Assembly (NCBI GenBank): GCA_035712365.1
Contig: DASTAW010000056.1
Location: 1 to 39,123 of the forward strand
DNA: 39,123 bases
DNA from: Terriglobia bacterium
GTDB taxonomy: Bacteria; Acidobacteriota; Terriglobia; UBA7540
Direction of reading: 5' to 3'
Of the stretch, positions 1 to 39,123 are shown one piece after another; within the stretch, counting starts at the first letter, position 1, and each line of letters begins with the position of its first letter. Position numbers and translations under genes: made by a program. The notes under the pieces were generated by a model. That model searched no databases, was not told the DNA's origin, and saw only the letters and a program-made list of their open reading frames with translations.

Positions 1-193
1 GCCATTTGATGACCACAGGCTTCGACACTCCCAGCGCCTGTTGGATATGGTCGTTCTGCTGGCCCTCAGCCGCCAGCAGGATGATGCGGGCGCGCAGCGC
101 GTCCCGCTGGGCAGCAGAAGGAGAATGGATGACGGTCTCCAACGTCGCTCGCTCTTTGCAGGTTAGTTCAATCGTGGGTGCTCGTCGTGACAT
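1..193 (-). CDS. IS630-family transposase, N-terminal part (cut by window edge)
   Basis: Reading the minus strand from the ATG at 193 gives 64 codons starting MSRRAPTIELTCKERATLE and ending at the window edge in ALGVSKPVVIKW. The pattern (RRAP, then RARIILLAAEG, then a helix-turn-helix ending VxxW) is the N-terminal DNA-binding region of IS630/Tc1-like transposases. The DDE catalytic domain would lie beyond base 1, so intactness cannot be judged. There is no SD sequence before the ATG, and a promoter candidate lies so close that the mRNA may be leaderless. The element's right end should be near 200-260, where short inverted repeats and TA dinucleotides occur, but its border cannot be fixed without the other end. 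Confidence 0.8.
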   Translation of the reverse strand, partial: MSRRAPTIELTCKERATLETVIHSPSAAQRDALRARIILLAAEGQQNDHIQQALGVSKPVVIKW

Positions 194-201
194 AATCGAG
201 C

Positions 202-230
202 ACGATACGTCAATTTGCGACATAAGTCAA
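202..230 (-). promoter_or_regulatory. Promoter candidate for the IS630 transposase
   Basis: On the minus strand TTGACT (230-225), a 17-base spacer, then TATCGT (207-202). The expected transcription start is about 195, two or so bases before the ATG at 193. This fits a leaderless transposase mRNA and the missing SD sequence. Confidence 0.45.
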
Positions 231-361
231 TGCAATTACATTGCGCAACACTAGATCGCTACCGCTTCCACTGAACAAGCAGCCGGAGACCAGGGATTGG
301 CCTCGCCTCCTGACCCATTGTTCAGTTGCATGCGTCCAAAAAAATGCCCTGAAAGCACCAA

Positions 362-385
362 GCCCGCCTAGGAAGAAAGGCGGGC
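362..385 (-). terminator. Hairpin downstream of the lysine-rich mini-gene
   Basis: GCCCGCC at 362-368 pairs perfectly with GGCGGGC at 379-385 around a 10-base loop, and CCA/TGG flanks can extend the stem past one mismatch. It lies about 30 bases after the stop of the tiny ORF at 416-460. The U-run (seven T on the minus strand, about 337-343) is not directly adjacent, so this is an imperfect intrinsic terminator. Confidence 0.5.
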
Positions 386-415
386 CTGGAGGACCAAACT
401 GCTGGTGACTTTCCC

Positions 416-460
416 TTATTTCTTTTTTGCCTTGGATTTTGCCTTCTTCTTAGCGGCCAT
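416..460 (-). CDS. 14-residue lysine-rich peptide (putative mini-gene)
   Basis: The ORF encodes MAAKKKAKSKAKKK, 8 of 14 residues lysine. It is far below normal gene-calling length, but the surroundings argue for real expression. An AAGGAGG SD sequence ends three bases before the ATG, a near-consensus promoter lies at 539-567, the leader contains an 8-bp hairpin, and a GC hairpin follows the stop. The composition resembles the lysine/alanine-rich tails of histone-H1-like and other nucleic-acid-binding proteins, so binding to DNA, RNA or a membrane is conceivable. That is inference. The SD spacing is tight, so the unit could instead be a small RNA of about 190 bases with an incidental ORF. Confidence 0.5.
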   Translation of the reverse strand: MAAKKKAKSKAKKK

Positions 461-493
461 AGACCTCCTTCCCTTTGGACTTTCAAACTCCAC

Positions 494-524
494 GCACAGG
501 GGTCAATATCTTGTATCCCTGTGC
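494..524 (-). promoter_or_regulatory. Leader hairpin upstream of the lysine-rich mini-gene
   Basis: GCACAGGG (494-501) and CCCTGTGC (517-524) form a perfect 8-bp stem with a 15-base loop. It lies inside the predicted 5' leader, between the transcription start near 532 and the SD sequence near 463-469. It could be a protein-binding operator, an RNA stability element or a translation control element. It matches no riboswitch class I recognise. Confidence 0.45.
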
Positions 525-538
525 CTGCCTAACCACGA

Positions 539-567
539 TATATAGGGCCAAACGGCATCCTTGTCAA
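539..567 (-). promoter_or_regulatory. Near-consensus sigma-70 promoter
   Basis: On the minus strand TTGACA (567-562), a spacer of exactly 17 bases, then TATATA (544-539). An A/T-rich stretch (GAAATTTTTC) directly upstream of the -35 box resembles an UP element. This is the best promoter match I found in the window, and it points at the lysine-rich mini-gene. The predicted start near 532 gives a leader of about 70 bases. Confidence 0.7.
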
Positions 568-766
568 GAAAAATTTCGTCCCTGACAGCATTTAGGAACT
601 CTTTTTTCACCGCATCTCGAGTGCAACCGCCAGAGCATTCGTCTCGTCGGACGAAAATTCACGCGCGCTTACCGCTCCTGACGAATCTTCGAGGGCTGTC
701 CGGGCCGCACATAGCCCCTCTTTTCGTGTAATGGAATTTCGGCTGTTGTGGTATTGTGTGGCTACC

Positions 767-1618
767 ATGAAAAAGAATAACGCCTTTTCACGTCGCTCTT
801 TTCTGGCATCTTTTGCGGCGGCTCCGCTGGGTGCGGCGGCAGCGGCCGCGGCGGCCGCGAAGCACATCCCGATCGGGCTGGAGCTTTATTCGGTCCGCAA
901 CGATCTGGAAAAAGATCTGGCCGGAACGGTCAGGCAGGTTGCCAAAATGGGGTACCAGTGCGTGGAATTCTATTCGCCGTATTACGATTGGACGCCGAGC
1001 GATGCCAGGAAGGTTCGCCGCGAAATGGACAGCCTGGGCATCCGCTGCTACTCGACGCACAACGACCCGAAGTCCTTCACACCGGAGGGAATCGGGAAGG
1101 CGATGGAACTGAACAACATTCTAGGCACGCGCTACATCGTGATGGCGTCGGCCGGCGAGGTTGCTACCCTTGACGGTTGGAAGCGAGTGGCGGAGACGCT
1201 GGACACAGCAAACCATACGATGGCGGCCCGCGGCTTGCACGCGGGCTATCACAACCACGATCTCGAGTGGAAACCGGTGGACGGCCAGAAACCGATCGAA
1301 GTGCTCGCCGCGAATACCGACAAGAGCATTATGTTGCAGCTCGACGTGGGTACGTGCCTAGAGACCGGCAATGATCCTGTGGCGTGGATCAGAAAAAATC
1401 CCGGCCGAATTCGTTCTCTCCATCTCAAGAACTGGTCTCCCAAAGGGGGCTATAAGGTGCTCTTCAGCGAAGGAGTGGCCCCGTGGAAGAAGATTTTCGC
1501 AGCCGCAGAGAGCGTGGGTGGCGTTGAATATTACCTGATTGAGCAGGAAGGCAGCCGATACTCCGAAATGAAAACCGTGGATTTATGCCTCCAGGAGTAT
1601 CGCAAACTGCGCGCCTGA
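767..1618 (+). CDS. Exported sugar phosphate isomerase/epimerase-like TIM-barrel protein
   Basis: This 283-residue protein begins with a twin-arginine signal (SRRSFLASFAAAPLG) followed by an unusual run of nine alanines, so it is probably exported folded. The rest is a xylose-isomerase-like TIM barrel of the IolE/AP-endonuclease-2 superfamily. The usual metal-site positions appear as Glu in VEFYSP, His in YHNHDLEW, Asp in QLDVGTCLE, His in SLHLKN and Glu in IEQEGS. Such proteins typically isomerise or epimerise sugars or keto-inositols, but the substrate cannot be read from sequence. I chose ATG 767 because the twin-arginine motif follows it. An in-frame start at 731 only adds 12 residues before that motif. 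A FucP-type permease and an SDR follow, suggesting a shared sugar pathway. Confidence 0.85.
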   Translation: MKKNNAFSRRSFLASFAAAPLGAAAAAAAAAKHIPIGLELYSVRNDLEKDLAGTVRQVAKMGYQCVEFYSPYYDWTPSDARKVRREMDSLGIRCYSTHNDPKSFTPEGIGKAMELNNILGTRYIVMASAGEVATLDGWKRVAETLDTANHTMAARGLHAGYHNHDLEWKPVDGQKPIEVLAANTDKSIMLQLDVGTCLETGNDPVAWIRKNPGRIRSLHLKNWSPKGGYKVLFSEGVAPWKKIFAAAESVGGVEYYLIEQEGSRYSEMKTVDLCLQEYRKLRA

Positions 1619-1713
1619 AGCGTTGCTCCCAATCCAATTCATCGAGGCATTCAAAGAAATCCAAATCCGCTGGCGCTGCACCCTTTGCGCCGCTGCGGAC
1701 TTGAAACACGAAC

Positions 1714-3036
1714 ATGACATCTCACACGAACAAGCGTCCACCATTATTCTCCCCTGGAAACACGCTGCCTTTTGTCCTGGTCACGTCGCTGTTCTTTCTC
1801 TGGGGAATTCCCAACAACCTTAATGACATTCTCATCAAGCAGTTCATGACGTCGTTTCAAATCACCCGCCTTCAGGCCGGGCTGGTGCAATCGGCATTTT
1901 ACCTGGGCTATTTCTGCCTCGCCATGCCTGCCGCCTTTCTGATGAGGAGATTTGGATACAAGGCGGGCCTGGTGACGGGGCTGCTTCTTTTTGGCTCGGG
2001 CGCGTTTCTGTTTTGGCCCGCGGCCATCGTCGGGAGCTATGGATTTTTCCTGTTTGCTCTGTTCGTCATAGCGAGCGGTCTTTCCTTTCTGGAAACCGGC
2101 TCGAACACTTTTATCGCCGTGCTGGGCGACCCGCGAAGTTCCGAGCAGCGCCTGAACCTGTCGCAATCGTTTAACCCACTGGGTTCGATCACGGGAGCCT
2201 TGATTGGCACCGTCTTTATTTTTTCGGGAATCGAATTGAGCACGCAGCAGATCGGCGCGCTGAAAGCGCAGGGCACGCTCGCCGCCTATTTGAAAAGTGA
2301 AACGTTGCGGGTCGTTCATCCTTACATCGTTCTTGGAGTTGTCGTCTGGGTGATGGCGATTCTCATCCTGCGCACAAAGTTTCCGCAGATCAAAGAGGAA
2401 GCAGAAAGAAAAGATTCGCGCGATAAGGGAAAGCTGAGCGATCTGCTGCATTACCCGCATTTTCTTCAGGGTGTGTCGGCGCAGTTCTTCTACGTTGGCG
2501 CGCAAGTGGGAACCTGGAGCTTCCTGATTCAATACATCCAGGACTACACCCATCAACCCGAAAAAGTTGCCGGCTATCTGCTGACCGGGAGCCTCGTGGC
2601 GTTCGGCGTTGGCAGATTTGTGGCTACTTACCTGATGAAGTTTTTCCGGCCCAACAGGCTGATGGGAGTATATGGGATTGTCAACATAGGGCTGGTGGCA
2701 GTGGGCGTTCTGTTTCCGGGCTGGGTGGGAGTGGGAGCCATGTTCCTGACCAGCTTCTTTATGTCTTTAATGTTCCCCACTATCTATGCGCTTGGCATCA
2801 AAGGCCTCGGCGCGAACACCAAGCTCGGCGGATCGTTCATCGTTATGGCGATTGTAGGTGGGGCCGCAGCGCCGCCGGCCATGGGACTCCTGTATGAACT
2901 CTGGCACAGCATGGCCATCGCCATGGTCGTTCCGCTGGTCTGCTATGCCGTGGTCACGCATTACGCGTACTATGGGTCCAGGATGCGCGTGTCCCCTATT
3001 CAGAGTGCCGCGGTTTCAGAAACGGCAGCGCTGTGA
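1714..3036 (+). CDS. fucP: FucP-type sugar:proton symporter (MFS)
   Basis: The 440-residue protein has about 12 hydrophobic segments and clear FucP-family signatures. These are FFLWGIPNNLNDILI in helix 1, RFGYKAGL after helix 2, FLETGSNTF with the membrane Glu, and QSFNPLGS with the Asn that in E. coli FucP act in proton coupling and sugar binding. FucP relatives carry L-fucose, glucose/galactose or related sugars with H+, so fucose itself is not proven here. It lies 95 bases after the TIM-barrel gene and its stop overlaps a GTG codon of the following SDR frame. No strong SD sequence precedes the ATG. Confidence 0.85.
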   Translation: MTSHTNKRPPLFSPGNTLPFVLVTSLFFLWGIPNNLNDILIKQFMTSFQITRLQAGLVQSAFYLGYFCLAMPAAFLMRRFGYKAGLVTGLLLFGSGAFLFWPAAIVGSYGFFLFALFVIASGLSFLETGSNTFIAVLGDPRSSEQRLNLSQSFNPLGSITGALIGTVFIFSGIELSTQQIGALKAQGTLAAYLKSETLRVVHPYIVLGVVVWVMAILILRTKFPQIKEEAERKDSRDKGKLSDLLHYPHFLQGVSAQFFYVGAQVGTWSFLIQYIQDYTHQPEKVAGYLLTGSLVAFGVGRFVATYLMKFFRPNRLMGVYGIVNIGLVAVGVLFPGWVGVGAMFLTSFFMSLMFPTIYALGIKGLGANTKLGGSFIVMAIVGGAAAPPAMGLLYELWHSMAIAMVVPLVCYAVVTHYAYYGSRMRVSPIQSAAVSETAAL

Positions 3037-3050
3037 AGGAAGCGTCAAGC

Positions 3051-3821
3051 ATGAACGGATTTCCGAGATTTGATTTGAATGGCCAGGTCGCCCTGGTGAC
3101 CGGCGCAGCACGAGGTCTGGGGCGCGCCATATCGCTGGCAATGGCGAATGCGGGCGCGGACGTGGCGCTTGGGCTCCGTGACCGCAGCACAGGATCCGAT
3201 CTCGTCAATGAAATAGCGGCCATGGGACGCCGGGCACTCGCCTTGCAGATGGATATGGCGCACCTTGACCAGATTTCCAGCGCCGTAGAAGAGGCTGTGG
3301 CGCACTTTGGCCGGCTGGACATTCTGGTGAACAACGCCGGAGTGGCGCCGGGAAATCCGGCCGAGGAGTTCACCGAAGAAGACTTTGATTACACCATGGC
3401 GGTCAATGTGAAGGGCACATTCTTTGCCAGCCAGGCTGCAGGGCGTGTGATGATCCGCCAACAGCGCGGCCGCATCATCAACATGAGCTCGCAGGCTGGG
3501 TTTGTGGCCCTGCCTACCGAATCGATCTACTGCACCACCAAGGCCGCCATTGCACACCTCACCAAGTGCCTGGCCGTCGAATGGGGAAAACACAACATTA
3601 CGGTGAACGCCATTGCTCCCACATTCGTTTTTACGCCCGGCACTGAAGAAGCGCTTCGAGACCCGGCATTCCGCGCCGACACCATCGAACGCATCGCAGC
3701 TCTGCACCGGATCGGCGACCCGATGGACGTCACGGGAGCGGTGGTTTTTCTGGCATCTCCCGCGGCGTCGTTGGTCACCGGGCACACGATTCTTATTGAC
3801 GGGGGCTGGACGGCCCGGTAG
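3051..3821 (+). CDS. SDR-family NAD(P)-dependent dehydrogenase
   Basis: This 256-residue classical short-chain dehydrogenase has the nucleotide-binding TGAARGLG motif, the NNAG motif, and the catalytic Ser in NMSSQAG with YCTTK supplying Tyr and Lys. The C-terminal LIDGGW is typical of gluconate 5-dehydrogenase and 3-oxoacyl-ACP-reductase-like members. Its place directly after a FucP-type permease suggests a role in oxidising an imported sugar or aldonate, for example an L-fucose-dehydrogenase-like step, but the substrate is inferred from context only. I prefer ATG 3051, with GAAGGA about 10 bases upstream. A GTG at 3033 overlapping the permease stop would add six residues. Confidence 0.85.
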   Translation: MNGFPRFDLNGQVALVTGAARGLGRAISLAMANAGADVALGLRDRSTGSDLVNEIAAMGRRALALQMDMAHLDQISSAVEEAVAHFGRLDILVNNAGVAPGNPAEEFTEEDFDYTMAVNVKGTFFASQAAGRVMIRQQRGRIINMSSQAGFVALPTESIYCTTKAAIAHLTKCLAVEWGKHNITVNAIAPTFVFTPGTEEALRDPAFRADTIERIAALHRIGDPMDVTGAVVFLASPAASLVTGHTILIDGGWTAR

Positions 3822-3895
3822 CACACGCGCCTGGAACGGTTTCATACCTGGTACAAAGGCTCTTCTCCCGAATTCCCGCCAGCGCCCAGGGTTTC

Positions 3896-4285
3896 TTACG
3901 CTTCCACAACGTCGTGTCTGTACCGCTCAATCAGCGCGAGAAATTCCTGCTTCTCGTTGGCGGGAGCCTTGAAGTGGTCGAGAGCAGCGTCGGCGTGCCG
4001 GATGCTCGCTTGCCACTCAACGGTTGTGATGCCAAGACCGCCGTGGGACGTCTTCATGTCGCGGCCGGTATATACGCACGGCCCTCCCGAGAGGGCGCAC
4101 ATCTGGCCCACCAGCAACTCGCGCCCGCGCCGGACAGAATCAAGGCTGCGGCCGCCCCCAAAGCGGGCAAACATGGGATCGGCCCGCATGCGCCGGAGAA
4201 ATTCATCGATAATTGCCGCGATGCCATCGTAGCCGCCCAGCCGTTCGTAGAGTGTGCTCCCTGGTTTTTGTGCAGCGGATTCCAT
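3896..4285 (-). CDS. Group 1 truncated haemoglobin
   Basis: This 129-residue haem protein starts MESAAQKPGSTLYERLGGYD. It carries the trHb fingerprint: the LYERLGG start, a GGP turn, YTGRDMK, and the proximal His in KTSHGGLGIT. Such proteins bind O2 or NO, or handle peroxide or nitrosative stress. The residue after Phe in helix B (DEFLRR) is Leu where mycobacterial trHbN has the ligand-stabilising TyrB10, so ligand chemistry probably differs. Two cysteines, in the MCALSGGPC stretch, mark a non-mycobacterial subtype. I start at ATG 4285, preceded by GAAAGGGG; an ATG at 4342 would add 19 residues that fit the family less well. It is transcribed away from the C45-type gene. Confidence 0.85.
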   Translation of the reverse strand: MESAAQKPGSTLYERLGGYDGIAAIIDEFLRRMRADPMFARFGGGRSLDSVRRGRELLVGQMCALSGGPCVYTGRDMKTSHGGLGITTVEWQASIRHADAALDHFKAPANEKQEFLALIERYRHDVVEA

Positions 4286-4480
4286 GCGGTCACGCCCCTT
4301 TCTGATCCTCAAGATGTTTGCCCAAGCCGAAGGGCGTGTCAAGCAGGCCGCCGTAAGCGAGCCGCGGGTCCGTCGGTTCCAAAGCCACTGTCATGCCTTT
4401 ACGTCACCCCTTTTCCTGCTTTTCCTGGAAGCACAATGAGTGGTACTCTACCTGCACTGCCTGGATTATTGGAGGAAAGC

Positions 4481-5908
4481 ATGCATCGACGAGCATTCAT
4501 CAAGGGTTCTCTGGCCGGCGTCGGCGGGGCCCTGCTGCTGGACATTTCCTGCAAATCAGCCAAGCAACCGCCTGCGCCGGATGCGCGCCTGAAGGGAGCG
4601 TTCCGCAGCCCGGAGAGAAATGGATGGACATTTGTGCACCTTGAGGGCACACCCGCGGAGATAGGATATCAGCACGGCTACTTGCTGGCAGACAGGATCG
4701 AAGACGCCACCAAGGTCACCATCCTTCAGCAGACCCACAACAGAAAGTGCGGCTGGGATTTTTATCGAGGCGCCGCGAAAAGCATGCTTTGGCCAAAAAT
4801 CGAGGCCGAATATCGCGAGGAACTTCAGGGCATTGCCGACGGCTTGCGGGCCCGGGGCAGCAAGCTCGACCTCTGGGACGTGGTTGCGCTGAACGCTTCC
4901 ATGGAGTGGGACTACTACATGAAGGAGTATGACAAGACGCATAAGGACGAGACGTCGGCTGATCTCGCGGCTCCCGAACATTGCAGCGCCTTTGCCGCCA
5001 CCGGCAGCTACACGAAGGACGGCAAAATCGTCATTGCCCACAACTGCTGGACGGGATACCTGGACGGCGAGCGTTGGACGATCATCTATGACATCGCTCC
5101 CTCACATGGTTACCGGATGTTGATGGACGGGTTCCCAGGTTTCATCCACAGCGGCGACGATTTCGGCATTAATTCCACGGGAATCACCATTACGGAAACC
5201 ACCATCTCCGGCTTTTCCGGCTACGATCCCTCGGGCATTCCGGAATTCGTGCGCGCTCGCAAAGGCATGCAGTATTCGAGTTCCATTGACGATTACGTGC
5301 GGATCATGAAAACGGGCAACAACGGAGGCTATGCCAACAACTGGCTGATCGCCGATCACAAGACCAATGAAGTCGCGGACCTGGAACTGGGGCTGAAAAA
5401 CGTGAACCTGTGGCGCACCAAGGATGGCTTCTTTGTGGGATCGAACTTCCCCGTCAGCCCCAAGCTCGCCAGTGAGGAAACCAACTTCGACCTGAACGAC
5501 ATGAGCAACAGCGCCAACGCGCGGCATGTGCGCTGGAAGCAGTTGATGGCCGAAAACAAAGGGAAAATCGACATGGCGATGGCCCAGAAATTCATGGGCG
5601 ACCACTACGATTCATTCGCGAAGAAAGAGGACCCCAGCGAACGCACGCTGTGCGGCCACGTCGATCTGTCGCCGCGCGGATCGGGCACGTGGCAGCCGCC
5701 CTATGGCATCGCAGGCGCCGTGCAAAATAAAGGCGCGGACGCAGCCATGATCGAAAAGATGGCGCTTTCCGCATCGGCGGGCCATTGCTGCGGGATCGAC
5801 TTTAACGCTGCCGAGCACTTGAAAAAGCATCCGGAGTTCAACTGGGAGGCGCCGCTGCTTCGGGACATGCCTTCAAAACCCTGGACCCTGTTCTCAACTT
5901 CAACCTGA
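4481..5908 (+). CDS. Exported C45 / phospholipase-B-like Ntn hydrolase
   Basis: The 475-residue protein has an N-terminal RRAFIKGS twin-arginine-like signal and a Cys at residue 24 that could be a lipoprotein site, although the lipobox (DISC) is not canonical. The body resembles the C45 acyltransferase/hydrolase and phospholipase-B-like families. A stretch after GYQHGYLLA leads to the likely nucleophile Cys168 in PEHCSAFAATG, which in this fold becomes N-terminal by self-cleavage. IAHNCW and NNWLIADH, then ELGL, follow as in C45 relatives. The expected reaction is amide or acyl-ester hydrolysis, substrate unknown. GGAGG six bases before ATG 4481 fixes the start. The frame is open for about 560 bases further upstream, but that part lies antisense to the haemoglobin gene. 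Confidence 0.75.
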   Translation: MHRRAFIKGSLAGVGGALLLDISCKSAKQPPAPDARLKGAFRSPERNGWTFVHLEGTPAEIGYQHGYLLADRIEDATKVTILQQTHNRKCGWDFYRGAAKSMLWPKIEAEYREELQGIADGLRARGSKLDLWDVVALNASMEWDYYMKEYDKTHKDETSADLAAPEHCSAFAATGSYTKDGKIVIAHNCWTGYLDGERWTIIYDIAPSHGYRMLMDGFPGFIHSGDDFGINSTGITITETTISGFSGYDPSGIPEFVRARKGMQYSSSIDDYVRIMKTGNNGGYANNWLIADHKTNEVADLELGLKNVNLWRTKDGFFVGSNFPVSPKLASEETNFDLNDMSNSANARHVRWKQLMAENKGKIDMAMAQKFMGDHYDSFAKKEDPSERTLCGHVDLSPRGSGTWQPPYGIAGAVQNKGADAAMIEKMALSASAGHCCGIDFNAAEHLKKHPEFNWEAPLLRDMPSKPWTLFSTST

Positions 5909-5927
5909 GAATTCCATCCGGGCCAGG

Positions 5928-7799
5928 TCAGCGCTGCGATCCAAGGAAGTGCGCCAGCCATTCCATAGCCCGCCACACGGCTTCCGGCGTGGGCATGTGG
6001 CCTTTGTGATGGTTGAAGTAACCGATGTTTTCAGGCTTGCCGTACAGATTGTAAACTTGTCGCGCGGCATTAATGTAGTACCAGCTTTTGGCGGTGTCGT
6101 AAGTGTCGCCGCCAATCAGTAGAAACGGCCTGGGGGCAATCAGCCCGATGAGTTCGTGCTGATCCGTCCCTTTCTCCGCTTTGTCAATGAAATCGCCGAA
6201 ATACCAGTAGTCATCATAATTCGAAAACGATAAGCCAACGCCCGGCTCGTTAGAGACCACGGAGGTAATTCGCGGCTCAAAAGCCGCCGCATAAAGCGCC
6301 ATTTTGCCACCGAGCGAATGCCCGATGATGCCGATATGGTCGCGGTCGACCTCCGGCAGCGAGTAGAGGTAATCAACCAGTCGCTGCGCATCCCACACCC
6401 ACTTGCCAAGACCGGTGCAGTTTGGATGGCGCAGTTTCAGGTTGGCGACGGCTTCTGAATACCACTCACCGTAGCTCTCGCCAAACCACCGAATAGCCAC
6501 CGAAATGTATCCCTTTTGCACCGCCGTGTACGCGTAGGAATCGACACCCATGCCCAGGAAACTGCGCCCCGACAGGTTTCGGCCAGCCGGAGTGTCCACG
6601 TCATAGAAGGGAACAATCACCACCGGGCGCGGGCGTTGAAGATTGCTTGCCGGCATCATTACCAGAACCTTTTCCCACCAATCCGGTTCCACTTGAAGAT
6701 ACATGAGGCGCGCAGTGTAGTTCTGGTCTTTCACTGTTTCCACCAGCCGTGCCTGAGGTGATGGGGAGCTCGTTTCCATCGAGCCAAGCAGTTTGAGCCA
6801 TTTTGCAAGGATAGCTTCGCGCCGGGGTTTCCATTCCGCAACTGAGCCGATTCCGGCAACAAGTGATGACAGGCTGCCAATCGACGATTCGTAACCGGCG
6901 GGTGGGCTATTGTACGGCTTGAACCAGTCGGGCGATTGCTGCGACTGCGGCAAACGAGGCCGGGGTTCGGCCGTGCGGCATACACGAAAACCTGTGAATC
7001 GGCTCTTGTAACCAGGTTCGATGGACGACCGGTATCCCCGTGCCCATTCGGAAGTAGTGCTGATGAATGATCCGCCGCGAACAATGCGCGCCAATCCTCG
7101 CAGCGGGCCGGCAGGATTGTATGAACCCTGCGGGGTGCTTTCAGGATTGAAATAATCACTGGTCCATTCCCAAACGTTGCCGAACATGTCAAACAGGCCA
7201 AACTGGTTGGGAGAGTAGCTCCCCACCGGCTTCGTACCCGAAGTCTGTAATTCTTCGCTCAGGCGCGCCAAGTTCTTCGTATCCGAGGTTCCAAGGTTGG
7301 CCGCGGCAGTCTTGCCTTTCAATTCAGCAATAGGGCCCGCGGCGTGGCTCCACTCGGCGTCGGTGGGAAGGCGATAGCCGTTCCGGCCGGCTTCACAAGA
7401 GCCAGTTTCCAGCTTGTAGCAGGGTTCAAGGTTTTCGCGCAGGCTCCGCAGGTTGCAATAACGGATGGCCTCCCACCAGCTTACCGTCTCAACGGGAAGA
7501 TCAGCACCTTTTTGGAACGACGGATTGTAGCCCATAACGGCTTCAAATTCGCGCTGTGTCAGTTCCTTTGGAGCAATGAGGAACTTGACGAGGGTGACGC
7601 TGACAGGAACCTTGGTCAGGCTGTCGATCACCTCGTAGCTCATGCCGGGCACTTCAATCAACCCGCCGGATGAAGCATCCGCCGGCACCCGCGTTTGCAG
7701 CCCAGCCGCGGCGCCTTTATTGCCGCTCGCGCGGCGAAGGCCCGACATGAGAGTCCCTGCCCCGAGGACTGAACCCTTAAGGAAATTTCGTCTTTCCAT
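5928..7799 (-). CDS. Exported fusion: FGE/SUMF1-fold domain + alpha/beta-hydrolase
   Basis: This 623-residue protein starts at ATG 7799, after an AGGAGGG SD; a TTG sits just before. It has a twin-arginine signal (RRNFLKGS). Residues about 45-275 form a formylglycine-generating-enzyme (SUMF1) fold, recognisable by ELTQREFEAV, YRLPTDAEW, NVWEWTSDYF, VRGGSF and GFRVCR. The two catalytic Cys of true FGEs, expected after GGS-x-x, are Ser247 and Trp252, so sulfatase activation is unlikely. After a proline-rich linker, residues about 350-623 are an alpha/beta-hydrolase with nucleophile Ser495 in GIIGHSLGGK, a probable acid in GGDTYDT and His601 in HHKGHMPTPE. This resembles acetyl-xylan-esterase or dienelactone-hydrolase-like enzymes. 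The likely role is a periplasmic or extracellular esterase with a binding domain. It ends 19 bases from the C45 gene, convergently. Confidence 0.8.
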   Translation of the reverse strand: MERRNFLKGSVLGAGTLMSGLRRASGNKGAAAGLQTRVPADASSGGLIEVPGMSYEVIDSLTKVPVSVTLVKFLIAPKELTQREFEAVMGYNPSFQKGADLPVETVSWWEAIRYCNLRSLRENLEPCYKLETGSCEAGRNGYRLPTDAEWSHAAGPIAELKGKTAAANLGTSDTKNLARLSEELQTSGTKPVGSYSPNQFGLFDMFGNVWEWTSDYFNPESTPQGSYNPAGPLRGLARIVRGGSFISTTSEWARGYRSSIEPGYKSRFTGFRVCRTAEPRPRLPQSQQSPDWFKPYNSPPAGYESSIGSLSSLVAGIGSVAEWKPRREAILAKWLKLLGSMETSSPSPQARLVETVKDQNYTARLMYLQVEPDWWEKVLVMMPASNLQRPRPVVIVPFYDVDTPAGRNLSGRSFLGMGVDSYAYTAVQKGYISVAIRWFGESYGEWYSEAVANLKLRHPNCTGLGKWVWDAQRLVDYLYSLPEVDRDHIGIIGHSLGGKMALYAAAFEPRITSVVSNEPGVGLSFSNYDDYWYFGDFIDKAEKGTDQHELIGLIAPRPFLLIGGDTYDTAKSWYYINAARQVYNLYGKPENIGYFNHHKGHMPTPEAVWRAMEWLAHFLGSQR

Positions 7800-8053
7800 C
7801 AACCCTCCTGGCTTTCCATCTCCTGTAGCAAGGAATTATGCCCTTCGCACGCCGCGTGAATCATACCGCAGAGACGACGGATGTGGAAGATAGCCTGATA
7901 AAGAGGAACACGCACAGGGGCTCCGATCGGTGGGCCGAGAAGGGCAAGCACGATTTTTGCTGATTACGGTGCTGGAATATCGCGAGCGATGTCGAATTTA
8001 AAGGGGTGACGCGCGCCGGTCAGAAATGCAAATGGAAATCGCTGATGGGCCCT

Positions 8054-9355
8054 TCAATACTCCACACTCTGCATGCTCGCCGGAGACTCGCCAAGAGGTT
8101 GATAGCTGCAGCCCGGCGCGGTGCTTTCATGTGACAGGTTTGCAGACGGCGCGTTCAGCACATTGTCAAAAAAGTGCAGCACGCACGACGATGTTTCGGC
8201 AAGGCCCCTGGCTCCATTGACAGGTCCAAGGTAGCCCATCATTCCCATTCCCGGGCTGTAGAGAACTGCCAGGTCCGTGAAGTTAAAATCTCGCGTTCCG
8301 GTTATGTGCGCCGTCCAGCAGTTCGCGGAGTCCCTGCAGGCGTCATGGGTTTCCTGGTCCAAGTCAGCCTCCTGCTCCTGAAATCTCTTCACCGAAGTAC
8401 TGGAAAGTGCCCGCTGCAGCCAGGGAGCACGCAGGGTCCAGTCACTCAAGATAAACAGGAAGGGCTCCTTGATGTGTTCAGCCCGAACATCCCCAAACAG
8501 ATTTCCGTCGATGTCCGCGGCGGCCTTGCAGCGCGGGTCCGTCGAGCACGCTTGCGCGGCTGCGGCGCCTCCAAATGACTGTCCGAAAATTCCAAGTCTC
8601 GCAAGGTCGAACCGCCCGTAGAACCGGTTGCTCGAATCTGAATTCATCTGCGCCAGGCTGCCAATTGCAAACCGAATGTCCGCCGCCCACACTTTCACCA
8701 TGCGATCGCCCGCCGACCGGATAGCCTGCTCGGATCCACGCGGGAACGATGCTTCAGCAAGATGGCTGGCCACTCGGCCGTCCGGAAACCGCACAACCGG
8801 CGCGCTGTAAGTGCTGGTAATCCCCAGGACTACGTAGCCATGACTTACGATGTCTTCGATCAAGGTGGTGTAGTCGCTGGGCAGATTGCCGTGGCCGGTG
8901 GAAAACACCAGGACGGGGTAGGCTTGGCGCGTTGAGGCGATGGGAGCGTCAGTAATCGCGTGGACCCGGACACGTCCCGGAATCGTCACAGGCCGCCAGG
9001 GCAGTTGAGCTGCCCAGGCCGAGGGGATGTATTCAGCAGATTTCGATTGCCGTGAAGCGGCGGCGGGATACCAGAGCCACACCATCAACTCCCGGTGTTT
9101 TCCAATGGCGGAGGAGTACGGGTCCTCGCGCTTCGGGTCCGTCCAGTCAAAAATCGCCCGGCCAACAGCGTAGGGACCCGACGGATTGGGCAGGACCACC
9201 TCCCGGTGGTCGCCAAAATGCACGATGGCCCCGAATACTCCGATGAGCGCCAGGATGACGAGAATGATAACGAGCACCGCGATCGATGCCGTTCTGATAA
9301 CTCCGATTCCTGCTGCTACGGATTTATTGCCAAGTAAATCGGGTTGAAAAGACAA
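8054..9355 (-). CDS. Membrane-anchored PAF-acetylhydrolase-like alpha/beta-hydrolase
   Basis: The 433-residue protein has a transmembrane anchor at about residues 22-46 and then a hydrolase domain related to platelet-activating-factor acetylhydrolases. It shows LVWLWYPAAA-like strands, FSTGHGN (oxyanion region) and nucleophile Ser260 in GIFGQSFGGAAA. DIDGN (281-285) holds the likely acid. The family normally presents the catalytic His in a G-x-x-H-x-N-F-S/T-D pattern. Here the segment reads GTRDFNFTD, with Asp356 at that place. The DNA codon is GAT, one base from CAT. Activity may be lost, or another His (His350) may serve. The start is a TTG at 9355 behind AGAGGA. No ATG occurs before the membrane segment. 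Preceding genes on this strand are non-coding or broken. Confidence 0.75.
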   Translation of the reverse strand: MSFQPDLLGNKSVAAGIGVIRTASIAVLVIILVILALIGVFGAIVHFGDHREVVLPNPSGPYAVGRAIFDWTDPKREDPYSSAIGKHRELMVWLWYPAAASRQSKSAEYIPSAWAAQLPWRPVTIPGRVRVHAITDAPIASTRQAYPVLVFSTGHGNLPSDYTTLIEDIVSHGYVVLGITSTYSAPVVRFPDGRVASHLAEASFPRGSEQAIRSAGDRMVKVWAADIRFAIGSLAQMNSDSSNRFYGRFDLARLGIFGQSFGGAAAAQACSTDPRCKAAADIDGNLFGDVRAEHIKEPFLFILSDWTLRAPWLQRALSSTSVKRFQEQEADLDQETHDACRDSANCWTAHITGTRDFNFTDLAVLYSPGMGMMGYLGPVNGARGLAETSSCVLHFFDNVLNAPSANLSHESTAPGCSYQPLGESPASMQSVEY

Positions 9356-9412
9356 ATCCTCTTCCAGTCCGGTTGAAGTTTTCTCTTGTCACGAGAATGG
9401 CGGCGGAGACCG

Positions 9413-9636
9413 TCAATCCCCTCCACCGCTCGCGCCGGCAAGCCTCAGTGGCGCCTGTATCCATAAAACCAGCAGGCGGTGGTTGGATCCGCGGTTCCCA
9501 ACGCTGTGGCGGTTGCCTGCGGGAATCAGAAACTGGTCGCCGGGGCCCCGCATAGCGCGCGCGCCCAGACTTCGGCAACGCTTTCGCGCTCGAGCGGACG
9601 GCCCTGCGGCCAAAGGTGAACCTCAAGCCCAGGCAT
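9413..9636 (-). pseudogene. Cupin-domain remnant with a frameshift
   Basis: From ATG 9636 the minus strand reads MPGLEVHLWPQGRPLERES then VAEVWARA, and then leaves frame and stops. A second frame continues with RGPGDQFLIPAGNRHSVGNRG and ends at 9413. GDQFLIPAGNRHSV is a typical cupin metal-site strand. The shift falls in a (GC)5 tract: removing one GC joins the two frames without a break as VWARAMRGPGDQ. The joined product is only about 73 residues, shorter than usual cupins, so the gene may also be truncated. A TATAAT hexamer (9666-9661) lies upstream without a clear -35 box. A sequencing or assembly error in the GC tract is the alternative. Confidence 0.5.
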
Positions 9637-9731
9637 GGCCAGATTTCTCCCCGAGGGTCTATTATAACGGACTATCAGCCTGACCGGTGAATACGCGGAC
9701 GAACATCATGCGGCAACTCGGGAGGACACAA

Positions 9732-10211
9732 GTGAATCTGAAAATAAGGCGCCTGATGACTCGAGCCAATTCTCAAACGAGGTTCCAAGCGATGCCCTTG
9801 AACTCGATCAGAAGAAATCGACTGCTGCGACACACGATCGTGGTGATGTCACTCAGCCTGCTGCTGGCCCCGGGGATGTGCGCCTCGCAACAGCCCGTCC
9901 CGGTTCCGCAGGTTAATGCGAACCTGGGTCCCTGTACCGTGGACTTCACAGTCAGCCAGAGCAGCAACCGGCCGCTGTACAATGCCGAGATCTCGGTGAA
10001 GATATCCTATGGTTTTATGGGAATCAAGAAAATGGATTTGAAGGTCGGGACCAATAGCGAGGGCAAAGCGCGTTTTGTGGGCCTGCCCGACAGAGTCCAT
10101 AACCCCCCGCTGGTATTCGCAGTCAATGCCAAAGGCTTGAGCAAAACTGTCAACTACTGGCCGAGCGTTAAGTGCCAGGCGCGTTACGATGTAATCATGG
10201 AAGGGCGCTGA
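9732..10211 (+). CDS. Small secreted protein of unknown function
   Basis: I do not recognise a named family. From the GTG at 9732, with GGAGG six bases upstream, the product is 159 residues. About 30 basic residues precede a hydrophobic signal segment (HTIVVMSLSLLLAPGMC). The mature part of about 105 residues has two cysteines (GPC and VKC) and an alternating beta pattern with a TNSEGKARFVGLP turn. This resembles carboxypeptidase-regulatory-like or other Ig-fold domains. An ATG at 9792, closer to the signal segment, is a possible shorter start. It lies 123 bases upstream of the cytochrome c gene on the same strand, so the two may be co-transcribed. Confidence 0.6.
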   Translation: MNLKIRRLMTRANSQTRFQAMPLNSIRRNRLLRHTIVVMSLSLLLAPGMCASQQPVPVPQVNANLGPCTVDFTVSQSSNRPLYNAEISVKISYGFMGIKKMDLKVGTNSEGKARFVGLPDRVHNPPLVFAVNAKGLSKTVNYWPSVKCQARYDVIMEGR

Positions 10212-10334
10212 ATACTCCTGCCCTGTTCGGGGGCTGATCAAAACAGCCGCAGGCGAGCATCGCCGGACGCTGTATCGACTTCAGCTTGTTATTCATGGGC
10301 TCTCTGTCAGGATGTGCGAAGGACAAGTTTCAAG

Positions 10335-10931
10335 ATGAAGAAATACCTGTTTGTATTCCTAGCAGGAATCGTTCTGGTTCCGACGGCATTATACGTCTAT
10401 CTTCGTTCCGGTTACGCACCGGTTTCGGCATCCGCCTCGCCTCTTCCCTTTGAGCGCTTTTTCGCCAAGCTTGCCATGCGCGCAACTCTGTCGCATGATG
10501 TCCCCAAAGTTGACACTGCGCCGCCGGCTGGGGCCGATCTCCAAAGCGGCGCGAATCTGTATCGTGAAAATTGCGCAGTATGCCACGGTCTCCCAAGCAC
10601 GCCTCAAACGCCCATTTCAAAAGGGATGTATCCTCATCCGCCGCAATTTTTCAGGCTCGGCCAGCCCGTCACGTACGATGCGAACCAGCCTTACCACCCC
10701 GCCAGCCCTAAGGCTTATTGGAAAGTGAAGAACGGTGTCCGCCTGACAGGAATGCCCGGTTTTAAAGATTCACTCACCGAACAACAGATCCTGCAACTTA
10801 GCCAGTTTTTGGCGAACGCCAGAAATCTGCCGCCCGCCGTGAGGGCCGAGCTGGAAGGCAAGACCGAACCAGCGCCCTCAGGCGGGCCGATAGCCGGACC
10901 GGGCCAGAGCGCGACCGTAGGCCACAGGTAA
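10335..10931 (+). CDS. Membrane-anchored monohaem cytochrome c
   Basis: This 198-residue protein starts MKKYLFVFLAGIVLVPTAL, a signal anchor. A linker follows, then one class-I cytochrome c domain with the haem-binding CAVCH motif and a Met ligand in TGMPGFKD. The C-terminal tail is proline/glycine-rich. The domain sits outside the cytoplasmic membrane and would shuttle electrons, but its partner is not encoded nearby. ATG 10335 directly precedes the hydrophobic segment. A GTG at 10314 adds seven residues and is less likely. The adjacent genes (small secreted protein, outer-membrane barrel) do not reveal the respiratory pathway. Confidence 0.85.
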   Translation: MKKYLFVFLAGIVLVPTALYVYLRSGYAPVSASASPLPFERFFAKLAMRATLSHDVPKVDTAPPAGADLQSGANLYRENCAVCHGLPSTPQTPISKGMYPHPPQFFRLGQPVTYDANQPYHPASPKAYWKVKNGVRLTGMPGFKDSLTEQQILQLSQFLANARNLPPAVRAELEGKTEPAPSGGPIAGPGQSATVGHR

Positions 10932-11292
10932 ACTTTGCCCTGGTCCAAAATGCGATAACCGAATTGCCGCATGAAATAAACCTCGAATATCAAAAATAGC
11001 TGGGAGGCACGCCTCGAGCGCAGGTACAATCATATCCGGGGTTCACAGCGTTTATCTCTCTGCTTCCGGTCCCCTGCCTCCTCGGGAAGGAAATGCACCA
11101 GGTGCTGGGCGGGTAACGCTTGCATTGCCGGGTTAATCCCCGGGAAGGTCGCCAGCCGCCCTGGAGATTTTTTCAAAGCAACTCGCATCGGTTTTCTGGT
11201 TATACCGGGACCGCTTCATCAGGCCTCAAAGCGATGAAGGGTGCAAAAAAGCGTGTCAAGGCGCGGATTGGAGAGCTCTTCTTTGAGCAGTC
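10932..11292 (+). other. Intergenic region with small inverted repeats
   Basis: No convincing gene is visible on either strand. It contains two short hairpins. CCGGG/CCCGG lies at about 11128-11142. CTTCATC (11214-11220) pairs with GATGAAG (11233-11239) across 12 bases. Neither is followed by a T-run, so no terminator is called. I see no promoter match good enough to report for the barrel gene at 11293. Confidence 0.4.
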
Positions 11293-12060
11293 ATGAAATT
11301 TTACTTTCTGCTTTCACTCCTGCTGGTGGCTTGCCCGAGGGCGTTGCTCGCCGGGCCTCCGTTCCAGACCGACGACCCCGAACCCGTCCCATACAAACAC
11401 TATGAGTTCTACACTTTCTCCTCTGCCGGCTCCACGCGGCTTGAAACAGACACGCTGGGGCCCGCAGTGGAACTCAATTGGGGAGCAGTTCCCAACGTGC
11501 AGCTTCATTTGATTGTTCCCGCCGCGGCGGCATTTCCATCGGACGGGCCGGCGGCGTTTGGCATGGGCGACATCGAGACGGGAATCAAATACCGCTTTGT
11601 TCCAGAAACCAGGCATCGCCCGATGGTTGGCACGTTTACAATGCTTGAAATGCCGACAGGAAACGCCGACCGCGGCCTGGGCGTTGGCCAATTATGGGCG
11701 CGTATTCCGATCTGGATTCAGAAAAGCTTTGACCCCTGGACCACCTACGGTGGCGGCGGTGTGGTGATCAACCACGCTCCGGGCGCGCGGGATTATCCAT
11801 TCAGCGGATGGTTGCTTCAGAGAGATTTTGGCAAGAAGTGGACACTCGGAGGAGAAGTCTTCTACCATGGCCCCGAAGGGCAGGGGACGCCGAGCCCGCG
11901 CCCCGCCACCATGGTCGATCTGGGAGGCTACTACTACTTCCGGAATCCCGGTTTTCAACTTCTGTTCGCTTACGGCCACAGCATCGCCGGACAGACCGAA
12001 AACTATGCCTACCTCGGACTCTACTGGACCTGGGGACCAAAGTCCGCCGGGGACGATTAG
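11293..12060 (+). CDS. Putative outer-membrane beta-barrel protein (phenol-pathway MetA-like)
   Basis: The 255-residue product has a cleavable signal (LLSLLLVACPRALLA) and begins its mature part with GPPFQTDDPEPVPYKHYEFY. That opening is typical of a family of putative outer-membrane transporters related to the MetA-pathway-of-phenol-degradation proteins. Amphipathic strands with aromatic girdles follow (WTTYGGGGVV, GYYYFRNPGFQLLFAYGHS, AYLGLYWTWG). Its role is inferred as uptake or sensing of a small hydrophobic or organic compound at the outer membrane. It is the first of three tightly packed genes: the esterase starts 35 bases later and the DUF547 gene follows that immediately. Confidence 0.6.
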   Translation: MKFYFLLSLLLVACPRALLAGPPFQTDDPEPVPYKHYEFYTFSSAGSTRLETDTLGPAVELNWGAVPNVQLHLIVPAAAAFPSDGPAAFGMGDIETGIKYRFVPETRHRPMVGTFTMLEMPTGNADRGLGVGQLWARIPIWIQKSFDPWTTYGGGGVVINHAPGARDYPFSGWLLQRDFGKKWTLGGEVFYHGPEGQGTPSPRPATMVDLGGYYYFRNPGFQLLFAYGHSIAGQTENYAYLGLYWTWGPKSAGDD

Positions 12061-12095
12061 CCCTGCAAAGATCCGCTGGCGCAAAGGAGAAGTCC

Positions 12096-13823
12096 ATGGA
12101 TTGCCCAACCGCATTTCGCGACGCTCGCTGGACGGTCCGCCTGGCCGTGCTTGCCGTGGCCGTTTCGAGTCTTGCCGCCTTCAGCAGAGCAAGAGCTGCA
12201 ACGCCCGGGTTGGAGTTTGAGATTTCTTTTCCCGCGGGGGTCCACAGCAAGCCCATTACCGGACGCGTCTACGTGATGCTTTCCGATGATCAGGATCCCG
12301 AGCCGCGGTTGCAGGTTGGGTCGTGGGGCAGTCACCCGCCGTTTTTCGGTGTTGATGTCAGCCGGCTCAAACCGGGGCAGACGGTCGTCATCAACGCAAG
12401 CACACTTGGCTTCCCAACACGCAGCTTGAGGGAGGTGCCGTCAGGTGACTACTATGTGCAAGCGCTGGTCAATGTCTATTCAGAGTTCCATCGCTCCGAT
12501 GGCCATGCCATCTGGGCGCACATGGACCAGTGGGAGGGACAGCAGTTCAACAGCGCACCGGGCAATCTTTACAGCAAGGTTGAGCGCGTCCATCTGGATC
12601 CCGCTGCGGGTTTTGACATCAAGCTGAGCCTGACGCAGGTAATCCCGCCGGTGAACGTCCCGGCGGATACGGCGTGGGTGAAGCGCATCAAAATCCAGAG
12701 CAAATTGCTCAGCAGGTTCTGGGGCCGTCCCATCTACCAGGGTGCGGTCGTGCTGCTGCCCAGGGGCTACGACTCCCACCCTGAAAGCTACTATCCGGTG
12801 ATCTACGAGCAGGGGCACTTCGGCCTGGGGCCCGCGTTCAGCTTCTCCACCGCCGATAAAGATGTGTCCGGGCGCGTGGAGAACATCCTCCGTTCTTACA
12901 ACATTGAGACCGGCTACCAATTTTACAAAGCCTGGAACTCCGCCGGTTTCCCCCGGATGATCGCCGTCACTTTCCAGCATCCCACACCGTTTTTCGACGA
13001 CTCCTATGCGGTGAACTCTGCCAACAATGGGCCGTACGGCGACGCCCTCATGACGGAACTGATTCCCTACGTCGAAACGCATTTTCGGATTATCCGCAAA
13101 CCCTACGCCCGCGTGCTGACCGGCGGATCGACGGGAGGATGGGAATCGCTGGCGCTCCAGGTCTTTCACCCGGAATTTTTTGGCGGCACATGGACGCTCT
13201 ATCCCGATCCGGTGCACTTCACGCACGATCAGCTCATCGACATCTACAGTGATGACAATGCCTTTTTTGCGCCGGGCCGCCGCTGGCTGCGGGCGATCAG
13301 ACCGCTCAGCCGCGAAACCGATGGGCAGGTAACCACAACCGTCCAGCAGGAAAGCCAGCTCGAGGACGTGCTGGGCAGCCATGGCCGCTCCGGCCAACAA
13401 CTCGAAGCCTGGGAAGCGGTGTACGGACCCGTCGGCGCGGACGGCTATCCCAAACCGCTTTGGGACAAGCGCACAGGCGAAATCGACCATAACGTAGCCG
13501 ACTACATGCGCGATCACGGCTATGATCTCACGCAATATCTGCGGCGGAACTGGTCAAAAATCGGCGCCAGCCTGGTGGGAAAAATCCACATCGACGTGGG
13601 CGATATGGACACCTATTACCTGAACCTGGCGTGTTACGACCTGGAAAAGTTCCTGGAAAGTACGACCAACCCTTACTACGACGGGAAGTTCGAGTACGGG
13701 CGGCCCGAGAAAGGTCATGGCTGGCAGTCAACCACCCAGGAGAACATGGTCCGCATCATGGCTGGCCACGTCGCAGCCAACGCGCCCGCCGATGCGAACC
13801 TTAAAGAGTGGCATTATAAGTAG
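12096..13823 (+). CDS. Exported esterase of the EstD/enterochelin-esterase type
   Basis: The 575-residue protein starts at ATG 12096 behind AAAGGAG and has a signal peptide (AVLAVAVSSLAAFSRARA, then ATPG). An N-terminal beta-rich region of about 160 residues precedes a putative-esterase (PF00756-like) alpha/beta-hydrolase. Visible motifs are VVLLPRGYDS, YYPVIYEQGHFG, the nucleophile Ser in LTGGSTGGWES, a candidate Asp in DVGDMDTYY and His in PEKGHGWQ. Similar proteins hydrolyse ester bonds in carbohydrate or siderophore-like substrates, but this substrate is unknown. The frame is open 288 bases further upstream, overlapping the barrel gene in another phase; the SD decides for 12096. The stop directly abuts the DUF547 gene. 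Confidence 0.8.
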   Translation: MDCPTAFRDARWTVRLAVLAVAVSSLAAFSRARAATPGLEFEISFPAGVHSKPITGRVYVMLSDDQDPEPRLQVGSWGSHPPFFGVDVSRLKPGQTVVINASTLGFPTRSLREVPSGDYYVQALVNVYSEFHRSDGHAIWAHMDQWEGQQFNSAPGNLYSKVERVHLDPAAGFDIKLSLTQVIPPVNVPADTAWVKRIKIQSKLLSRFWGRPIYQGAVVLLPRGYDSHPESYYPVIYEQGHFGLGPAFSFSTADKDVSGRVENILRSYNIETGYQFYKAWNSAGFPRMIAVTFQHPTPFFDDSYAVNSANNGPYGDALMTELIPYVETHFRIIRKPYARVLTGGSTGGWESLALQVFHPEFFGGTWTLYPDPVHFTHDQLIDIYSDDNAFFAPGRRWLRAIRPLSRETDGQVTTTVQQESQLEDVLGSHGRSGQQLEAWEAVYGPVGADGYPKPLWDKRTGEIDHNVADYMRDHGYDLTQYLRRNWSKIGASLVGKIHIDVGDMDTYYLNLACYDLEKFLESTTNPYYDGKFEYGRPEKGHGWQSTTQENMVRIMAGHVAANAPADANLKEWHYK

Positions 13824-14951
13824 GTGGATAGATCGCAAAACAACTGTTCCGTGAAACTGACCGCCGTCATGCTTGCCCTTTTCGTCCTCATGCCGCCCAG
13901 CATGCTGCCAAAAGTCGATCTGGCGCCGTGGGACGAAATCCTGCATCAGTATGTCAATCAGCAACATCTGGTCGATTACACAAAGTTGAAACAGCATGAT
14001 GGGAAAAAGCTCCACGAGTTCGTTGCAAGCCTCGGCCAGCCTGGATCGCAGAAACTATCGGCGGATGAGAAAAAAGCGCTCCTGATCAACGCCTACAACT
14101 CAATGACGATGGAGTGGATTGTCGAAAATTATCCGGTGCAAAGCATCTGGGACACGCCAAGCCCCTTCAAGGCGCGGCGTTTTCGCCTGGCCGGAGAATC
14201 GGTCTCGCTGGATGAGATCGAATCCCGCCTTCGCGAGATGAAAGATCCCAGGATTCATGCCGCGCTGGTATGCGCTGCGCGCAGTTGTCCGCCGCTCAGG
14301 CGCGAAGCCTACTTGCCCGGAAGGCTGGACGAGCAATTGGATGCCAACGTGCGCGAGTGGCTGGCCAATTCTGCGCTTAACAATTTTTATCCGGAAAGGC
14401 GCCTGGTGAGCGTGAGTCCAATCTTCAAATGGTATCGATCGGATTTCGATGCATATCCGGGCGGATTTCACGGTTTCCTGCTTAAGTTCGGCCCGCCGGC
14501 TGCCATGGACAAACTCAGAGACGGCAAGTTCGCCATCCGCTTCGAAACTTACCACTGGGGCTTGAATGATCAATCCGGCCGGGGTAAGGGCTACTCGTCA
14601 TTTCAGTTGGGCATCAATTGGCTGAAGAACTGGTTTCGCAACTGGTCTCGAAACCTGGGGCGGAAATACAACGTCAATCCTGCCATCTTCGCCGGGATCT
14701 ATTTGGGCGCCATTCCATTCTTTACTGTTTGCGTCGGCTGGATCATCAGCAACCTGCGCCGAAAGAAATCCATCACTCTGCCTGTCCTGGCGGCTTCCTT
14801 CTTCTTCATCTCCGCCTATCTTTATCTGCTCATCGTGGGGCGCAACATCCCAGCGTGGGTTTATGCCTTCGTCCTGGCGATGATCATTTTCGGGGTGTAC
14901 TCAACAGTCCGTAAAGTCCGCGCTCAAGCGCGCGTCGGCGACAAGACTTGA
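13824..14951 (+). CDS. DUF547 protein with three-helix membrane tail
   Basis: Residues about 30-250 of this 375-residue protein match DUF547. Signatures are LLINAYNSMTMEWIVENYP, then DPRIHAALVCAARSCPPLR, with conserved Cys and His residues that look like a thiol or metal site. An N-terminal hydrophobic segment suggests export. Unusually, the C-terminal 90 residues hold three hydrophobic helices (about 287-307, 314-335 and 339-360) with a basic end. The function of DUF547 is not established. Some family members look like papain/transglutaminase-fold relatives. The GTG at 13824 follows the esterase stop without a gap and lacks an SD. GTG 13851 and ATG 13869 are alternative starts. Translational coupling with the esterase is likely. 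Confidence 0.75.
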   Translation: MDRSQNNCSVKLTAVMLALFVLMPPSMLPKVDLAPWDEILHQYVNQQHLVDYTKLKQHDGKKLHEFVASLGQPGSQKLSADEKKALLINAYNSMTMEWIVENYPVQSIWDTPSPFKARRFRLAGESVSLDEIESRLREMKDPRIHAALVCAARSCPPLRREAYLPGRLDEQLDANVREWLANSALNNFYPERRLVSVSPIFKWYRSDFDAYPGGFHGFLLKFGPPAAMDKLRDGKFAIRFETYHWGLNDQSGRGKGYSSFQLGINWLKNWFRNWSRNLGRKYNVNPAIFAGIYLGAIPFFTVCVGWIISNLRRKKSITLPVLAASFFFISAYLYLLIVGRNIPAWVYAFVLAMIIFGVYSTVRKVRAQARVGDKT

Positions 14952-15072
14952 AAAGTGATTGCTTGCTTGCATCCATCCTGCAGAAGACACTCGTCCCACG
15001 GTAAACCCTTCGATCTTTTAACCGCGCAAGGCTTTGCACCCGGCGAAAGGCCCTTCGCACCCATAGCTACCT

Positions 15073-15312
15073 GTGGCATATGCGTACCTGATCAGCAACA
15101 AGCCGTGGCGCGATGTTTGGCAACTGGCATGCTCGGTTGATGCAAACTCTTCTCATGTGGGGTGGAGTATGGCTTGGAGAGTGTCTGAAGAGCGGCGCGT
15201 TTACGTCCATCATCGTCGTCGCGAAGTGCGATGCCGCCTGTGGTACGAAGTGACCCCATTTCGGGAAGGCATGTACAGGTACTTTCTGGTTGGGATTGAA
15301 GAACTCGAGTAA
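15073..15312 (+). CDS. Possible small protein of unknown function
   Basis: An open frame of 79 codons starts at GTG 15073; an inner ATG at 15169 would give 47 residues. The C-terminal half (ERRVYVHHRRREVRC, LWYEVTPF, YRYFLVGIEELE) has a plausible beta-strand pattern and codon use. No good SD precedes either start and no family is recognised. It lies in the 457-base gap between the DUF547 gene and serA, and the rest of that gap shows no other gene. The opposite strand is also open for 109 codons but looks like a shadow. Confidence 0.3.
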   Translation: MAYAYLISNKPWRDVWQLACSVDANSSHVGWSMAWRVSEERRVYVHHRRREVRCRLWYEVTPFREGMYRYFLVGIEELE

Positions 15313-15408
15313 CACCAAGCGGCGCTTGTGCGGAGCCAGCCAACTGGTGAGGAACCAAACGGCGCCCGCGCTTGAAATCACCAACGCAGCCCACATCCCT
15401 AGCGCGTA

Positions 15409-16986
15409 TTACACCTCGACAACGCAGGCAAAATGCACTGCCGGGACTTCCCGGATTTGATCCAGCACGTCCTGGCAAATCAGCTCATCGATATTGACCA
15501 GGCCAATCGCTTCCCCTGCCTGTTGGCTCCTGCCCAGGGCGAAACTGGCGATATTAACTTTGTTATCGCCCAAAATCGTTCCCACGCGCCCAATCACGCC
15601 CGGCACGTCCTGATTGCGGATAAACAGGATGAAGCCCTTCAGAGAAGCTTCTATGTTGATCTCGTTGATGCCAAGGATGCGCAATCCACGCATTCCCACC
15701 ATGCCCAGGACCGAGGGCGAATCGACGTCCGTGCGCAGAGCGATGCCCAACGAGTTTGAATATGCGGCGCGATGCGCGCTTCTGACCTCGATAACCTCAA
15801 TTCCCCGCTCCTGCGCCAGGGAGGCAGCGTTGATCAGGTTGATCTCATGCAGGAGAGGCTTGCTGAGGACACCTTTGAGAACGGCATTCTTCACCAGATG
15901 GGTGTTGAGTTCAGCCAGCCCGCCGTCATAGCTGATCTTCACCTCTTCCAGGCGTTCGCCGGCAATCTGGGCAACAAAAGCGCCGAGTTTCTCCCCGAGC
16001 TGGATGTAAGGCTCAAGCTTCTTATACTCTTCAGGAGAGATGGCGGGCATGTTGACGGCGTTGCGCGGAACGCCCAGCCGCAGGTAATCCCGAACCTGCT
16101 CGGCGATGCTGATGCCTACATTTTCGAGCGCTTCGTCGGTGGATCCCGCGATGTGGGGCGTAGCGATCACGTTCGGGTGCGCCACCAGCCTGGAATCAGT
16201 TGGAGGTTCCTTTTCAAACACGTCGAGGGCAGCCCCAGCAACGTGGCCGCTCTCCAGGGCCTGGAGAAGGTCTTCTTCCTTGATCAGCTCTCCGCGCGCG
16301 CAGTTGATGAGGCGAACGCCCGGCTTCGTCTTGGCAAGCGTTTCGGCGTTAATGAGATGATGGGTTTCTGCAGTCGCTGCCGTGTGCAGGCTGATGAAGT
16401 CGCTTTCGCCCAGCAGTTCATCAAACTTCACCAGCCTCACGCCCTGCTCCTGGGCAAGCCGCAACGGCACGTAAGGGTCGTAAGCGATCACCTGCATTTC
16501 AAACGCGCGGGCCAGCCGCGCCACTTCACTGCCAATCCGACCCAGTCCGACCAGCCCCAGCGTCTTGCCGCGCAGTTCCGTGCCGGTGAGTTTCTTCTTT
16601 TCCCAGGCTCCCCGTTTCATTGAAGCATCGGCCTGTGGAATCCGCCTGGCCAGCGATACCAGGAATCCAACCGCCTGCTCCGCAACGCTGGTTGCGCTGC
16701 CGCCCGGAGTGTTCATCACCACAATGCCGTGCTTTGTGGCGGCCTCGAGGTCCACGTTATCAACGCCCACACCGGCCCGCCCGACGGCGCGCAGACATCT
16801 GGCATGCGCCAGCAGGTCGGCATTCACGTTGGTGGCGCTTCGTACCACCAGCGCGTCGGCGTCCTTGATCTCTTCGATCAGGGAGAGGCTTTTCTGCTTG
16901 GGCAGGAAAACGACGTTCCAGGAATCGTCCGATTGGAGCACTTCCAGGGCCTTCAGAGAAACGTTGTCCGCAACCAGGATTTTCAT
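15409..16986 (-). CDS. serA: D-3-phosphoglycerate dehydrogenase, long form
   Basis: This catalyses the first step of serine synthesis: 3-phosphoglycerate + NAD+ to 3-phosphohydroxypyruvate. The 525-residue length is that of the long type (as in Mycobacterium and Bacillus) with substrate, NAD, ASB and ACT domains. The NAD site is GLVGLGRIGSEVA. The catalytic set is Arg in NCARGELI, Glu in DVFEKEPP and His in TPHIAGST. The ASB domain spans about 320-445. The C-terminal ACT domain (about 453-525, FILFIRNQDVPGVIGRVG) is the usual serine-feedback site. It lies 91 bases downstream of serC on the same strand, making a serC-serA unit. No serB is in view. Confidence 0.96.
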   Translation of the reverse strand: MKILVADNVSLKALEVLQSDDSWNVVFLPKQKSLSLIEEIKDADALVVRSATNVNADLLAHARCLRAVGRAGVGVDNVDLEAATKHGIVVMNTPGGSATSVAEQAVGFLVSLARRIPQADASMKRGAWEKKKLTGTELRGKTLGLVGLGRIGSEVARLARAFEMQVIAYDPYVPLRLAQEQGVRLVKFDELLGESDFISLHTAATAETHHLINAETLAKTKPGVRLINCARGELIKEEDLLQALESGHVAGAALDVFEKEPPTDSRLVAHPNVIATPHIAGSTDEALENVGISIAEQVRDYLRLGVPRNAVNMPAISPEEYKKLEPYIQLGEKLGAFVAQIAGERLEEVKISYDGGLAELNTHLVKNAVLKGVLSKPLLHEINLINAASLAQERGIEVIEVRSAHRAAYSNSLGIALRTDVDSPSVLGMVGMRGLRILGINEINIEASLKGFILFIRNQDVPGVIGRVGTILGDNKVNIASFALGRSQQAGEAIGLVNIDELICQDVLDQIREVPAVHFACVVEV

Positions 16987-17077
16987 GTCGTGTCCGCGCC
17001 AGGATCAGGTCAGCCTCCGGGGCGCGCCACCCTCCCTTCGACAAGATGGGTTTTTCGCTTAGACGACCTCGCGGTTT

Positions 17078-18217
17078 CTATCCATGCGATCGCTCAAACT
17101 CTTTCATAAAGGCGACGAGTGCCTCGACGCCTGCGAGCGGCATACCGTTGTAAATTGAAGCGCGCACTCCCCCGACCGCTCGGTAACCCTTCAACGAGTA
17201 CAGCCCTTGCCGGCCAGCCTGCTTGAGGAATGCTTCCAGCGCCTCTGGCGAAGGCAGGTCAAACGTGACGTTCATCGTGGAACGGTGCGCTTTGTCCACC
17301 AGCGGTTTGTAAAAACTCGACTGGTCAAGCGCGCTGTAGAGGAGTTGGGCCTTCTGATTGTTGCGGCGTTCCATTTCGCTGACGCCTCCCAGGTCTTTCA
17401 TCCAGCGCAAAACTTCACGAGTGAAATAAATGTTGAAGGTGCTCGGCGTATTGATGAGCGACTGGCCCTTTTCCACGGCAGCGTAATCGAGCAGCGGCGG
17501 CGTCATTGGCAGGGCGTGGCCGAGAAGGTCTTTGCGGATGACGACGATGGCGGTCCCGCCCGGACCCAGGTTCTTCTGGAGGCTCGCATAAACAACCCCA
17601 AAACGTGAATAATCCATTACGCGCGACAAAATCTCTGAAGTCGTATCGGCGACCACGGGTATATCACCAGCTTCGGGAAACTTGTTCCAACGCGTTCCGT
17701 AGGCTGTGTTGTTGGTGGTGATGTGGAGATAAGAAGTGTCCGCAGGGACACGGCCCATGTCCAGTTCCGGGATGCGCACGAAGTTGTCACCTCGGCCGCT
17801 GGCGACTGTCTCAATGGTGCCATAAGGAACAGCGTCCTTGATCGCGGTGCCGGAGAACACTCCCGTTTCAACGTAGGCTGCGCGGTGCGCCGGCTTCAGC
17901 CCGACCAGGTTCATCGGTATCGCGGAAAACTGCATGCGGGCCCCGCCGTGTACGAAAAGCACTGCATAGTTTTCCGGGAGCGAAACAAGTTCTCGAAAAA
18001 GCGCAACGGCCTCATCCACCACGGCCATGAAGTCTTTGGAGCGATGGCTGATTTCGATGATGGAGGCGCCAACGCCGCCATAATTCAGGAACTCCTGCTG
18101 CACGCGGGACATGACGGCGTCGGGAAGCATGGCCGGCCCCGGACTGAAGTTGAAAACCCTCCCTGCCGCCATCGCCGATGAATGCGCAGGCGCATTTGCT
18201 TCATGAGGTGTGGACAT
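17078..18217 (-). CDS. serC: Phosphoserine aminotransferase
   Basis: This PLP enzyme converts 3-phosphohydroxypyruvate and glutamate to phosphoserine and 2-oxoglutarate. The 379-residue product starts MSTPHEANAPAHSS, about 20 residues longer than typical SerC, and then shows FNFSPGPAMLP, VHGGARMQFSAIP, TSEILSR with the PLP-binding Asp upstream (ADTTSE), and the Schiff-base Lys in ASLQKNLGPGG. ATG 18217 has AAAGGAG upstream. The frame stays open about 95 codons further upstream without family similarity. It is the first gene of the serC-serA pair, so both enzymes of the branch are made together. Confidence 0.95.
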   Translation of the reverse strand: MSTPHEANAPAHSSAMAAGRVFNFSPGPAMLPDAVMSRVQQEFLNYGGVGASIIEISHRSKDFMAVVDEAVALFRELVSLPENYAVLFVHGGARMQFSAIPMNLVGLKPAHRAAYVETGVFSGTAIKDAVPYGTIETVASGRGDNFVRIPELDMGRVPADTSYLHITTNNTAYGTRWNKFPEAGDIPVVADTTSEILSRVMDYSRFGVVYASLQKNLGPGGTAIVVIRKDLLGHALPMTPPLLDYAAVEKGQSLINTPSTFNIYFTREVLRWMKDLGGVSEMERRNNQKAQLLYSALDQSSFYKPLVDKAHRSTMNVTFDLPSPEALEAFLKQAGRQGLYSLKGYRAVGGVRASIYNGMPLAGVEALVAFMKEFERSHG

Positions 18218-18623
18218 TGGACTCTCCTTTGACAAGGCCATTCTAAAGCCGGGAACAAGACCGAAATCCCGGTACATTCCATTTACAAGCAGGTGTCGGA
18301 TGGAATTTTCCCGCGTGCACTGGAGCAAGGCGACGAGATCGACATTGCCTGCAGGAAGAAGGTACTCTACGTCACCCGCCGCGCGAAAGTCAATCGAGGC
18401 CGTCGGCCGCTGGTGACTCAGTCTCCTTCCCGTTTTGTGCCACGGCCACCCTGCCGTGTTTGTTGACCCCAGCACAGATGAGACGCCCGTGCCATGAATC
18501 AAACTGAGTCACTACCCGCCATGCCGAATAAACCAGAACATTCGTCGAGTTTTCCCTCAGAGCAGGCGGCGTGATGCTCATCTAGCGGACAGGAGCGTCC
18601 ATTCCCCATCGATGCGTTCATCG
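18218..18623. other. Intergenic region between serC and the GH3 gene
   Basis: I find no confident gene in these 406 bases. Both strands hold short open frames (for instance 18390-18581 minus, and an unstarted frame on plus between about 18235 and 18470), but none has an SD or a family. A perfect 5-bp hairpin with a CGTT loop (18610-18623) directly abuts the GH3 stop codon, and a GGAC/GTCC hairpin follows. They may end GH3 transcription, although no T-run follows. The serC promoter must lie here but is not obvious. Confidence 0.35.
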
Positions 18624-20747
18624 TCAGTGCGAAGCGTCCGTTAAGGTGACATCGCTCCGCAACGGGAGGTCTCGGGAAGAAGTTCCTACCAGAATCCGGT
18701 AAGTGCCTGCGCGAGAAACCCAGCGGCGCACTGATGTGTCGTAATACGAAAGTGCGCGAGGCGCGATGGAAAGGCGAACCTGTCTGGTCTCACCCGGTTT
18801 CAAAAACACCTTGTCAAAAGCACACAACTGTCGTGGCGGCTCGCCGTTCCCGGGAGGCTGGCTGATGTAGGCCTCAACCACTTCAGCCCCGGCGCGGCGG
18901 CCCGTGTTGGTGACATCGACCGTCGCGTTAACGACGCCTGCCCCTTTACTGAGGCGAGCGGCCGCGACTTCGAGACGGCTGAGCCGGAAGGTGGTGTACG
19001 ACAAGCCAAAACCGAAGGGAAATAGAGGCTCGGCTCCGGTGGCATCATACCACCGGTAACCGACGTTGAGCTTCTCGCTGTAGACGGACTTTCCGTTGAC
19101 CCCGGGCCATTGCTGCGGAGAACTGGTCGGAACTTTGTCCGCTGTTCGAGGAAAAGTCAGCGGCAGTCTTCCTCCGGGATTAACGTCTCCGAACAGTATT
19201 GCCGCAATGGCATTGCCGTCTTCCTGCCCTGGATACCACGCTTCGATGATGCCGCGAACGCTTTCAACCCAGGGCATCAGCACCGGACCGCCCGTGTTCA
19301 AAACCACAATGGTCTTAGGATTAGCCGCGGCCACAGTTGAGACGAGATTGTCCTGGTTACCTGGCAGCACAAGGTTCGGCCGGTCATGGCCTTCACCCTC
19401 GACGGTACTCACAAACACAATTGCGACCGCGGCAGACTTCGCCGCCCGAGCGGCATCGGCGAGGTCCCTGCCGTCCGAGTAGGTCACCCGGCTGCCCCCG
19501 CCCGCGCGCTTGCGGATGCCTTCCAGCGGACTCACCACATACGGCGCGATGACGGCGGAACTGCCCGTGCCCTCAACCTGCGGCTTATCTCCGCCATCTG
19601 CGCCGATCACGGCAATGGAAGAGGCGCCGGAGAGCGGAAGGATGTCACCCTGGTTCTTCAGCAGGACGGTTCCCTGCTCGGCCGCGCTGCGTGAAAAGAC
19701 GTCGTGCTCCGGGCTTCGAACGTTGGAGTCCCAGTTGCCAGACTGTTGCCGGTCAAACAGGCCGTGCCGGAACATCGTTATCAGGATTCTCCTGACGTGC
19801 TCATTCAGATTCGCCATGTTCACTTGGCCGTTTGTAACGGCTTTTTCAAGCGCCTGTCCATAGTAGCGATCGTCGGGCATTTCCTGGTCCAGGCCTGCAC
19901 TTGCGGAAGCAGCCGTGGAATGAGTGCCGCCCCAGTCGCTCATGACCCAGCCGCCAAAATCGAGTTGATTCTTGAGAAGATCACCCAGCACGTGCGAGTT
20001 CTCACAGGAGTAGACGCCGTTCGTCTTGATGTAGGCGCACATGAAAGTGCCGACACCGCCCGAAACCGCGGCCTGAAATGGCGGCAAATAAATTTCCTGC
20101 AGGGTCCTCTCATCCACAATCGAATCGATATGGAAGCGGTCGCTTTCCTGGTTCATGGTCAGATACATGTTCGCGTTGGCAATGGGCCCCTGGCTCTGGA
20201 TACCCTTGATCTCGGCCGCAGCCATCTGCCCGTTGAAATAGGGATCCTCGCCGTAGGTTTCAAAAGTCCTTCCCCACTCGGGAACGCGAACCACGTCGAT
20301 GGTGGGACCCAGTTCAACATTTGTTCCCTTCCCCCACTGCTCTTTGCCGATGACCTTGCCAAAGGCTTCCAGTAAAGACGTGTCCCAACTGGCGGCAACG
20401 GCAATGGGGGCCGGCAGAAGCGTTACTTCAGTGGCCTTGTTCCCCACACCCGCACGCCCATCGGCGAGCTTCAACGCAGGAATATGGAGCCGCGGGTTCG
20501 CCGGAACATAACCTACATATCCCTTGAACGGATGCTCTTTCCGGTCGATGCCGTGCATCAGGCCGACCTTGTCTTTGAGCGTCATCACATGGATCAGCAG
20601 GTCGGCCCTGCGCTCGGCGGAGAGCGACGGATTCATCCACGGATCGCTGCCTGTCTGTGTCGGCGCGAATGTCGCCGGAACCAATACGGCCATCAGTCCA
20701 AGCGCCACGCCGGCAATCATTAACCTGTAGGGAGCTTTGGCTCTCAT
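18624..20747 (-). CDS. Exported family 3 glycoside hydrolase (beta-glucosidase-like)
   Basis: The 707-residue protein has a signal peptide (LMIAGVALGLMAVLVPATFA), a GH3 N-terminal barrel, a C-terminal sandwich domain and a fibronectin-III-like end (about 600-690). The nucleophile is Asp271 in GGWVMSDWGGTHS. Substrate-site Arg and Asp occur in ALKLADGRAG. The hallmark KH-F-x-x-N-x-Q-E motif is altered: the segment reads ANMYLTMNQES, with Asn-Met in place of Lys-His, a pair that normally contacts the -1 sugar. Beta-glucosidase activity is therefore uncertain and another glycoside may be the substrate. The start ATG 20747 has GAGG four bases upstream, and a promoter candidate lies at 20835-20863. 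Confidence 0.85.
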   Translation of the reverse strand: MRAKAPYRLMIAGVALGLMAVLVPATFAPTQTGSDPWMNPSLSAERRADLLIHVMTLKDKVGLMHGIDRKEHPFKGYVGYVPANPRLHIPALKLADGRAGVGNKATEVTLLPAPIAVAASWDTSLLEAFGKVIGKEQWGKGTNVELGPTIDVVRVPEWGRTFETYGEDPYFNGQMAAAEIKGIQSQGPIANANMYLTMNQESDRFHIDSIVDERTLQEIYLPPFQAAVSGGVGTFMCAYIKTNGVYSCENSHVLGDLLKNQLDFGGWVMSDWGGTHSTAASASAGLDQEMPDDRYYGQALEKAVTNGQVNMANLNEHVRRILITMFRHGLFDRQQSGNWDSNVRSPEHDVFSRSAAEQGTVLLKNQGDILPLSGASSIAVIGADGGDKPQVEGTGSSAVIAPYVVSPLEGIRKRAGGGSRVTYSDGRDLADAARAAKSAAVAIVFVSTVEGEGHDRPNLVLPGNQDNLVSTVAAANPKTIVVLNTGGPVLMPWVESVRGIIEAWYPGQEDGNAIAAILFGDVNPGGRLPLTFPRTADKVPTSSPQQWPGVNGKSVYSEKLNVGYRWYDATGAEPLFPFGFGLSYTTFRLSRLEVAAARLSKGAGVVNATVDVTNTGRRAGAEVVEAYISQPPGNGEPPRQLCAFDKVFLKPGETRQVRLSIAPRALSYYDTSVRRWVSRAGTYRILVGTSSRDLPLRSDVTLTDASH

Positions 20748-20834
20748 CGCGCCTCATCTGCCAGGTATTTCGGGTTTTCTTCCGCGAATCTGCCCCCGCA
20801 GAAGCCCCGCAAGGTAAGTTTCAGTCAAGCAGCA

Positions 20835-20863
20835 ACGCTAGTGCAGTGCATATGGGCCGTCAA
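20835..20863 (-). promoter_or_regulatory. Promoter candidate for the GH3 gene
   Basis: TTGACG (20863-20858), 17 bases, then TAGCGT (20840-20835) on the minus strand. The -35 box is good and the -10 box weak. A start near 20828 would give a leader of about 80 bases before ATG 20747. Confidence 0.35.
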
Positions 20864-20927
20864 GCGAAATTCATGAAAGCGTCGAGGCAGCGGCAGAAAG
20901 GCCGGCTCTTCTGGATCTTGCGCGGGC

Positions 20928-21638
20928 TTAGCCGAGCACAGGCACTGCAACGCTGCGCACGGCACGCGACTGGTCGCTCAAAAGAAAATGGATCACCTTT
21001 GCCACGTCTTCAGTCCGGACCCATTTTGAGAAGTCCGCGTTCGGCATCGCTTTCCGGTTTGCCGGTGTATCCATGGTCCCGGGCAAGATGCAGTGCGCCC
21101 GAACATCATAGCTCCCAAGCTCCTGCGCAAGGACCTCGGTGAGTTGCAGAACCGCGCCTTTGGAGACGGCATAAGGCGCAATTCCTGCGCCCCCGCCATG
21201 CAGGATGGCGCCACTCGAAACGGTGACGATTCGCCCGAAATTCTGGCGGATCATCAGGGGAACCAGCGGCCGCAACATGCGGACGACGCTCATGAGGTTA
21301 AGGCCCATCATCTGGTCCCACGCCTGGTCATCAGTTTCGAAACTCTTGCCTGCCGCAAACCCTCCCGCCACGCAGACCAGAAAATCCACCCGGCCATAAC
21401 GCTCCAACACATTGGAAATGAACGCTTCTACATCCGGCGACTTATTGAGGTCCACGGGCCCACCCATCAGACGGCCAGAGGAATTGCCGGCAGCCGCTTG
21501 GAGTGTTCGCCACCCATCCTGACCCAGATAAGGCACTGCGACACGCGTCCCATCCTTGAGCAGATCCAGAACAACGGCATGGCCCAGAGCACCTGTTCCG
21601 CCCGTGATAATTGCCACTCGATCCTTAAAATCCACCAT
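20928..21638 (-). CDS. SDR-family oxidoreductase
   Basis: The 236-residue short-chain dehydrogenase carries TGGTGALG for NAD(P) binding, Ser in TVSSGAIL, and Tyr and Lys in YAVSKGAV. The usual NNAG is replaced by CVAGG, as in some 3-oxoacyl-ACP-reductase-like members. Substrate is unknown. GGAGG lies just before ATG 21638, and a good promoter at 21660-21688 gives a leader of only about 15 bases. The gene stops 180 bases before the GH3 start on the same strand. That gap contains its own promoter candidate, so the two are probably separate units. It is divergent from the trehalose genes. Confidence 0.85.
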   Translation of the reverse strand: MVDFKDRVAIITGGTGALGHAVVLDLLKDGTRVAVPYLGQDGWRTLQAAAGNSSGRLMGGPVDLNKSPDVEAFISNVLERYGRVDFLVCVAGGFAAGKSFETDDQAWDQMMGLNLMSVVRMLRPLVPLMIRQNFGRIVTVSSGAILHGGGAGIAPYAVSKGAVLQLTEVLAQELGSYDVRAHCILPGTMDTPANRKAMPNADFSKWVRTEDVAKVIHFLLSDQSRAVRSVAVPVLG

Positions 21639-21659
21639 TCACCTCCATCATGGCTTATA

Positions 21660-21688
21660 ATTAAAGTCCACGAAACATTCCAGGTCAA
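21660..21688 (-). promoter_or_regulatory. Promoter of the SDR gene at 20928-21638
   Basis: TTGACC (21688-21683), a 17-base spacer and TTTAAT (21665-21660), each one mismatch from consensus. The predicted start near 21653 leaves just room for the GGAGG ribosome site before ATG 21638. Confidence 0.55.
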
Positions 21689-21782
21689 CGCACAATGGTT
21701 GCACGGTTATATTAACGTACAGCTAATAGCGGTTGAGTCCCTCCTGTGAGGTTGTCACAGAAAGGGATGCAATAATGACATC

Positions 21783-24041
21783 ATGCGGATTCGCCACAGG
21801 CTCATCATATCCCTGACCATCAGCATTACGCTGGTAGCCTTTGTCTTCGCCTACTTTCAGGTACGTTCCCAAAAGCGTTCACTTCGAAGTGATCTGGAGA
21901 AACGCGCAGCAGTGCTTGCGGAAAGCCTTGTTGACAACGTCCAGCCTTTACTCGCCAGCCATTCCCTCGTCTCTTTGCAGCAGCTTCTGGACCGATTCGA
22001 AAACCGCGAAGCCCTCGACGGAGTTGCGGTTTACGACAGTCACGGAAACAAAATCGCAGTTGCCACAACACTCGAGAACCAAACGGGCGCTGCTCCTTCT
22101 GCGGTCGGCCAGGCACTTTATCGGGTCAAGGGAGTGAACCAGTTCTTCAATTTGAATGGCGTACCCATGCAGGTCTATGCGCTGCCCATTCAAGGGAATG
22201 GGGGCGTGGAAGGTGTGCTGGCGATCTACCACAACACGAGCTTCATTGAGGACCAGTCTTTCCGTCTCTGGCGCGATACATTTCTCCGCCTGCTGGTGGA
22301 AACGCTCCTCATCGCTTTCATCTGCCTGCTGATTATCCGCATCAGCATTCTGGAGCCGGTCACAAAGACCGCCCAGTGGCTGCGTGCGCTGCGGACTGGC
22401 AAGGGTCTTCGGACGGCTTCGTTGCCGGCTGAGGAGATTTTCCAGCCGATCGCGCGCGAGGTAACACAACTGGCCAAAACCCTGGAAGTCGCCCGAACAG
22501 CCGCCGAAGAAGAAGCCCGTTTGCGAGAAATGGGTGACGTCATCTGGACGGCGGAGCGCCTGCGGGTGCATGTGCGAAATTGCTTTCGCGATAAACCGAT
22601 TTTTGCCGTTTCCAACCGCGAGCCGTATATGCACGTGCACGAGAATGGCGGAATCAAGTGCGTGGTGCCGGCCAGCGGTCTGGTCACTTCGCTTGAACCC
22701 ATCCTGCGGGCCTGCGACGGAACATGGCTGGCAGCCGGAGATGGAAACGCCGACCGCGAGACGGCGGATGATAAGAGCCGCCTGCGCGTGCCGCCAGATG
22801 ACCCCCATTACACGTTGCGGAGGGTCTGGCTCAGCAAAGAGGAAGAACAGGGATTCTACCTCGGATTCGCCAACGAAGGCCTCTGGCCGCTCTGCCACAT
22901 CGCTCACACGCGCCCCATCTTCCGCGAGGCGGACTGGAAGCAGTATAAGGCTGTGAACCAGAAGTTTGCCAGGGCCTTGCTGGAGGAACTGGAGGGCACG
23001 CAGGACCCCGCCGTTTTGATCCACGATTATCATTTTGCCTTGCTGCCGCGGATGGTAAAGGAGAAGCGGCCGGATGCCCGGGTCGCCATCTTCTGGCACA
23101 TTCCCTGGCCAAATGCCGAGGCTTTCGGCATCTGCCCCTGGCAGCGAGAATTGCTGGACGGGCTGCTGGGTGCTGATATCGCCGGTTTCCACATTCAGAA
23201 CCATTGCAACAATTTTCTTGAGACGGTTGACCGCGCCCTCGAATGCCGGATTGAATGGGACCGGTTTGCCGTCAACCGGCGTGGACACTTCACGCTGGTC
23301 CGCCCATTTCCGGTAAGCGTCGTCTTCGAAAACGAGACGGCGGACGCGTCAACACTCGCAGGACCTCCCGAGGCTGAAAACCTCCTGAGAGAGCTTGGAG
23401 CGGAAGGCGCCGTGATGGGACTGGGCGTCGATCGCATGGATTACACGAAAGGGATCGTTGAACGTTTCTGGGGCGTCGAAAGGTTCCTCGAAAAATATCC
23501 TGCCTATCAGAAACAGTTCAGCTTTGTCCAGATTGGCGCTCCCAGCCGTACAGACATCCAGCAGTACCGCAACCTGGTGCATGAAATTGAATCGGAGGCC
23601 CACCGCATTAACAATCGTTTCATGCGAGGTGCATGGAAACCCATCATCCTCCTGAAACGGCATCACAGCCACGAGGAGATCGTACGCTACTACAAATCGG
23701 CTGACTTTTGCATGGTGACCTCGCTCCACGACGGCATGAACCTGGTGGCCAAAGAATTTGTCGCCTCGCGCAGTGACGGCCAGGGGGTCCTCATCTTAAG
23801 CCGCTTTACGGGGGCCTGTCGCGAACTGCGAGATGCGCTGGTTGTCAATCCCTACGATACGGAGCAACTGGCGGAAGCCATTAAATTCGCCGTGTCGATG
23901 GACCTCGAAGAGAAAAGGTTGCGGATGCAGCGCATGCGACGCGTAGTCCGTGAGCATAACACCTATCGCTGGGCGGCCAGCCTGGTCCGCGAGCTCTCGG
24001 AAGTGCGGCTGGAAAAGCCCGAGCCGGTAAGAGTACGGTAG
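21783..24041 (+). CDS. otsA: Membrane-sensor / trehalose-6-phosphate synthase fusion
   Basis: In this 752-residue protein, residues about 270-745 are a GT20 trehalose-6-phosphate synthase, which makes trehalose-6-P from a nucleotide-glucose and glucose-6-P. Visible are the N-terminal loop VSNREPY with Arg279, HDYH, FWHIPWPNAE, GVDRMDYTKG (Arg551, Lys556) and LHDGMNLVAKEF (Asp650, Glu658). Ahead lies a module not found in E. coli OtsA. It comprises TM1 (8-25), an extracytoplasmic domain of about 140 residues, TM2 (167-188), and a HAMP-like amphipathic/coiled segment (188-250). The layout copies chemoreceptors and histidine kinases, so a periplasmic signal may control the synthase. No strong SD precedes ATG 21783. 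The phosphatase gene follows 76 bases later. Confidence 0.9.
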   Translation: MRIRHRLIISLTISITLVAFVFAYFQVRSQKRSLRSDLEKRAAVLAESLVDNVQPLLASHSLVSLQQLLDRFENREALDGVAVYDSHGNKIAVATTLENQTGAAPSAVGQALYRVKGVNQFFNLNGVPMQVYALPIQGNGGVEGVLAIYHNTSFIEDQSFRLWRDTFLRLLVETLLIAFICLLIIRISILEPVTKTAQWLRALRTGKGLRTASLPAEEIFQPIAREVTQLAKTLEVARTAAEEEARLREMGDVIWTAERLRVHVRNCFRDKPIFAVSNREPYMHVHENGGIKCVVPASGLVTSLEPILRACDGTWLAAGDGNADRETADDKSRLRVPPDDPHYTLRRVWLSKEEEQGFYLGFANEGLWPLCHIAHTRPIFREADWKQYKAVNQKFARALLEELEGTQDPAVLIHDYHFALLPRMVKEKRPDARVAIFWHIPWPNAEAFGICPWQRELLDGLLGADIAGFHIQNHCNNFLETVDRALECRIEWDRFAVNRRGHFTLVRPFPVSVVFENETADASTLAGPPEAENLLRELGAEGAVMGLGVDRMDYTKGIVERFWGVERFLEKYPAYQKQFSFVQIGAPSRTDIQQYRNLVHEIESEAHRINNRFMRGAWKPIILLKRHHSHEEIVRYYKSADFCMVTSLHDGMNLVAKEFVASRSDGQGVLILSRFTGACRELRDALVVNPYDTEQLAEAIKFAVSMDLEEKRLRMQRMRRVVREHNTYRWAASLVRELSEVRLEKPEPVRVR

Positions 24042-24117
24042 CTCCAGGAACAGCTCATCTCTTCAAGAGAAATGTCGTAAGACCTTTCGCGTGGAACGCT
24101 GGCCCAACCCGGGAACG

Positions 24118-24969
24118 ATGACAAAAATCAGACAGCCCGGCCGCCGTTCACCCAGGTCGAAACTGCTGACAAACTCCCCCCAGGCACCGCAGGCCCGCAG
24201 AAGCCAGAAGCCACCATACTTGTTCGATTGCTGGGAACTCGTGCGCCGCCGAGTCCGGGTGGCGAAGCATGTCGTTGTGTTTCTCGATTTCGACGGCACT
24301 CTGGTGCGATTGCGCCATACGCCCGGGGAGGTGTTCCTTGGCGGGCCCGCCCGGCGCGTGCTGCGAAAATTGGCCCGCCACAGGAAGATCACTCTGTGTT
24401 TCATCAGCGGGCGGCAACTCGATGACTTGCAGCTCCGGGCGCCGGTGGAAGGCGCCATCTATTTCGGGCTGCACGGCTGGGAGCGAAGCAACGGAACCCC
24501 CCCCGACCTGCCCGGCACACGCCAGGTCCGGCAGGCCATGAAATGGGTCCAGCAGCAGGTCCGCGGCATTCCGGGAATTAAAGTGGAGGACAAGGGCATC
24601 TGTTTTGGCGTTCACTACCGGGCCGCCCGCAAGCCTGCGGTGCAGAAAACCTACGCCATTGTCACAGCAGCGCTGACCCGCCTGGGCCCCGGATTTGGCC
24701 TGTTGGCAGGGAAAAAGATCTGGGAAATTTATCCAATTGACATGGGAAACAAAGGAAAAGCTGCCGAAGACCTGCTTCAGAAGCTTCCGGGCCGCAAGCT
24801 GGTGATCTACGCCGGAGATGACACCACGGATGAAACAGCATTTGCGTTGCTGCAAGATGGCGTCACCATTCGGGTGGGAAAGTTCCGGGAAACGAAGGCG
24901 AATTTTTATCTCAAGGGCCCGGCGGAGGTCCTGATGGCCCTCAAGAGACTGGAAGAGAGTCTTGCTTAA
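24118..24969 (+). CDS. otsB: Trehalose-6-phosphate phosphatase (HAD)
   Basis: This removes the phosphate from trehalose-6-P and completes trehalose synthesis. From ATG 24118 the product is 283 residues. After a basic N-terminal stretch of about 60 residues come the HAD motifs: FLDFDGTL with the nucleophile Asp, FISGRQ, the Lys region GNKGKAAEDLL, and the metal-binding YAGDDTTDE. These and FGLHGWE mark the OtsB family. A GTG at 24091 would add nine residues. It follows the sensor-synthase gene on the same strand, so the two pathway enzymes are co-expressed. It converges on eda, with 38 bases between the stops and no visible terminator. Confidence 0.92.
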   Translation: MTKIRQPGRRSPRSKLLTNSPQAPQARRSQKPPYLFDCWELVRRRVRVAKHVVVFLDFDGTLVRLRHTPGEVFLGGPARRVLRKLARHRKITLCFISGRQLDDLQLRAPVEGAIYFGLHGWERSNGTPPDLPGTRQVRQAMKWVQQQVRGIPGIKVEDKGICFGVHYRAARKPAVQKTYAIVTAALTRLGPGFGLLAGKKIWEIYPIDMGNKGKAAEDLLQKLPGRKLVIYAGDDTTDETAFALLQDGVTIRVGKFRETKANFYLKGPAEVLMALKRLEESLA

Positions 24970-25007
24970 CTGGCCGCACCAACAGCTTCTTCAATTTTCC
25001 ACCGCGT

Positions 25008-25673
25008 TTATTTCTGCAGCCCAGCCCTGGCAGTGCGGACGGCCTCCAGGAATTTGCGGGCATTCGCGGTGATAATTTCCGTTTTCCCTTCCTCGAGGGC
25101 CTTGCGTGACACGAGTTCTCCGCCGACGGCCACCGCGGCCGCCCCGGCGCGGATGTAATCCGGCGTAGTTTCCAGATCAACGCCGCCGGTCGGAACAAAG
25201 TCAATCTGCGGGAGCGGGCCTCGCAGCGACCTGAGATAATTCGGTCCGCCAACCGGACCACAGGGAAACACTTTCACCATGTCCGCCCCGGCCTGCCACG
25301 CCGTCACAATTTCCGTCGGCGTCAGGGCGCCGGGAATGCACGCCTTGCTGTATCGACGCGAAGTCTCAATAACTTTGAGGTCAAGACAAGGAGTCACGAT
25401 AAATTCGGCGCCGGCCAGCAACGCAGCGCGGCACGTTTCCGAATCCAGGACCGTGCCGGCTCCCAGCAATACGCTTTCTCCAAACTGCTCAACCACCTGC
25501 TCCATCACGCGAAGGGCATTCGGCACGCCCATCGTGATCTCCACAACCGGAACGCCTCCGGCGACAACCGCCTCGACCGTCTTGAAAGCGTCGTTCGGAT
25601 TCGACACGCGGACAATGGGAACAACCCCCACTTCTCGCAGCCGGTTTATCACCTTCTCTCTGCACCAGGGCAT
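25008..25673 (-). CDS. eda: 2-dehydro-3-deoxy-phosphogluconate (KDPG/KHG) aldolase
   Basis: This class-I aldolase cleaves KDPG to pyruvate and glyceraldehyde-3-phosphate. The 221-residue length fits. The catalytic Glu is in VVEITMG, the substrate Thr in LGAGTVL, and the Schiff-base Lys in MVKVFPCGPVGG; VPTGGVD binds phosphate. I start at ATG 25673 (MPWCREKVINRL) with GAGAGGA about eight bases upstream. A start at 25718 would add 15 residues foreign to the family. The KDG kinase lies 112 bases upstream on the same strand and supplies its substrate. Confidence 0.93.
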   Translation of the reverse strand: MPWCREKVINRLREVGVVPIVRVSNPNDAFKTVEAVVAGGVPVVEITMGVPNALRVMEQVVEQFGESVLLGAGTVLDSETCRAALLAGAEFIVTPCLDLKVIETSRRYSKACIPGALTPTEIVTAWQAGADMVKVFPCGPVGGPNYLRSLRGPLPQIDFVPTGGVDLETTPDYIRAGAAAVAVGGELVSRKALEEGKTEIITANARKFLEAVRTARAGLQK

Positions 25674-25785
25674 GGCTGAATCCTCTCGCTGGAATCTGCG
25701 CAAGGCGGTTGCCTGCAAGGGGCCGATTGCAGGAAATAATCCTGCTTACGCCGGCAGGCAGGGCTGAACCCCGCGCCTCGAGTTA

Positions 25786-26814
25786 CTAACGGGCCACGCG
25801 CAGGCTCGCGCCCTTCATTAATTTTTCCACTTCGTCCAGTGTCGCCCAGTTAAAGTCACCGGGAATGGTCTGCTTGAGCGCGCTAAACGCATTCCCATAA
25901 CGCACAGCGGCTTCGTAAGACTTCTTCACAAGATACCCATAGACGAATCCAGCGCTGAATGAATCGCCGCCGCCGACGCGGTCCACAATCTCAAGGTCGT
26001 ACTTAACGTCTTCATAAAACTTGCCATCGGCGTACGCGATGGCCGACCACGTATTTCGCCATACCAGCGGATTTTCTCGCAAGGTGATGGCCACCGCCTT
26101 GAACTTGAATTTCTCCTGAAGGCGCTGGGCCACTTCCTCGTAGCTGCCCGCGGAAATCTCTTTGAATGCCTGATCGTCGGCCGCACCCGATGCCTTGATC
26201 TTGAAAACCACGCCGGTATCTTCTTCCGTCGTAATCAGGACATCGACCAATTCCATCAGCGGCTCCTGCACGTCTCGCGCTTTTTCCGGTGTCCACAGCT
26301 TTCCCCGATAGTTAAGATCATAGCTGACGGTAACGCCCGCGCGCCTGGCGGCTTCCAGACCTTCACGCATGACGGCCGCCGCGGAACCGCTCAACGCTGG
26401 AGTAATACCGCTGGTGTGAAACCATTTTGCGCCCGCAAACACACTCCTCCAGTCCACCTCGCCGGGCTCGATAGCGGAAATGGCCGAATACGAGCGATCA
26501 TACAGAACGGAACTCGGCCGCGGCGCGGCGCCAAATTCCACAAAGTAGAGGCCGAGCCGGCCGCCTTCCGCCCACACGATTTGCGAGGTATCAACGCCCG
26601 CCTGCCGCACCCGGTTCTCCAGCAGTCGCGCCAGAGGATTCCGGGGCAGCCGGGAAACCCAGGTGCTCGTTAGCCCCAGACGGCTCACGCCCACCGCTAC
26701 ATTCAGCTCGCCGCCGCCGACCTGGACGTCCAGAGAATTTGTCTGCTCCAGCCGCTGAAAGTGTGGAGGCGCAAGCCGAATCATGGCTTCGCCAAAAGTT
26801 ACAACATCCGCCAT
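25786..26814 (-). CDS. kdgK: 2-keto-3-deoxygluconate kinase (PfkB family)
   Basis: This phosphorylates 2-keto-3-deoxygluconate, from pectin, alginate or glucuronate breakdown, to KDPG for the next gene product. The 342-residue protein shows the PfkB opening VVTFGEAMIRLAP, the sugar-binding GGGELNVAVG, FHTSGITPAL, TEEDTGVVF, and the C-terminal ATP/catalytic motif RVGGGDSFSAGF with the base Asp. GGAGG nine bases before ATG 26814 fixes the start. Upstream, toward the divergent trp operon, are a promoter candidate and two short inverted repeats that could bind a regulator. Confidence 0.92.
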   Translation of the reverse strand: MADVVTFGEAMIRLAPPHFQRLEQTNSLDVQVGGGELNVAVGVSRLGLTSTWVSRLPRNPLARLLENRVRQAGVDTSQIVWAEGGRLGLYFVEFGAAPRPSSVLYDRSYSAISAIEPGEVDWRSVFAGAKWFHTSGITPALSGSAAAVMREGLEAARRAGVTVSYDLNYRGKLWTPEKARDVQEPLMELVDVLITTEEDTGVVFKIKASGAADDQAFKEISAGSYEEVAQRLQEKFKFKAVAITLRENPLVWRNTWSAIAYADGKFYEDVKYDLEIVDRVGGGDSFSAGFVYGYLVKKSYEAAVRYGNAFSALKQTIPGDFNWATLDEVEKLMKGASLRVAR

Positions 26815-26852
26815 AACGATATCCTCCGCGTTGAGCTCCAGCTAAACTCGTA

Positions 26853-26881
26853 AATATAAGGCTTTCCGGGAAAAATTTCAG
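26853..26881 (-). promoter_or_regulatory. Promoter candidate for kdgK-eda
   Basis: CTGAAA (26881-26876), 17 bases, then TATATT (26858-26853) on the minus strand. The predicted start is near 26846, with GGAGG at 26827-26823. Just upstream are TCATG-n5-CATGA (26891-26905) and CCTG-n5-CAGG (26919-26931), possible operator half-sites. Confidence 0.4.
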
Positions 26882-27022
26882 CCCCTTTCGTCATGCTACT
26901 CATGAAACAGATTTCGGGCCTGCCAAACAGGTCCTATGCTTGCTCACGGGAAAGGTGGGCCAAAATCACCGGTGGCGGCACTTCGTCGCTTGGCCCAGTA
27001 TATTCGTAGCGCGCCGCGAGCG

Positions 27023-27052
27023 TTGACTTCGCCTCTTCCGCAAGGTTAGAGT
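27023..27052 (+). promoter_or_regulatory. Promoter candidate of the trp/aro operon
   Basis: TTGACT (27023-27028), an 18-base spacer and TAGAGT (27047-27052). The start near 27059 gives a leader of about 55 bases to GTG 27115. That leader has no Trp-rich leader peptide or attenuator hairpin, so classical transcription attenuation is not supported. Confidence 0.5.
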
Positions 27053-27114
27053 AAACTTTTGTCTCTGTCGCAATCTTCCTCTTCGTGCACGACAACCTGC
27101 ATCGGGGAATTAAG

Positions 27115-27927
27115 GTGAAGGAAAGCCAGATTTTGAGGACCATCATCGCTGCCCGCCGGCGGCGCGTCGAAGAAATGCGCGCCGGCGCTCCTCTGGAGAC
27201 GCTTCGCCAGGCGGCGGAATCGCGGTCTGACTTCCGGGATTTTGCCGCGGCGCTCTCCGGCGAGGTGTTAAGCGTAATTGCGGAGCTCAAGAAAGCGTCC
27301 CCATCAAGAGGGCTGCTGCGGTCCAACTTTCGCCCTCGGGAAATCGCGCAATCCTACCAGCAGGCGGGCGCTTCGGCGCTTTCCGTTTTGACGGAAGAAG
27401 AGTTTTTCCAGGGCTCGCTCGATGACCTGAAGGCCGCGCGCGGAGCAGTCCGCCTGCCCGTGCTGCGCAAGGACTTTATCATTGACGAATACCAGGTGTA
27501 CGAATCCGCGGCCGCTGGCGCTGACGCGCTCCTCCTGATTGTCGCGGCCCTCGAGGACAAGGACCTGAGGCATTTCCTCGAACTTTCAGAACGGCTGAGG
27601 GTGGCCGCGCTGGTGGAAGTCCACACAGCGGAAGAGCTGGACCGGGCCATCGACTCCGGCGCGCAAGTGATAGGAGTCAACAATCGCAATCTGAATACAC
27701 TTGAGGTCAGCTTGGAAACTTCTTTCCGGCTCCGCGAGAAGGTTCCTCCCAGGCGCCTGGCCGTCAGCGAGAGTGGAATCAAGAGCGGCGCGGATTTGGA
27801 AAGGCTGTCGAAAGCGGGATTTGACGCTGTCCTGATCGGCGAGCACCTGATGCTGGCGGGCGATCCGGGAGAAGAATTATCACGCCTTCTCAAGAGCGCT
27901 CCAATGCTCAAAATGGCCGGGACCTGA
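27115..27927 (+). CDS. trpC: Indole-3-glycerol-phosphate synthase
   Basis: This closes the ring of CdRP to indole-3-glycerol phosphate. The 270-residue TIM-barrel protein starts at GTG 27115 with GGGGA seven bases upstream (MKESQILRTIIAARRRRVEE). Catalytic Lys residues are in VIAELKKASPSRG and LRKDFIIDEYQ. The substrate-binding motif GVNNRNLNTLEV and SESGIKSGADL are present. A GTG at 27085 would add ten residues without benefit. It is the first gene of trpC-F-B-A; trpE, trpG and trpD are not in the window and must lie elsewhere. The trpF start follows four bases after its stop. Confidence 0.95.
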   Translation: MKESQILRTIIAARRRRVEEMRAGAPLETLRQAAESRSDFRDFAAALSGEVLSVIAELKKASPSRGLLRSNFRPREIAQSYQQAGASALSVLTEEEFFQGSLDDLKAARGAVRLPVLRKDFIIDEYQVYESAAAGADALLLIVAALEDKDLRHFLELSERLRVAALVEVHTAEELDRAIDSGAQVIGVNNRNLNTLEVSLETSFRLREKVPPRRLAVSESGIKSGADLERLSKAGFDAVLIGEHLMLAGDPGEELSRLLKSAPMLKMAGT

Positions 27928-27931
27928 GCCG

Positions 27932-28564
27932 ATGCCGACCAGAATCAAAGTCTGCGGGATTACGCGCCTTGAAGACGCACTGCTGGCGGTCGAGCTTGGG
28001 GCCGAAGCGCTGGGCTTCAACTTCTATCGTCCTTCGCCGCGTTACATCGATTCCGCGACGGCCCGCGCCATCATTCAGTCCCTGCCGCCATTTGTGACGG
28101 CGGTTGGCGTCTACGCGAACGAGACGGAAATGGACCGCGTCACCGCCATTGCGCAAGAGGCCGGCGTTGGCGTCATTCAGCTTCACGGACCTCGGTTCCC
28201 TGATTTTGATGGACTGCCAACCGCCTACCCTTTGATTCGGGCGGTGGCTGTGGGAGACGGTTTCAAGGCCGAATCGCTTTCAAATCTGCGCGCCAACGGT
28301 TTTCTTCTGGACGCCTGTCACCCAAACCTGAGCGGTGGAACAGGAAAGTCGTTTGATTGGGAAGTGGCGCGCGAAGCAAACAGATATGGGACCATCATCG
28401 TGGCAGGCGGCTTGAATCCGGGCAACGTTGGACGCGCCATTCAAACGGTCCGGCCGTTCGCCGTGGATGTTGCAAGCGGCGTGGAATCCGGGCCGGGGCA
28501 GAAAGACTCGGCGCTGCTTCGCGCGTTTTTTGCTGCGGTCCGGGCGGCAGACCGCAACCTGTAA
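27932..28564 (+). CDS. trpF: Phosphoribosylanthranilate isomerase
   Basis: This catalyses the Amadori rearrangement of PRA to CdRP, just before TrpC in the pathway. The 210-residue length is normal. The general base Cys is in IKVCGITRLEDA and the general acid Asp in FLLDACHP. FYRPSPRYI near the N-terminus and VAGGLNPGNV near the C-terminus are family signatures, and VDVASGVES with its preceding strand forms the phosphate site. Separate trpC and trpF genes, as here, are the common state outside enterobacteria. Confidence 0.95.
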   Translation: MPTRIKVCGITRLEDALLAVELGAEALGFNFYRPSPRYIDSATARAIIQSLPPFVTAVGVYANETEMDRVTAIAQEAGVGVIQLHGPRFPDFDGLPTAYPLIRAVAVGDGFKAESLSNLRANGFLLDACHPNLSGGTGKSFDWEVAREANRYGTIIVAGGLNPGNVGRAIQTVRPFAVDVASGVESGPGQKDSALLRAFFAAVRAADRNL

Positions 28565-28594
28565 TTCATCCGGGCTGGATCGGAAGTAGGCAAA

Positions 28595-29800
28595 ATGCCG
28601 TACGGGCGAGAAACAATTTCAGGGCCTGACGTCCGCGGGCGCTTTGGTGATTTCGGCGGGCGCTACGTGCCGGAAACCCTCATGCATCCCATCGAGGAGC
28701 TTGAGCGCGCCTACGACCTCGCCCGCAAAGACGCCGCTTTTCAGGCCGAATTCAAGCGGCTGCTGCGATATTACGTCGGACGCCCCACGCCGCTTTACCA
28801 CGCCGAGCGGCTGACAAAGCATTTGGGCGGCGCGCAGGTTTATCTGAAGCGCGAAGACCTGCTCCACACCGGGGCGCACAAGATCAACAATTGCATAGGC
28901 CAGGGCCTGCTGGCGGTGCGCATGGGCAAGACGCGCCTGATTGCCGAAACCGGGGCCGGCCAGCATGGCGTGGCCACCGCGACCGTGGCGGCGCTGATGG
29001 GCCTTGAGTGCCGCGTTTACATGGGCGAAGAAGACATGGCCCGACAGTCGCCCAACGTCTTCCGCATGCGCTTGCTGGGCACGGAAGTTGTGGGCGTAAG
29101 TTCCGGCTCCAGGACGCTGAAGGACGCCATCAATGAGGCCATGCGTGACTGGGTCGCGAATGTCGAGAACACGCATTACCTGCTGGGCTCGGTGCTCGGG
29201 CCTCACCCCTACCCCATGATGGTTCGTGATTTCCACCGCGTCATCGGGCAGGAAACGCGGCAGCAGATTCTCGAGCTTGCGGGACGGCTCCCGGACTGCC
29301 TCTTTGCCTGCGTGGGCGGCGGAAGCAATTCCATCGGACTGTTCTTTGATTTTATCCCCGACGCCCAGGTGAAGATGGTGGGGATTGAGGCCGGGGGCCG
29401 TTCGCCGGAGCTCGGCGAACACGCCGCGCGCTTTTCCGGCGGAACGCCGGGAGTGTTGCACGGCACCTACACCTACGTGCTGCAGGACACGGACGGCATG
29501 ATCGCAAAAACCCACTCGGTCTCCGCCGGGCTTGATTATCCCGCCGTCGGGCCCGAACACGCGGCGCTCCACCAGCAGGGCCGCGTGGAATATACTTATG
29601 CGCGCGACAAGGAAGCGCTTGAGGCCGCGCGCCTGCTGGCCCGTACAGAAGGGATTATTCCTGCGCTCGAATCCGCGCACGCGCTGGCGGAGGTCGTGAA
29701 ACGCGCTCCCGGCGCCGGCCGCGATGCGATCTACGTCGTCAACCTTTCCGGCCGCGGCGACAAGGACCTGGGAATTTTCCAGGCTGCGGGAATTCTGTAG
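28595..29800 (+). CDS. trpB: Tryptophan synthase beta chain
   Basis: This PLP subunit condenses indole with serine to tryptophan. The 401-residue length and motifs are those of canonical TrpB1: [16 protein letters not shown] at the N-terminus, PLP Lys in HTGAHKINN, catalytic Glu in AETGAGQHG, the phosphate-binding GGGSNSIG, and the monovalent-cation/COMM region [12 protein letters not shown]. It works as an alpha2-beta2 complex with TrpA, encoded 27 bases downstream. Serine for the reaction comes from the serC-serA branch also encoded in this window. Confidence 0.97.
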
Positions 29801-29827
29801 GGCCAGCGGGGACCGACGCAACCCGAT

Positions 29828-30646
29828 ATGCCGACTCTTTCCACATCGCGAATTCAGGAGAAGTTCCGGCAACTCCACGAGTCAGAAGCCAAGGGCCTGG
29901 TGATTTATGTCACCGCCGGCGACCCAAGCCTCGAGGCCACAGGCAGCCTGCTCGAAGCCGTTCAAAACGGTGGCGCGGATATTATCGAACTCGGAATCCC
30001 TTTTTCTGATCCACTGGCGGACGGCCCTGTCATCCAGCGCGCCTCAGAACGCGCGCTCGCCGGCGGAACGACCCTTCGCAAGGTCCTGCGAATGCTGCCG
30101 GAATGGAGAAAACGGGCCCATGCACCGCTCGTCCTGTTCAGTTATTACAATCCGATTCTGCAATATGGTCTCGAAAACTTCGCTCGTGATGCCAGCGAGG
30201 CCGGAGCAGACGGCGTGCTGGCAGTCGATCTCTCGCCGGAAGAGTCCGTGTCCTACGTTGAAACGCTGAGAAAATGGAACCTGGATACCATTTTCCTTGG
30301 CGCCCCAACCTCCACGGATGAGCGGCTCCAGCGCGTGGCAAATGCTTCGACGGGTTTCCTCTATTTGATTGCGCGCGCCGGCGTGACGGGCGAGCGCGAC
30401 AAGGTCTCTGATAGCACCCGGCCGCTGATCGAGCGTGTCAGAAAAATGACTCGGCTCCCACTCGCCGTCGGGTTTGGGATTTCCACCCCGGAGCAGGTCC
30501 GCTCCGTGCAGGAACTGGCGGACGCGGCGGTTGTAGGAAGCGCGATTGTTCGAAGCGTTGAAGAGCATTTCTCCACCGAGGGTGCAGCGGCCATCGAACG
30601 CTATGTGCGCTGGCTCAAAGAAGGCACCGGGAGTTCACCGGCATGA
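29828..30646 (+). CDS. trpA: Tryptophan synthase alpha chain
   Basis: This splits indole-3-glycerol phosphate into indole and glyceraldehyde-3-phosphate, passing indole to TrpB. The 272-residue barrel has catalytic Glu in IIELGIPFSDP and Asp in PLADGPVIQ. The loop YLIARAGVTGER and the phosphate-binding GFGISTPEQV are present. Its stop overlaps the start of the chorismate mutase gene in ATGA, so translation of the two is probably coupled and links the Trp branch to the Phe/Tyr branch. Confidence 0.96.
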   Translation: MPTLSTSRIQEKFRQLHESEAKGLVIYVTAGDPSLEATGSLLEAVQNGGADIIELGIPFSDPLADGPVIQRASERALAGGTTLRKVLRMLPEWRKRAHAPLVLFSYYNPILQYGLENFARDASEAGADGVLAVDLSPEESVSYVETLRKWNLDTIFLGAPTSTDERLQRVANASTGFLYLIARAGVTGERDKVSDSTRPLIERVRKMTRLPLAVGFGISTPEQVRSVQELADAAVVGSAIVRSVEEHFSTEGAAAIERYVRWLKEGTGSSPA

Positions 30647-30942
30647 ACGAACTGGAAGACTGGCGAAAGAAGATCGATGCAATTGACCGGCAACTGGTGA
30701 AGCTGCTGAATGAACGATCGAAGTGTGCAGTGGAAATTGGCCATCTGAAAAAGAAGCTGAGTCTGGCGGCCTGGCAACCCGACCGCGAGGCCGAAATTCT
30801 GAGGAACATCGTGAAGTCAAATCCCGGCCCGCTGGATGATGCGGCGGTCCGCCGCCTGTTTGAGCGGATCATCGATGAAGCCCGGTCTCTGGAGCGCCAC
30901 TCGATGGAGTCTTCGGCCGAGGTGGAAGAGGCCAAGGAGTAA
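30643..30942 (+). CDS. Chorismate mutase, AroQ type
   Basis: This 99-residue monofunctional chorismate mutase rearranges chorismate to prephenate. The all-helical AroQ pattern is clear: [19 protein letters not shown] at the N-terminus, the active-site Lys region GHLKKKL, and PDREAEIL before helix 2, then [14 protein letters not shown]. Unlike E. coli PheA or TyrA, it carries no dehydratase or dehydrogenase domain. The prephenate dehydrogenase is a separate gene two positions downstream. It overlaps trpA by four bases and precedes aroF by five bases. Confidence 0.92.
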
Positions 30943-30947
30943 CGGCG

Positions 30948-31964
30948 ATGGTTGTGGTGATGGAAGAGGGCGCGACAGAAGAACAGATCCGGCACGTCAT
31001 CGACCGGCTGATGAAACTGGGCTTTGACGCCCATCGCTCGACGGGTGCGCGGCAGACAGTGATCGGGGCGGTAGGCGCCAGGATCGACTTCGATACGCGC
31101 GACATCGAGTTGATTGAGGGCGTTGACGAAGTCGTAAGAATTTCCGCGCCCTACAAACTGGCCAGCCGCCATTTCCGTCCCGAAGGTTCGATCATCAATT
31201 TGGGCAAAGGCGTCTCCGTGGGATGTGAAAAGGTTTGCGTGATGGCGGGTCCTTGCAGCATCGAGAGCGAAACCCAAATCAACGCCATAGCGGCCCGCGT
31301 CAAGGAACTCGGCGGGAGCGTCCTGCGCGGCGGGGCCTTCAAGCCTCGGACATCCCCTTACAGCTTTCAGGGGCTTGGTTTGCCCGGCCTCAAACTGATG
31401 CGTGCCGCCGCTGACAGGCATGATCTGCTGGTGGTCTCGGAAGTGATGGACCACACGCAGATCCCCGCAATGCTGGATTACGTTGATGTCTTCCAGGTGG
31501 GCGCGCGCAACATGCAGAACTACAACCTGCTGAAAGAGCTTGGCAAGGTATCGAGACCGGTTCTGCTCAAGCGCGGCATTTCCGCCACCATCGAAGAGCT
31601 GCTTCTCTCAGCGGAATACATCATGTCCGGCGGCAACTACAACGTGGTGCTTTGCGAGCGTGGGATTCGAACTTTTGAAAATGCCACGCGCAATACGCTG
31701 GACATTTCGGCCATTCCGGTCATCCAGAAGCTGTCGCACCTTCCGATTGTGGTGGACCCCTCGCACGGCACCGGACGGCGCGACAAGGTTCCTCCCATGG
31801 CCCGCGCCGCCGTGGCCGCCGGGGCTGACGGCCTGTTGATTGAGGTCCACTCGGACCCGGAAAAGGCGCTGAGCGACGGTGCGCAGTCACTCTACTTTGA
31901 GCAGTTCGAGCAACTGATGCAAGAATTACGAATGATCGCACCCGCGGTGGGAAGAACCATCTGA
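30948..31964 (+). CDS. aroF: DAHP synthase (3-deoxy-7-phosphoheptulonate synthase), type I-beta
   Basis: This is the entry step of aromatic synthesis, from PEP and erythrose-4-phosphate to DAHP. The 338-residue protein has an N-terminal ferredoxin-like domain (about 1-70, [17 protein letters not shown]) of the kind that gives Tyr/Phe feedback control in Thermotoga DAHPS. The barrel follows, with the metal Cys in [23 protein letters not shown] for PEP binding, LLKRG and [17 protein letters not shown] seven bases before ATG 30948 supports the start. Physical pairing with chorismate mutase recalls organisms where the two enzymes interact. Confidence 0.95.
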
Positions 31965-31985
31965 AGCCCCTCCGCACAAGGGAAA

Positions 31986-32861
31986 ATGGAACCTGCCGGA
32001 CCATTTTTCAAACGGATTGCTATTATCGGAATGGGCCTCATTGGAGGCTCGTGGGCGCTGGCCCTGAAGAAGGCGGGCTACGCCGCCCATCGTATCGGCT
32101 TTGACGCCCCCGGCGTTTTGAAGCAAGCCCTCGAATCCGGCGCCGTGCACGAGGCGGCGAAGAATGTGGACGAGGCTGTACGTGATGCCGACCTGGTGGT
32201 TCTGGCCACGCCGGTGGGGAAAATCCTCGAATTGCTTCCTCGGTTGCAATTGGCGGCGCCCTCTCACGCTCTCATCACTGATGTCGGCAGCACCAAGCAG
32301 CGCATTGTACAATGCGCAAAAGACCTTCCTGCCGGTGGCGCGATGTTTCTGGGCGGCCATCCCCTGGCCGGCAAAGAGCATTCCGGTTTTGAACATGCCG
32401 ATGCGGACCTGTTCCGGAATGCCCGCTACGTGGTTGTTCCACTGTCCGAAGCGGTGATGGAGGACGCGCGCGCAAAGGCCTTTGTGGGTCTGATTCAGTC
32501 GCTGGGCGCCCGGCCCTGCGTGACGGACGCCGCCAGCCACGACGTGGCCATGGCCTTTCTCTCTCACCTGCCGCAACTCCTTTCGACGGGCCTGGCGGGC
32601 ATGGTGGCCGAAAAGGCCGGCCAGGGCGCGTTGCCGCTGGAACTGGCTGGGTCTGGCTTTCGAGACCTGACGCGCCTTGCCGAAAGCCCCTACTCGATGT
32701 GGCGCGACATCTGCCTGACGAATATGGAAAATATTCAGGCTGCTCTCGACGCAACAATCCAGAAACTTGATACCATAAAGACACATCTCGGCACACGGGA
32801 ACTTGAAAAAGAGTTTGATCAGGCGCGCAGGCTGCGCGCGAAATTACGCGAAAACCGTTGA
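31986..32861 (+). CDS. tyrA: Prephenate dehydrogenase
   Basis: This oxidises prephenate to 4-hydroxyphenylpyruvate, the tyrosine precursor. The 291-residue protein has an NAD-binding motif IGMGLIGGSWA, ATPVGKI, the STKQRI region (ITDVGSTKQRIV), and the substrate/catalytic His in GGHPLAGKEHSGF. The helical C-terminal dimer domain includes SHDVAMAFLSHLPQLL. It has no ACT or chorismate mutase domain. It is the last gene of the aromatic run. The CoA-transferase genes begin 60 bases later, possibly as part of the same transcript. Confidence 0.94.
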   Translation: MEPAGPFFKRIAIIGMGLIGGSWALALKKAGYAAHRIGFDAPGVLKQALESGAVHEAAKNVDEAVRDADLVVLATPVGKILELLPRLQLAAPSHALITDVGSTKQRIVQCAKDLPAGGAMFLGGHPLAGKEHSGFEHADADLFRNARYVVVPLSEAVMEDARAKAFVGLIQSLGARPCVTDAASHDVAMAFLSHLPQLLSTGLAGMVAEKAGQGALPLELAGSGFRDLTRLAESPYSMWRDICLTNMENIQAALDATIQKLDTIKTHLGTRELEKEFDQARRLRAKLRENR

Positions 32862-32921
32862 GCAGGGCGTTCGGCCGGACGCTGGCCAAAGGACTTCCCT
32901 GCAACAGAAGCCGGGAGGCGC

Positions 32922-33620
32922 ATGAACAAGGTTTACGCAACCGCCGATACCGCTATTGCCGACATTCCGGACGGCGCCACCATCATGGCGGGCGGCTTTG
33001 GGCTCTGCGGGATTCCTGAAAATCTGATCGACGCCCTGCAGCGGAAGGGCGTCAGGGACTTGACCGTTATCAGCAATAACGCCGGCATCAGCGATTTCGG
33101 ACTGGGCAGGCTGCTCCAGACACATCAGATCAGCAGGCTGATTGGCAGTTACGTTGGCGAAAACAAGGTTTTTGAGGAGCAGGCCCTGAACAAGGAAATC
33201 AACCTGGAATTGACGCCGCAGGGAACTCTTGCCGAGCGCATTCGCGCCGGCGGAGCGGGCATTCCGGCCTTTTACACGCCCACCGGCGTCGGGACGGTGG
33301 TCGCCGATGGAAAAGAGATCAGAGAATTCGGCGGCCGCCGATACGTGCTGGAACGCGCGTTGACGGCTGATTTCGCCCTCATCAAGGCCTGGAAAGGCGA
33401 TCGTTGGGGCAACCTGGTCTATCGAAAGACGGCCCGGAATTTCAACCCCATGATGGCCACGGCGGCAAGGGTGACCATTGCGGAGGTCGAGGAACTGGTG
33501 GAACTGGGAGAACTCAATCCTGATTGCATCACCACTCCGGGAATCTACGTCAGGAGGGTCTTGCAGGGCGCCAGCTACGAAAAGCGCATCGAACGGCGCA
33601 CCGTAAGGGAGCAGTCCTGA
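32922..33620 (+). CDS. scoA: 3-oxoacid CoA-transferase subunit A
   Basis: This alpha subunit of a succinyl-CoA:3-ketoacid (or acetate/butyrate-acetoacetate) CoA-transferase moves CoA between carboxylic acids, typically activating acetoacetate. The 232-residue protein shows the family's [13 protein letters not shown] glycine-rich loop, [14 protein letters not shown] and [25 protein letters not shown] lies just before ATG 32922. It overlaps the start of subunit B by one base. Sequence alone does not separate the SCOT from the AtoDA substrate class. Confidence 0.9.
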
Positions 33621-34273
33621 TGGACAAGCGTGAACTGATCGCGCGGCGCGTTGCCCAGGAACTCCAGGACGGGTTTTATGTCAATCTCGGGATCGGCATC
33701 CCGACGCTGGTGTCGAATTACATTGCGCCCGCCATTGAAGTGATTTTGCAATCCGAAAACGGCATGCTGGGAGTGGGGCCGTATCCGCGCGAAGAGGAAG
33801 TCGATCCCGACCTGATCAACGCGGGCAAGGAAACCGTATCGGGCATACCGGGCACGGCTTATTTTTCCAGCGCTGAATCTTTTGCCATGATTCGGGGCGG
33901 CCACATCGATCTGACGGTCCTGGGAGCCATGGAAGTGGACGAAGAGGGCAACCTGGCAAGCTGGACGATTCCCGGCAAGATGGTGAAAGGCATGGGAGGC
34001 AGCATGGACCTGGTTTCCGGCGCCAAACGCGTGATTGTCGCCATGGAGCACACGACGCGGGACGGCCGGCCAAAAATTTTGACGAAGTGTTCCCTGCCCC
34101 TTACGGGAACGCGCGTCGTTCATGCCATCATCACCGAGCTTGCCATGCTGGAGATAACTGCGGAGGGGCTGACGGTCAGGGAGCTTGCGCCGGGAGTCAG
34201 CTTTGAAGAGGTCCAGAAGCGCAGCCAGCCGGAACTGCGAGTCGTCTCGAGCCCCAGGACCTATCGCGTGTGA
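33620..34273 (+). CDS. scoB: 3-oxoacid CoA-transferase subunit B
   Basis: This catalytic subunit is 217 residues. The Glu that forms the enzyme-CoA thioester lies in [12 protein letters not shown]. Other family marks are [32 protein letters not shown] and [19 protein letters not shown] 33620 overlaps the TGA of subunit A, with AAGGGAG eight bases upstream. A longer frame upstream is only the other phase of subunit A. A partner acetyltransferase or dehydrogenase is not encoded here, so the exact ketone-body or fatty-acid role stays open. Confidence 0.92.
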
Positions 34274-34305
34274 CGGCGCAGCCGGATGCGCTGGTGTGGC
34301 GTATA

Positions 34306-34396
34306 CGTAACTTGTTACGACGAAGAGTGGCGCCCGTCATTCCGGTCCCGCAGAGCGGGAAAGGAATCTGCTTTTGCCCTGGCGGAGAAGCAGATT
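34306..34396. repeat. Nested inverted repeats, REP-like intergenic element
   Basis: Three inverted repeats follow one another. CGTAA-CTTG-TTACG lies at 34306-34319. TCCCGC-AGA-GCGGGA (34346-34360) is set inside ATTCC/GGAAT arms (34339-34367). AATCTGCTT (34365-34373) pairs with AAGCAGATT (34388-34396), a perfect 9-bp match. The last two share bases, so the folds would compete. The middle one resembles the dispersed GTCATTCC...GGAATCTG palindromes I recall from acidobacterial and other genomes. It lies between scoB and the phosphatidyltransferase gene. Confidence 0.5.
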
Positions 34397-34442
34397 ACAT
34401 GGGACGTTACTGCCGCTGACGGCTTTGCAGGTACAAACATCG

Positions 34443-35006
34443 ATGGCTTCGCGCGTACTTACAACCGCCAACCAGATCACCCTCCTGCGCCTGGTCTTTG
34501 TCCCCATATTCGGCATTCTGGTGGTCGGCAGACACGATGCCGCCGCACTCGCCGTGATGGCCGCCGCCGCGTTCTCCGACATTCTGGATGGCACCGTCGC
34601 CAGGGCCTTCCGGCAGGTTTCGCTGCTGGGGGTTGCGCTCGATCCGATCGCCGACAAGATCCTGTTGAGCACTGCGTTTGTCACCCTCTCATACCGGGGA
34701 GGCCTGCCCTGGTGGCTCACCATCATGGTGCTCAGCCGGGACGCCGTTATCCTCATCACCGCCTTGCTCATCATTCTCGTTGCAGGTTACCGCCCGTTTT
34801 ACCCCACCGCTCTCGGCAAGGCTTCCACGGTCATCCAGTCGATCACCATCTTTGCGGCGCTTTGCCACCTGGCGCGCATTCCCTGGGTCACGGGACCGGT
34901 CGTCGAAGCGTTCATCTTTCTCGCTGCCGGAATCATCGTGATTTCGGGGCTCCACTACCTGGTGGTCGTCCAGAAACGATACTCCCACCACGAGGAAGGC
35001 CCGTAG
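34443..35006 (+). CDS. CDP-alcohol phosphatidyltransferase family membrane protein
   Basis: This 187-residue integral membrane enzyme has about five to six helices. It carries the complete family signature D-x2-DG-x2-AR-x8-G-x3-D-x3-D, visible as SDILDGTVARAF and GVALDPIADK. It joins a CDP-activated lipid or alcohol to an alcohol acceptor. The closest everyday relatives are phosphatidylglycerophosphate synthases (PgsA) and cardiolipin synthases, but the acceptor cannot be told from sequence. I start at ATG 34443 (MASRVLTTANQITLLRL), the usual opening before helix 1. An ATG at 34374 would add 23 residues and overlap the inverted-repeat element. Confidence 0.85.
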   Translation: MASRVLTTANQITLLRLVFVPIFGILVVGRHDAAALAVMAAAAFSDILDGTVARAFRQVSLLGVALDPIADKILLSTAFVTLSYRGGLPWWLTIMVLSRDAVILITALLIILVAGYRPFYPTALGKASTVIQSITIFAALCHLARIPWVTGPVVEAFIFLAAGIIVISGLHYLVVVQKRYSHHEEGP

Positions 35007-35141
35007 CGCAGTCTTGCCTGAAGGGGGTTGAAGCTTTTAGCTCCGCCAATTTTTTCCGGCCACGCGGCCACTCTGGCCTCAGCCCCTGAAGCAATCATCG
35101 GCAATTCTACATCACTGACCCGCCCGCTCTACTCTGACTCA

Positions 35142-35178
35142 CGCTCCTGACTTCTTGCTCCTGACTCCTGACTTCCAG
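35142..35178. repeat. Short direct repeats of CTCCTGACTT
   Basis: The motif CTCCTGAC(TTC) occurs three times in about 37 bases, with an extra CTCTGACTC just before (from 35131). It is simple-sequence DNA in the 630-base gap between the phosphatidyltransferase and M20 genes, immediately upstream of a TTGACA promoter box. Confidence 0.6.
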
Positions 35179-35197
35179 CCTCTCCCGCCGAATTTGC

Positions 35198-35227
35198 TTG
35201 ACAAAGACTGGCCTAGCATGGTAGTCT
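35198..35227 (+). promoter_or_regulatory. Upstream promoter candidate P1 in the gap before the M20 gene
   Basis: A perfect TTGACA (35198-35203) is followed, after 18 bases, by TAGTCT (35222-35227), a weak -10 box. It would start a transcript near 35234, about 400 bases before the M20 peptidase. What that leader contains is unclear (see the finding on this gap). Confidence 0.4.
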
Positions 35228-35344
35228 CCCTTAGTGCCCTGCAAGCCGCGAGTTTTCCGGGACTAAAAGTAAATGGGACAGAAAAATACGTTTTTTGAGG
35301 AACGAAGCGGAGAAGTTGCTGAAAACAAAGAATTGGGCCTTAAA

Positions 35345-35366
35345 AACGAACCGGAAACGAACCGGA
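35345..35366. repeat. Perfect 11-bp tandem repeat
   Basis: AACGAACCGGA occurs twice head to tail. It lies in a purine-rich, A-rich stretch (about 35266-35376) that contrasts with the pyrimidine-rich DNA directly after it. It may be a protein-binding site or simply duplicated DNA. Confidence 0.55.
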
Positions 35367-35537
35367 GAATAAACCCTTCGGCCCCTAGCCTCTGCTCTCC
35401 CCCCTACGGCCCTCCTTCCGGTCTCCGCGAGCGGCGCGCCATTGAATCTTCCGCTGAATTTTAACCGCTTTGCGCCGCTTCTTAACGAGGCGAGCTTGCC
35501 GCAACGTTTCACGGTTTTATCCCTGGGGCTGGCCAAA

Positions 35538-35567
35538 TTGACGGGCCACAATGCCGAAGAGTAGACT
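35538..35567 (+). promoter_or_regulatory. Proximal promoter candidate P2 for the M20 gene
   Basis: TTGACG (35538-35543), an 18-base spacer and TAGACT (35562-35567). The start near 35574 falls in the palindrome CGGTTAACCG (35571-35580), which could be an operator. TGGCC/GGCCA (35530-35548) also forms a small hairpin across the -35 box. Confidence 0.45.
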
Positions 35568-35640
35568 GGTCGGTTAACCGTTTCAGACAAGGACTTACAG
35601 CTTGGCAGCGATGCCGACCACCATCATCAAGGAGCGCACT

Positions 35641-37017
35641 TTGGCAACTTCGCCCAACCAGTACTTGCAATCCAATAGAGCACAATTTCTCGAAGGCCTC
35701 AAAAATCTTTTGAGAATCCCGAGCATCAGTACATCGCCGGAGAACAAACAGGATGTCCGCCGGGCCGCTGAATCCATCGCGGAAGAGCTTCGAACCATGG
35801 GCATGCGCGGGGTGGAAATCATCAATGGAAAACCCGGCCGGCATCCGCTGGTTTATGCGGAGTGGCTGGAGGCGTCGGGCAAGCCGACCCTGCTGCTCTA
35901 TGGCCACTACGATGTCCAGCCGCCCGAACCGTTGGACGAATGGAAGTCACCGCCTTTCGAGCCAACCCTCAGAGGCGATGACCTTTTCGCACGCGGGGCT
36001 TCCGACGACAAAGGGCAAACCTACATTCTGCTGAAGGCTGTGGAATGCTGCCTGCGCAGCGAAAACAGGCTGCCCATCAATGTGAAGTTCCTGATCGAAG
36101 GCGAGGAAGAGGTCGGCGGAGAACACATCGAGGAGTATGTTCCGCTGAACAAAAAGCGGCTGAAAGCCGACGCTGCCGTCGTCTGTGACACCGAGATGTT
36201 CGCGCCCGGCCTGCCTACCCTCACCACAGGACTGCGCGGCCTGATTTACACGGAAGTTGAAGCGCGCGGAGCCAGCCACGACCTGCATTCCGGAATGTAT
36301 GGCGGCGCTGCTCCCAATCCCATGCAGGCGCTGGCTGAAATTGTTGCGCGCCTCAAGGGTCCTGACGGCAAGATCCGCATTCCGGGATTTTATGAGAAGG
36401 TCCGCAAGCCGAGCCGCAAGGAACTGGCTGCCTGGAGGCGCCTACCCTTCAAGGAGAACGCCTTCCTGAAGAAGGAAGTCGGTTCCACCGCGCTGACCGG
36501 CGAACGGAACTATTCCGTGCTTGAGCGCCTGTGGGCGCGGCCCACCCTGGAGGTCCACGGAATTCGCGGAGGATTTGTCGGAGATGGCGCCAAGACAGTC
36601 ATCCCTGCGGTTGGTACGGCCAAGATCAGCATGCGCCTGGTGCCGGACATGAATCCAAAAGAAGTGTTCCGCCAATTTGCGGCGGCGGTGAAGAAAAATA
36701 CGCCCGCGGGCATCAGGACGAGCGTGCGCCTCATCAGCATGGCTCCCGCTTCGGTGGTCTCGACTGAAAGCAGCTATATCGCGGCGGCCGCAGCGGCGAT
36801 GGAAAGCGTCTTCGGCAAGAAGACCGTTTACATGCGCTCCGGCGGTTCCATTCCCATCGTCGGCCTATTTCTCGAGCACTTGAAAATCCCGAGCATCATG
36901 ATGGGCTTCGGCCTGCCGGACGACAACCTCCATGCTCCAAATGAAAAGTTCCATGTGCCGAACTTCTACGGCGGCATCCAGTCGGTGATCCAATACTTCG
37001 AATTGCTGGGAAAGTGA
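35641..37017 (+). CDS. M20-family dipeptidase
   Basis: This zinc-dependent cytoplasmic peptidase of the M20 (CNDP/PepV-like) family hydrolyses dipeptides or small peptides. Metal ligands and catalytic residues are visible: His and Asp in [13 protein letters not shown], bridging Asp in GASDDKGQ, Glu pair in IEGEEEVGG, Asp in VVCDTEMF and a C-terminal His in [11 protein letters not shown]. The lid/dimer domain spans the middle, with [11 protein letters not shown] at its edge. I prefer the TTG at 35641, preceded by AAGGAG at six bases. It gives [20 protein letters not shown], a textbook family N-terminus of 458 residues in total. ATG 35611 and TTG 35602 are in-frame alternatives, adding 10 or 13 residues. 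Confidence 0.92.
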
Positions 37018-37133
37018 TATTGGCGCGATGCAACACTTGCGCGCCAGAACCCCCTGGGTCCGAACCATGCACTATTCTCCGGAGACTTGACCGCGACAGG
37101 CGGCAGAAATCTTTGAGAAGGACAAGAGAGACG

Positions 37134-39123
37134 ATGACGACACTTAAAATCCATTGGTCACGGGTGGCAATTTCGGTCCTGCTGTTCGCTGTCGCGCTGG
37201 TTGCCCTGCGCGCAAACGTCTTTGCCGACGAAGGCATGTGGACCTTTGACAACCCACCTCTCGCGCAATTGAAGCAACGTTATGGCTTCACGCCCACGGA
37301 GGCCTGGCTGAATCATGTGCGCCTCTCGAGCGTTCGCTTCAATGACGGAGGGTCGGGATCGTTCGTCAGCCCGCGCGGGCTGGTTCTGACCAATCACCAT
37401 GTGGCTTTGTTCCAGCTTCAGAAACTTTCAACCCCGGAGCATGACTATGCCAGCGGCGTCTTCTATGCCCGTACCGAGGCGCAGGAACTGAAATGCCCCG
37501 ATCTGGAGTTGAACATTCTGATGTCAATGGAAAATGTGACGGCCCGCGTGATGGCGGCCGTGAAGCCCGGCATGAGCGACTCCGATGCCCTGAAAGCCCG
37601 CCGCGCCGAAATCGCCAAAATTCAGAAGGAAAGCCTCGATGCTACCGGCTTGCGCTCTGACGTAGTTCAGCTCTATCAGGGAAGTGAATACTGGCTCTAC
37701 CGGTATAAGAAGTATACCGACGTGCGGCTGGTGTTTGCTCCCTCCCAACAGATCGCGTTTTTCGGCGGTGATCCGGACAACTTCACTTACCCGCGCTACG
37801 ACCTGGACTTCGCGCTGTTTCGGGTGTATGAAAACGGCAAGCCCGTCGAGAGCAACAACTACCTCAAGTGGGACGCGAAAGGCCCGGTGGCCGACTCGCT
37901 GGTTTTCGTTTCCGGCAATCCCGGATTCACCGGCCGCCAGGATACCATGGCCCAGCTTCAACTATTGCGTGACAAGGCGTTTCCACTCATCATCCAGATT
38001 ATCAGCCGGCGGCTGTCCACGCTCCAGCAGTATTCCGCCCAGGGGCTGGAGCAGGCCCGCCAGGCTACCAGCCGCATCTTCTCCCTGCAGAATTCGCTGA
38101 AGGCCTATAACGGCATGGAAGGCGGGCTTCGCAATCCTGAACTGATGGCCAAGAAAGAACAGGAGGAAAAAGATTTTCGCGAGCGCATTGCCGCAAACCC
38201 CCAGTGGCAGAAAGAATATGGCAACGCCTGGAACGAAATTGCTGAAGCTCAGAAGGAGATGGCCGAAAACCTGAAGCCCTACCGCTTCCGTTCAATCAGC
38301 GGGGCTCCGCTGGCCAACGAGGCGCTTACCATCGTGCAGTATGTCCAGCAGGTGAAAAAACCGGATGGCGAGCGCCTTCCGGGCTTCCACGACTCGCAGC
38401 TCGCTTCCCTGCGGTTCCAGTTGTTCTCGCCCGCGCCGTTCTATCTTCCCTTGGAACAGGCGACGCTGGCGGGCATCCTGCAGGAGTCCGGCGAGGAACT
38501 TGGCCCGGCGGACCCGTTCGTCCGCGCGGCTCTCGAGGGGAAAACGCCGGAAGACGCAGCAAGAGAGGCTTTTGCGGGCACCAAGATGGGCGACGCCGCA
38601 TTCCGCAAGTCGCTGGCCGAGGGCGGCGAGGCGGCAATCGAGTCGTCGAACGATCCTCTGATCGCTCTCGCCCGGCGAGTCAATCCCGAAATCCTTGCCA
38701 TGATCAAGTGGCACGAGGATAAGGTGGAAAGTGTGGAGACCCGCGCGGGAGAAAAGATCGGAAAGGCGCGCTTCGCGGTTTACGGCAAGAGCACTTATCC
38801 CGACGCGACCTTCACCCTGCGGCTTGCCTACGGCACGGTGAAAGGATATCCCATGAACGGGACCGAGGCGCCTCCCCACACAACCTTCTACGGGCTGTAT
38901 GACCGTGCCTACAGTTTTGGGCTCAAGCCGCCGTTCAACCTTCCCGGGCCGTGGATGAGATCGGAAGATAAACTTGACTTGAAGACGCCGCTGGATTTTG
39001 TGACCACCTGCGACGTGGTGGGCGGCAACTCCGGATCGCCGGTCATCAACAGCGACGGCAGCCTGGTGGGAGTGATCTTCGACGGCAACATCGAAAGCCT
39101 GGTCGGCTACTTCGTTTACAACG
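37134..39123 (+). CDS. S46-family dipeptidyl-peptidase (3' end cut by window)
   Basis: At least 663 codons are visible before the window ends. The protein has a signal peptide (VAISVLLFAVALVALRANVFA, written here in part: AISVLLFAVALVALRA), so it acts in the periplasm or outside. The serine-protease triad of S46 is present: His in VLTNHHVALF, Asp in the YPRYDLDFALFR stretch, Ser in VVGGNSGSPVIN. S46 enzymes remove dipeptides from peptide N-termini. After the Ser motif the sequence reads VIFDGNIES. Gly at this FD-x-N position is the DPP7-like state, whereas acid-specific DPP11 has Arg, so hydrophobic/aliphatic preference is inferred. It follows the M20 dipeptidase by 116 bases, forming an outside-then-inside peptide breakdown route. 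Confidence 0.93.
   Translation, partial: MTTLKIHWSRVAISVLLFAVALVALRANVFADEGMWTFDNPPLAQLKQRYGFTPTEAWLNHVRLSSVRFNDGGSGSFVSPRGLVLTNHHVALFQLQKLSTPEHDYASGVFYARTEAQELKCPDLELNILMSMENVTARVMAAVKPGMSDSDALKARRAEIAKIQKESLDATGLRSDVVQLYQGSEYWLYRYKKYTDVRLVFAPSQQIAFFGGDPDNFTYPRYDLDFALFRVYENGKPVESNNYLKWDAKGPVADSLVFVSGNPGFTGRQDTMAQLQLLRDKAFPLIIQIISRRLSTLQQYSAQGLEQARQATSRIFSLQNSLKAYNGMEGGLRNPELMAKKEQEEKDFRERIAANPQWQKEYGNAWNEIAEAQKEMAENLKPYRFRSISGAPLANEALTIVQYVQQVKKPDGERLPGFHDSQLASLRFQLFSPAPFYLPLEQATLAGILQESGEELGPADPFVRAALEGKTPEDAAREAFAGTKMGDAAFRKSLAEGGEAAIESSNDPLIALARRVNPEILAMIKWHEDKVESVETRAGEKIGKARFAVYGKSTYPDATFTLRLAYGTVKGYPMNGTEAPPHTTFYGLYDRAYSFGLKPPFNLPGPWMRSEDKLDLKTPLDFVTTCDVVGGNSGSPVINSDGSLVGVIFDGNIESLVGYFVYN

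Follow-up and report, generated by a model that had tools for sequence, protein, structure and literature searches.

The gene at positions 21783-24041 of the window, by which we mean the whole stretch of 39,123 nucleotides analysed here, appears to encode a transmembrane receptor whose output is a trehalose-6-phosphate synthase. A receptor-type TM-Cache-TM-HAMP module fused to a GT20 domain with intact active-site residues is supported by profile comparison and predicted structures. As far as sequence comparison goes, the earlier observation of such a fusion, made from the letters of this DNA alone, is right and larger than that sequence-only reading assumed, the protein being a conserved receptor-synthase of multiple phyla. 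We assign a probability of about 0.6 to its acting as a one-protein receptor-enzyme, in which the receptor half would gate the synthase. That it represents an ancient, multi-phylum class of transmembrane receptors with a biosynthetic enzyme as direct output, gated through HAMP without kinases, second messengers or transcription, has in our judgement a somewhat better than even chance of being correct.

Cache/HAMP receptors drive kinases, cyclases and chemotaxis. If the proposed reading is true, receptor outputs extend to metabolism itself, via a bulk biosynthetic glycosyltransferase. The system would also be a simple one, with one protein, two substrates and one product, and transmembrane signalling would be readable as an enzyme rate. 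It bears on how bacteria could produce an osmoprotectant fast without transcription.

Organization of the gene and its protein

The open reading frame has no internal stop, and its features, all on the + strand, are as follows.

21783..24041 (+): sensor-type trehalose-6-phosphate synthase, 752 amino acids, ATG start; Met at this place in 86% of the 99 rows counted
21798..21857 (+): TM1, about residues 6-25 (limits set by eye); the translation is hydrophobic here, both models have a helix at 2-58, and relatives have a TM segment in the same position
21867..22238 (+): single-Cache-like domain, predicted periplasmic, residues 29-152; sCache_3_2 below cut-off, fold match to WalK 4ywz
22278..22340 (+): TM2, about residues 166-186, bounds by eye from the translation; helix 153-205, constant N151-R186 distance
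22341..22496 (+): divergent HAMP domain, residues 187-238; hhalign match of residues 183-252 to six HAMPs from this genome
22497..22544 (+): linker helix, consensus AAExEARLR, residues 239-254; 47% mean pairwise identity in subtype A, near-constant A237-W255 distance
22545..22598 (+): helix before GT20 strand 1, starting W-T-x-E-R-L, residues 255-272; W255 and L260 invariant in 103 rows
22599..24002 (+): GT20 trehalose-6-phosphate synthase domain, residues 273-740; PF00982 at 393 bits, Z 42.6 to 1gz5, active-site residues kept
24091..24969 (+): otsB, trehalose-6-phosphate phosphatase; TIGR00685 at 125.4 bits (cut-off 68.05), coordinates counted from the first GTG, so that the actual start may be internal

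The order that had been read from the sequence (TM1, outside domain, TM2, HAMP-like segment and complete GT20 domain) is borne out by Pfam, profile comparison, AlphaFold2 and active-site alignment, and the otsB gene noted downstream is confirmed. The Cache domain is predicted to be periplasmic from the two hydrophobic segments. The W..L helix before GT20 also occurs in two sensor-less relatives (L041 and L042). A promoter and terminator scan gave sites no more frequently than in shuffled sequences. By eye, the neighbours at 18624-20747 (-) and 25008-26814 (-) resemble a GH3 glucosidase, a KDPG-type aldolase and a PfkB-type sugar kinase.

The sensor half

In a domain search of the N-terminus, Pfam sCache_3_2 matches residues 30-148, with 20.3 bits for the N-terminus alone and 17.7 bits for the whole protein, neither reaching the cut-off of 28.4, and Pfam HAMP (PF00672) is silent on the window protein and matches 3 of 98 relatives. 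Among the N-termini of these 98 relatives, the Pfam matches at E 0.01 or better are to sCache_3_2 (21), SMP_2 (20), dCache_1 (9) and dCache_3 (7). Since Pfam alone misses the HAMP domain and leaves the Cache domain below threshold, structure and profile comparison were used.

Two AlphaFold2 models, both monomers, were built, one of residues 1-282 (98 rows, mean pLDDT 86) and one of the full-length protein (29 rows, pLDDT 82.9). The N-terminus was modelled and searched alone because all 50 rows shown from the full-length fold search align within residues 247-746. The models have a helix at 2-58 that includes TM1, an alpha/beta domain, a continuous helix at 153-205 comprising TM2 and AS1, a connector at 206-217, a helix at 218-250 comprising AS2 and the linker, and a short helix at 257-268, followed by GT20 strand 1. 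Block means of confidence over residues 181-250 are 49-59 in the full-length model and 65-87 in the N-terminal one.

Foldseek places full-length WalK (9a5d, itself an integrative model) at the top for residues 1-282, with E 5.7e-9. The WalK extracellular crystal structure 4ywz gives Z 15.2 and 2.6 Å over 136 residues, the sensor domains of CitA and DctB give Z 14.4-14.7 against the N-terminal model, and that of KinD is also in the Z 14-15 range. A Cache fold is thus modelled between the two TMs. By sequence, the comparison of the N-terminal profile with solved structures is weak, a WalK-type kinase coming first at E 0.0014 and HAMP structures aligning at 188-237 with E 0.35 (2y20) and worse.

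Cache positions with at least 60% conservation in the family are mainly hydrophobic or Gly/Pro (G80, P135, G144). The few polar ones are R41, S48, Y84 and D151, the last being N in the window protein, and R71 and R75 are additionally conserved in a 38-row Acidobacteriota set. This conservation pattern seems neither to show nor to exclude a ligand pocket.

A divergent HAMP domain

The evidence for HAMP comes from comparison with the HAMP domains of the same genome. In hhalign, residues 183-252 of the subtype A profile match six of them with a probability of 94.4 and a score of 38.5, the six being half of the twelve HAMP places in the genome, as the search pattern missed the other six. Over 100 column shuffles the score is at most 15.2 and the probability at most 3, and three other segments of the N-terminus stay below 1%. 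The N-terminal profile also matches three other proteins of the genome, through profile positions 164-236, 15-235 and 156-249, each at a HAMP hit. The layout AS1-connector-AS2 (helices 153-205 and 218-250) together with homology to HAMPs by hhalign is found for subtype A only. The sequence-only reading had made its case depend on a HAMP-like fold in structure prediction, and the predicted layout is HAMP-like. For the 11 rows of subtype B, HAMP is undetectable at an hhalign probability of 0.29%, and our claim is therefore restricted to subtype A.

A related module appears with another output in the phylum of the window. Residues 2-260 align with three proteins (L037-L039) at E 3.6e-14 to 2.2e-11, and these continue into histidine-kinase sequence, not GT20; L037, the one of the three that was scanned with Pfam, contains HAMP, HisKA and HATPase.

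Spacing and selection

Distances between conserved residues were read from a MAFFT alignment for 87 rows of subtype A; L013, L061, L115, L116 and L123 and the 11 rows of subtype B are outside this set. The distances N151-R186, R186-G206 and P222-A237 are constant in 87/87 rows. The linker, A237-W255, is unchanged in 78 rows and one residue longer in the other 9, and W255-N278 keeps its length in 84. Only 44 rows have the HAMP connector, G206-P222, at the same length, and each of three Cache stretches is constant in 72-74. Such a pattern would be expected of a signalling rod and not of a loose anchor, the anchor side of this comparison being an expectation and not a measured set. Subtype B linkers are shorter by 5-8 residues.

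In seven close pairs, dN/dS is below 1 in every scorable segment. With six scorable pairs for each, the values are 0.05-0.59 for Cache, 0-0.09 for the linker and 0.04-0.11 for GT20, some of the underlying dS values being close to saturation, and Cache has the highest ratio in 4 of the 6 pairs where it is scorable. These ratios suggest that the outside part is mostly faster-evolving yet constrained, and that the linker evolves about like the enzyme. One pair (L016/L017) has very low synonymous divergence over TM2, HAMP and linker and is otherwise diverged, as after recombination.

These data bear on the alternative that the N-terminal module is a receptor-derived membrane anchor only, with a constitutively active synthase and no transmission. 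The faster evolution of Cache would suit an anchor, as would the unrecognisable HAMP and variable linker of subtype B and the four relatives (L013, L115, L116 and L123) in which Cache is absent and at least one TM is kept. An anchor should, however, tolerate changes in length, and the TM2, AS1 and AS2 stretches have none in any subtype A row, while the linker is nearly fixed and has a dN/dS about that of the enzyme; subtype A also keeps its homology to HAMPs. We consider the anchor unlikely, albeit to be taken seriously. Because the four Cache-less rows keep HAMP and linker as well as GT20, the membrane part may serve a separate function.

The synthase domain and its product

The GT20 part is that of a trehalose-6-phosphate synthase by fold and active site. 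PF00982 matches residues 275-739 (cut-off 32.5 bits), and structural comparison with OtsA and Tps1 gives Z 36-44. Eleven positions of E. coli OtsA, numbered without Met1, which we take to be those of the active site (R9, G22, Y76, W85, D130, H154, R262, K267, R300, D361 and E369), are all identical between the E. coli K-12 enzyme and the window protein and are kept in 101-103 of 103 family rows. L365, a further such position, is also kept; the label W40 was set aside, as it fits no Trp in the E. coli sequence. The residues that are presumably equivalent to the OtsA contacts with glucose-6-phosphate are present in 103 (R279), 102 (Y359), 101 (W368) and 102 (R589) of the 103 rows.

The NCBIfam OtsA equivalog model TIGR02400 gives 418.9 bits against a cut-off of 564.85, and because this cut-off is missed we file the protein as a GT20 synthase and not as OtsA by the curated rule. 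Identity as a glucosylglycerol-phosphate synthase was considered and rejected, that model scoring 313.5 bits against 418.9 for OtsA.

The window locus is the sole PF00982 match in its 4.67 Mb genome. TreY and TreS are encoded there as well, each scoring over cut-off. Nine of 12 other carriers likewise have one match only in a protein search. Strict same-strand adjacency of otsB is seen at 61 of 109 testable loci (49/94 in subtype A and 12/15 in subtype B), and at 11 of the remaining 48 an otsB-like ORF lies at another place in the DNA fetched. At L046:6325-8503, the sensor-synthase is followed by DUF5752 and TreT-like genes without otsB, with similar-looking ORFs in L051, L053 and L080. In the Daviesbacteria- and Levyibacteriota-titled loci (L097:6154-7293 and L114:6209-7345), a GT4 gene follows the synthase in place of otsB. 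A HAD (Hydrolase_3) gene adjoins in L056 and L008.

The earlier statement that the whole output is trehalose thus holds up insofar as otsB adjoins the window gene, but it is too strong for the family, given these neighbourhoods, and for the window's own genome with its TreY and TreS. The product seems most secure for members beside otsB, the window's gene included. A receptor-controlled GT20 that uses another acceptor in some members, with a lineage-dependent output, would account for the missed OtsA cut-off, for the partial otsB adjacency and for the TreT-like, DUF5752 and GT4 neighbours. It is nevertheless improbable in view of the near-invariant glucose-6-phosphate contacts, the better score of the OtsA model than of the glucosylglycerol-phosphate one, and the otsB gene that adjoins the window gene.

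Distribution and history

The full-length layout recurs at about 40-60% identity, and because the same layout recurs we take it to be more than chance. Of the 297 genomes sampled in the window's phylum, 106 match, and the architecture is present in 30, the window's included; this number comprises 25 genomes whose match starts no later than residue 21 and reaches at least residue 717, and 5 (G005, G169, G192, G273 and G295) whose match is shorter but which have an ORF with the same two-TM N-terminus. Samples of other phyla were each centred on a known carrier genome, with hits judged by match range and 14 loci read. They give 25/297 for the Deltaproteobacteria-titled centre (one with an internal stop), 4/247 for Niastella, 15/119 for the Elusimicrobia-titled centre and 6/192 for the Nomurabacteria-titled one.

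From a scan of titled genomes, the best 80 of at least 586 loci were taken. Hydropathy shows two TMs flanking a Cache-sized stretch before GT20 in 74 of these 80, the exceptions being L061, L087, L096, L115, L116 and L123. Titles among the best 80 include Acidobacteria, Elusimicrobia, Omnitrophota, Nitrospirae, Methylomirabilis, Rokuibacteriota, Verrucomicrobia, Deltaproteobacteria, Gemmatimonadetes, Edwardsbacteria, Bacteroidales, Niastella and several Patescibacteria. The relatives fetched did not include an intact case of residues 1-250 as a separate gene, which the earlier reading had named as evidence against it. In one genome (G074, L021) the synthase half is out of frame with the sensor half, either the gene being broken or the assembly wrong.

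An assembly artefact or chance joining of genes might be suspected, as the titled carriers are mostly MAGs and L021 is frame-broken. Dozens of full-length copies in many genomes speak against it; one of these genomes has a record titled as a strain, Niastella soli MAH-29 (L102), and another is a MAG whose chromosome is complete (L090). Rows from one phylum also often cluster on the tree. We regard this explanation as having a negligible chance and reject both chance joining and misassembly on the recurrence across genomes.

The alignment used for the family (A2) is made up of the window protein, 76 of the 80 loci of the titled scan (without L074, L087, L092 and L096) and 26 loci from other searches. 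Fused loci left out of it are L010, L019, L020, L021, L025, L030, L031 and L035; the reasons were a contig edge, an uncertain start, near-identity to another copy or a broken frame. The rows are partly non-independent: L006 and L071 are identical in GT20, L010 and L086 are possibly from the same genome, and some genomes are in both collections.

In a quick GT20 tree, rooted at the midpoint, every fused row (88 of subtype A, 11 of subtype B and 4 without Cache) is in one starred set of 105 rows. The set also contains two sensor-less rows: L043 falls within subtype B, and L044 sits next to it on a long branch and is thus unsure in placement. Subtype A does not form a single clade (at least 4 changes forced), and the four Cache-less rows are scattered (at least 3 changes forced). 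The tree fits one old fusion with later losses, with the caveat of its midpoint root and the divided subtype A.

Proposed signalling mechanism

Cache-HAMP receptors are usually homodimers, and we presume that the protein modelled here as a monomer would be one as well. TM2 would move in response to a change in the membrane or at the outside domain, and HAMP would convert this movement into rotation or re-packing of the linker helix, whose own movement would open or close the active site. The last step is proposed because only a few residues separate the end of the linker helix from N278-R279 and the G299 loop, which we take to be equivalents of the OtsA residues that bind the acceptor phosphate and close over the donor. 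An outside or membrane signal could in this way set the output of trehalose-6-phosphate quickly, without a kinase or transcription, and the adjoining OtsB would then take off the phosphate. Candidate signals are osmolarity or membrane state, or a small ligand, possibly specific to the lineage; the label of osmosensor would be one option among several.

HAMP coupling is in principle symmetrical, and the signal might instead be reversed or run both ways, with occupancy of the GT20 site setting the membrane module, which would signal to a partner. The active-site residues of GT20 are kept, however, and a common partner gene was not noticed in a non-systematic look at neighbour ORFs, and we judge such a flow very improbable.

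Relation to known systems

The receptor-enzyme proposed here combines features that are known separately. With the OtsA proteins of E. coli and M. thermoresistibile it shares the GT20 domain (30-35% identity, Z 42.6-43.6), the active-site residues and the otsB neighbour. E. coli OtsA, however, has 474 residues and starts at the GT20 domain, whereas the window protein is extended at the N-terminus by about 270 residues that contain two TMs, Cache and HAMP. With WalK (YycG) and other Cache-HAMP kinases it shares the order TM1-single Cache-TM2-HAMP, WalK being the best structural match over residues 1-282. The NCBIfam WalK model matches the N-terminus of the window protein at 2.4e-6, although its score of 26.4 bits is below the cut-off of 725. 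The output of WalK-type kinases is HisKA/HATPase and not a glycosyltransferase, and the HAMP signature of the window protein is degenerate.

One-chain receptors that handle second messengers likewise have an outside sensor and an enzyme in the same chain, and in many of them HAMP lies between the two; the product here would be the precursor of a bulk metabolite. A full-text literature search, with most subscription papers outside its reach, showed no published description of a Cache/HAMP-TPS fusion. In a survey of Cache domains (PMC4822843), the output domains of Cache architectures are described as the known signal-transduction ones, SMP_2 apart. The Cache models described there were built from proteins with signal-transduction output, a procedure that would not favour the detection of biosynthetic output. 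PMC2700814 mentions that GSU2337 of Geobacter sulfurreducens contains 'a domain' like the TPS of M. tuberculosis, and this protein may be a candidate member of the sensor-synthase family.

A membrane module at the N-terminus of GT20 also occurs in Na_H_Exchanger-GT20 fusions (L138-L144 and L148), although here it is a multi-TM exchanger and not a Cache receptor, and these proteins are outside the 105-row tree set. The existence of these separate fusions suggests more than one origin of a link between trehalose synthesis and the membrane. A limited literature search found no published account of an exchanger-trehalose synthase fusion. The fusions come from eight genomes of the window's phylum (e.g. 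G175 and G151), with multi-TM N-termini in frame with GT20, and comprise all eight ORFs of at least 919 amino acids among the eleven regions fetched. Pfam Na_H_Exchanger is above cut-off in 3/3 of those scanned, and NCBIfam CPA2 matches weakly in one of two.
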